DNA from: a virus
Strand: one strand, 5' to 3'
IMG/VR virus record: IMGVR_UViG_3300010413_000134
Coordinates: 1 to 39,931 of that record
Length of the DNA stretch: 39,931 nt
The position numbers and the translations under genes were made by a program. The notes beneath the pieces were generated by a model. The model was not told where the DNA came from and ran no database searches. It saw only the letters and a list, made by a program, of their open reading frames with translations. Of this stretch, positions 1-39,931 are shown in pieces (the stretch's first letter is position 1; the number at the start of each line of letters is the position of its first letter).

Positions 1-176
1 TTTTGTATATTATAACATCTAATCCTTTGTCTATGATTTATACTTGTATATAATTTAATGTATAAATCATGTGTAGAATTATATACATCAAAATTATATA
101 CTTCAAAAAAATCTCCATTATTTAAAACATCAAGATATATAGATTTATCTTTTGCAATTCTTTTTATATTAATCAT
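1..176 (-). CDS. Hypothetical protein, partial (C-terminus beyond left edge)
   Basis: A reading frame starts with ATG at 174-176 (minus strand) and stays open to the window edge, giving at least 58 residues (MINIKRIAKDKSIYLDV...). The start overlaps the last 8 bases of the upstream gene that ends at 169, as expected for translational coupling in a dense phage operon. No recognisable domain; the visible part alternates hydrophobic and polar residues as in a small beta-rich protein. The real stop lies outside the window. Function unknown. Confidence 0.6.
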   Translation of the reverse strand, partial: MINIKRIAKDKSIYLDVLNNGDFFEVYNFDVYNSTHDLYIKLYTSINHRQRIRCYNIQ

Positions 177-360
177 TATACAATTTATCCTGTATACCAC
201 GTAATATACTTATTGTATTTTTTATAGATTGTTTTTTATTATCATTATCACATAAATCAATTAATGATAATAATATTTGTATATTTTCTTCAATATCTGA
301 TTTATAAACTATACAATCTTTATGATATTTTCTTTTTGATATTTCTATAGTTACAAACAT
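169..360 (-). CDS. Small hypothetical protein, 63 aa
   Basis: Short leftward gene of 63 residues, largely helical by eye (a long stretch rich in Ile, Leu, Asn, Asp and Lys), without cysteine pairs, membrane segment or catalytic motif. It begins 2 bases after the zinc-ribbon gene at 363-497 and overlaps the following partial gene by 8 bases. It is not recognised as a member of any family; its position in the tight operon is the main support for it being real. Confidence 0.6.
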   Translation of the reverse strand: MFVTIEISKRKYHKDCIVYKSDIEENIQILLSLIDLCDNDNKKQSIKNTISILRGIQDKLYND

Positions 361-362
361 TG

Positions 363-497
363 TTATTCTTCCTCGGTATCACTTCCACAATTAGGACATG
401 TAAAATTTAAATCAAGTTCTTCTTCATAAAAATATTCATCACAGTATGGACAATAATATTTTGGTTTTTCATGTAAATCTCTAAATGCAGTAGACAT
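363..497 (-). CDS. Small zinc-ribbon protein, 44 aa
   Basis: A 44-residue protein starting at ATG 495-497 and ending with TAA at 363-365. It has two CxxC knuckles (CPYC near residues 16-19 and CPNC near 34-37) about 14 residues apart, the classic arrangement of a four-cysteine zinc ribbon, followed by an acidic tail (TEEE). Such mini zinc ribbons are frequent in phage early regions and usually bind nucleic acid or a protein partner; the specific role is unknown. It fits exactly between neighbours (2-nt gaps), which supports it despite its size. Confidence 0.75.
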   Translation of the reverse strand: MSTAFRDLHEKPKYYCPYCDEYFYEEELDLNFTCPNCGSDTEEE

Positions 498-499
498 AA

Positions 500-1150
500 T
501 TATAATTCCTTTAATATTTCTTTAGCAATTCCAGAATATTCTTCCCACTTATATGTTTTCTTTATAAAATGTGGTTGATGATCAATTCTAGGATAATCAT
601 AATCTATTAATTGATCTGGATTATAACCATGATCTTTACATATTATTCGTGCTATTTTTTCTATTAAAATTTTATTTTTAATTTCTTTTTTAGGATATAA
701 TTTTTCTAGTTGCTCATGTATTTCTTTTGATAATTTTTTTAAATTATCTGTAAATTCTTTAGTATTATCTTTTGTTTCTTTATGTATAATTTGATCTGTA
801 TATATTAAATCATTTTTTATTTCTTCATAATTAAATAATAATATTCCAGTATCTAGTATATCTATAATTAATAAAAATTTTTTATTATTATTAAATATTA
901 TTATATATTTATAATATGTTAATAAATTTATAGATTTAATATCTAATAAATTACATTTAAAATTTTCTTGTATTTTATTTAATATATAATCTATAGTAAT
1001 ATCTTTGTGTATAATTCTAGTTTCTTTTTTATTATAAAATACTTCAGCATAATCTTCCGCTGTTTCTAATAAAGCTTCTCGTGGTTTTTTACCACTTTGT
1101 ATTAAATAATCAAATTCATTAAAAAAATAATCTATCTTTTCATTATTCAT
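500..1150 (-). CDS. Hypothetical protein, 216 aa
   Basis: Unrecognised protein. The ATG at 1148-1150 (MNNEKIDYFFNEFDYL) is chosen because it has an AAGGA Shine-Dalgarno sequence 7 bases upstream and sits 2 bases after the stop of the small membrane gene at 1153-1296; an in-frame ATG at 1189 would overlap that gene. The N-terminal third is helical and acidic, the middle is hydrophobic beta (YKYIIIFNNNKKFLLIID), then a Lys/Glu-rich helix, and a polar C-terminus containing CKDHGYNPDQL and KWEEYSGIAKEI. No catalytic motif identified. Confidence 0.75.
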   Translation of the reverse strand: MNNEKIDYFFNEFDYLIQSGKKPREALLETAEDYAEVFYNKKETRIIHKDITIDYILNKIQENFKCNLLDIKSINLLTYYKYIIIFNNNKKFLLIIDILDTGILLFNYEEIKNDLIYTDQIIHKETKDNTKEFTDNLKKLSKEIHEQLEKLYPKKEIKNKILIEKIARIICKDHGYNPDQLIDYDYPRIDHQPHFIKKTYKWEEYSGIAKEILKEL

Positions 1151-1152
1151 AA

Positions 1153-1296
1153 TTAAGTCCTTATTATTAAATAAAATATTCCTAAACAAATACTTGCTAT
1201 AAAAGAAAGAAATATTCCTAAGCCAGTTTTTGTAAATGAATCATAAAGCATACCAAAAAACCAAATTGTTATTAAAGTAATATTCCATGAATTCAT
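1153..1296 (-). CDS. Small membrane protein, 47 aa
   Basis: A 47-residue frame from ATG 1294-1296 to TAA 1153-1155. Two hydrophobic segments (about residues 4-17 and 26-44) separated by a short polar loop (YDSFTKTGLG) make it a likely double-spanning inner-membrane protein. It lies 2 bases before the next gene, whose ribosome binding site is inside this gene's last codons, a normal coupled arrangement. Small two-helix phage membrane proteins include holins, exclusion proteins and lysis regulators; nothing here distinguishes between these. Confidence 0.65.
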   Translation of the reverse strand: MNSWNITLITIWFFGMLYDSFTKTGLGIFLSFIASICLGIFYLIIRT

Positions 1297-1307
1297 TATT
1301 AATTACC

Positions 1308-1490
1308 TTAAATAATCTTTTCTGTAATATCAATTTTATGTATTTCACCAGGTAATAATACATTAAATATGGTATCACCATTTCTGTTTTCTAATTCTAC
1401 TATAACTTCTTTTTCATTATAATTTTTATTCAAACAATAAATAAATAATTGTTCAACAGCGTTTTTTAATTCATATAATGTCATAGCCAT
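1308..1490 (-). CDS. Small hypothetical protein, 60 aa
   Basis: A 60-residue acidic protein (MAMTLYELKNAVEQLF...): an amphipathic N-terminal helix followed by beta-like segments (KEVIVELENRNGDTIFNVLL). No cysteines forming a metal site and no membrane segment. It starts 5 bases after the kinase gene ends, with no clear Shine-Dalgarno sequence, so it may be translated by coupling. Family not recognised. Confidence 0.6.
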   Translation of the reverse strand: MAMTLYELKNAVEQLFIYCLNKNYNEKEVIVELENRNGDTIFNVLLPGEIHKIDITEKII

Positions 1491-1494
1491 AATA

Positions 1495-2019
1495 TTACTT
1501 TATTTTAATTAATAAATTAAAACCCTCTCCTAATGACGGTTCTATATATTGAGATTCTTTTCTTTTGAATACTTCTTCCCAATTTTGATATCCTCGATTA
1601 TTACCAATTCTTCTCAATAAATCCACAATATTCCCAGGACCAAAGTTAATAGATATTATTTGCGCGGCATATTGTTTTCCTTGCGGTATAAATCTACAAC
1701 GGCTATCTCTTTTCACATTAGGCATATCAACAATAACATTATATCCTCTTCTTAACCCAACATCTACACAAAAATGTTCTATTTCTTTATAGAAATATCT
1801 TTTTCTTTCATCATATTTAGTATAACATCCATCTATCATTGTTGTTATAGCATCATCATTAACTATAATAAAATTCTTTGAATAATTTGCTATTTTCTTA
1901 GCAAATGTTGATTTACCACAACCAATATTACCTGTTAAAATTATTAATCGTAATCCATTATAAACAAAATAATGATTAAACAATTCTCTCATTGTTATAT
2001 TTTTATCTATTAATATCAT
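1495..2019 (-). CDS. P-loop kinase, polynucleotide-kinase-like
   Basis: A 174-residue P-loop NTPase. Walker A is GNIGCGKST at residues 30-38 after a hydrophobic beta strand (LRLIILT), and a Walker-B-like VDMPN is near residues 97-101, followed by the basic NVKRDSRCRF. This layout resembles the kinase domain of T4-type polynucleotide kinases and the AAA_33 family, which transfer ATP phosphate to a 5'-hydroxyl of nucleic acid or a similar acceptor. There is no phosphatase domain. The substrate is not provable from sequence; RNA/DNA end repair is the best guess. Its first 4 bases overlap the end of the following gene in the ATGA style. Confidence 0.7.
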   Translation of the reverse strand: MILIDKNITMRELFNHYFVYNGLRLIILTGNIGCGKSTFAKKIANYSKNFIIVNDDAITTMIDGCYTKYDERKRYFYKEIEHFCVDVGLRRGYNVIVDMPNVKRDSRCRFIPQGKQYAAQIISINFGPGNIVDLLRRIGNNRGYQNWEEVFKRKESQYIEPSLGEGFNLLIKIK

Positions 2020-2222
2020 TTTAATTCTTTTTCTAATAATTCTTGATCATTACATATAGGTTTATTAATAAAATTATCTAAACATTGATATAACTTTTCC
2101 AATTGTAGTCTTAAAAATAGATTTTGTGTAATATTAATCATTGTTTGGATACTTTCTTTTGATTTCTCCAATCTTTCTATTGTTTTAATAAATAATAACT
2201 CTTTTCTTGAATATAATTTCAT
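2016..2222 (-). CDS. Small hypothetical protein, 68 aa
   Basis: 68 residues, predicted mostly alpha-helical (LLFIKTIERLEKSKESIQ...), one cysteine pair too far apart for an obvious zinc site. The gene runs directly from the CxxC protein at 2225 into the kinase gene at 2019 with a 4-base overlap, so it is probably co-translated with the kinase. Unrecognised. Confidence 0.6.
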   Translation of the reverse strand: MKLYSRKELLFIKTIERLEKSKESIQTMINITQNLFLRLQLEKLYQCLDNFINKPICNDQELLEKELK

Positions 2223-2224
2223 TC

Positions 2225-2437
2225 TTATTCGGTAAATAATATAAAAAATATTTTAAAACATTTAAAACATGATTTTTCTTCATATCTATTTTCTTCACAA
2301 TGTTTATCTAATTCTTTATATAATTCTTTAATATTTTTATTATCTATATCTTCTATAATATCACATAAACATATGCTACACTTTCCTTCAAATGTTTTTA
2401 ATAATAATTCTTTTTCATCATTTGATAAATTTATCAT
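2225..2437 (-). CDS. Small cysteine-rich hypothetical protein, 70 aa
   Basis: 70 residues with CSIC near residues 20-23, a further Cys two residues later, and CFKC near 57-60; together with a His/Cys in between (KHCEEN) these could form a zinc site. The C-terminus is hydrophobic (FKIFFILFTE). The start overlaps the upstream 55-residue gene by 4 bases (ATGA). No family recognised; possibly a small regulatory metal-binding protein. Confidence 0.6.
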   Translation of the reverse strand: MINLSNDEKELLLKTFEGKCSICLCDIIEDIDNKNIKELYKELDKHCEENRYEEKSCFKCFKIFFILFTE

Positions 2438-2601
2438 TTAAATGGCCATTCTATCTTATTATTTTTTTCATATTCATTTAATATTTTTTCTATATCTTCT
2501 TTATTAATTGATCTTATGTTATTTAAAATTTCTTTATTATTACTTATTTTATCATTTATATTTTTATTTCTTTTAAAATATTTTTTAATAAAATTAAACA
2601 T
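2434..2601 (-). CDS. Small hypothetical protein, 55 aa
   Basis: A 55-residue frame from ATG 2599-2601 to TGA 2434-2436, overlapping the next gene by ATGA and overlapping the upstream gene's end (2594) by 8 bases. The protein is very basic at the N-terminus (KKYFKRNKN), helical in the middle and ends EWPFK. The overlaps at both ends are the main evidence that it is translated. No function assignable. Confidence 0.55.
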   Translation of the reverse strand: MFNFIKKYFKRNKNINDKISNNKEILNNIRSINKEDIEKILNEYEKNNKIEWPFK

Positions 2602-2845
2602 TGTTAAGTTTTTTTCTAAATTCTTTTATTGCCTTTAATTGATGCTCATCTTTAATCTTATAATTATTATATTCTATTCTACTTGTATCTATAATTCTTT
2701 CTTCTTGTTGATTTATTATTTCTAACATTAAATAATCCATTTCTTCTATTTTTTTTAGACCAACATATTCTCTTATATGTTTATATCCTAATAAATCATT
2801 AAACATTAAATACATCTTTAATATTTGTTGTTCAGATATTTTCAT
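2594..2845 (-). CDS. Hypothetical protein, 83 aa
   Basis: 83 residues, helical and charged (MKISEQQILKMYLMFNDLLG...), ending with a Lys/Arg-rich helix KAIKEFRKKL. No metal-binding cysteines, membrane segment or catalytic signature. It starts 3 bases downstream of the secreted FN3 gene. Not recognised. Confidence 0.65.
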   Translation of the reverse strand: MKISEQQILKMYLMFNDLLGYKHIREYVGLKKIEEMDYLMLEIINQQEERIIDTSRIEYNNYKIKDEHQLKAIKEFRKKLNNV

Positions 2846-2848
2846 ATA

Positions 2849-3295
2849 TTAATTACCAATATTATTATTTATTGTGTTATTAATTATTGTAGTTATATTC
2901 CCTCTTGGTGCATCAATTATTGGATATACAAAAAATAACTGAAAATAATTTGGTCTATTTGGTGCCTCTAAATCAGGCTCATAATATACTTCGTTACTAT
3001 AATCACTTTCATTTAATGATGTATCAACAGCAGTTAATACCCAATAAGTTTTATCACTTATATCAGTAGTAATATCACATGTATTATTAGCTGAAATTGT
3101 TAAAACAGGGTCTAACATATCATAATTTCCAGAAATTGTAGATTGATATAATCTATATTCAAGTAAATCAGGCTCAGTATTTGCATCCCACATAAATCTT
3201 ATTCTATATAATTTTGCATAGCATGTAATTGAAAATGATATTGTCAATGATATAATAAATAATATTATTAATAAATTATTTTTATATGATTTCAT
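2849..3295 (-). CDS. Secreted fibronectin type III domain protein
   Basis: The ATG at 3293-3295 is preferred because GGAG lies 8 bases upstream. The 148-residue product begins with a basic tip (MKSYKNN) and a hydrophobic signal sequence (LLIILFIISLTISFSI), probably cleaved after the CYA triplet. The mature part is a single FN3 domain: FMWDANTEPDLLEYRLYQ, ...YWVLTAVDTSLNESDYSNEV are the typical B-C strands and the F-G 'AVDxxxNES.YSNEV' segment. Export to the periplasm or cell surface is inferred. A secreted host-surface protein in a non-virion operon could mediate superinfection exclusion or surface modification, but this is a guess; the fold assignment is firm, the role is not. Confidence 0.75.
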   Translation of the reverse strand: MKSYKNNLLIILFIISLTISFSITCYAKLYRIRFMWDANTEPDLLEYRLYQSTISGNYDMLDPVLTISANNTCDITTDISDKTYWVLTAVDTSLNESDYSNEVYYEPDLEAPNRPNYFQLFFVYPIIDAPRGNITTIINNTINNNIGN

Positions 3296-3297
3296 AA

Positions 3298-3552
3298 TTA
3301 ATTTCTCCAAATAACTTTTTCAGATATTATATTATCAATTTCTTTATTAAGTTCTTCACTTGATATAAAATCATTATTTAGTCCGTTTATATATTGTTTA
3401 GATGTTTCATCTTTTATTACTTTATAAAAATGATTATTTATTTTTAATAAACAATTTTCATTGGAATTATTAACCCATCTTTGTTTTTCTATTTTAATTC
3501 CACAATAAAATGATAATACTGTAAATAAAACCATAAAAATTAAATTTAACAT
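3298..3552 (-). CDS. Single-span membrane-anchored hypothetical protein
   Basis: 84 residues with an N-terminal hydrophobic helix (MLNLIFMVLFTVLSFYCGI) followed by a polar, charged domain (KIEKQRWVNNSNEN...). This looks like an N-anchored inner-membrane protein with its C-terminal domain on one face. It ends 2 bases before the FN3 gene; the last codons (TGG AGA AAT TAA) supply that gene's Shine-Dalgarno sequence, so the two are probably coupled. Family not recognised. Confidence 0.65.
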   Translation of the reverse strand: MLNLIFMVLFTVLSFYCGIKIEKQRWVNNSNENCLLKINNHFYKVIKDETSKQYINGLNNDFISSEELNKEIDNIISEKVIWRN

Positions 3553-3567
3553 TCTATTTGATCATTT

Positions 3568-3909
3568 CTATATATAAATATGTTTTGTTGCTTGTTGTAA
3601 TATATTTTGTAATCTATCCCAGAATAAATCTACATTTTCTTTATTTTTAAATGCTATTGATGTACTAAATTTTGTACCATCTATTTTACGATATATTTTC
3701 TTTTCTCCTTTAATCCAATTAGTTGATAATATATAATATTCATTATTAGATTTAATTAAAACTGATTTATAAGATCCTTTTATTACATTTAGAATATATC
3801 CTAATATTTCTTCACAATTATCTAATACAAATAAATTTTCTCCTTTCGGCATTTGTTTCAACATTGTTTTAGTTAATCTTTTTTTTATTTTATGTATTTC
3901 TATTAACAT
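3568..3909 (-). CDS. Hypothetical protein, 113 aa
   Basis: 113 residues with a basic N-terminus (IHKIKKRLTKTMLKQM), a central alternating beta pattern (YKSVLIKSNNEYYILS, EKKIYRKIDGTKF) and a C-terminal helix (NVDLFWDRLQNILQQ). This alpha-beta composition suggests a small soluble domain. No catalytic or metal motif; not recognised. It stands in the leftward operon 15 bases before the membrane-anchored gene. Confidence 0.65.
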   Translation of the reverse strand: MLIEIHKIKKRLTKTMLKQMPKGENLFVLDNCEEILGYILNVIKGSYKSVLIKSNNEYYILSTNWIKGEKKIYRKIDGTKFSTSIAFKNKENVDLFWDRLQNILQQATKHIYI

Positions 3910-3953
3910 TTTTATAACCTATTTTCATTGACATAAATCTATAATTATATTTT

Positions 3954-4136
3954 TTAAAAAATGTTTTTTTTAAATTCATTTTTTATTCTTTCTTTATATC
4001 CAATATCAGTTTCTTGATAATGATAAATAAAGCCGTGATAAGAATCTTTTTTTTTAATAAGTTCATAATAAGTTTCTTTTATCTTCGGTTTAAAATACCA
4101 TATTCTCCTTTCTAAAAAATCAAGATTATTTTTCAT
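3954..4136 (-). CDS. Small hypothetical protein, 60 aa
   Basis: 60 residues rich in Tyr, Lys and Phe (MKNNLDFLERRIWYFKPKIK...), predicted helical, basic overall. It begins immediately after the stop of the broken CxxC gene (4137) so it would be the second gene of the leftward transcript starting at the promoter near 4571-4599. No domain recognised. Confidence 0.55.
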   Translation of the reverse strand: MKNNLDFLERRIWYFKPKIKETYYELIKKKDSYHGFIYHYQETDIGYKERIKNEFKKNIF

Positions 4137-4326
4137 TTATATTTCACTAATTTGTATTTGTTTTTTCCAATTATCTTCATGTTCTAAATGTAATTTTCTT
4201 AATTCCTTCACGGTTTTTTTCAACTGTTCCTGCGTATTGTGATTTTTCACACATAAATTCACAATTCTAATATGATGCAGTCAAACATTTGTCACATACA
4301 TATATAATTGTTTCGTCATTTAACAT
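4137..4326 (-). pseudogene. CxxC small protein gene broken by a frameshift
   Basis: From ATG 4324-4326 the frame reads MLNDETIIYVCDKCLTASY and hits TAG after 19 codons. In the +1 frame the sequence continues without stop for about 46 codons (HHIRIVNLCVKNHNTQEQL..., then a charged helix ending QIQISEI) to TAA at 4137-4139, directly before the next gene's ATG. Read together the two parts make a sensible 63-residue protein with a CxxC knuckle and a helical tail. The junction (minus strand ACTGCATCAT) is what a 2-base deletion from ACTGCACATCAT would give. Either a real frameshift mutation or a sequence error; less likely two unrelated short frames. Confidence 0.5.
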
Positions 4327-4570
4327 AATTTAATTTAATTTTATCATAAATAAGCTTAAGTTAATTTAAAATGTTAGGTGTGATGTGCCTAACTTTATTT
4401 CGTAATATATATACTATCGTATATATATTACTCATAAAGTTAATATTAAAATATTATTATATATTGCATTATTATATTATTACTTATATATTATATTAGT
4501 ATATACTAATATATATTATTATATATATAATATATTATATATATGACGCTCGTCCCTCGCGTCTATTATA
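4327..4570. other. Gene-free AT-rich region with stacked palindromes
   Basis: No credible gene. The stretch is almost pure A+T and carries several perfect inverted repeats: GTTAGG/CCTAAC (4373-4378 and 4388-4393, 9-nt loop), a 13-bp stem with a 4-nt loop (4402-4414 and 4419-4431), a loopless 22-bp palindrome (4492-4513), and the only GC-rich element, GACGC/GCGTC (4545-4549 and 4559-4563). It lies exactly between diverging operons. Such a DNA could be an unwinding element/replication origin, a repressor-binding region or a pair of transcription end points; the sequence alone does not decide. Confidence 0.6.
4545..4563 (-). promoter_or_regulatory. Stem-loop at the 5' end of the leftward transcript
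   Basis: GACGC and GCGTC form a 5-bp GC stem around a 9-nt loop. The leftward promoter at 4571-4599 would start RNA at about 4564, so this hairpin would be the first thing transcribed. 5'-terminal hairpins often stabilise mRNAs; this role is inferred from position only. Confidence 0.4.
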
Positions 4571-4599
4571 AGTATAGCAATTTTTTTTAGCCAAGTCAA
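4571..4599 (-). promoter_or_regulatory. Leftward sigma-70-type promoter
   Basis: On the minus strand: TTGACT (-35, plus positions 4594-4599), a 17-base spacer, TATACT (-10, 4571-4576), with TGC directly before the -10 (extended -10). It would drive the leftward operon 4326-1. The near-consensus elements and exact spacing make this a strong call, and suggest recognition by the host vegetative sigma factor. Confidence 0.7.
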
Positions 4600-4622
4600 G
4601 TAAAATTTTAATATATAATTTA

Positions 4623-4651
4623 TTGATTTTTTGTAAAATATGTGTTATAAT
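4623..4651 (+). promoter_or_regulatory. Rightward sigma-70-type promoter 1
   Basis: TTGATT (4623-4628), 17-base spacer, TATAAT (4646-4651), preceded by TGT (extended -10). It is followed by a candidate small RNA. The block TTGATTTTTT...TATAATTATAATG is nearly identical to the promoter at 9843-9871. Confidence 0.7.
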
Positions 4652-4657
4652 TATAAT

Positions 4658-4751
4658 GATACCCCAATAACCTTCGCTTCTATTCTTTCCAGCGGAATTC
4701 ATTATCTCGGATTCCCTGGAAAGAGATTAAAAAAATAAAAATAATCTTTTT
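4658..4751 (+). ncRNA. Candidate small structured RNA (about 95 nt)
   Basis: Starts where promoter 1 would initiate. It contains a strong hairpin: CTTTCCAG (4685-4692) pairs with CTGGAAAG (4716-4723) and GGAAT (4694-4698) with ATTCC (4711-4715), leaving a single bulged C and a 12-nt loop. It is followed by AGATTA/TAATCT (4724-4729 and 4742-4747) running into TTTTT, a weak intrinsic terminator. No open reading frame fits. The single-stranded 5' part (ACCCCAATAACC) could pair with a target. Class unknown; it could equally be the leader of the next transcript. Confidence 0.45.
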
Positions 4752-4773
4752 AGTAATTATCTATATTATATTA

Positions 4774-4802
4774 TTGACATATGTGAAATTATGTGTTATA
4801 CT
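4774..4802 (+). promoter_or_regulatory. Rightward sigma-70-type promoter 2
   Basis: TTGACA (4774-4779, perfect consensus), 17-base spacer, TATACT (4797-4802), preceded by TGT. Expected start is about 4809, right before the structured RNA that leads into the SLOG gene. The spacer resembles that of promoter 1 (both have ATGTGT before the -10), so both could share an operator. Confidence 0.75.
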
Positions 4803-4808
4803 AATAAT

Positions 4809-5035
4809 AGATTGTCATTATAATCTTATAATGAGATTGAGGCTATTATACCTGGATGGTGGGTAAAACTTCGGGAGAAGGTCCCTTGAAGCCTACTTTT
4901 CAATAGTCTGTGGACAAAACAGATCATGATGGAGAGAAGGGAGATATCGATGAAGTCATGGTTGCTAGTAATAGAATCTTAGTGTTATCGTACACCACCA
5001 ACGATAAACCAGCATATTAAGTGGAAAGCTTAATG
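4809..5035 (+). ncRNA. Structured RNA / 5' leader upstream of SLOG gene
   Basis: About 225 nt with clearly higher GC than its surroundings and a chain of pairable elements: TCATTATA/TATAATGA (4815-4834); AGGCTATT with AATAGTCT (4840-4847 and 4902-4909, one G-U) closing a domain that holds GTGGG/CCTAC (4859-4863, 4892-4896) and CTTCGGGA/TCCC..GAAG (4869-4876, 4882-4891); TCTGT/ACAGA (4907-4911, 4919-4923); CATGA/TCATG (4925-4929, 4956-4960); TTATCGT/ACGATAA (4985-5007); ATTAAG/CTTAAT (5016-5034). The last stem ends 15 bases before the SLOG ATG, which has no Shine-Dalgarno sequence. This looks like a riboswitch-type leader or a stand-alone RNA; no known class was recognised. Confidence 0.6.
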
Positions 5036-5049
5036 ATGATTATAATGAC

Positions 5050-5400
5050 ATGATTACAATAATTGCAGGATCAAGAAATATTAAAGATTATAATTTAGTT
5101 AAAAAAGCAATAAAAAATTCAGGATTTGAAATAACTAAAATAATATCAGGAGGAGCTGATGGAGTAGATAAGTTAGTAATTAGATATGCATTAGAAAATG
5201 GAATCTCTTTTGAAGTATTTCCTGTTACAAAAGAAGATTGGAAAAATTATGGAAGAAAAGCAGGTGTTATGCGAAATTTAGCAATGGTATAAAGATCTGA
5301 AACATTAGTGTCAATATGGGATTCAAAATCAAAAGGAACGAAAGACATGATATTAAAAGCAATGAGTAATAAGTTACAATTTTTTATTTATAAAGTTTAA
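5050..5400 (+). pseudogene. DUF2493/SLOG (YspA-like) gene with in-frame stop
   Basis: The frame from ATG 5050 encodes the DUF2493 (YspA/SLOG nucleotide-binding) pattern: IIAGSR at residues 4-9, IISGGADGVDKL near 33-43, FPVTKEDWKNYGRKAG, then MRNLAMV. TAA at 5290-5292 interrupts at codon 81, yet the same frame goes on with the family's expected C-terminal half (ETLVSIWDSKSKGTKDMI..., the WDGxSxGT motif) to TAA at 5398-5400. Full length would be 116 residues plus the changed codon. SLOG proteins bind nucleotides or their derivatives, often in stress or defence settings. A single base change (for example AAA, CAA or GAA to TAA) explains the break. Confidence 0.8.
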
Positions 5401-5413
5401 TTTAGGATAAAGT

Positions 5414-5683
5414 ATGTATTATTATATACAATCGAAATTAAAAATACCATCGAAATTAAAAATACCATTAGAAATTGAAAGTAAGTTTAAAAATAAATGT
5501 AAGAAAATTATTCTTGATGAAATCAAGAATAAAGAAATAGATAATAAAAGATTTGCAGAAATATTAAATATTTTACCATCTGGTGTAGATATTTTATTAA
5601 ATACACAACATTGGTCCATTGAAACCATAATACGAATTGCAAATGCTTTAGATTTAAAAGTAATATTGGACATTTTTTCATAG
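5414..5683 (+). CDS. Helix-turn-helix protein, XRE/HigA-like
   Basis: 89 residues. After a repetitive N-terminus (SKLKIPSKLKIP) the rest follows the pattern of short phage XRE/HigA-type HTH proteins: IILDEIKNKEIDNKRFAEIL (helices 1-2), LPSGVDILLNTQHWS (turn and recognition region) and IETIIRIANALDLKVIL (helices 4-5). Expected role is DNA binding and repression, perhaps of the divergent promoters at 4571-4802. An AGGAT sequence lies 6 bases upstream of the ATG. The HTH assignment is by pattern only and the recognition helix is poorly conserved. Confidence 0.55.
   Translation: MYYYIQSKLKIPSKLKIPLEIESKFKNKCKKIILDEIKNKEIDNKRFAEILNILPSGVDILLNTQHWSIETIIRIANALDLKVILDIFS
5431..5466 (+). repeat. 18-bp tandem duplication (two perfect copies)
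   Basis: The 18-base unit at 5431-5448 is repeated perfectly at 5449-5466, in frame, giving SKLKIP twice in the HTH protein; a decayed third unit follows (LEIE). Replication slippage is the likely origin. Confidence 0.85.
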
Positions 5684-5694
5684 GAAATAATATT

Positions 5695-6006
5695 ATGGAT
5701 AATAAATTAAAAGTAATAAAATTAGAATCTAAGAACAAAGATAAAAGTAAGCAAGAACAAAATAATAATAAGAAAAATATTCGTTATCATCTAAAATTAA
5801 CGGAAAGTACATCATATTATTTTGCTATTGATATAGAATCAGAGGATGATATATTAAAAAATAATACAAAAGCAATTAGCATGGCATGGAATATAATAAC
5901 GAATAAATTAGTTGATCTTGATTCAATAAAAATTGGAAGTGGATTTTCGCAAGAAATATTAAAAAAAGAAGAAGTAGAATCAGAAATAAAAAATAAAAAT
6001 GATTAA
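5695..6006 (+). CDS. Hypothetical protein, 103 aa
   Basis: 103 residues: a basic, Lys/Asn-rich first 35 residues, probably disordered, followed by an alpha-beta core (IRYHLKLTESTSYYFAIDIE, AISMAWNIITNKLVDLDS) and a charged tail. It overlaps the next gene by 8 bases. Not recognised; being between the HTH gene and terminase it may belong to the DNA packaging or regulatory start of the late operon. Confidence 0.65.
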   Translation: MDNKLKVIKLESKNKDKSKQEQNNNKKNIRYHLKLTESTSYYFAIDIESEDDILKNNTKAISMAWNIITNKLVDLDSIKIGSGFSQEILKKEEVESEIKNKND

Positions 6007-6325
6007 ATTCAAGATTGGCGAAAACGTTAAATGGATTTCATATTATAACGGAGTTAATATAACAAGAAAAGGCAAAATATTATTTATAATTGATCCATTT
6101 ACAACAATTAATGAATTATATGATGAAAATAGAATTAATGAGTTAATTGGAAAAAATTTTAATATAATAAATAATAATGATAATAAATTTTTTACAGAAT
6201 ATAGTTACTTAATTATTGTCGGTGAAAGAGATGGTAAAATACCAGATATTCATTGGCCAAATCCTAAATTACTATCGAAAATCATAATAAAGAAAAGAAA
6301 AAGTAAGAAAAATAATAAATATTAG
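5999..6325 (+). CDS. Hypothetical protein, 108 aa
   Basis: 108 residues with a beta-rich N-terminus (FKIGENVKWISYYNGVNITRKGKILFII), which resembles a small barrel-like fold, a middle asparagine-rich stretch, and a strongly basic tail (IIIKKRKSKKNNKY) compatible with nucleic-acid binding. It overlaps the preceding gene by 8 bases. Family not recognised. Confidence 0.65.
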   Translation: MIKFKIGENVKWISYYNGVNITRKGKILFIIDPFTTINELYDENRINELIGKNFNIINNNDNKFFTEYSYLIIVGERDGKIPDIHWPNPKLLSKIIIKKRKSKKNNKY

Positions 6326-6351
6326 TTAATTTTTTGTTGAAAAATTATATA

Positions 6352-6684
6352 ATGCCTGTTAAAATATATAATAGAGAAACTGGAAAAATTGAAATAATAA
6401 AATCTAAATTATTACACATTGGTCCAGTTAAAAAATATGATAATTGTAATGAAAAATTAACCAATGATGATAAAATTAGGATATCAGAATTTGTAAATAA
6501 GGTTAAATATTTAGGTGAAGAATTTGGGGCAAGGGTTATATTATCAACATCTAAATATAACATATTTAAAATACATAATGATTTTATAAGAGATAAAGTA
6601 AATAATATAAAATCAGATATAAAAATTAAAAAAGAAAAAAATAATGATGATATCAATATCATCAAAAAACAATTGGGGTTATAG
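6352..6684 (+). CDS. Hypothetical protein upstream of terminase, 110 aa
   Basis: Starts at ATG 6352 (MPVKIYNRETGKIEII); a TTG 18 bases upstream is in frame but has no better ribosome site. 110 residues: N-terminal beta hairpins, then helices (KIRISEFVNKVKYLGEEFGARVIL), and a Lys-rich C-terminus. Its place directly before the large terminase is where a small terminase subunit would be expected, but no HTH or oligomerisation motif identifies it as such. Confidence 0.6.
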   Translation: MPVKIYNRETGKIEIIKSKLLHIGPVKKYDNCNEKLTNDDKIRISEFVNKVKYLGEEFGARVILSTSKYNIFKIHNDFIRDKVNNIKSDIKIKKEKNNDDINIIKKQLGL

Positions 6685-6698
6685 AATGAATACATATA

Positions 6699-8171
6699 AT
6701 GACTCCAGAAGAAGTTGCATTTTTAGCATCTAAAAATTTTTATGCCTTTCCTAAATTAGTATCCGGCCTTCAATGCCCACGTCATATAAAATTTCTCGCC
6801 GATAAAATACAACAAAAAATTGAAGATAAAAGCGACGGTTATAAGCTTTTATTAGTTTCTCTTCCTCCTCGGCATGGAAAGACACTTCTAATATCAAAAC
6901 ATTTACCACCATGGTATCTTGGTAATTATCCTCAAAATAGAGTAATATTGACATCATATTCTTCTGAATTATCTGATGAAAATAGCGATTATGCAAAAGA
7001 TGTATTTGCAAAATGGGGGCCTATCTTATGGGATGCTCATCCAAGCAAATCTCTTTACAATAGAGGTAAATGGAATACTACAAAAGGAGGAGGTTGTATT
7101 TCAGCCGGAATAGGTGGAAGTATTATCGGATTTGGAGCAGATCTTTTTATTATAGATGATTATTTTAAAGGAACCGATGATGCCTGTTCTAAACCCGCAA
7201 GAGATAAATTGTGGGAAAGATGGCAGGGAATAGTTGGTACTAGGTTACATCCAGGATGTCTTGTTATTATTCTTGCAACTAGATGGCATTGTGATGATTT
7301 AATGGGAAGACTTATAGATCAAAAAGAAAAAGATGGAAATGAATTTCCATTTGATTATGAATATATAAATATACCGGCATTAATAGAAGATGAAGTTGAT
7401 CTTAAAAATGATCCTCTTAAAAGAAAAATGGGTGAAGCATTATGGCCAAAAAGATATACTTCTAAATTATTAAAAGCTGCAAAAAAAATAGTTGGTCCTT
7501 TTTGGTGGAATGCTGAATTTAAGGGAAGGCCATCAAAAGAGGGTGGTAATTTATTTAAATCACAATATTTTAGATATTATGACATAGATAGATTGACAAA
7601 TAATATTTTGTGTTGGAGATCTGATTGTAATGAACCAATAAGAGTTAATAGACGTAATATAAAAATATCTGTAATAGTTGATCCAGCTCTTGATAAAAAG
7701 AAAAAGAATGATCCATGTGCATTGCATGCATGGGCATATTCAAGAAAACACAAAGTATGGATATTATTAGATAGAATAAATGAAAGAATGGATTATACAA
7801 GTATAAATAGAACTACTAAAGTTTTTGCATATAAGAATAATGCTTCCTATGTATTAATAGAAAATGAAAAAATAGGGAAAATATTAGTTAAAGAGTCTGC
7901 TGGTAATGACTCAATTGGAAATAAAAAAATACCATTCAGAGAAGTACCGACAAAGGGTATTGATAAAGAAGCACGTGCAGTTCCAATGGCAACTTATTGT
8001 GAAAATGAACGAGTTTTTTTTCCAAAGAATGCTCCATGGCTTGTTGAGTTTGAAAAAAATTTAAAAGATTTTCCAAATGGATCGCATGATGAAGATGCAG
8101 ATTTAATGGCATATGCTTCAACAATGGAAGATAAAATATCAATTGCTGAAGTTTTAGCAGGTTTACAATAG
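6699..8171 (+). CDS. Terminase large subunit
   Basis: 490 residues, the usual size. The ATPase half carries Walker A PPRHGKT (residues 56-62), Walker B LFIIDD (149-154) and the coupling motif ATRWH (193-197). The C-terminal RNase-H-like nuclease is marked by ISVIVDPALDKKKKNDPCA (an Asp metal ligand near residue 330) and the final Asp-rich region HDEDADLMAYA. TerL cuts concatemeric DNA and pumps it into the procapsid through the portal. It belongs to the COG5362-like terminases found with DUF1073 portals. The gene opens the canonical late order TerL-portal-protease-capsid. Confidence 0.93.
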   Translation: MTPEEVAFLASKNFYAFPKLVSGLQCPRHIKFLADKIQQKIEDKSDGYKLLLVSLPPRHGKTLLISKHLPPWYLGNYPQNRVILTSYSSELSDENSDYAKDVFAKWGPILWDAHPSKSLYNRGKWNTTKGGGCISAGIGGSIIGFGADLFIIDDYFKGTDDACSKPARDKLWERWQGIVGTRLHPGCLVIILATRWHCDDLMGRLIDQKEKDGNEFPFDYEYINIPALIEDEVDLKNDPLKRKMGEALWPKRYTSKLLKAAKKIVGPFWWNAEFKGRPSKEGGNLFKSQYFRYYDIDRLTNNILCWRSDCNEPIRVNRRNIKISVIVDPALDKKKKNDPCALHAWAYSRKHKVWILLDRINERMDYTSINRTTKVFAYKNNASYVLIENEKIGKILVKESAGNDSIGNKKIPFREVPTKGIDKEARAVPMATYCENERVFFPKNAPWLVEFEKNLKDFPNGSHDEDADLMAYASTMEDKISIAEVLAGLQ

Positions 8172-8180
8172 GAGAGTATA

Positions 8181-9782
8181 ATGAATACAAATACAAATGT
8201 TGTACATGATATGGCTGCAATAAGAATTAAAAATAGGAAAATGTATGATGCATATTCTAATGCAATGAGTGGCTTTGGTGGACAATATGATCCTGTCAAT
8301 AGATTAACATATAATACTGGTACTACATTAGACAGGGGAACAATTGAGACATTATATAGACAAGATTGGTTATCAAGAAAAATTGTCGAAACGATACCGG
8401 ATGATTGTACTCGTAAATGGATTGATATAAACATTCCGAATGAAAAGTTAATTATAAATTTACAGAATAAAATTGAAGAATTGGACCTTGTTGTTTCAAT
8501 TAAAGAAGCAATGATAAATGCTCGTCTATATGGTGGATCTATTTTAATAATCGGTATTGATGATGGAATGCCACCATACAAACCGATTGATTATAAAAAA
8601 ATTAATGATGTATTATATTTCAACGTAATAGACAAAAATTATGTTGATGTAAAAAGTTATTATAAAGATCCATTTAAAATGAATTATGGGAAACCAGAAT
8701 TATATAGATTGCAGACATTAATTAGACCAGATAATTATAATGAAAATGATTATACAGTACATGAATCGAGAATAGTTAGGTTTGATGGAAATTATTTACC
8801 AGAATTTACAAAAAGAATAAATAAATCATGGAATGATTCTGTACTTAATTCAATAAATAATAGTCTAAAGCATTATGGTACATCAATACAATCTGGAGCT
8901 ATACTTTTTCAAGATTTTATAAATAAAGTATTAAAGATTCCAAATCTTGCTGATTTATTACAGTCTGATGAAGGTAAACAAGCATTAGAGTTGAGATTAC
9001 AATATGCAATAGCTAATTTTTCATCATTGGGGATAGTCCTAGTTGGTGAGGATGAAGAATATAATAAAATACAAACACCAATAGCAGGTTTAGCAGATTT
9101 AATAGATAAGTACATAGAAATAATATCTGCCGCATCAAATATTCCACGATCAAGATTATTTGGTCAATCACTTGGTACTCTTGCTGGAGCAACAGAATCT
9201 ACAAGAGCGTATTATGATTCATGTGTATCATATCAAACATATTATATGAATAAACATATTAGAAAAATATTTAAGATATTATTAAATAGTAAATCATCTA
9301 TGACAAGAGGAAGAGAACCTCGTGAATGGGGATTCAAATTTAATAGTCTATGGGATGAAACAAATAAAGAGAAAACTACCGCTAGGAAGATGCAGGCACA
9401 GGTAGATCAAATTTATATAGAAGGAAAAGTTCTTACTCCAGAAGAAGTAACTGTGTCGAGATTTAGGGCGGATGGATATAGTTTTGACACAATTGTTAAT
9501 GTAAATAAAAGACTTGGGGAATTTTTTGAACAAAATAATAATCCATTTAATACAAATATAGATGGTGAAAAATTTGAACCTCCTGCAAGTGGGAATGCAC
9601 CACAATCTGTTAAAAATATATTATCGTCTATATATTCACATTTGAGGTCAATTTGGGTTAAAGAACATCCGAATGATAAAGAAAATAAACATAACAAAGA
9701 AATGTGTGCAAGAATTGCATGGAATGCTGTTAAAGAAGCTGGATGGTACAAAGATAAAAATGGTGAATGGAACAAAAAATAA
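8181..9782 (+). CDS. Portal protein (DUF1073) with ChaB-like C-terminus
   Basis: 533 residues. The core matches DUF1073 portals: TLYRQDWLSRKIVETIPDDCTRKW near the N-terminus, LLQSDEGKQALELRLQYA in the middle, and ASNIPRSRLFGQSLGTLAGATES, a hallmark segment. It forms the dodecameric DNA channel at the capsid vertex. After residue ~475 a separate module follows (SVKNILSSIYSHLRSIW...ARIAWNAVKEAGWYKDKNGEW), which resembles the ChaB domain (AW.AVK....DG.W). A good ribosome binding site (AGGAGAG) precedes the ATG by 5 bases. No separate gpF-like minor head gene follows. Confidence 0.9.
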   Translation: MNTNTNVVHDMAAIRIKNRKMYDAYSNAMSGFGGQYDPVNRLTYNTGTTLDRGTIETLYRQDWLSRKIVETIPDDCTRKWIDINIPNEKLIINLQNKIEELDLVVSIKEAMINARLYGGSILIIGIDDGMPPYKPIDYKKINDVLYFNVIDKNYVDVKSYYKDPFKMNYGKPELYRLQTLIRPDNYNENDYTVHESRIVRFDGNYLPEFTKRINKSWNDSVLNSINNSLKHYGTSIQSGAILFQDFINKVLKIPNLADLLQSDEGKQALELRLQYAIANFSSLGIVLVGEDEEYNKIQTPIAGLADLIDKYIEIISAASNIPRSRLFGQSLGTLAGATESTRAYYDSCVSYQTYYMNKHIRKIFKILLNSKSSMTRGREPREWGFKFNSLWDETNKEKTTARKMQAQVDQIYIEGKVLTPEEVTVSRFRADGYSFDTIVNVNKRLGEFFEQNNNPFNTNIDGEKFEPPASGNAPQSVKNILSSIYSHLRSIWVKEHPNDKENKHNKEMCARIAWNAVKEAGWYKDKNGEWNKK

Positions 9783-9842
9783 ACATTATTTTTTAAAAAT
9801 TATATAAAATTATTGAATATTTTTTAATATTAAATAATTTAG
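9783..9842 (+). terminator. AT-only hairpin after portal gene
   Basis: A 34-base inverted repeat at 9807-9840: AAATTATT-g-AATATT, TTTT loop, AATATT-a-AATAATTT. It lies between the portal stop and the next promoter. The stem is pure A-T and no U-run directly follows, so it may only weaken transcription or define an mRNA end. Confidence 0.3.
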
Positions 9843-9871
9843 TTGATTTTTTTATATTATAATGTTATAAT
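9843..9871 (+). promoter_or_regulatory. Promoter before protease/scaffold-capsid genes
   Basis: TTGATT (9843-9848), 17-base spacer, TATAAT (9866-9871) with TGT before the -10. The whole block, including the flanking TATAATTATAATG, closely matches the promoter at 4623-4651. It would boost protease, scaffold, cement and capsid production above that of terminase and portal. Confidence 0.65.
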
Positions 9872-9905
9872 TATAATGGAATATATATAATAAGGAGAAA
9901 ATAAA

Positions 9906-11204
9906 ATGCCGATACCTAATCCCGAAAAAGGTGAAGAGCAAAAAGCATTTATAGGAAGATGTAATAGAGTTTTAAATGAAGAATTTTCAGATGTGAAACA
10001 ACGAAATGCAGTTTGTTTTTCACAATGGAGAAAAAGCAAAAAAGATTCCGTTGATAATGTTGAAAGAAATGTAACTTTTAATATAGATGCACAATCAACA
10101 ATGAGATTAGATGAATCAACAGGATTTCTGTATGCAAAAGCACGAGTAACAAGAAGTGGCGTTTTTGATTATTATGATTCTGATGGTAATTTGATGAGGG
10201 AATATAGATCTCCTGAAGAAGTCTTTGATAGTGAGTCTATGAATTCACTTAAATTAAAACCAATTGTTAATGATCATCCTGATAAAATGGTTAATGTTGA
10301 TAATATTAGAGATTTACAGGTTGGATCAATTGGGGATACAATAGAAAAAGATGGGATGTTTGTATTAGCAAATATAGTCATAACAGATAGTGATGCTGTA
10401 TCCACAATATTAAATAGACGTAAAGTTGGTTTATCAACAGAATTAAGTTGTGGATATAATTGTGGATTAATCCCTGATGTTGGTATACATGATAAAGAAG
10501 GATATTACACATTTAAACAAAAAAGAATAAGATATAATCATGTTGCGTTAGTTGATAAAGCACGTGCGGGAAAAGACGTAAAAATATTAGATGAACAAAA
10601 TAAAAACAAGGAGAATAACATGGCTGATAAGGTTCAATTTACAAGAAAAGCTATCAATCTTGATGCATTTAAGGTTGATGGAATTTCTGGAAATTTTGAT
10701 AGTGATTCAATAGGAATTATTTCGTCTTTTAGTAATAAATTAGATGAAGCAGCAGATATTATTTTATCTGTTAATAAAGATAAAGATGCATTACAAGGAA
10801 AATTAGATCAATCAACTGAAACTGTAAAAGATTTAAATAATAAAATTGATTCATTAAGCAATATAGATTCACCTGAAGTTATTGCAATGTTTAATGAGAG
10901 AACAAATGTATTAGATATTGCAAATAAACTTGATATTGAATGCAAAGATAAGAAAATAAATGATATTAAAATAGATTGTATTAAAAAGATATCAGAAGAA
11001 TTCAATTCTGATGGAAAGAGTCAAGAATATATTAATGCTAGGTTTGATTCAATAAAAGAAATAATTGAATTAAAAAATAATAATGATGCAAAAAATACAT
11101 ATTCAAATTTTATGAAGAATGTAAAAGATGGTACAAAGAATAATCAAGTTATAGATCCAAGAGAAGCTTTTATTAGGAAAGATAAAGAACAGAATAGAAA
11201 ATAA
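9906..11204 (+). CDS. DUF2213 prohead protease fused to scaffold
   Basis: 432 residues in three parts. Residues 1-47 are a small module (MPIPNPEKGE...ERN with CFSQWRKSKK) that often starts such proteins. Residues ~50-225 are the DUF2213 protease-like domain: LKLKPIVNDHPDKMV, GLSTELSCGY (candidate nucleophile Ser) and RYNHVALVDKARAG (candidate His), the order seen in phage maturation proteases. Residues ~238-432 are a charged, coiled-coil scaffold-like region (DALQGKLDQSTETVKDLNNK). AAGGAG lies 8 bases before the ATG. The protease would cleave scaffold during head maturation. Catalytic residues are assigned by pattern only. Confidence 0.85.
   Translation: MPIPNPEKGEEQKAFIGRCNRVLNEEFSDVKQRNAVCFSQWRKSKKDSVDNVERNVTFNIDAQSTMRLDESTGFLYAKARVTRSGVFDYYDSDGNLMREYRSPEEVFDSESMNSLKLKPIVNDHPDKMVNVDNIRDLQVGSIGDTIEKDGMFVLANIVITDSDAVSTILNRRKVGLSTELSCGYNCGLIPDVGIHDKEGYYTFKQKRIRYNHVALVDKARAGKDVKILDEQNKNKENNMADKVQFTRKAINLDAFKVDGISGNFDSDSIGIISSFSNKLDEAADIILSVNKDKDALQGKLDQSTETVKDLNNKIDSLSNIDSPEVIAMFNERTNVLDIANKLDIECKDKKINDIKIDCIKKISEEFNSDGKSQEYINARFDSIKEIIELKNNNDAKNTYSNFMKNVKDGTKNNQVIDPREAFIRKDKEQNRK
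10620..11204 (+). CDS. Nested in-frame scaffold protein (internal start)
   Basis: Within the protease gene and in the same frame (714 bases from its ATG) an ATG at 10620 has a perfect AAGGAG (10608-10613) six bases upstream. The 194-residue product (MADKVQFTRKAINLDAF...) is exactly the coiled-coil scaffold region without the protease domain. This mirrors lambda C/Nu3, where scaffold is made in excess from an internal start of the protease gene. The site falls at the domain border, just after ILDEQNKNKEN, which argues against chance. Confidence 0.75.
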   Translation: MADKVQFTRKAINLDAFKVDGISGNFDSDSIGIISSFSNKLDEAADIILSVNKDKDALQGKLDQSTETVKDLNNKIDSLSNIDSPEVIAMFNERTNVLDIANKLDIECKDKKINDIKIDCIKKISEEFNSDGKSQEYINARFDSIKEIIELKNNNDAKNTYSNFMKNVKDGTKNNQVIDPREAFIRKDKEQNRK

Positions 11205-11226
11205 TTATTTATAGGAGATATTTAGT

Positions 11227-11994
11227 ATGCAAACTTCGGTAAATGATGCTTTACAGGTTGGATTGCCTGGGCAGCTTTATGGATTTAATCATGATATAAT
11301 TGGACGAAACAATTATTCAAAAAAGTTAGACAAAGTTGATATAACAGCAGCAGATGCATTAACAACTTGTACTATTAATGGGACGGCATATACTGCTAAT
11401 GCATTAGCTGCCGTTATGACAAAGACTGCAATTGCAGAAGAGTTAGCTGGATTAGTTAATGCTGGCTCTGATGCGAAGGCTTATTTCACTGCGGCTGCTG
11501 AATATATTCAAGTCGAGGCTCTTGTTGTTGGGACTACTAATACTGTTGTTGGGACTACTAATTGTACAGTAACGGCTCAAATAGCAAACGCAGCGGCAAT
11601 TGATTTTGGTCTTTTCGTATGTCAAGATAATTTAGATCAGGAGAAAGCACGAGTTCCAATTGTAGCCGCTGATGTTACTACTGTTTTGACTGCTCTTGGT
11701 ATTGTATGCCATACACAGGCAGTAGAGCAATTTTATCAATCTACTGGTGGTGCTGGATATGCTTTAAATGAAGAGATGAGTATTGTAAGAAAAGGTGCTG
11801 TATGGGTTCAAGTAGAAACTACTGTTACCCAAGCATCTACTCCTTATGCTCGATATACAGTAAGTGGAGCAACAAAATTAGGTGGAATCCGTGGAGATGA
11901 TGATACTAGTAAAGCAGCAATTATACCAACTGGAAAATTTTTGCGTGGTGCGAGTGCTGGTGGATATGCTCTTTTAGAAGTTAATTTACCGTAA
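11227..11994 (+). CDS. Structural cement protein, Gp24-like, with inserted domain
   Basis: 255 residues. The ends match phage cement proteins that clamp the capsid: VNDALQVGLPGQLYGFN at the start and KLGGIRGDDDTSKAAIIPTG...YALLEVNLP at the end, with FVCQDNLDQEKARVPI in the middle. Between about residues 42 and 122 lies an extra domain beginning TCTINGTAYTANAL and including EELAGLVNA and VGTTNCTVTAQ, of a type also seen in the neck protein at 14378. The protein would decorate and stabilise the expanded head. GGAG precedes the ATG by 10 bases. Confidence 0.8.
   Translation: MQTSVNDALQVGLPGQLYGFNHDIIGRNNYSKKLDKVDITAADALTTCTINGTAYTANALAAVMTKTAIAEELAGLVNAGSDAKAYFTAAAEYIQVEALVVGTTNTVVGTTNCTVTAQIANAAAIDFGLFVCQDNLDQEKARVPIVAADVTTVLTALGIVCHTQAVEQFYQSTGGAGYALNEEMSIVRKGAVWVQVETTVTQASTPYARYTVSGATKLGGIRGDDDTSKAAIIPTGKFLRGASAGGYALLEVNLP
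11523..11564 (+). repeat. 21-bp in-frame tandem duplication in cement gene
   Basis: The 21-base units at 11523-11543 and 11544-11564 are identical in 19 positions and encode VVGTTNT and VVGTTNC. It lies inside the inserted domain, where length variation is probably tolerated. Confidence 0.8.
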
Positions 11995-12020
11995 TTTAAT
12001 ATATAAATGGAGGACAAAAA

Positions 12021-12936
12021 ATGCCAATAAGATTAGATGCAATAGAGCATCGTTTTGATGCAAATGAGACCTTGAATCTTGCGAGGGAACTTGAGAGTAT
12101 CGAAGCTACTCTTTATGAATGGAAAGAAAAAGAGCTTAAATAATGCCGATAATCCTGGTGCTGAAAATATAACTTACAGGATGATTACTATGGTTGGCAT
12201 GGCTAAAATTATAGCAAATTATTCCGATGATCTTCCTCGTTCAGATGCATTCACAAAAGAATATAGTCAAAAAGTAAAGACTGTTGGCACTTCTTTTGGG
12301 TTTAATACTCAAGAAGTTCGTGCTGCGGCAATGGCAACCAAGCCATTGGAAACATTAAAAGCAAGTGCTGCTCGAAGAGCGGTAAGAGAGAAGGAAAATA
12401 GTATTGCTTGGACGGGTGATGATTCTCATGGAATTATAGGATTTTTAAATAATACTAATATTCCAGTCGTTGCTGCTCCTGCTGGTGCTGGAGGTACTTT
12501 ATGGAATACAAAGACTCCTGACGAAATGTTGGAAGATGTAAGTACATTAGTTTCTACTATCAGAACACAATCTAAGGGAATTCATAGTGGCGATACATTA
12601 TTACTTCCAATTACTCAATATACACTTATTACAACATTGCCTCGATCTGCTAATTCAGATACTACTGTTTATAAATTCATACTTGAAAATGATGCTTATG
12701 GTATTAAGCAAATAGATTGGTTGAATGAATTAACTAATGCATTTGTTAGTGGGACAAAGGATGGTATGGTATTATATGAAAAAGATCCTGAAGTTCTAGA
12801 AAATAGAATTCCTCTTGAAATGGTTATTCATCCAATGCAAGAAAAGGGATTAGAATTCCTGATTCCTGTTGAAGCAAGAAACGGTGGAGTTGTTATTCGA
12901 TATCCTCTGGCATGTGCATTTATGACAGGTATATAA
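12021..12936 (+). pseudogene. Major capsid protein (DUF2184) broken by frameshift
   Basis: The real start is ATG 12021, with GGAGG 6 bases upstream. It reads the DUF2184 N-arm (MPIRLDAIEHRFDANETL, LARELESIEATLYEWKEKELK) and hits TAA after 40 codons. The +1 frame then continues with the rest of the capsid: NNADNPGAENITYRM, VGMAKIIANYSDDLPRSD, VRAAAMATKPLE, DTLLLPITQYTLITTLPRS, ending at 12936. Family members have about seven more residues between ...LK and the PGAE segment (of the type ARxxIPV), so a deletion of about 20 bases would explain both the missing piece and the frame change. Capsid is essential, so an assembly or sequencing error, a defective phage, or recoding must be considered. 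Confidence 0.9.
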
Positions 12937-12952
12937 CTTTTATTTAAATATA

Positions 12953-12978
12953 GTGCCGGATTGAATATAATCCGGCAC
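12953..12978 (+). terminator. Strong GC-rich hairpin after capsid gene
   Basis: GTGCCGGATT (12953-12962) and AATCCGGCAC (12969-12978) form a perfect 10-bp stem with a 6-nt loop, one of the most GC-rich spots of the window. No U-run follows, so it is more likely an RNase-processing site, mRNA 3'-end stabiliser for the capsid message, or partial terminator than a full intrinsic terminator. Confidence 0.55.
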
Positions 12979-12997
12979 ATAATGATGGGGGAATAAG

Positions 12998-13495
12998 ATG
13001 ATAGTTTTATATAAAAATCCAAATACATTAAGTTTACCGTATGCAGAGAAAAGAGAAGTCGAATTAAAAGATGAAAAAGGTATTATAGTATTAGGTGAAG
13101 ATAATTTACCGAAAACTATTACTAAAAAAGTTCCAGTATATTTTAAATTTGTTCCTGGTAAAAATATAATCACTCCTGATTTATGGAAAAAGATTGTAAA
13201 ATATAATATTGAAGATTGGGATTATTATTCTACAATATTAGAAGTATTTCTACCAATTGAAGATAAGAAAACAGGTATTATTATTGGAACAGATGAATTA
13301 AAGATAGATTTAAATGAAGTTCAAACATTAGATTTCAAAGAATTAATTGAGTACACAATGGATGCTGATGATTTAAAATCGTATCTCAAGAAAGAAAAAT
13401 CAAAAGATAGACCGAGAAAAGTAATAATTGATGCTATTAAAAGTCAGCTCAACCAGATATCAATAGCTGACGAAATAATTAATGAAGAAAAATAA
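12998..13495 (+). CDS. Hypothetical virion-region protein, 165 aa
   Basis: 165 acidic residues, starting after GGGGG 7 bases upstream. The first half is beta-rich (KKVPVYFKFVPGKNIITPDLWKK), the middle contains EVFLPIEDKKTG, and the C-terminus is a charged helical region (DDLKSYLKKEKSKDRPRK). Position between capsid and the DUF4054 adaptor fits a head-completion or head-vertex accessory protein, but no family is recognised. Confidence 0.7.
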   Translation: MIVLYKNPNTLSLPYAEKREVELKDEKGIIVLGEDNLPKTITKKVPVYFKFVPGKNIITPDLWKKIVKYNIEDWDYYSTILEVFLPIEDKKTGIIIGTDELKIDLNEVQTLDFKELIEYTMDADDLKSYLKKEKSKDRPRKVIIDAIKSQLNQISIADEIINEEK

Positions 13496-13497
13496 TA

Positions 13498-13869
13498 ATG
13501 TCATTGACAACAAAAGATAATGTGTTAGCAATAGCTCCTGAATTATCAACATTAAGTGATGATTTGTGGAATCTTTATTTAGGTGATGTTGGAAATTTTA
13601 TTAGTGCATCTGAATTTGGGACAAAAACTGAAATTGCTGCTCGATATTGGGTTGCACATTATCTTAAATTGTTACAAGATACAAGTCTTGGAACTGTTAG
13701 TGGTCCAATTACAAAAGAGCGTGTTGGTGATGTTATGAGAGAATATGCTCGTGTTACTAAGGTAACAAAGAGCGAACAAGATTTTTCTAGAACTGGTTAT
13801 GGAATGACATTTCTTGGTATACGAAGAACTACAATAGTAGCGATGACAGTTATAGTTCCGGGAATATAA
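13498..13869 (+). CDS. Head-tail adaptor, DUF4054-like
   Basis: 123 residues with the layout of DUF4054 adaptors: a helical start (APELSTLSDDLWNLYLGDV), AARYWVAHYLKLLQDTSLG (the 'YLxAHxL' helix), a glycine-rich turn (VSGPITKERVGDVMREYAR) and the TGYGMTFLGIRR end. Such proteins bind under the portal as the first connector ring. It overlaps the next gene by one base (TAATG). Confidence 0.7.
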   Translation: MSLTTKDNVLAIAPELSTLSDDLWNLYLGDVGNFISASEFGTKTEIAARYWVAHYLKLLQDTSLGTVSGPITKERVGDVMREYARVTKVTKSEQDFSRTGYGMTFLGIRRTTIVAMTVIVPGI

Positions 13870-14381
13870 TGTTCGATGTTAAATTTATTGATGAAAAGAC
13901 CCAATGGATAAATCTTGTAAAAAAAGTACGCGAATTATCTGATGAAGAAGGAAATATGGTAGAAGTTGGATTATTCAAAGACCCAGTTCTTATACAGATA
14001 GCTAAAGAAAATGAATTTGGGGATATACCGAGGAGAAAAAGACCGTGGCCTATACCAGAAAGATCTTTTCTACGGTATGTATTTGATAGAGATTTAAAGA
14101 AGAATATAAAATTATTAAAAGACCAACTTAATCTTGTTTTATTTTATGGTAAAAAAAGATTTCTAGCATTAGAAGATATAGGTAAAATAGTATCAGGATC
14201 AATAAAAGAATTTATATTAAGTGGATATTATATTTCTATTAAACCAAATCATCCAATAACAATAAGAAAGAAAAAACATAATTATCCATTAATAGAATCA
14301 GGTAAAATTGTTAGTGAACTTACATATAAAGTTGGTAAAGGAAATCCAAGTGCAAGTTCAAAGACTATTATAATAAAATGA
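13869..14381 (+). CDS. Neck / tail-completion protein, HK97 gp10-like
   Basis: 170 residues. Recognisable family pieces: VEVGLFKDP, IAKENEFGDIPRRKRPW, IPERSFLRYVFDRD, then LALEDIGKIVSGSIKEFI and KPNHPITIRKKKHNYPLIESGKIVSELTYKV. This order (EFG...IPERPFLR...P.TI.RK....PLI.TG) is that of Mu-like/HK97-gp10-like joining proteins, which sit between head connector and tail. It overlaps the next gene by four bases. Confidence 0.75.
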   Translation: MFDVKFIDEKTQWINLVKKVRELSDEEGNMVEVGLFKDPVLIQIAKENEFGDIPRRKRPWPIPERSFLRYVFDRDLKKNIKLLKDQLNLVLFYGKKRFLALEDIGKIVSGSIKEFILSGYYISIKPNHPITIRKKKHNYPLIESGKIVSELTYKVGKGNPSASSKTIIIK

Positions 14382-15004
14382 GTACATTACTTGATAATGA
14401 AAATATAATAATAGTAAAAAAAGCCGCTGGTTCTTATCCATCAGTGGCAAAAGGACATTATGTTGAAGGTACTACAACATATATTGATGCATTGGCAAAT
14501 GTTCAACCATTAAATGATAGAGAACTTGAATTATTAAAAGAAGGTGAAAGAATAAGAGGAAGTTTAAAAATATATTCATCATCTGAATTATCAGATGATT
14601 ATTTTGTTAGAAGATCTGATGAGAATATAGCACAAGTAGTTACTTGTACAGTAGATAACGCATTAGATAGCACTGATTATACATGCACAATAAATGAAAA
14701 TGAATTTTTATATAATTCTGGTATTGGGGCAACTGTTGAATCTATTGCAACAGGTTTAGTCACTGAAATAAATGGTGCAGAATTAATTGAAGTTGTTGAT
14801 AATATTGATGGAACATATACAATTACATCTACTATAAAAGGAACTTCTTTTACTATAGAAGTTGATGATAATCAATCAATTAATATTGATATAGAAAATG
14901 TACAGAAACAATATAAATTAATAAAATCAAAAAATTATACAGCACATAGTATAAAGCATTATAAGGCTATTGGTTTGCTATCAGAGAGAGAAAATGGCTT
15001 ATAG
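14378..15004 (+). CDS. Neck protein with inserted beta domain
   Basis: 208 residues. Residues 1-85 (KKAAGSYPSVAKGHYVEGTT, ANVQPLNDRELELLKEGERI, SLKIYSS) and 175-208 (KQYKLIKSKNYTAHSIKHYKAIG) are the two halves of a Mu-like neck/head-closure family whose members are usually near 110-120 residues. In between, about residues 86-174, is an inserted domain with CTINENEF, ATGLVTEINGAELIEVVD and GTYTITSTIKGTSFTIEV, of the same kind as the insert in the cement protein. The insert would face outward from the neck ring. Confidence 0.7.
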   Translation: MSTLLDNENIIIVKKAAGSYPSVAKGHYVEGTTTYIDALANVQPLNDRELELLKEGERIRGSLKIYSSSELSDDYFVRRSDENIAQVVTCTVDNALDSTDYTCTINENEFLYNSGIGATVESIATGLVTEINGAELIEVVDNIDGTYTITSTIKGTSFTIEVDDNQSINIDIENVQKQYKLIKSKNYTAHSIKHYKAIGLLSERENGL

Positions 15005-15497
15005 ACTTGATCAGACAAAAGAAGATGCAATTTATGATTTTGTTGTTGCGTCACTTGGAATAGATGTTGCTGTAATATGGGATAAACCAAATGCAAAAAG
15101 ACCGGATTTGCCATATGTTACATTAAATATTTCCGGTGGTCCAATTGCAATTGATGATAGACCATCGATGCAATATAAAACATTGGATACATGGACATAT
15201 GGATTTAAAAAAAGAATAACATTAAGTATAAATTTTTTTGGATATGAATTACATCAATATTATTTAGAAAGAATATCTCAATGTTTATATATAGATGATA
15301 AAGTAGAATTATTGAATGTAGATGGATTAGCTTGTTGGGGTTTTGATGGACCAAGAGATTTAAGCTCTATAGTTGATACAGAATTTGAATTTAGAGGACA
15401 ATTAGATGTTTTCTTATCTTATGGCGACACAATTGATTCTTCACCAGGAGAAATAAAGAAAATTGGATTAAATGGAGAAGTAATAGAAGTTACTTAA
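14994..15497 (+). CDS. Tail terminator / neck protein
   Basis: 167 residues from ATG 14994 (MAYRLDQTKEDAIYDFV), chosen over an upstream TTG because of GAGAGAG just ahead; it overlaps the previous gene by 11 bases. Features include VAVIWDKPNAKRPDLPYVTLNI, RPSMQYKTLDTWTYGFKKRIT and DVFLSYGDTI. This pattern (an alpha-beta protein with 'P.LPYVT.N') is that of the neck/tail-terminator proteins found just before DUF3383 sheaths. It should cap the tail tube and join it to the neck. Confidence 0.7.
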   Translation: MAYRLDQTKEDAIYDFVVASLGIDVAVIWDKPNAKRPDLPYVTLNISGGPIAIDDRPSMQYKTLDTWTYGFKKRITLSINFFGYELHQYYLERISQCLYIDDKVELLNVDGLACWGFDGPRDLSSIVDTEFEFRGQLDVFLSYGDTIDSSPGEIKKIGLNGEVIEVT

Positions 15498-15516
15498 TAT
15501 AATAGGAGAGATAAAT

Positions 15517-16884
15517 ATGGCAACAGAAACAAAAGATTATGTTGTGATCAACATAACTCGTGAAACAGCACGAGTAACAAGCACAGGATTTGGTGAGGCA
15601 TTGTTATTTGGTCCTCACTATCATTTACCTGCCACAACAAGAGTATATAGTTATACAGATCCGGCAGATATGTTAGATGATGGATTTCTTACTACGGATG
15701 ATTTATATATAGCAGCATTGGAATTAATGTCACAAGAATTATCACCAGAATCTTTTAAGATTGGTAGAAAATTAGAAGATGTAAATTCCAAGGCATCATT
15801 AGCGTTTACTGGTACTCCAAGTGCCGGAACATGGACTCTTGATGTTGGGATAGCTGATGCAACTCCTGTTACGACTGGAAATATAACATATTCGGCAGAT
15901 GATGATACTGCTGCAATAGAAGCAGCAATTGAAGCATTAACAGGGATAACTGAAGTAACTGTTACTGGTCTTTATTCTACAGGATATACAATTGAATTCA
16001 CTGGTGTTGATGCAGCGGCAGATTTTAGAATAACCGGAATAACTGTATCCTCATTAACTGGTGTAACTGCTGCAACTGCAACAATGGATCAATATGGTAG
16101 TGCAACAGAAACATGGGCAGTTGGATTAAATGCTGTTATAGCAGAAAACAATGATTGGTATGGCTTTGTTGCAACAACTCGTGCAAAAGCTGATATACTT
16201 GCTTTGGCAGCTATAATTGAAACAGGAATTAAACTATATATTACATGTACAGGCGAAGCTGATGTTAAGAATGGGGTTGCTGATAATACATTGTTGTCAT
16301 TGAAAGCATTGTCATATGATAGAACTGGATATTTGTATAGTGATGATTATGCTAATTTTCCAGAGGCGGCATGGATTGGAGGACAATTGCCAAAGAATCC
16401 TGGATCAACGACATGGAAATTTAAAACATTAGTTGGGATTACTCCAGATACATTATCTGCAACTGAGTTTGGAAACATAAAAGATAATTATGGAAATACA
16501 TATGAAACAGTTGGTGGAGTTAATATTATCTCGTCTGAAGGAACTGTTGTAAGTGGTGAATATATAGATATTATTCGCGGCACTGATTGGTTACAAGTAA
16601 GAATGCAAGAAGATTTATATTCATTATTAGTTAATTCAGAGAAAATTCCATTTACAGAACGAGGTGCAGGTGCTATTGAATCAAAGATAAGACGCTGGTT
16701 GGCAACCGGCGAAAGTGATGCATATAATTTACTTGTTCCAGGTGAATCTGTTGTGAATATGCCTAGAGTTTCAGATATATCTGAAGCAGATAGATTAGCG
16801 CGATTTTTTAGTGGAATTACTTTCAGTGCAAAATATGCTGGAGCTGTTCATAAAATTGGAATTTCTGGTAAATTAACTGTTTAA
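15517..16884 (+). CDS. Tail sheath protein (DUF3383) with inserted beta domain
   Basis: 455 residues. N-terminal ITRETARVTSTGFGEALLFG and C-terminal parts (DDYANFPEAAWIGGQLPKNPGS, WKFKTLVGITPD, GEYIDIIRGTDWLQVRMQE, SDISEADRLARFFSGITFSA) are typical of DUF3383 sheath proteins, the contractile outer cylinder. Residues about 94-190 are extra: GTPSAGTWTLDV, ITYSADDDTAAIEAAIEAL, EVTVTGLYSTGYTIEFTG. This repeated-type beta domain is also inserted in the gpJ-like protein at 23119. AGGAG lies 10 bases before the ATG. Confidence 0.88.
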   Translation: MATETKDYVVINITRETARVTSTGFGEALLFGPHYHLPATTRVYSYTDPADMLDDGFLTTDDLYIAALELMSQELSPESFKIGRKLEDVNSKASLAFTGTPSAGTWTLDVGIADATPVTTGNITYSADDDTAAIEAAIEALTGITEVTVTGLYSTGYTIEFTGVDAAADFRITGITVSSLTGVTAATATMDQYGSATETWAVGLNAVIAENNDWYGFVATTRAKADILALAAIIETGIKLYITCTGEADVKNGVADNTLLSLKALSYDRTGYLYSDDYANFPEAAWIGGQLPKNPGSTTWKFKTLVGITPDTLSATEFGNIKDNYGNTYETVGGVNIISSEGTVVSGEYIDIIRGTDWLQVRMQEDLYSLLVNSEKIPFTERGAGAIESKIRRWLATGESDAYNLLVPGESVVNMPRVSDISEADRLARFFSGITFSAKYAGAVHKIGISGKLTV

Positions 16885-16901
16885 TATAGAGGTAATAAAT
16901 T

Positions 16902-17306
16902 ATGAGAACATATAATCCACAAGAAGTGTCAATTCTTGGAGGAGTATCGTTACTTACTCAATGGAATAATATAAGGATTACTCGTGCAGAAGAAGGAGCT
17001 ATGTTTAGTGCTGGCACAAATGGAGAAATAACACGAACTATAAATGCAAATAAGTTGGGCAGTTTTATTGTTACATTACCACAATCAAGTATTGATAATG
17101 ATATTCTTAGTGCATTAGAAATATCAAAAGCTGCATTAACATGGTCTGTAATTGATAAATCTGGAACTACAGTTGCTATTATAGAATTGGGTACTGTTAT
17201 AAAGATACCTGATTCAGATTTAGGGAAAGAAGCAGGAACAAGAGAATGGACTGTTACCGGAGAGCTTTCAACTGCTTTTATAGGTGGAAATAATCAAAAT
17301 AGTTAA
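16902..17306 (+). CDS. Tail tube protein (DUF3277)
   Basis: 134 residues, matching DUF3277 tube proteins: YNPQEVSILGGVSLLTQW, ITRAEEGAMFSAGTNGEITR, NANKLGSFIVTLPQSS and WTVTGELSTAFIGGNNQNS. The tube is the inner hexameric-ring cylinder that surrounds the tape measure and carries DNA. Directly follows the sheath gene, as in Mu-like and Pam3-like tails. Confidence 0.88.
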   Translation: MRTYNPQEVSILGGVSLLTQWNNIRITRAEEGAMFSAGTNGEITRTINANKLGSFIVTLPQSSIDNDILSALEISKAALTWSVIDKSGTTVAIIELGTVIKIPDSDLGKEAGTREWTVTGELSTAFIGGNNQNS

Positions 17307-17319
17307 GGAGTTTTAAACG

Positions 17320-17760
17320 ATGGGGAGAAAATTTTTTGAAAAAGAAATAGATGGTGAAATATACACCTTCTATATGTTAAGACCACGGATTAGCCTTTCA
17401 TTGCTGATAAGAATGATTAAAATGATAGGCCCAGGGATAGGAAAGGCTTTTCCACAGGAAGTAAAAGTAAAAGATGTTTTAGACTCAGACATTAATATAG
17501 GTGGATTATTTAGTGAACTATCAAATAAGTTGAATGATTCTGAATTGCAATCTGTAATAGATATATTATTTGAACAAATAGATCATAAGGGTGAGGGAAA
17601 TTTAATGAAAGGAATGGCATATGATAATTTATTCACAGGGAGATTAAAACATTTGCTTACTGTTACAATTGAAGCACTGAAAGTACAATATTCAGATTTT
17701 TTAGCAGGAAAAGACCCATTAGACTTTATCAAACAGGAAACAAAGAAATTGGGTCTTTAA
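17320..17760 (+). CDS. Tail assembly chaperone, zero-frame product (G-like)
   Basis: 146 residues (MGRKFFEKEIDGEIYTFY...): a beta N-terminus then helices, as in tail chaperones that coat the tape measure during tail assembly. It sits between tube and tape measure. A -1 slippery heptamer at 17697-17703 lies 19 codons before its stop and leads to the longer product described separately. GGAG is 8 bases upstream of the ATG. Confidence 0.85.
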   Translation: MGRKFFEKEIDGEIYTFYMLRPRISLSLLIRMIKMIGPGIGKAFPQEVKVKDVLDSDINIGGLFSELSNKLNDSELQSVIDILFEQIDHKGEGNLMKGMAYDNLFTGRLKHLLTVTIEALKVQYSDFLAGKDPLDFIKQETKKLGL

Positions 17761-17954
17761 AACAATATGAAGAATTAATAGATTTTGATAATTTAAATAT
17801 AGATATGTTTTTCTGGAGACCAATTGTAGAAAAGATTGCTACATTGCAAGAAATAGAAGAATATTGGGATATAAATGATTTGGCTGATGCTAATGAAGCA
17901 TTGGATATAAAATATATAATAGAAAAACAATCTATGGAAAATATAAATAAATGA
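17320..17954 (+). CDS. Tail assembly chaperone, -1 frameshift product (GT-like)
   Basis: Ribosomes that slip back one base at T TTT TTA (17697-17703) leave codon 128 and read AGC AGG AAA... for 83 further codons to TGA at 17952-17954, giving about 211 residues. The extension contains SLKQYEELIDFDNLN, MFFWRPIVEKIATLQEIEEY and INDLADANEALDIKYIIEK, a helical C-terminus like those of other T-domain extensions. The second frame has no good start of its own. Its stop overlaps the tape-measure ATG (ATGA). The minority GT form normally recruits tube subunits to the tape measure. Confidence 0.85.
17697..17703 (+). promoter_or_regulatory. Programmed -1 ribosomal frameshift site
   Basis: T TTT TTA is a perfect X XXY YYZ heptamer in the zero frame (codons TTT 17698-17700 and TTA 17701-17703). 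The -1 frame is open only from 17673 on, so the slip must occur in the short window 17673-17760; this is the only perfect heptamer I see there. Confidence 0.85.
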
Positions 17955-19726
17955 CGTTAAGAACATTATTAATAAAACTTGGTTTTAAAGGTGATATATC
18001 AAAATTAACACAATTTGATAATAAAATATCGAGTTTAAGAGGTAATGTTATAGGTTTAAGTGCTGTATTTGCATCTGCCGCTGCAACATTAGGATATTTT
18101 GTAAATCAAGCAGCAAAAATGGAAAAGATTAGAATATCTTTTAAGGTTTTAGCAGGTGGAATACAGACTAGTAAAAAATTGCTTAGAGACATTCTCGAAT
18201 TTGCCGCAACTACACCATTTGAAATTCCAAATGTTTTAGAAACTACAAAATCATTGCTTGCATTTGGAACAAAAGCAAAAGATATGGTTAAAACAATGAC
18301 CGAAGTTGGCGATGTAGCTGCTGGTATGGACAAACCATTAAATATACTTGCACAAAGTTACGGTCGTGTAATGGCAAGTGGAAGATTACTTGGAAGGGTA
18401 TTATATAATTTAAGATTACAAGGAGTTCCGATAACAGAATATTTGTTAAAAGTTACTGGAGAAAAGTCAGTTGCAGTATTACAAAAATTGGTTTCGCAGG
18501 GTAAGATAACCGCAGATGTTTTTGCTCAAGCATGGAGCACAATGAGAAAAGAAAGATTTATGAATATCCTATTTGAGCAAGCGCAAACATTCCTTGGAAT
18601 ATTGTCAAATATAAAAGACCAAGTAACATTGTTATCGATATCTATAGGTAATCATTTTCTTCCACAATTTAAGACAATGGCATGGTATTTTTATGAAATA
18701 CTTAGAAGAGCAAGATTAATTACTGATAATCCAAAAAGAATGGAAGGATTTGTTAGTAAAATAACTTATCTTATGGGATTGATGGATAAGGGATTTGTTA
18801 AGATTTATTATAGATTACGAGAAACAATTGATCAATTTGGTGGAATTAATAAAGTATTAAAAGCTTTTGCAATTATAGCAGGAACTTTCATAAGTATAAA
18901 AACATTAACATTGATTGGTAAATTAGCAACTTCTATTCTTGGAATATTTAATATATTTTCTCATTGGAAATTAACTTTATTAGGAGTGAGTATAATATTA
19001 TTAATTGCTGCAATTGAAGATTTTCTTGGATTTTTAATAGGAAAAGAAAGTGTTATTGGCGATATATTAGATTATCTTGAAAATAGATTCCCAAAAGCTT
19101 TTGCGCATATTAAGAAATGGTTAGATGTTTTAAAAAATACAATAGAAGGATTAGCATTATTACTTTATGGCATATTTAAAGCTGCGTTTACTGGTAATAT
19201 TGATATATTAAAAAAAGGACTTGAAAAGTTTAGTGAAGCATATAAAGAAGCTATAAAGCCAGTACAGGAAGCTGCTCAACAAAAATATACTGAATATACA
19301 GGTAAAGATAGAGGTTTTGGTGTCGCACTAATGGGACCAGGAGAAGAGAGAAGAAAAAGGCTTGAATATTTACAAAGTGAATATGGAAATGTGTACGGAA
19401 GATTTGCTATGGCTCCAGGTTTAAAATTATTACTTGATATAGGTAAAAGGTTTCAAGATATAGGGAGACAATTTGGAATGCCTATAGGCCCTGCTGCATG
19501 GGAGATGAGATTACGTAAAGGAAAAGAATGGTTTGCAAAAGAAACTCGTGGTGGAAAATTAGATATAAATTTTCCGTTGACATTTAATGTAACAAATGAT
19601 AATCGAACAATGGATGAACAAGTATTGGCAAAAAAAGTTGCAGAAGAAGTAGAACCTTCGGTTGTAAGAGTTATGGACGCATTATTTAGATCAGAATCTT
19701 CAAATTTAACACCAAGGGAATATTAA
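17951..19726 (+). CDS. Tape measure protein
   Basis: 591 residues. The N-terminal part has the tape-measure signature TTPFEIPNVLETTKSLLAFG, GDVAAGMDKPLNILAQSYGRVMASGRLLGR, LRLQGVPITEYLLKV, and LFEQAQTFLGILSNIKDQV. Hydrophobic helices occupy roughly residues 300-360 (AFAIIAGTFISIKTLTLIG, LTLLGVSIILLIAAIEDFLG). A polar C-terminus ends in a short beta-rich tail (LDINFPLTFNVTNDN). The length sets tail length; at about 1.5 Angstrom per residue this predicts roughly 90 nm. The ATG overlaps the chaperone stop. Confidence 0.9.
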   Translation: MTLRTLLIKLGFKGDISKLTQFDNKISSLRGNVIGLSAVFASAAATLGYFVNQAAKMEKIRISFKVLAGGIQTSKKLLRDILEFAATTPFEIPNVLETTKSLLAFGTKAKDMVKTMTEVGDVAAGMDKPLNILAQSYGRVMASGRLLGRVLYNLRLQGVPITEYLLKVTGEKSVAVLQKLVSQGKITADVFAQAWSTMRKERFMNILFEQAQTFLGILSNIKDQVTLLSISIGNHFLPQFKTMAWYFYEILRRARLITDNPKRMEGFVSKITYLMGLMDKGFVKIYYRLRETIDQFGGINKVLKAFAIIAGTFISIKTLTLIGKLATSILGIFNIFSHWKLTLLGVSIILLIAAIEDFLGFLIGKESVIGDILDYLENRFPKAFAHIKKWLDVLKNTIEGLALLLYGIFKAAFTGNIDILKKGLEKFSEAYKEAIKPVQEAAQQKYTEYTGKDRGFGVALMGPGEERRKRLEYLQSEYGNVYGRFAMAPGLKLLLDIGKRFQDIGRQFGMPIGPAAWEMRLRKGKEWFAKETRGGKLDINFPLTFNVTNDNRTMDEQVLAKKVAEEVEPSVVRVMDALFRSESSNLTPREY

Positions 19727-19732
19727 AATAAT

Positions 19733-20395
19733 ATGTCTAATATTTTTAAAGATTTTTTAAGTGCTAATAAAGTTACTCTTATTAAAGATGGTGATAAAAC
19801 TATAATAGCTTGTGATGCTGTTATAAGTGAATCACATAGAATGATTGCAGAGGCTACACAATATGAAATTGAAGATGGTTCAGACATTCATGATCATGTT
19901 ATTAATAGAGGGAAGTTGTTAACAATAGAAGGTATAGTAAGTGATGACCCTATAACAATATTACCAACTGGAATGCTTGAAAGAACGATAACGGCTGTTA
20001 CTCCATCACTATTAAGATCTAAATTATCATTTGGTATGAGTGATGATAAGGGTAAACCTAGTAAGGAAGCCTTTGATCAATTTGAGTATATATATGATAA
20101 TAAAGTTCTTGTTACTATTATTACTGGATTGAAAAAATATGATAATATGATAATGGAAGAACTCGATATACAAAGAACAAGTAAAACAACAAGATCGTTA
20201 AATTTTACTGCATCATTTAGACAATTAAATTTAGTAAATACAATATTTGTTAATTCTCCGACTACATATCAAACTGTCGAACTTGGGGCACAAAGTAAGG
20301 AAAATGCTGGAAAACTTAATTCAAAATCTTTTCCGCAAGATGATAATAAAACATTTACAAGAAAAGTTTTTGATACTGTTGGTGGATGGTTTTAA
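19733..20395 (+). CDS. Dit-like baseplate protein
   Basis: 220 residues with the pattern of Dit-like phage tail proteins: CDAVISESHRMIAEATQYEI, EDGSDIHDHVINRGKLLTIEGIVSDDP and the late YDNMIMEELDIQRTSKTTRSL. In simple contractile tails this protein joins the tube end to the hub. Order after the tape measure agrees. Confidence 0.78.
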   Translation: MSNIFKDFLSANKVTLIKDGDKTIIACDAVISESHRMIAEATQYEIEDGSDIHDHVINRGKLLTIEGIVSDDPITILPTGMLERTITAVTPSLLRSKLSFGMSDDKGKPSKEAFDQFEYIYDNKVLVTIITGLKKYDNMIMEELDIQRTSKTTRSLNFTASFRQLNLVNTIFVNSPTTYQTVELGAQSKENAGKLNSKSFPQDDNKTFTRKVFDTVGGWF

Positions 20396-20404
20396 AATAT
20401 AAAT

Positions 20405-20743
20405 ATGAATTTAGATAATTATTATATTATACAATTACCATTGAAGAATGAAAAATATAATTATGAATTTTCAACTATTATTGGTGATTCATCTTTTATA
20501 TTATGGATATATTATAATAGAAGAATGGAAAGATTCATATTAAATATAAAAGATGAAAATAATGATCCATTATTAATGGGAATACCATTATTAGTCGGTG
20601 CAAGAATTGTTAGACGATTTGCTAATGATAAATTAATAGATTTAAAATATCTATCAGTATATAATACAAAAGATGGAAAATCTGAAATAGATGAAAATAA
20701 TGTTGATTCGGCATTTGTTTTTACTTTAAAGGAAATAATATAA
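20405..20743 (+). CDS. Baseplate plug protein (DUF6983-like)
   Basis: 112 residues, mostly beta: IQLPLKNEKYNYEFSTIIG, FILWIYYNRRMERFILNIKD, DPLLMGIPLLVGARIVRRFA. This resembles DUF6983 plug proteins such as those in Pam3-type baseplates, which seal the tube at the hub. It overlaps the hub gene by one base. Confidence 0.7.
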   Translation: MNLDNYYIIQLPLKNEKYNYEFSTIIGDSSFILWIYYNRRMERFILNIKDENNDPLLMGIPLLVGARIVRRFANDKLIDLKYLSVYNTKDGKSEIDENNVDSAFVFTLKEII

Positions 20744-21780
20744 TGCAATTATATAACAGAAAAGCATATGTTGTTTTCGGTCCATTGAAAAAATTGACAT
20801 TATTTGAAGGCATATTTATAACATCTGGTGAATCTGCATTATCTTTAACTGGTGGATGGGATGATTATAATGCTGCACAACTTGGATGGCCCTATATTGG
20901 AGATGCTAAATCAATAAATGATTACGGAAGGGGATTTTCTGATTTAAGAGTTAAATTTGATATAAAGAAAAATCTCGAAGACAACACAAATAAAGCAGAT
21001 ATATACATATATAATTGTAGTAGAGATTCATATAAAATATTGCAACAAGTCAATGAAACATATGTTACTCAATTGTCAGTTGGATATGGTGAAATAAAAG
21101 ATTCATTGTTTATTGGTGATATAGAGAATTCATCATACTATAGAGAAGGTCCAGATTGGATTTTGAAATTAGAGGCTAAAGATGGTCAACATTTTTCACA
21201 AGAAGCTATAATCAATAAATCATATAATGAGAAAAAAAGTGTAAGAGATATATTATTAGATATGATAAATTCTTCTTCATTTACACCTAGAAATGTTTGT
21301 AATGAAGCAATAAAATGGGTTAAAGAGAATATAACACTTGATAATATAGTTCAAAATGGATTAACTGTTAGTGGTAGATTAATGGATGAATTAAAAAAAA
21401 TATTATCAGATTTTGGAGCATCAATTAGTATACAAGATGAAAAAGTACAGATATTATATAATGATACTAATAATAAAGATAACATAATATTAATTTCACC
21501 TACAACTGGATTGATAGGATCTCCTGTGGATAAGGGTGCAGAAGAAGGGTTGGAATTTAAATGCTTATTAATACCTATGCTACGTCCTGGAACTTTAGTT
21601 AGAATAGAAAGTAAAACAGTTAATGATTATTATAGAGTAGATAATATTCATTATAAAGGTGATACGCATGGTAAAGACTGGGAGTGTAAATGTGAGGCAG
21701 TTAGGCCGACAAATATTAATACTGATTTAACTGAAATAGCATATTATCCAAGTCTTCATTTAATACCGGAGATATATTGA
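20743..21780 (+). CDS. Baseplate hub protein
   Basis: 345 residues. SDLRVKFDIKKNLEDNTNKADIYIYN, LSVGYGEIKDSLFIGDIENSS... and LKLEAKDGQHFSQEA follow the plan of phage hub proteins (a gp27/gpD-like double barrel); the helical middle (KKSVRDILLDMINS, LMDELKKILSDFG) and the last part (LIPMLRPGTLVRIESKTVND, GDTHGKDWECKCEA) complete it. It should be the trimeric centre of the baseplate to which the spike at 21782 attaches. Confidence 0.75.
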   Translation: MQLYNRKAYVVFGPLKKLTLFEGIFITSGESALSLTGGWDDYNAAQLGWPYIGDAKSINDYGRGFSDLRVKFDIKKNLEDNTNKADIYIYNCSRDSYKILQQVNETYVTQLSVGYGEIKDSLFIGDIENSSYYREGPDWILKLEAKDGQHFSQEAIINKSYNEKKSVRDILLDMINSSSFTPRNVCNEAIKWVKENITLDNIVQNGLTVSGRLMDELKKILSDFGASISIQDEKVQILYNDTNNKDNIILISPTTGLIGSPVDKGAEEGLEFKCLLIPMLRPGTLVRIESKTVNDYYRVDNIHYKGDTHGKDWECKCEAVRPTNINTDLTEIAYYPSLHLIPEIY

Positions 21781-21781
21781 T

Positions 21782-22456
21782 ATGATGATAAAAACTATAA
21801 AAAGTCCATCATTTTCAGAGTTAATAAAAATGGCCTTGCGTAATATTTCATTAGATATTCATGTGTCTATTCCTGGGAGGGTAACAAAGTATGATAAATC
21901 TACACAAAAAGCATCTATAGCTCCGCTATTAAAGAAAAAATTTAATGATATAAATGCAACACTTGCAGATCTTCCTATCTTGAACAATGTTCCTGTATTA
22001 CAAATGCAATGCAATATAAGGAATACATTTGTATATATGCCTATAAAAGTCGGTGATCTTGGTATGATAATGTTTTGTGATAGAAGCATCGATAATTATT
22101 TATCTTCGGTTCCACAGGAAGGAGAAATAAAATCAGTATTTCATAATGATCATAGAAATCATTCATTAAGTGATGCTTGGTTCATTCCAGGAATATTACC
22201 ATTTAGTGTTGCATTAAGTGGAATAAATGATGATGATATAGTTATTAAAAATGAATCAACACAAATAAATATAAAACCTGATGGTACTATAACAATAGAT
22301 AATGGAACTAATGAATTAATAGAAACATTAAGTACATTAGTTGACAATTTAATAAATGCAAGAATCCTTACACTGATGGGTCCGCAACCATTTATTGCTG
22401 ATACATTGACAAAATTAATAGAAGATAAATTTAAAATAGATTCATTTAAAGCTTAA
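21782..22456 (+). CDS. Baseplate spike, Gp138-like OB-fold
   Basis: 224 residues. After an N-terminal helix the OB domain follows (IHVSIPGRVTKYDKSTQKAS, IAPLLKKKF, LPILNNVPVLQ, PIKVGDLGMIMFCDRSIDNYL), as in phage Gp138 N-terminal domains. Further on, HSLSDAWFIPGILPF and the repetitive TQINIKPDGTITIDNGTNEL form the beta-helical spike shaft. The protein punctures the outer envelope on contraction. Confidence 0.8.
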   Translation: MMIKTIKSPSFSELIKMALRNISLDIHVSIPGRVTKYDKSTQKASIAPLLKKKFNDINATLADLPILNNVPVLQMQCNIRNTFVYMPIKVGDLGMIMFCDRSIDNYLSSVPQEGEIKSVFHNDHRNHSLSDAWFIPGILPFSVALSGINDDDIVIKNESTQINIKPDGTITIDNGTNELIETLSTLVDNLINARILTLMGPQPFIADTLTKLIEDKFKIDSFKA

Positions 22457-22468
22457 AAGGAATATAAA

Positions 22469-22702
22469 ATGCCATTAACAGGAACGGCATCTACATGGAG
22501 AGATTCAATAATATCTGCATTAGGAATAAGCTTTACAGGATTATCTGCTGCTGAAGAAACTGCAATTAAAGATGCATGGTTAGCAATATGCACAACACAT
22601 ATAAGTCATTTAACGACAAATGCTTTAGTATTAACTACTGGCGTTACTGGTCCTGGCACTCCTCCTTTAACGATAACAGCTCAGCCCGGTAATATTACTT
22701 AA
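22469..22702 (+). CDS. Small baseplate-region protein, 77 aa
   Basis: 77 residues with a helical first half (ISALGISFTGLSAAEETAIK, AWLAICTTHISHLTTNA) and a Pro/Gly/Thr-rich tail (LTTGVTGPGTPPLTITAQPG). Similar short proteins occur right after spikes in related phages; a spike-tip or spike-associated role is inferred from place only. Confidence 0.6.
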   Translation: MPLTGTASTWRDSIISALGISFTGLSAAEETAIKDAWLAICTTHISHLTTNALVLTTGVTGPGTPPLTITAQPGNIT

Positions 22703-22722
22703 TAAAATATGGATATAGTATC

Positions 22723-23115
22723 ATGATACCAAATGTTATTGATTTAAAATTAGACTCTGATGATTGGACTTCAGTTATTATAGAAACACAAGATCTTGGA
22801 GTAGTTAATGGGATAGATGCAATCGAACAACATCTTAAGCAGCGGTTACAATTTTTTCGTGGTGAATATGGATATGATCTTACGCGAGGAATCCCATATC
22901 ATGATGAATTCTTTAAAAAAAGACCAAATCCTGTTGTAATAGATAGTATATTGAAAAATGTTATATTAACTACTCCAGGCATTACAGAATTGTTAAAATT
23001 TGAACTTGAAATAGAGAATTCAACAAGAGAACTAAATATAATATTTAAAGCAAATACGGATGATGGAATATTGGATTATAGTGGAACTATACCGTTGGCA
23101 AATGAAGAGGTATAA
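22723..23115 (+). CDS. Baseplate wedge protein, gp25/gpW-like
   Basis: 130 residues: IDAIEQHLKQRLQFFRGEYGYDLTRGIPYHDEFF is the gp25-like core ('I.Q....L....GE...d...GipY'), followed by a beta C-terminus. Gp25-like proteins start sheath polymerisation at the baseplate. It directly precedes the gpJ-like gene, as usual. Confidence 0.8.
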   Translation: MIPNVIDLKLDSDDWTSVIIETQDLGVVNGIDAIEQHLKQRLQFFRGEYGYDLTRGIPYHDEFFKKRPNPVVIDSILKNVILTTPGITELLKFELEIENSTRELNIIFKANTDDGILDYSGTIPLANEEV

Positions 23116-23118
23116 TAT

Positions 23119-24687
23119 ATGGCTATAGAATACGGAATAACAAGTACAGGATTTGTTATAAAAACTCTTGATGTATTAAAAACTGAAACTGATGATGATT
23201 TAAGATCTGTTATAAATAATAATATAAATCTATTACCAGAATCAGTATTTGGAGCATTAAGAGATAAATTTGCTGAAAGATTACATGAAATGTGGGAATT
23301 GTTTCAGCAATTATATAATGCTGCATATCCACAAACAGCCGAAGGAGTTTCTCTTGATAATGTATGTGATTATGCAGCAATAGAAAGATTAGAAGCAAGA
23401 GAATCAACAATTACTGAACAAGCGTTATTTGGAACTGCAACAACTGTAATTACTGTCGGAACACAAGTCTCTGTTAACGGAGATCCTACTACAGTATTTT
23501 CTACTGATGAAAATATTACACTTGTTGCTGGAGTTGACGAAGTACAAACAATTACATTTTCTGCAACACCAGATGAAGGTGCAATAACATTTTTTTATAA
23601 TACAGAAGAAACAAGTTCTTTAGCATATGATGATTCTACTCCTGCTGTAACGTTACAAACATATTTGAGAGCATTAGCTTCATTATCCGAAGTTACAGTG
23701 TCAGGTTCTTTTGCTGCTGGATTTGTTGTAACATTTGCAGGAGAAGATGGTAAGCAAGAACAGCCATTATTAACAGAAGGAACAAATACATTAAAAAATT
23801 CAAGTGTTGCTGTTACAGTTACGATAACAGAAACAACACCAGGAGAATATCAAGGAACAGTTGCAATGACTTGTATTGAAACTGGTCCAAAGAATGCTAA
23901 TGCAAAAACACTTACTGTGATTGATACACCTATATCTGGGTTTACGAAAACATTTAATATTGATGATGCAGTAGTTGGAAGAGATGAAGAGGTTGATTCG
24001 GAATTAAGAATTAGAAGAAATCAAAGTGTTGCCATATCAAGAGCTGCTACAATAGAAGCTATTAGAAATAAAATTTTGGATCTTAATGGTGATGATTATG
24101 CAGATCTTCCAGAACTTACTGATGTAATAGTCTATGAGAACGATACAGACTATCCTAATTATTATAGTAGGAATATGGAAGCTCATTCAATAATGGTAGT
24201 TGTGAGACAAGCAGGTGATGTCGATACGAGAGATCAAGAAATAGCTCAAGCTATATTTTATTCTAAAGCCGCTGGAATAGGCACATCTCTTGGTAGTGCT
24301 ACAGGAGGTAATGCTGTAACAAAGACTGTTACTGATAGTACAAACATAGATCATGATATAAATTTTATTAGACCAGATTCAGTTGATATATATTTAATAT
24401 TGGATAATATGGATACAAATTCTAGTTATCCAGTTGATGGAGATGATCAATTAAAAGATATATTGGTTGAATGGGGAAATTCTCTTGGTGTAGGTGTCGA
24501 TATAATAGTATATCCGCAATTAATCGCGCAAATAGCGGAAGTTCCAGGTATATTGGATTTTGATGTAAAAATAGGAACATCAAGTCCACCTACATTAGAT
24601 GATAATATAGAAATAAGTGATGGAACTAGTGGTGTGCCAGAATTTTCAGTTTGGAGCACAACAAATATAATAATTAATCATATATAA
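23119..24687 (+). CDS. Baseplate J-like wedge protein with inserted beta domain
   Basis: 522 residues. ITSTGFVIKTLDVLKTETDDDL, LFQQLYNAAYPQTAEGVSLDNVC and the C-terminal ISRAATIEAIRNKIL, DVIVYENDTDYP, GVGVDIIVYPQLIAQIAEVPGI belong to the Baseplate_J (gpJ/gp6) family. Residues about 140-238 are an inserted domain (VQTITFSATPDEGAITFFYN, LQTYLRALASLSEVTVSGSF, VVTFAGEDGKQEQPLLTEG) of the same type as in the sheath. Two to three copies of J per wedge hold the baseplate ring. Confidence 0.85.
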   Translation: MAIEYGITSTGFVIKTLDVLKTETDDDLRSVINNNINLLPESVFGALRDKFAERLHEMWELFQQLYNAAYPQTAEGVSLDNVCDYAAIERLEARESTITEQALFGTATTVITVGTQVSVNGDPTTVFSTDENITLVAGVDEVQTITFSATPDEGAITFFYNTEETSSLAYDDSTPAVTLQTYLRALASLSEVTVSGSFAAGFVVTFAGEDGKQEQPLLTEGTNTLKNSSVAVTVTITETTPGEYQGTVAMTCIETGPKNANAKTLTVIDTPISGFTKTFNIDDAVVGRDEEVDSELRIRRNQSVAISRAATIEAIRNKILDLNGDDYADLPELTDVIVYENDTDYPNYYSRNMEAHSIMVVVRQAGDVDTRDQEIAQAIFYSKAAGIGTSLGSATGGNAVTKTVTDSTNIDHDINFIRPDSVDIYLILDNMDTNSSYPVDGDDQLKDILVEWGNSLGVGVDIIVYPQLIAQIAEVPGILDFDVKIGTSSPPTLDDNIEISDGTSGVPEFSVWSTTNIIINHI

Positions 24688-24689
24688 AA

Positions 24690-26858
24690 ATGAATGTAAC
24701 ATTTAATAAAATAAGTCAATTAACTGGAGCCGGAAGTGGTGGTAATTATCTCAATGGAGCTACTGATGTTTGTATAGTTGGTAATTATGCTTTTGTTACT
24801 GGATTTTATGATGATTCATTGGTTATAATAGATATTACTACTAAGTCAAGTCCCATTAGAGTTGGCCAATTATTATCAGGAATTAGTGGTGCATCAGGTG
24901 TTAATGTAGTTGGAAATTATGCTTATGTAACTGGTTATTATGGAAATGTATTTGCAATAATAGATGTATCAAATAAAACAAGTCCAAGTAAGATAAGTGA
25001 AGTACAGGGTACTATAAATCATATGGGTGGTGCAAATAGATCATTCATAGATGGTGATTATGCTTATGTTGTAGCACTAAGTAGTTGGCCTAGTGGTGGA
25101 TTTAGTATAATTGATATATCAAATAAATATTCGCCATCAGTAGTTGGAGCAATAGGTGGTTTTAGTAGTCCTCGTGATGTCTGGGTTGATGGTAATTATG
25201 CATATGTAGCAAATTCTACTAATTCTACTGTAAAAATCGTAGATGTAACTAATAAAACATCTCCTGTGATTGTTGGTACATGTTCTCATTCATCATTATC
25301 TGGATACCCATATAGTGTTCATGTTAGTGGAAATTATTTATATATATTAACAAATACTACGAGTGATTCTGCTGTAGTAGTTTTTGATATAACTAGTAAA
25401 ACTTCACCATCATACGTAGGCCATTTAACAAGTTCACAATTTAATGGAGGATGGACTACATTTTATACTGATAATTATGGTCATTATGTTTTTAATGCCG
25501 CATTTGTTGATGATAGAATAACTGCTGTTAATGTAAAATATCCATCATCGCCTTCTATAGTAACAAGTATTTCTGGAGCAGGTAATTATCTTAATGAAGT
25601 TACTGGAGTTTTTTATGATGAACCTTATTTATATGCAGCTTCAAGAGTATCAGATGCTTTTGTAATAATTGAAGTTATACCTGGAATACCAGATATACCA
25701 ACTAATGTTGCTGTTATTCCAGGATTTGTCAAAAATACAATAAGTTGGGATGATGTTGAATTTGAAGATTATTATAATTTATATTGGATGAAATATGAAT
25801 TTTTTGCTGATGAATTCAGTTCATTAGATTTATGGAATCAATATAAAGATGTTGGTACAGAAACAATAGAAATAAATAGTAATAGATTAAGATTTTCAAA
25901 TTCATCTGGTACAGGATGCCATGTTGTTAACAAAAATGAAATACCATCTGGTGATTTTGATATTGAAATAGAATTATCAACATATACACCAGATGATAAT
26001 AGTAATGGTCATAAAGTTATTTTAAGATCTATAGATGTTTATCCATATACAGATGTAGATGGTGTTGAAGTATATTATTATGTTTCAAATAGTGGTGTAA
26101 CTCATAATATAGTTTCAAATATAAGAATAAATAGTGTATTATATAATACAGCGACTACTTCTGGAGGACAACCAACAAAATTAAGAATAACTCGTGTTGG
26201 GAATGTATTAACTGCATATTATTATTATTCATCATGGGTTTCTATAGATAATAGAGATTTTTCATCTCGATCGGCCAATGTTGTTGTTGCAACTTTAGAT
26301 TCATTACAAACATCTGGCAATGGTGGATTGACTGAATTAGATAATTTTGATTTTTATATTGATTTAATAAATCAGGGTGCAAAAATAACTCCTGTTTCAT
26401 CGCCATATGAGCATACATCATTAGATGCAGAAGATAATTATATATATATTGTTACGGCAGAAAATGGAGCGGGTGAAAGTGATGAATCTATAATAGTTAA
26501 TGGTGTTCCAGAAACAGATTTACCAGTTACTCCGATTTTATCTGGTGAAGGAGAAGATAGCCAAAATATACTTACAATAAGTAATATTACTGGTGCAACA
26601 TCATTCGATTTATATTATGGTTTAACATCTGGTGTTACAAAGATAACTGGAATAAAAATAGAAGATGTATCAAATCCATATTATCATATTGATTTAATTA
26701 GACAAAATTATTATTATATTGTTATATCTAATAATGTAAGCGGTGAGAGTCCTCCTAGTAATGAACTTTGTTTAAAACCAAATTTTGAAGGAAAAATTTT
26801 CAATCATACAGAACAAATAAAAGAATCATTATTATATCAGTATAGAGGTCGTGAATAA
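24690..26858 (+). CDS. LVIVD beta-propeller adhesin with FN3 and sandwich domains
   Basis: 722 residues. Residues ~8-330 are seven repeats of the type V.GNYAYV....IIDI..K.SP..VG, a complete seven-bladed LVIVD propeller. Residues 334-369 begin an FN3 domain (TNVAVIPGFVKNTISWDDV, YYNLYWMKYE), 370-560 hold an inserted concanavalin-like sandwich (FFADEFSSLDLWNQY, FDIEIELSTYTP, LRITRVGNVLTAYYYY), and 561-605 complete the FN3 (YIYIVTAENGAGESDES). A second FN3 is at 613-695, and a 27-residue tail (HTEQIKESLLYQYRG) may dock to the baseplate. Probably a receptor-binding protein. It lies between gpJ-like and DUF2612 genes, an unusual place for a fibre. Confidence 0.82.
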   Translation: MNVTFNKISQLTGAGSGGNYLNGATDVCIVGNYAFVTGFYDDSLVIIDITTKSSPIRVGQLLSGISGASGVNVVGNYAYVTGYYGNVFAIIDVSNKTSPSKISEVQGTINHMGGANRSFIDGDYAYVVALSSWPSGGFSIIDISNKYSPSVVGAIGGFSSPRDVWVDGNYAYVANSTNSTVKIVDVTNKTSPVIVGTCSHSSLSGYPYSVHVSGNYLYILTNTTSDSAVVVFDITSKTSPSYVGHLTSSQFNGGWTTFYTDNYGHYVFNAAFVDDRITAVNVKYPSSPSIVTSISGAGNYLNEVTGVFYDEPYLYAASRVSDAFVIIEVIPGIPDIPTNVAVIPGFVKNTISWDDVEFEDYYNLYWMKYEFFADEFSSLDLWNQYKDVGTETIEINSNRLRFSNSSGTGCHVVNKNEIPSGDFDIEIELSTYTPDDNSNGHKVILRSIDVYPYTDVDGVEVYYYVSNSGVTHNIVSNIRINSVLYNTATTSGGQPTKLRITRVGNVLTAYYYYSSWVSIDNRDFSSRSANVVVATLDSLQTSGNGGLTELDNFDFYIDLINQGAKITPVSSPYEHTSLDAEDNYIYIVTAENGAGESDESIIVNGVPETDLPVTPILSGEGEDSQNILTISNITGATSFDLYYGLTSGVTKITGIKIEDVSNPYYHIDLIRQNYYYIVISNNVSGESPPSNELCLKPNFEGKIFNHTEQIKESLLYQYRGRE

Positions 26859-27344
26859 ATGAATGTAAAGATATCTGATTTATGTAATGCTTTTTTTGGC
26901 AATCATATTCAAACATTAGAAAACGAAGTAAGAAAATTATTATATATATTTAAAATAGATAATTCTGAAGGAACACAATTAGACAATATTGGTGAATTAG
27001 TCGGTCAAGGAAGATTAGGATATAATGATGTTTATTATAGAATATTATTAAAAACAAAAATAGGAGCAAATGTTTCAGAAGGCGATATTGAACGTATATT
27101 AACATTATGGAAACTATTAGCTGAAACAGAAAATGTCCAATTACAAGAAATATATCCTGGTAAAATACGATTAATTACTGATGAATATCTAGGTGATGAT
27201 GTTATGATATTTATGAAACAATTTGCACGGATTGCTCTTGCTGGTGGTGTAGGGATAGATACAATTATGGTCACAGATTCTACAAAGTTCGGCTTTGGCG
27301 TAACAATGGGACCATTTAATAGTGAATGGGTAACAGTTTATTAA
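26859..27344 (+). CDS. Baseplate protein DUF2612 (gpI-like)
   Basis: 161 residues: LENEVRKLLYIFKIDNSEGTQLDNIGELVGQGR, YYRILLKTKIGANVSEGDIERILTLW, LGDDVMIFMKQFARIALAGGV and GFGVTMGP are the DUF2612 pattern. This protein links fibres to the wedge, like gpI. It begins at the very base after the adhesin stop, suggesting coupled translation. Confidence 0.82.
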   Translation: MNVKISDLCNAFFGNHIQTLENEVRKLLYIFKIDNSEGTQLDNIGELVGQGRLGYNDVYYRILLKTKIGANVSEGDIERILTLWKLLAETENVQLQEIYPGKIRLITDEYLGDDVMIFMKQFARIALAGGVGIDTIMVTDSTKFGFGVTMGPFNSEWVTVY

Positions 27345-27398
27345 TATTTAATATAAAAATATTTTATTATAGTAAAAATATTGAAAGAGGTGATATAA

Positions 27399-28949
27399 AT
27401 GGGATTCGCTAAACCAACTATCCAAGTAGATTGGATTAATGATGACAGTGCAACAAAATATACTATTCCTAGTGCTGGTGATCAACTTGCTGGACATTTA
27501 AGTGGAACTAACGCCGATCCAAAAATTTTCAATTGGATGTGGTGGAGAGTATCACAATGGATAGAGTTTCTTGACAATACATTCGATTCAAATGGAAATG
27601 AAGTAAATGCACCAAACTCAACAAAAATAACTGAAACTGTATCTCCAACTGCTAGTACCGTAACATTAGATGCTGGTGGAATAAAATCATGGGATGGATC
27701 AAGTAATGCCATATTTTCTGTTACTGAAGCAGGAGTTGTTACATTTGGATATAGTGGAAATGATATTATATCATTGAATGCTGGAGTTATAAGTGTATGT
27801 ACAGCTACTTCTGCGGATCTTGTTAAATTACATGCATTAACTCCAAGTGCGGCAGATTTAAATAAATTACTCGGAGCTGATGGAAATGGATTAGTTGTTG
27901 CAGATATTACAAAACTTGCAAATATAGATGCATCTGATACAGATATAGATGTATTAAATGGATCTAATGCATATGGATTAGTCGTATCTGATATACAAAA
28001 ACTTGCTGATATTGATGCTTCAGCGGCAGAAATAGATCAATTAGATGGAGTTTCAGTTGGTGGTAATTCATCAGGTGATATATTAACAACTGATGATACT
28101 CAAACTGTAACTGGAAAATCAATAGCATTTAGTCAAATAACATCTGGAAATGTTTCTGCTGGTGTTGATTGTGGATTTACTGGTAATGATAGTGATCCAG
28201 CAACATTAAAATTTGGCAACATGGCAGGTTATCATGCTAACATTACAAATAAAACTGATGGAACGTTATTTACAATTGCTCCATCAGCTAACAATCAAAT
28301 AGATTATAGATTATCTGTATCTGGAGCATCTGTATTTAAAACAATTACTGAAGAGTCAGTTGGAAATTTTAATATAACTACTTCTGCGACATTAGATTTG
28401 AATGCAGTTAATGTTGATCTTGATGCTTCTGCAAATATTGATTTAACTGGTGGAGGAGATCATTATGCAAAAGTATGCGCTGGAAATGATTCAGCAGGAA
28501 ATAATTATGCTGCAATAACTGTAAACTATTCTGATAATGGAACAATAGTATTTGATAATCGTGTAAATACTTCTACTGGTAGCGTAACATTTACACCAAC
28601 GGCATTTTATCCGGTTGGTACAATTGATGTCGGCGCATCTGGAAATAGATTTGCAACAATATATGGATCTAATTTAAATATTACATCATCTTCTGGAGAT
28701 GCTATTACTATAAATGATTCCGCAGCAGATGGTCTGCAAATAGGAGATTGGGCAGCATCAAATTCAGGTATACATATCACTCTTCCAGGAGCATCTACGA
28801 CTCGTGGGCAACTTTGTTTTGATTCAACTGGAACTGCAATAGCTACAGCATATTCTAATGCATCTGGTGGTGAACTTGCAGCATATAATAATAGTGGGAC
28901 TATTGAACTTTGGTGGCATGATGGAACTTCATGGGCCAAAATAAGCTAA
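27399..28949 (+). CDS. Tail fibre protein 1
   Basis: 516 residues, rich in Ser, Thr, Gly, Asn and Asp. The N-terminus (MGFAKPTIQVDWINDDS, LSGTNADPKIFNWMWWRVSQWIEF) is a baseplate-attachment domain of phage fibres. Two related repeats follow (LLGADGNGLVVADITKLANI and LNGSNAYGLVVSDIQKLADI), then a long beta-helical shaft and an end typical of fibre tips (GASGNRFATIYGSNLNITSS, GELAAYNNSGTIELWWHDGT). AGAGGTG is 9 bases before the ATG. Receptor type unknown. Confidence 0.82.
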   Translation: MGFAKPTIQVDWINDDSATKYTIPSAGDQLAGHLSGTNADPKIFNWMWWRVSQWIEFLDNTFDSNGNEVNAPNSTKITETVSPTASTVTLDAGGIKSWDGSSNAIFSVTEAGVVTFGYSGNDIISLNAGVISVCTATSADLVKLHALTPSAADLNKLLGADGNGLVVADITKLANIDASDTDIDVLNGSNAYGLVVSDIQKLADIDASAAEIDQLDGVSVGGNSSGDILTTDDTQTVTGKSIAFSQITSGNVSAGVDCGFTGNDSDPATLKFGNMAGYHANITNKTDGTLFTIAPSANNQIDYRLSVSGASVFKTITEESVGNFNITTSATLDLNAVNVDLDASANIDLTGGGDHYAKVCAGNDSAGNNYAAITVNYSDNGTIVFDNRVNTSTGSVTFTPTAFYPVGTIDVGASGNRFATIYGSNLNITSSSGDAITINDSAADGLQIGDWAASNSGIHITLPGASTTRGQLCFDSTGTAIATAYSNASGGELAAYNNSGTIELWWHDGTSWAKIS

Positions 28950-28976
28950 TATAATATTGTGATTGGGAAAAATAAT

Positions 28977-29237
28977 ATGCAAAAAAAAGATGCAAATGAA
29001 AAAAAGGTAAATAATAATATAAAAGAAGATAAGAATAATTATAGTTTCGTATCTGAAATATTAAAAAAAAATATTGGGTTAATAATAGATGACTTTTTAA
29101 AGACTAATATGGGACAACAAATTAATAAATATAATGCTAATACATTTGCATTATGGTGTGCAGATGGAATAAATAATTCTGTTATAGCAATTGAAAATGA
29201 AATAAATAAATTAATAAATAAAGAAATTAAAAAATAA
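28977..29237 (+). CDS. Small hypothetical protein between fibres, 86 aa
   Basis: The ATG at 28977 is preferred; a GTG 18 bases upstream is also in frame. 86 residues: a Lys/Asn-rich first third, then helices (FVSEILKKNIGLIIDDFLKT, FALWCADGINNSVIAIENEI). It could be a fibre chaperone or accessory protein from its position between two fibre genes; no family recognised. Confidence 0.6.
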   Translation: MQKKDANEKKVNNNIKEDKNNYSFVSEILKKNIGLIIDDFLKTNMGQQINKYNANTFALWCADGINNSVIAIENEINKLINKEIKK

Positions 29238-29255
29238 TTTATATGAAGAAATAAA

Positions 29256-30647
29256 ATGAGTTGTATTTCACATAATATTATTATAATAGCAGGTGATGGT
29301 GCTGGAACTGAAAATAGTATAGCAAAATGGAAAACTGTATCAGAACTAATTGGTTCTAATGTATTTATAGATAATAATGATCAAGTTGGTATAGGATCTT
29401 CTCCATCATCCAATACTATGTTGGATGTAAATTGTAGTTCTGCTGATAAAATTGGATTAAAAATAAAAGCTCATGAAAACCAAACAGAAGATTTATTAAA
29501 AGTTGTAAGCAATGATGAATCCTGTTTATTTGTTATAAATTATCAAGGCGATCAAGGTATAACTGTATGTTCTCCTAATGAGCCATTACATGTACAAAGT
29601 GATTATGATGGGAATAGAGCTATTAGAATTGGTAATGAAAGTGAAGGTACTGCAGCAGTTGCAAGACTTATAGTAGATGTATATGGAGGTAGTGCATTTT
29701 TGGCAGCATATGGATCAAATTTTACTACTGAAGGATCTAAAAGAGCAAACAGTGGATCTTTGATAACAAATGCAAATTTATCTGGTGGATTATCTTTAGT
29801 AGCAAGACATGCTACTACAGGTGATATAAGATTTTATACTGGTGGAAATTTAGATTCAAATGAGAGAGGCATAATACTTGCCAATGGAAATTGGGGAATA
29901 AATGAAGCATCCCCTGAAACTCTTTTGGAAATGACTAACCCATCACCATTTATTACATTACATTGTAATACTAATTCTGATGTACAAGATTCTGGAAAGT
30001 GCGAACTTATATTTAAACGACAAAGATCTGGTACGGAAGAATCCACACATGCAAAAATTGTGGCTGCACATAATGGTATTTTCGACGATGAAATTGGATA
30101 TATTGGTTTTAATGTAAACAGTGGATTAGAAGGTAATTCGCCAACTGAAAGAATGAAAATAACAAGTGATATTTTAGAATCAAAAACCGATATGATTTTT
30201 TCTGGATCTGGAACAGGATTTCCTTATGGATGTATTGCAGGAGATAATGAAACAATTACATGTACTTTACAAGATACTTATTATCAAGTTACTTTTGATA
30301 CAATTGGATGTGAAAACTTAACAACAGGAAGTATTGATAATAATGATATTATAATTCAAAAGACAGGTATTTATAGAATGACAGCAAATATTAGTTTTCA
30401 TTCTACGGTAGCACATGATTTTGAATTTCAGATAAAGAAAAATGATGGTGCGACGGATATTCCGCATGCTCACAGTTATCAAACAACTATGGTAGCAAAT
30501 CAAATAGAGCACACATCAATAGGACCAATACCATGTAGTTTGACCATTGATGACACATTAGAATTATGGGTAAAATGTACTGATGCTGCCGGTATTAATT
30601 GTATTATTGATCATGTTAATTTATGTACAGATATGGTAGGCGGATAA
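29256..30647 (+). CDS. Tail fibre protein 2 with C1q-like tip
   Basis: 463 residues. The shaft shows fibre repeats: QVGIGSSPSSNTMLDV, NEPLHVQSDYDGNRAIRIGN, NWGINEASPETLLEMTNPSP and ERMKIT. The last ~125 residues form a jelly-roll of the C1q/TNF type (YYQVTFDTIGCENLTTGSID, IQKTGIYRMTANISFHSTV, FEFQIKKNDG, DTLELWVKCTDA), commonly a trimeric binding tip. A second receptor-binding protein beside fibre 1 and the propeller. Confidence 0.8.
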   Translation: MSCISHNIIIIAGDGAGTENSIAKWKTVSELIGSNVFIDNNDQVGIGSSPSSNTMLDVNCSSADKIGLKIKAHENQTEDLLKVVSNDESCLFVINYQGDQGITVCSPNEPLHVQSDYDGNRAIRIGNESEGTAAVARLIVDVYGGSAFLAAYGSNFTTEGSKRANSGSLITNANLSGGLSLVARHATTGDIRFYTGGNLDSNERGIILANGNWGINEASPETLLEMTNPSPFITLHCNTNSDVQDSGKCELIFKRQRSGTEESTHAKIVAAHNGIFDDEIGYIGFNVNSGLEGNSPTERMKITSDILESKTDMIFSGSGTGFPYGCIAGDNETITCTLQDTYYQVTFDTIGCENLTTGSIDNNDIIIQKTGIYRMTANISFHSTVAHDFEFQIKKNDGATDIPHAHSYQTTMVANQIEHTSIGPIPCSLTIDDTLELWVKCTDAAGINCIIDHVNLCTDMVGG

Positions 30648-30682
30648 AAATGAATAATAAATTATGAAAGGTGAAATAAAAT

Positions 30683-30970
30683 ATGAACAAAAAAGAAATA
30701 TTTATTAACAATGCATTAATGCAAATGACATTAATAATTCAAGCGTCAAACAATATTGAAGATTCTATAGAAGTGTTTATTGATAGAGGATATAATTCAA
30801 GTGGCAGTGATCCTATAACAGATGAAGATTTGATATCTTTCGGAATTACATTAGCTCAATTTACTCAAATAAAACAATTTAGTGATAATTTTAAATTATT
30901 CAAAGATAATGATATTCCAGTACAAGCTGACTATGGTAAAATATTTAATGAATTAAGAACAGATAAATAA
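30683..30970 (+). CDS. Small fibre-associated protein, 95 aa
   Basis: 95 residues, helical, with IDRGYNSSGSDPITDEDLISFGITLAQFTQ, QADYGKIFNELRTDK. Short proteins of this pattern (FDRGYNSGGSDPIT.ED) recur after fibre genes in phages; their role is unknown, maybe assembly. AAAGGTG lies 9 bases upstream. Confidence 0.65.
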   Translation: MNKKEIFINNALMQMTLIIQASNNIEDSIEVFIDRGYNSSGSDPITDEDLISFGITLAQFTQIKQFSDNFKLFKDNDIPVQADYGKIFNELRTDK

Positions 30971-30976
30971 TAGATT

Positions 30977-31051
30977 ATTATAGCATAGATAGGAATTATT
31001 AATTAATCTGAAAAATAAAGTTTCCCCGTCCTTTATATTCTATGCTATAAT
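30977..31051 (+). promoter_or_regulatory. Inverted repeat with candidate extended -10 promoter
   Basis: ATTATAGCATAGA (30977-30989) and its perfect complement TCTATGCTATAAT (31039-31051) enclose 49 bases, which contain a smaller ATAAAG/CTTTAT stem and the C-rich loop TTTCCCCGTC. The right arm contains TGCTATAAT, an extended -10, 19 bases before the next gene's Shine-Dalgarno AGGAGG; no good -35 is visible. It could be an operon boundary with a fresh promoter for the small genes 31070-32613. Confidence 0.45.
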
Positions 31052-31069
31052 TATTAATAGGAGGTATAC

Positions 31070-31384
31070 ATGACAACATCTTATAAAGATCCAAATTCAC
31101 AATTTGTTGTCAATAAAATAGGTGAAACAATAAAAGCATTTGGTGATGTTCCAGCATCGTATTCATCATTAGTCGATCTTGGAACAGAATATGTATATAC
31201 TCATCTTTTTGTAACAAATAGCTTAGATCAAGATATTCAAATAAGATTTGGTAGTACAAATGCTGTAACATTAAAAGCAAATAAAGATATATGGATGGAT
31301 GGATTTAAATTTCAGAATACATTATATTATCAACATAAAGGAGTTGCACCAACAACTGGCTCAATTCAATTTATATATTATTAA
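31070..31384 (+). CDS. Small beta virion-type protein, paralog A
   Basis: 104 residues, all-beta by eye: IKAFGDVPASYSSLVDLGTE, YTHLFVTNSLDQDIQIRFGS, LKANKDIWMDGFKFQNTLYY, PTTGSIQFIYY. It is clearly related to the protein at 32092-32373 (VPAS...LG..Y.Y....V.N.LD.D..I.FG; NKD; GT...Y). AGGAGG is 6 bases before the ATG, one of the best sites in the window, so it may be made in quantity. Likely a virion decoration or fibre-cap protein; exact role unknown. Confidence 0.7.
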   Translation: MTTSYKDPNSQFVVNKIGETIKAFGDVPASYSSLVDLGTEYVYTHLFVTNSLDQDIQIRFGSTNAVTLKANKDIWMDGFKFQNTLYYQHKGVAPTTGSIQFIYY

Positions 31385-31406
31385 ATTATTATGAAAGGAT
31401 TATATT

Positions 31407-32066
31407 ATGAAAAGTGGAGTTGTTAATGTTTTAATTTTTATATTAGTAATTAGTGCAGCAATAGGATTATTTGTATGCAATAATGGACAATCAAGTAGTG
31501 TTAAAGATAATACAAGTTACGGTATTATATTGACAAGTACATCTCGTGTTAAAAATACTGAATGTGTGAATGCAAATGGATTTAAATTACCAACCACAAA
31601 TCCTGCCGTTTTGAAGGATGCTACTAGTGATGTTGGTTCTATACTTGAATTTAAAGATGAAACAAGTGACTATGATAATGCTAGATTGACGATAAAAATT
31701 CCAAAGGATATAGATGTTACTGTACAACCAATGCTTCAATTTGAATGGTTTTGTACTACTGCTGAACCAACAGATGATTCTTTAAATGTTAGATGGGAAA
31801 TAACTTATATTTGGACAGCATTAGACGAGACGAGTGATTCTTCTGGTGATATAACATATACTAATAATTACAATGCAAGTGATATAGCGAAAGGATTAGT
31901 CGAAACTAATATTCAATTATCAGGTTTTGTAGCAGGAGATAGATATTTACAAGCAAATATAGCACGGCGTTCTGATGCTACTCCAGATACGGCAACTGCC
32001 GCTACTGCAAATATACTTGGAGCATGTTTATATTATACAGCAAATAAATTAGGTGAATCATTATAA
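31407..32066 (+). CDS. Membrane-anchored or secreted beta protein, 219 aa
   Basis: 219 residues. The first 25 (MKSGVVNVLIFILVISAAIG LFVCN) are a signal peptide or membrane anchor. The mature part is beta-rich: FKLPTTNPAVLKDATSDVGS, LEFKDETSDYDNARLTIKIP, VQPMLQFEWFCTTAEPTDDS, and ILGACLYYTA at the end. Similar Thr/Ser-rich jelly-roll-like proteins without a signal occur in phage tails. The signal peptide in the middle of late genes is unusual. It lies between the two paralogous beta proteins. Confidence 0.7.
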   Translation: MKSGVVNVLIFILVISAAIGLFVCNNGQSSSVKDNTSYGIILTSTSRVKNTECVNANGFKLPTTNPAVLKDATSDVGSILEFKDETSDYDNARLTIKIPKDIDVTVQPMLQFEWFCTTAEPTDDSLNVRWEITYIWTALDETSDSSGDITYTNNYNASDIAKGLVETNIQLSGFVAGDRYLQANIARRSDATPDTATAATANILGACLYYTANKLGESL

Positions 32067-32091
32067 TAATCTAAAATAAGGAGAAAATTAA

Positions 32092-32373
32092 ATGGCTACT
32101 ACCGTAAACAAAATAAAAAGTGTAAGTGTTGCATTTGGATCTGTGCCAGCATCATTAGGAACATTGTTAGCATTAGGTACTACATATACATATAATAGTG
32201 TTATTGTTATGAATACATTAGATGCTGATGTTGTGATTAAATTTGGTGATAATGAAGTTACGTTTCCAACTAATAAGGATGTTGTTATTGATAAATTTCC
32301 ATGTAATGGAACATTGACATATAAATATGCATCAGCACCTTCAAGTGGAACTTTGAAAGTTATTTGTTTCTAA
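32092..32373 (+). CDS. Small beta virion-type protein, paralog B
   Basis: 93 residues, related to paralog A: VAFGSVPASLGTLLALGTTY, VIVMNTLDADVVIKFGDNEV, TNKDVVIDKFPCNGTLTYKY, PSSGTLKVICF. AGGAG precedes the ATG by 8 bases. Tandem paralogs around a third gene suggest a duplication of one gene and a shared assembly. Confidence 0.7.
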   Translation: MATTVNKIKSVSVAFGSVPASLGTLLALGTTYTYNSVIVMNTLDADVVIKFGDNEVTFPTNKDVVIDKFPCNGTLTYKYASAPSSGTLKVICF

Positions 32374-32379
32374 TTAATA

Positions 32380-32613
32380 ATGAAACCTATATTTATTAAA
32401 TCATATAAAAAAGAAAAATTTCATATAAAAAGATATTCAAAATTGTATTTTTTAGCGGTATTCGTTGAGAGTACCGCTATAATACTTTGGAGTATTGGAT
32501 TATACGAAATTAATATACTTCATGAATGTAATCCAGCATCAATTTTAGTTCAAATTGGTGGTATTTGTTTTACTATTGGAAGCTATATTTATTGCAAATT
32601 CATAAAACATTGA
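32380..32613 (+). CDS. Two-span membrane protein, holin candidate
   Basis: 77 residues with two hydrophobic helices (KLYFLAVFVESTAIILWSIG and ASILVQIGGICFTIGSYIYC) around a short polar loop, and a basic N-terminus (KSYKKEKFHIKRYSK). This is the shape of small holins or pinholins; the last gene of the rightward block, overlapping head-on by 25 bases with the leftward gene at 32589. Alternatives: a host-membrane accessory. Confidence 0.55.
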   Translation: MKPIFIKSYKKEKFHIKRYSKLYFLAVFVESTAIILWSIGLYEINILHECNPASILVQIGGICFTIGSYIYCKFIKH

Positions 32614-32846
32614 TTATTTTTTTTCTTTTGTTTATTAAATGTAAATCCTTTAGATTTAGGAATTTGTCTATTACCTTCAATACATTTTCCACAAGGAATA
32701 TAAGTTCTTGATCCATTTTTATATTCTTTAAAACCTACATATCCTCTTCCATAACAAATATTACAGTTAGGATTTGCTTTTTTCTTTAATATTTCTAATA
32801 TTTCTTCTCTATTACCAGAAATTTCGTTTCCATTAATTTCTATCAT
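32589..32846 (-). CDS. DnaJ-type zinc-motif protein, 85 aa
   Basis: From ATG 32844-32846 (MIEINGNEISGNREEIL); earlier in-frame ATGs at 32873 and 32876 overlap more of the upstream gene. It carries CNICYGRGYVGF, i.e. CxxCxGxGxxG, plus CGKC about 16 residues later, one DnaJ-like four-cysteine zinc module. The C-terminus is basic (KSKGFTFNKQKKKNN). Likely a small zinc-binding protein; a full DnaJ is not present. Confidence 0.65.
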   Translation of the reverse strand: MIEINGNEISGNREEILEILKKKANPNCNICYGRGYVGFKEYKNGSRTYIPCGKCIEGNRQIPKSKGFTFNKQKKKNNQCFMNLQ

Positions 32847-33015
32847 TTTGATCTTTCTTATCAATATAATCATCAATAATAATATAATTGCAAGACATTC
32901 CCAATATTTTATTGTTTTTAATATTATCTATATTAATAAATTTAATATTTTTACCAATCCTTTTATAATATTTTTTCATCATATAATGAAAATATTTTTT
33001 ATTTGCACTTATCAT
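32833..33015 (-). CDS. Small hypothetical protein, 60 aa
   Basis: 60 residues, basic N-terminus (KKYFHYMMKKYYKRIGKN) and an alpha-beta end with MSCNYIIIDDYID, which looks like a hydrophobic strand ending in Asp-Asp. It overlaps RuvC by 17 bases and the zinc-motif gene by 14 bases. Not recognised; a Walker-B-like strand without a Walker A is not enough for a call. Confidence 0.5.
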   Translation of the reverse strand: MISANKKYFHYMMKKYYKRIGKNIKFINIDNIKNNKILGMSCNYIIIDDYIDKKDQNDRN

Positions 33016-33514
33016 AATTCAAATCTACATAAGTTATTGCTAATTCTAAAGCGCTCCATATATGATCTGCTTTTCCTTTTCCTGCACCTTTTAATTTATA
33101 TAATCTTCCTGGATTTTTCTTAGTTCCAAAGTCACCAAATCTATCTTTTATAGCTTGCTTCATATTCTTCGGTTTTGCCCGTTTATTATTACATAAATTT
33201 AATTGGACTTCTGGTCGTGATATAAAAGATGTTTTTAATCCAAGACACTTTCCTTGTCTAAAAAATTGTCCAGCCCATATTGCTGTATTAATTGTTGATT
33301 GACCTATATTATTTCCATATGAAACAATAGTTTCAATAGCTAATTCTATGTTTCCATAGAGAATATTTTTTTGCATTATTAATAATATTATATCATTATT
33401 ATTAATATGATCTCTATTTAATATATCAAATTTATTACATTCATCTAAAGATAAAAAAACAAATCCACTATCCTCACATCCTGGATCTATTGCTAAAACA
33501 TGCTTATAATTCAT
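32999..33514 (-). CDS. RuvC-like Holliday junction resolvase
   Basis: 171 residues of the RNase-H fold: LAIDPGCEDSGFVFLS (first Asp ligand at residue 10), NIELAIETIVSYG (Glu), and GKADHIWSALELAI (Asp near 151) give the RuvC acidic set. RuvC-type phage enzymes cut Holliday junctions and branched DNA before packaging. It lies 4 bases downstream of the sigma factor gene. Confidence 0.82.
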   Translation of the reverse strand: MNYKHVLAIDPGCEDSGFVFLSLDECNKFDILNRDHINNNDIILLIMQKNILYGNIELAIETIVSYGNNIGQSTINTAIWAGQFFRQGKCLGLKTSFISRPEVQLNLCNNKRAKPKNMKQAIKDRFGDFGTKKNPGRLYKLKGAGKGKADHIWSALELAITYVDLNYDKCK

Positions 33515-33518
33515 TTTA

Positions 33519-34343
33519 TTAAATAAGATTTTTTATTTGTTCTTTAATTATATTTTTTACTTCCAGTATTATTTGTCTTGCTCTTTCTTTTGATATTTTT
33601 CCATTTCTTTTTCCTATTTCTTTTAATGTGTATATTCTATTATATTCATTTAATCCTATTCTATCTTTGAAGATATTCTTATATTTTTCTTTTATATCTT
33701 TATTTTCATCTATTGTTTTTAATATTTTAAATAATAAATCTTTTTTATCATAATCATCTACATAATCAGATTTTATACATGACTCAAATTTTATATCAAT
33801 CATATCAGAATATTCGCTATCATGCATTATATCTGAAAAATAAACTATATCCATATTAAATGCTGACATACAATTTATCGCTTCATCCATTGACACTTCA
33901 CATTCATCTACTATATCATTTATAGTAGGTTTACAATTTCTCTCTTTTTCTAATTTTATTTTTGTTCTAATTATTTTCTTTGCCGTGCTTATTATATTGT
34001 ATGGTATATGAATTAAACGAGGTTGACTGTCTATTGCTCTAGACATAGCTTGCCATATCCACCATGATGCATATGTACTAAATCTTACATCATGATCTTT
34101 TATATTAATCTTATCTACGGCTTTCATTAATCCAATATTTCCTTCTTGAATCAAATCTTCAATTGCAACTCCTCTCCCTATCATTTTTCTTGCTATAAAT
34201 ATTACAAGTCTTAAATTATGTTTTATTAATTCATTTTTTGCATTTTCATCACCATTTTTTATTAATTCAAATAATTTTCTTTCTTCATTTTTTGTTAATA
34301 CTTTGAATTTATTAATTTCTTTTATATAATGATTAGAATACAT
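33519..34343 (-). CDS. RpoD-like sigma-70 family factor
   Basis: 274 residues. Region 1.2 (VLTKNEERKLFELIKNGDENA), region 2 (LRLVIFIARKMIGRGVAIEDLIQEGNIGLMKAV, then FSTYASWWIWQAMSRAI), region 3 (LIHIPYNIISTAKKI) and region 4 with HTH (YTLKEIGKRNGKISKERARQI) are all visible. This is a group 1/3-type factor with -10 and -35 reading domains, so the phage can reprogramme host RNA polymerase. An ECF sigma gene lies directly upstream. Confidence 0.9.
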   Translation of the reverse strand: MYSNHYIKEINKFKVLTKNEERKLFELIKNGDENAKNELIKHNLRLVIFIARKMIGRGVAIEDLIQEGNIGLMKAVDKINIKDHDVRFSTYASWWIWQAMSRAIDSQPRLIHIPYNIISTAKKIIRTKIKLEKERNCKPTINDIVDECEVSMDEAINCMSAFNMDIVYFSDIMHDSEYSDMIDIKFESCIKSDYVDDYDKKDLLFKILKTIDENKDIKEKYKNIFKDRIGLNEYNRIYTLKEIGKRNGKISKERARQIILEVKNIIKEQIKNLI

Positions 34344-34351
34344 TATTATTC

Positions 34352-34867
34352 CTAATTGTTTTTGTATATATTATCTCGCATTTTACTCATTCCTCTTTCT
34401 ATAAGAAAATGTATTCTTCTTCTCGAATATCCAATAAGATCTCTTATTTCTGGAACACTGAATTCTTTGAAAAATCTTAAATAAATAATATTTTTTTGCT
34501 TATTTGTTAATAATTTTAATATATTATTTATATTTATAAAGTATGGTTTATAATCAATATTAAGTTCATATGATAACATATTATTTATTTTTTTTGCTAT
34601 AATATCTTTATGTAGTTTACATTTATATTCATTTATATTTGTTTCTTTTCTGTATTTATCTATTATTATATTTTTAGCCACAACAAATAACCATGTTCTG
34701 ATATTTTCTTTTTTATAGTTATTTTGTATTAATTTTAAAAATGTTTCTTGAGTAATATCTTCCGATTCTTCATAATTATTTATTCTAGAAAATATAAATT
34801 TAAATATTTGAATATAATATATATTATATATATTAGTTAATTCTTCATCATTTAACTGTATATCCAT
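34352..34867 (-). CDS. ECF-type sigma factor
   Basis: 171 residues: region 2 (IYYIQIFKFIFSRINNYEESEDITQETFLKLIQN, RTWLFVVAKNIIIDKYRK) and region 4 (LTNKQKNIIYLRFFKEFSVPEIRDLIGYSRRRIHFLIERGMSKM), with a short linker and no region 3: the two-domain plan of ECF sigma factors. It overlaps the M15 peptidase gene by 16 bases and lies 8 bases ahead of the RpoD-like gene. It could act before or after that factor in a cascade. Confidence 0.88.
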   Translation of the reverse strand: MDIQLNDEELTNIYNIYYIQIFKFIFSRINNYEESEDITQETFLKLIQNNYKKENIRTWLFVVAKNIIIDKYRKETNINEYKCKLHKDIIAKKINNMLSYELNIDYKPYFININNILKLLTNKQKNIIYLRFFKEFSVPEIRDLIGYSRRRIHFLIERGMSKMRDNIYKNN

Positions 34868-35250
34868 AGAACTTCTTCATTTAATGTTCCATTGTATTTA
34901 GGATTATCATCTAAATGAATATATGTTTTTGATATTCCTATTCTTTTGAATCCAGCATAAATAGCTGCTTTTATTATTTTAAATCTTTTATTGCTATTAT
35001 TTTCTTCACATGGAACATCTATAGCATGTCCATTATGATTGTCTGAATAATCTGGATGATTTTGACATCTATAAACAGATCGTGGTATTATTGGAAAATC
35101 ACATAATATCCTAAATAATAATAACTTTTTTAAGAATATAATATCACCTGAAAATGCATTACATCCACATTTGCAACATAATTCTTTAAAAACAAAATAA
35201 GTATTTTTAAATATTGAATTGATTAATTTTTCAGATTTTTCTTTATTCAT
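34852..35250 (-). CDS. M15-family peptidase, endolysin candidate
   Basis: 132 residues. RSVYRCQNHPDYSDNHNGHAIDVPC and AAIYAGFKRIGISKTYIHLDD and the final LWIYS follow the phage M15 D-Ala-D-Ala-type peptidases ('YRC..HN....H..G.A.D' and 'GF.GIG....IHLD'). Zinc ligands should come from H72/H75, D78 and H112. The usual H-x-x-G spacing is one residue short here (HNGHAID). Early cysteines (CCKCGC) are unusual. No signal peptide, so release would need a holin. Cleaves peptidoglycan cross-links. Confidence 0.75.
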   Translation of the reverse strand: MNKEKSEKLINSIFKNTYFVFKELCCKCGCNAFSGDIIFLKKLLLFRILCDFPIIPRSVYRCQNHPDYSDNHNGHAIDVPCEENNSNKRFKIIKAAIYAGFKRIGISKTYIHLDDNPKYNGTLNEEVLWIYS

Positions 35251-35557
35251 TTTTCTTTAATCTACCTTTATATACATTTATATGTGTTATTTTAATTATA
35301 TCTCCAATATCATATACTATATCACCATTATTTAATACTTTTATTGAATGTATTATTCTATTATATTCTATTCCATCTATATTAGTAAATATTATTTCAT
35401 TACCTATTTTATATAAAGAATGTTGAATAGCATATTCTTCTTCAAGTAAATGTTTTTCTTCTTCTATTGTTTCTATATCAATTTTAAATTGTTTCTTTAT
35501 TTCTTGTTCTTTTTTATTTATTTCAAATAAATGTTTTTTAAATTCTTCTTTAGTCAT
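35243..35557 (-). CDS. Hypothetical coiled-coil protein, 104 aa
   Basis: 104 residues: the first half is a highly charged coiled coil (KKHLFEINKKEQEIKKQF, ETIEEEKHLLEEEY), the second half beta-rich (IGNEIIFTNIDGIEYN, NGDIVYDIGDIIKI), like a small barrel of the SH3/KOW kind. It overlaps neighbours by 8 bases at both ends. Family unknown. Confidence 0.65.
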   Translation of the reverse strand: MTKEEFKKHLFEINKKEQEIKKQFKIDIETIEEEKHLLEEEYAIQHSLYKIGNEIIFTNIDGIEYNRIIHSIKVLNNGDIVYDIGDIIKITHINVYKGRLKKNE

Positions 35558-36224
35558 TTAATATATCTCTCATTTTATTTAAATATTCTTTATATTTATT
35601 TCCATTTAATCCGCCATTACTTTGAATAAAACGAGGATGGAAGTTTGAATAATATGATATATTATTTCTTTTTATTGGTTTCATATTAACATATTGTGTT
35701 GCTGTAGTTCTTTCACTATCTATATTCTTATCTAATTTACATAATATTGTTCTTGATGCTGTTTTACCGAGTAATATAACTTTTAAATTATTATTTAACA
35801 ATTTAATAAAATTACCTAAATTTTTTACACAATAATTACATTCTATCTCATTTGGAGTTTTATTAATAAATTTTTCATTTTTTATATCCACCGGTCTACA
35901 TACAACTATATTTGCAATTGCATAATATTTTAATTGTAAATCTTCAATAACTTTTCGTAATATTTTTCCAGATGGTGCAAATGGATAAAACGGTCGTTTA
36001 TTTTTGCTTTCATGAAATCCTGGTGCTTCACCAACAAATAATATATTAATTAATTTTAATGATTCAAAATTTTTATTCTCGGTACAACATTCAAATGGAA
36101 CATAAAATATTTTTAAAAATGTTTCAATATGTAATGAATTCGGTGCAATAGAATTATACCATTGCTTTAAAAAACATCTTTCATTACATAATTCATGATT
36201 ATGTTCTATATTGAAAATAATCAT
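35550..36224 (-). CDS. Uracil-DNA glycosylase-like protein (family 4 type)
   Basis: 224 residues. FVGEAPGFHESKNKRPFYP (motif 1 of family 4/5 UDGs, GEAPG..E), SGKILRKVIEDL, ANIVVCRPVD, KTPNEIECNYC, VILLGKTASRTIL and FHPRFIQ (motif 2 HP) are all in family order. Cys pairs near the N-terminus (CNERC) and later (C in VVCRP, CNYC) could bind an Fe-S cluster as in family 4. It removes uracil from DNA or has a related role. The start overlaps the upstream gene's stop by ATGA. Confidence 0.8.
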   Translation of the reverse strand: MIIFNIEHNHELCNERCFLKQWYNSIAPNSLHIETFLKIFYVPFECCTENKNFESLKLINILFVGEAPGFHESKNKRPFYPFAPSGKILRKVIEDLQLKYYAIANIVVCRPVDIKNEKFINKTPNEIECNYCVKNLGNFIKLLNNNLKVILLGKTASRTILCKLDKNIDSERTTATQYVNMKPIKRNNISYYSNFHPRFIQSNGGLNGNKYKEYLNKMRDILND

Positions 36225-36397
36225 ATTCCAGAATCTATATCTAATTGTATGAATCTTTTTTTATCTAATGTTCCAATATCAAATGATATTTTATTTACGT
36301 ATGTTTCTGTTTCTTTTTCAAATTCTTTTATAATATTTAATATTTTTTTTTGTAATATTGATTTTTTATTTTTTATTTGTTCTATTGTTAATGACAT
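36221..36397 (-). CDS. Small hypothetical protein, 58 aa
   Basis: From ATG 36395-36397 to TGA 36221-36223, MSLTIEQIKNKKSILQ..., a 58-residue helical, basic first half followed by YVNKISFDIGTLDKKRF. The start overlaps the HAD gene's stop by one base (TAATG) and its stop overlaps the UDG start (ATGA), a precise fit on both sides. Short helical proteins of this layout are common in phage replication regions; function unknown. Confidence 0.7.
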   Translation of the reverse strand: MSLTIEQIKNKKSILQKKILNIIKEFEKETETYVNKISFDIGTLDKKRFIQLDIDSGI

Positions 36398-36804
36398 TAT
36401 AATTCTTCTGTTCTATTACATATTATTCCAGTATTCATTATCACTTCTCGTGCCTTATCATCTAATATTAATGAACAATCAATTCCTTTAACATTTGTTA
36501 TTTCTAAATTAATTGGAAATCCATTCAATAATAACCATTTGCGGATATGTTTTATATTTTCTTCGCAATATGCTCTTGCTGTAAATATTTTTATTTTTAT
36601 TCCTTTACTAATCCATTCTAATACTTTATTTTTCATCGTTGGTATAGGTTCTCCTATATCACCAATTCCTCCCCATCTATCATAATATGCAAGTGTAGAG
36701 TCAAGATCAACATAATATACTAATTGTTCTTTTTCATATATCTCTTCTCGCAATGGATTAGCAGGATTAGGATTTCTTGGAATATTAGATCCTTTTAATT
36801 TCAT
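36397..36804 (-). CDS. HAD-superfamily phosphatase-like protein
   Basis: 135 residues. Motif I is VDLDSTLAYYD (DxDST), followed by the phage-type WGGIGDIGEPIPTM; motif II is IKIFTAR; the last motif is LILDDKA (Asp-Asp). The motif III lysine is less clear (ITNVKGID is a candidate). Small HAD proteins of phages may act on nucleotides or polynucleotide 3' phosphates; the substrate is unknown. Together with the P-loop kinase at 1495 it could supply end-repair activities, which is only a suggestion. Confidence 0.75.
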   Translation of the reverse strand: MKLKGSNIPRNPNPANPLREEIYEKEQLVYYVDLDSTLAYYDRWGGIGDIGEPIPTMKNKVLEWISKGIKIKIFTARAYCEENIKHIRKWLLLNGFPINLEITNVKGIDCSLILDDKAREVIMNTGIICNRTEEL

Positions 36805-37325
36805 TAATATTTACGAACCTCCCATATAATAGTATTTCTATTCGGTATAGTCCCAATAAAATTATCAAATACAGTAAATTCAATTATATGATCTTCATAT
36901 TTATCTAATAGTTCAATAAGACAATCATAATCTGATGAGGTCAAATATACATCTAATATTTTTTGTGCATATAATCCAATTGCTCTATCGGCAATTTTCA
37001 TTGCTGGTCGCATCCACATATTACCAATTTTATATTTTAAATCTAATCCGAATTGATTTCTTGTTATTTCTCCATTCAATAATGGTTTTGCATATTGTTG
37101 TGGTTGTTGTGATATAGTTACCTCTGATAAGTTTATTCTTCTATCAATTATTTCTTTTTTTGTAATATTTGGATTACATTTATCCATATTTCCTGCTTGA
37201 TTATACCGCATAGATAATATTTCATTTTCAGGAATTTCCTGTAATGAATTATATATTTTTGCAGTATTTCCGAATAATCCATTTTTAAGACATTCATACA
37301 TTTTTATTTTTGTATTTATTATCAT
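36804..37325 (-). CDS. Conserved phage protein of unknown function, 173 aa
   Basis: 173 residues. Start at ATG 37325 overlaps the upstream stop by ATGA; an alternative is ATG 37301 (MYECLKNGLFGNTAKIYNSL). The N-terminal LKNGLFGNTAKIYNSLQE and the C-terminal IIEFTVFDNFIGTIPNRNTIIWEVRKY resemble a recurrent phage family ('FGNT', 'GTxPxRNxxIWEVR'), for which no activity is known to me. No catalytic motif assigned. Confidence 0.65.
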   Translation of the reverse strand: MIINTKIKMYECLKNGLFGNTAKIYNSLQEIPENEILSMRYNQAGNMDKCNPNITKKEIIDRRINLSEVTISQQPQQYAKPLLNGEITRNQFGLDLKYKIGNMWMRPAMKIADRAIGLYAQKILDVYLTSSDYDCLIELLDKYEDHIIEFTVFDNFIGTIPNRNTIIWEVRKY

Positions 37326-37576
37326 AATTTAATTATATTATATAAATGTTTTATTAAGTAAAATATTCTAAAAATAAATTTATAATGTCTAAATTCAAAA
37401 CAATAATCATTTTTATTAGGTCTTGGAAAATGAGTTTCTAATTCATAAAATGCATTAGATTTATCTGATTTTATATGCGTAACTATTGGAGGAAATCTTA
37501 TACATTCATAGTATATAATTTGGTTTTTACCATTATAATATCGTATGGAATATAAACAATTTTTGCATTTCATCAT
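37322..37576 (-). CDS. Small cysteine-motif protein, 84 aa
   Basis: 84 residues with CKNC near the N-terminus, a third Cys in YYECIRFPP and a fourth in NDYCFEF, a spacing seen in small phage zinc-binding proteins ('CxxC...C.r.PP......PRP...wCgeF'). A hydrophobic basic C-terminus follows (FIFRIFYLIKHLYNII). Overlaps both neighbours by 4 bases (ATGA). Role unknown. Confidence 0.65.
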   Translation of the reverse strand: MMKCKNCLYSIRYYNGKNQIIYYECIRFPPIVTHIKSDKSNAFYELETHFPRPNKNDYCFEFRHYKFIFRIFYLIKHLYNIIKL

Positions 37577-37824
37577 ATATAATTTTTATCTTCAATAATT
37601 ATCGGTACATATTGTTTACATTCTTCAATTATATTACATTCTGCCGCTTTTGCTAATCCATCTACTGTCATTACATTATATTTCTTAAATTGTATTCCAT
37701 TAGCTTCAAAGTATTTAATTGCATCATGACAATTGTTACAACCAAGGATATAAAATATTAACCATTTTTTATTTTTATCAAATTTTCTTAAATCTATTAT
37801 CGGAACTTCTTTTGGCCTATTCAT
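37573..37824 (-). CDS. Glutaredoxin/thioredoxin-like protein
   Basis: 83 residues. After a strand (KWLIFYILG) comes CNNC (residues 29-32), a CxxC redox site at the start of a helix, then IQFKKYNVMTVDGL, and VPIIIEDKNYI with the expected cis-Pro (VP). This is a short thioredoxin-fold protein; phage glutaredoxins usually serve as reductants for ribonucleotide reductase. No reductase gene is in the window. Confidence 0.7.
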   Translation of the reverse strand: MNRPKEVPIIDLRKFDKNKKWLIFYILGCNNCHDAIKYFEANGIQFKKYNVMTVDGLAKAAECNIIEECKQYVPIIIEDKNYI

Positions 37825-37845
37825 AATATTCCAATTAGTTTATCT

Positions 37846-38376
37846 CTATTTATAAAATATTTCATTAATATTGTTAAGAATATTTAATATTTTAATAAGA
37901 TATTTTTTTGCTTTTACTCCAACACCATTATATCTCATTATTGCTTTATTATAATCATTATTATACATTTTTAATTTATTACTTAAAATGCATAATCCAG
38001 TTGCTATATTATATTCTATTTCAAACAATCTATTTTCATCAATTTTAATATTAAAACATTCCATTGTATATATTTGCATTAATCCTCTTTCGCCAAATGT
38101 ACCTACGGCAAATTGATCAAATGATGACTCTGCTTCAATTATTGCTAATGTTATATACCATGGTATATTATAATATTTAGATTGTTCTATTATAGATGTA
38201 GATATTTCTTGTAATTGCTCTTCTGATAAATTATTGTTTATTGAATTAATATAATTTCTTATGTTCAATCCTAAATTAAAAAATTCACAAGAATATGCTC
38301 CAATACAACTTTTATTTAAATTTAAAAATAAAAACAACAAGATTAAATATAATATTATTATTGATTTTTTATTCAT
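37846..38376 (-). CDS. Lytic transglycosylase (SLT) with signal/anchor
   Basis: 176 residues. The N-terminus is a long hydrophobic segment (SIIILYLILLFLFLNLN, residues 4-22), a signal or signal-arrest anchor. The SLT domain shows ITLAIIEAESSFDQFAVGTFGERGLMQI with catalytic Glu about residue 83 (E-S-S-F), the GLMQI motif near 98-102, and a YNIATGLCILSNKL...YNGVG tail. It cuts glycan strands of peptidoglycan from the periplasmic side. Could be an endolysin or an entry/lysis helper. Confidence 0.82.
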   Translation of the reverse strand: MNKKSIIILYLILLFLFLNLNKSCIGAYSCEFFNLGLNIRNYINSINNNLSEEQLQEISTSIIEQSKYYNIPWYITLAIIEAESSFDQFAVGTFGERGLMQIYTMECFNIKIDENRLFEIEYNIATGLCILSNKLKMYNNDYNKAIMRYNGVGVKAKKYLIKILNILNNINEIFYK

Positions 38377-38377
38377 T

Positions 38378-38671
38378 TCATTTTATTTTTCTTATTTCAT
38401 CTTTAATAGATTTACAAATATTATTAATATAAAATTTTAATTTATATATAGGTTCATTATTATTTCTTAAATCTATTTCTTTAATTCCAAAACTTGCACC
38501 ATATTTTTTACCATTGTATTTTGTATATATATCAAATAATAATTCATTGTTTAATATATGAATATATATATCTGAATTCAATCTTATTTGTTTATTTATT
38601 TTTATATCAAGTTCTTCAATAAATCTGTAGACAATTAATAAATTCGCATTATTTAAATTAGTTTTATTCAT
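38378..38671 (-). CDS. Hypothetical protein, 97 aa
   Basis: 97 residues, alpha-beta: LLIVYRFIEELDIKINKQIR, SDIYIHILNNELLFDIYTKY and a C-terminal helix (INNICKSIKDEIRKIK). Located between the holin candidate and the transglycosylase (overlap of 8 bases with the holin, 1-base gap to the transglycosylase), so a lysis-related regulator is conceivable; nothing in the sequence proves it. Confidence 0.6.
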   Translation of the reverse strand: MNKTNLNNANLLIVYRFIEELDIKINKQIRLNSDIYIHILNNELLFDIYTKYNGKKYGASFGIKEIDLRNNNEPIYKLKFYINNICKSIKDEIRKIK

Positions 38672-39059
38672 ATCTTTTATATTTTTGTTCTGATACTATT
38701 CTTTCTATCATATCATTAATATAGAAATCATAATTATGTATTATACTTTCTGTCTCTTTTTTTAACTTATCAGAAGATAAATAATTTATTCTCTGTTTGC
38801 ATAATTTTTTAATGTAACATATATTTGTTTCTGTTAATTTATTATTTTCATTTTTTTCTTTAGTCTTGCTAACAATCTCTTGATTGATAGCAATAACAGT
38901 ATTTTTTATTATATCATTTAATGTTTTTAATGAATTAAATTTCTTTTCATTTTTTATTTTTAATCTTAAATCATTTATATATACAACTATTATAGTTGCA
39001 ATTAATAAAAATAATGATTGCTGTATTATTTCATATATTTTTTCTATTATTTCTAACAT
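38664..39059 (-). CDS. Holin candidate (LLH-like)
   Basis: 131 residues with one N-terminal membrane segment (SLFLLIATIIVVYINDL, residues 15-31) and a long charged helical tail (VIAINQEIVSKTKEKNENNK, YINDMIERIVSEQ). This is the plan of LLH-type phage holins ('AV.A.EQ....', C-terminal IE.AV). It stands two genes before the transglycosylase. The tail motif is only a weak match, so another membrane-anchored coiled coil is possible. Confidence 0.5.
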   Translation of the reverse strand: MLEIIEKIYEIIQQSLFLLIATIIVVYINDLRLKIKNEKKFNSLKTLNDIIKNTVIAINQEIVSKTKEKNENNKLTETNICYIKKLCKQRINYLSSDKLKKETESIIHNYDFYINDMIERIVSEQKYKRYE

Positions 39060-39068
39060 TTATGATTC

Positions 39069-39931
39069 CTAAATCAATACTTGTGGTTCTAATTGCATAA
39101 ATTTTTTATATGATGGATGATCATCTGACATTTGATTACAATAATCTGACACAGAACAGTATTTTCCACATTTTACTCCGCTCCATGATTCCAAACAATT
39201 ACATTTCGGTGCCCATGATAATGCAATTGCCATTAATAACATCTTCCTTTTTCTTTCAAAATAATCAAGAACATATTCTTTATTTAATATTGGTATATCT
39301 ATTATAACAATGTTTTGGTCTACTCCATTATTTACGGCGGCCATTAATCCACCATCTCTTACTATAATTTCAATTTTTATTTTTTCTACTTTTCTATTAT
39401 CATCTTCAAGGAGAATCGCATATCTATTAGTTTGTAATACCCATTCCCATTTATCGGATTTAGACTCATCTCTATCCCATACTGTAATCTGCTTAATATC
39501 GCCCTTCTTATAGCCTTTACCGCTGGTTTTATATCGTTCACCCTCTGGACTATCTATTTTAGATTTGACAAGTCCTAATGCTTTATTAACCTTAAAACTT
39601 CCACTCGTTTTATAGTCCCATAAAACCTTTTCTTCGGAATCATAATAATCCGCTATTCCAGATATTAATTTATCTCGTAATTTAATTTCAGCGGTTCCTT
39701 CGGTGTCGGCATTTTCTAATCCTTTATGTGCTGTATTGCCTAATAATATCCAAGCTAATTTTTGAATATCTTCATAATAATCTTTTATTATTTTGAGGAG
39801 TGTATATCTTGTCCCTGAAAGAAGCATTGTAGTAGAAGGTAAACCTGTCCATTGTCTTTGTACTGCTGCTGCTTTCAGTGTTGGAAGGCTAACACATTTT
39901 GATTTACATTTGAAACAATCTTCAAATAATA
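39069..39931 (-). CDS. Cas4/RecB-like PD-(D/E)XK nuclease, N-terminus off the edge
   Basis: The frame runs in from the right edge and ends at 39069; at least 287 residues are visible. An ATG at 39825-39827 is not the real start, because the upstream sequence continues in frame with CFKCKSKC and WTGLPSTT. Nuclease motifs: LLGNTAHKGLE (His), LISGIADYYD (Asp) and LWDYKTS (the DxK segment). At the end, CNCLESWSGVKCGKYCSVSDYC is a cluster of cysteines like the Fe-S site of Cas4/AddB-type nucleases. Likely acts in recombination or DNA processing. Confidence 0.8.
   Translation of the reverse strand, partial: LFEDCFKCKSKCVSLPTLKAAAVQRQWTGLPSTTMLLSGTRYTLLKIIKDYYEDIQKLAWILLGNTAHKGLENADTEGTAEIKLRDKLISGIADYYDSEEKVLWDYKTSGSFKVNKALGLVKSKIDSPEGERYKTSGKGYKKGDIKQITVWDRDESKSDKWEWVLQTNRYAILLEDDNRKVEKIKIEIIVRDGGLMAAVNNGVDQNIVIIDIPILNKEYVLDYFERKRKMLLMAIALSWAPKCNCLESWSGVKCGKYCSVSDYCNQMSDDHPSYKKFMQLEPQVLI

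Follow-up and report, generated by a model that had tools for sequence, protein, structure and literature searches.

A promoter-proximal leader with a predicted end-to-end helix at the head of a phage late operon, and tRNA-like elements in the same slot of related phages

The window analyzed in this work, i.e., the whole stretch of 39,931 bases taken from IMG/VR, is AT-rich (27.5% GC) and comprises leftward genes up to position 4136, a rightward operon starting at 5050, and again leftward genes from about 32.6 kb. The rightward operon consists of a SLOG (YspA/DUF2493-type) ORF (5050–5292, plus strand), a weakly HTH-like ORF (5414–5683), the genes of the terminase large subunit (TerL; 6699–8171) and the portal protein (8181–9782), which together occupy 6699–9782 of the plus strand, and further structural genes downstream. 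As the segment 4809–5049 precedes this whole structural-gene operon, it is the head of the late operon and not merely the upstream region of the SLOG gene. On the minus strand, two adjoining ORFs (33519–34343 and 34352–34867) encode phage sigma factors (Sigma70_r2 matches with E-values of 7e-17 and 8e-11, respectively), which are candidates for reading the late promoter.

The SLOG ORF encodes 80 aa matching PF10686 (E-value 1.1e-8) and is closed by an in-frame TAA codon (5290–5292). Past this codon the frame continues to 5400 with a conserved C-terminal part (WD.KSKGT-type), and the residue aligned to the TAA is A or D in the related phages L007 and L009. The TAA may be a nonsense mutation, a recoding site, or a sequencing error, and the full-length SLOG protein may not be made here. 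As the ORF is cut, readings that need a working SLOG protein are weakened.

The segment is preceded by a sigma-70-type promoter with an extended -10 (4774–4802, plus strand; TTGACA-17-TATACT with TG before the -10), which matches the consensus at 11 of 12 positions and so bears out the near-consensus promoter of the original prediction. Among the 11 promoter-like sites found in 4137–5100 it ranks first; since shuffled sequences yield 10.6 such sites at the same loose threshold, only its match quality is notable. Transcription is expected to start near 4809. Two further claims were also borne out: the region is gene-free (4703–5049 has no ORF of at least 50 aa on either strand), and its GC content is higher than that of its surroundings (0.32–0.34 over 4751–5125 vs. 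about 0.18–0.25 around it, in 250-nt windows). No terminator was found at the end of the leader.

The 241-nt leader RNA folds with an energy of -63.9 kcal/mol and a z-score of -2.9 to -3.2 against shuffles, which supports the proposed non-random folding of a promoter-proximal leader. Its excess stability comes mostly from a 12-bp end-to-end helix, here called P1, in which the 5′ strand GTCATTATAATC (4814–4825, plus strand) pairs with 5038–5049 with pair probabilities of 0.81–1.0. The 3′ strand of P1 comprises the 12 bases directly before the SLOG start codon, and their probability of being unpaired is 0.00–0.09. An end-to-end helix as long as P1 appeared in none of 2000 shuffles, and the longest helix reached 12 bp anywhere in four of 2000; scanning the window in 241-nt stretches gave a helix of this kind in 48 of 39,690, neighbors of the leader stretch included. 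Other 241-nt windows of the phage, including coding ones, have z-scores down to -4 to -5.8. Based on this single sequence, P1 is predicted to be a translational-control helix.

Once its ends are removed, the leader (4836–5035) has a z-score of -1.9, and 4911–5035 alone reaches +0.4, i.e., its structure is not above chance. Thus, the six stems in a row that had been predicted can be drawn, and the whole RNA has a z-score of about -3, but they are only partly above chance. Similarly, the start codon at 5050 indeed lacks a Shine-Dalgarno sequence, but the structured part ends 0 and not 15 bases before it, because P1 extends to 5049. The 3′ part of the leader (4911–5036, plus strand; hairpins 4985–5008 and 5018–5036) is absent from the SLOG-bearing relatives, which have about 22–27 nt there. 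Inside it, after GGAGAGAAGGGAG, lies a mini-ORF of 10 codons (4949–4981, MKSWLLVIES) with a good Shine-Dalgarno sequence (AAGGGAG); it is a possible leader peptide, or it is possibly there by chance.

Just downstream of the promoter, on the plus strand, there is a perfect 20-bp palindrome (4815–4834; TCATTATAA-TC-TTATAATGA, whole sequence TCATTATAATCTTATAATGA) of a 9-2-9 layout, which could serve as a 5′ hairpin competing with P1 or as a DNA operator. Its strand 4815–4822 has two partners, namely 4827–4834 in the hairpin and 5040–5048 within P1, and the hairpin state is 6.9 kcal/mol less stable than the P1 state (-57.0 vs. -63.9 kcal/mol). Both a long-range helix over the initiation region and a competing metastable hairpin are thus predicted, as computed for one sequence.

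Relatives of the phage were found by TerL and portal searches, and six of them show the late-operon head (L006, L007, L009, L010, L013, and L099). In four, the leader slot holds a tRNA-like element; L007 and L009 also carry the SLOG gene, and L010 and L013 are without it. No element was found in the slot of L006, the nearest relative (79% TerL identity), or of L099. The promoter type (17-nt spacer and TG-extended -10) is common to the window and the four carriers, and it lies 14–37 nt upstream of the element in all five. Two of the elements pass the gathering cut-off (29 bits) of the Rfam tRNA family RF00005, with 45.9 bits for L007 and 33.3 bits for L010; L013 alone gave no match against Rfam, and neither the L007 nor the L010 element is detected by ARAGORN run at its normal stringency.

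An alignment of the three elements of L007, L010, and L013 spans 73 columns, and a covariance model built from them (R1; E-values are rough for a three-sequence model) recovered the L009 element, which lies outside the model, with 33 bits and an E-value of 7.5e-6 in 150 kb. L009 was scored with R1 only, and L013 is a seed member of R1. In the four-sequence alignment, which was fitted to the model and so leans towards structure, both partners have changed in 12 pairs (score 0.603 vs. 0.363, reached by none of 500 shuffles), and 90–94% of cells are paired in the acceptor, D, and T arms, with 44% in the anticodon stem. A three-sequence MAFFT alignment gave the same picture (12 of 500 shuffles). 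The anticodon stem is thus decayed in the relatives, and the acceptor helix is extended to 12 bp in L009 and to 17 bp in L010. In whole-record searches, L007, L010, and L013 each had a single strong copy, placed at the late-operon slot. Elsewhere, the phage of L006 carries an ordinary tRNA-Glu(UUC), and that of L007 has another tRNA-like sequence, which is degenerate (21.3 bits); the loci L153:1501–1573 and L158:1501–1572 (minus strand) cover these tRNA and tRNA-like sequences of the two phages.

In the window, the corresponding slot is filled by the element 4840–4910 (plus strand), in which acceptor-like strands AGGCTATT and AATAGTCT pair; the sequence at 4840 is AGGCTATTA, and the matching 3′ strand AATAGTCT lies at 4902–4909. 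At its 5′ edge the 8-mer GGCTATTA is identical in L007, and TTGAGGCYATTA is common to L009. The element can be drawn as a cloverleaf in which 20 of 21 pairs form, but this is not the favored fold, being 15 kcal/mol worse than the minimum (-7.6 vs. -22.4 kcal/mol). R1 assigns it 10.4 bits, which is the best score in 4600–5100 (E-value 0.021 in 501 nt) and ranks fifth in the 39.9 kb. ARAGORN in its permissive mitochondrial mode (-mt) matches the element, as it does six of 300 shuffles. The Rfam tRNA model gave no match at E ≤ 10, either in 4830–5048 or in the whole window, and the T-loop UUCRANY is missing (the loop reads CCUACU). The element still has the slot, the promoter type, and the 5′ strand of the acceptor; it is at best a probable, though unproven, decayed or remodelled tRNA-like copy.

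That the original prediction could place the leader in no RNA class agrees with our results: Rfam searches of the window and of short stretches gave no family, and whole-leader homologs were found neither by blastn or nhmmer among 161 loci nor by an exact 24-mer in IMG/VR. An osmY match in Rfam was rejected (17.7 bits vs. a cut-off of 46.9; about 21 bases of sequence only), as was a tRNA or tmRNA with an intron, none being detected by ARAGORN at normal stringency. Two stretches resemble rRNA, namely about 4947–4972, similar to h43 of 16S rRNA (77% of 26 nt; the best piece is attained in 115 of 1000 shuffles and the chained score in 3–4 of 300), and 4867–4881, which matches E. coli 23S rRNA exactly over 15 nt (1687–1701; AACTTCGGGAGAAGG; none of 1000 shuffles). 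As the pieces come from different rRNAs, are not colinear, and have counterparts in other 17–18-nt 23S matches of similar score across the phages, rRNA mimicry was rejected and the pieces were treated as coincidence, which the 23S match probably is.

Two observations concern the neighborhood of the leader and the terminase genes. Promoter-plus-hairpin modules closely precede the late promoter in the window (4620–4735; its hairpin 4684–4725 has a z-score of -5.8) and in the relatives (L009:400–890, L010:3600–3700, L013:3790–3890, and L007:3040–3150). In L009 four of them stand in tandem, and some have pyrimidine tracts, e.g., TTCTCCTT, complementary to Shine-Dalgarno sequences; these modules are possibly small RNAs. 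Moreover, the terminases of L009 (4977–6001, after residue 61) and L099 (5758–6770, after residue 193) contain large in-frame insertions, which we read as putative inteins, and the terminase genes of L012 and L013 break at residue 193/194, at the same place as in L099.

The operon position with its promoter, the slot match in four relatives, and a P1 helix beyond shuffles all support reading 4809–5049 as an untranslated 5′ leader that heads the rightward late operon (terminase, portal, tail) and would time the translation of the first gene. We favor this reading tentatively, at somewhat less than even confidence, since the low R1 score of the window element, the missing tRNA match and T-loop, and the unfavored cloverleaf count against it, as does the empty slot of L006 and L099. 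In the proposed mechanism, the promoter 4774–4802 would transcribe the leader together with the structural operon, and the larger leader of the window lineage would have arisen by remodelling of a tRNA-like element. During transcription, the palindrome hairpin (4815–4834) would form first and leave the SLOG start open; once 5038–5049 is transcribed, the 5′ strand would shift into the more stable P1 and close the start codon. Translation of the first gene would then be limited to a short time or a low level, with the later genes of the operon unaffected.

The main rival places the control at the DNA level, with the palindrome and the repeated TTATAATGA half-sites acting as operators for a repressor of the phage (possibly the Cro/C1-like protein 5414–5683 encoded just downstream) and the RNA pairing as a by-product. 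The perfect palindrome shortly after the promoter fits this, as does a weak HTH_37/HTH_26 match of 5414–5683, and of the four plus-strand copies of TTATAATGA in the 39.9-kb window, three (4651, 4826, and 5040) cluster within 400 nt. A further point against the leader reading is that P1 is seen in a single sequence and has a self-complementary core (ATTATAAT), so that repeats of -10-like or operator sites could generate the helix. However, the 12 bp of P1 exceed the 9-bp half-site and run exactly up to the start codon; TTATAATGA is missing from the late-operon heads of all six relatives, and the HTH matches fall under the Pfam cut-offs. We regard the operator reading as unlikely. Less probable still is a trans-acting non-coding RNA freed from the leader, for example a decoy resembling a tRNA or a product of RNase P processing comparable to the phage C4 and M3 RNAs, which RNase P is known to cleave (PMC11143913). 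It would agree with the decay of the anticodon stem in relatives that retain the acceptor, D, and T arms and with the one strong copy per phage confined to the late-operon slot, but the window copy no longer prefers the cloverleaf, no CCA end is present, and the long acceptor helices of L009 and L010 oppose normal end maturation.

We give the same low rank to the view that the region is a functionless, decayed tRNA-like remnant with a spacer, next to a SLOG gene that is decaying too. The weak R1 score and lost T-loop, a 3′ half no more structured than shuffles, the truncated SLOG ORF, and the closest relative (L006) having neither the element nor SLOG point in this direction, against which stand a GC content still above the surroundings, an intact promoter, and P1. 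Finally, the ligand-sensing riboswitch controlling SLOG, which the original prediction found attractive beside a partner RNA, is very improbable. SLOG proteins bind nucleotide-type ligands, and the two mutually exclusive states sharing one 5′ strand would suit a switch, but no conserved aptamer upstream of homologous genes emerged from Rfam or from 80 SLOG loci: none of these loci has an RNA resembling the window leader upstream of the gene, and in only one does a tRNA lie in the 600 nt before it. As the slot is filled without SLOG in L010 and L013 and the tRNA-like element is generally missing at SLOG loci elsewhere, the slot belongs to the late promoter, and the SLOG-linked reading is unsupported also because of the truncated gene, the lack of an Rfam class, and the lack of whole-RNA homologs among the 161 loci. 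The leader is probably a translation-timing element rather than a SLOG ligand sensor.

Comparison with known systems shows that the leader is new as a variant, as tRNA-like RNAs and self-closing leaders are already known kinds. The relatives' elements resemble phage tRNAs or tRNA-like RNAs (RF00005) in the Rfam scores of L007 and L010 and in the covarying acceptor, D, and T arms of four phages, but differ in the decayed anticodon stem, the missing CCA, and, in two phages, the 12–17-bp acceptor helix, whereas the copy in the window gives no match to the tRNA model. The 6S RNA of phage lambda is an untranslated leader of about 200 nt directly after the late promoter; the window leader shares this placement but has no terminator at its end, and no Q-type system was identified. 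In the leader of the MS2 maturation gene, the initiation region of this first gene is base-paired with a strand lying upstream, and a transient alternative state is formed (PMC6733600). The window leader is predicted to be similar in that its 5′ strand pairs up to the first-gene start and has an alternative hairpin; unlike MS2, it belongs to a dsDNA phage, has no Shine-Dalgarno sequence to mask, uses a 5′ palindrome as competitor, and is known from computation. In the hok/Sok and aapA mRNAs, 5′ and 3′ parts pair to shut translation and a metastable 5′ hairpin is formed (PMC6733600), but these are toxin mRNAs pairing via their 3′ ends, and the pairing in the window lies within an operon leader.

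These results draw attention away from a SLOG riboswitch and towards a leader of the late operon, with P1 as the key helix. For the phage group as a whole, a broader and rather speculative proposal, which we consider improbable though slightly less so than the operator reading, is that in these dsDNA phages the structural-gene mRNA begins with a tRNA mimic, which kept the elbow and acceptor and lost decoding, as a module for 5′ processing, stability, or translation timing, and that it was rebuilt as a self-closing leader in the window phage. If the tRNA-like heads are functional, a tRNA-shaped RNA would serve the phage as an mRNA 5′ module and not in decoding.
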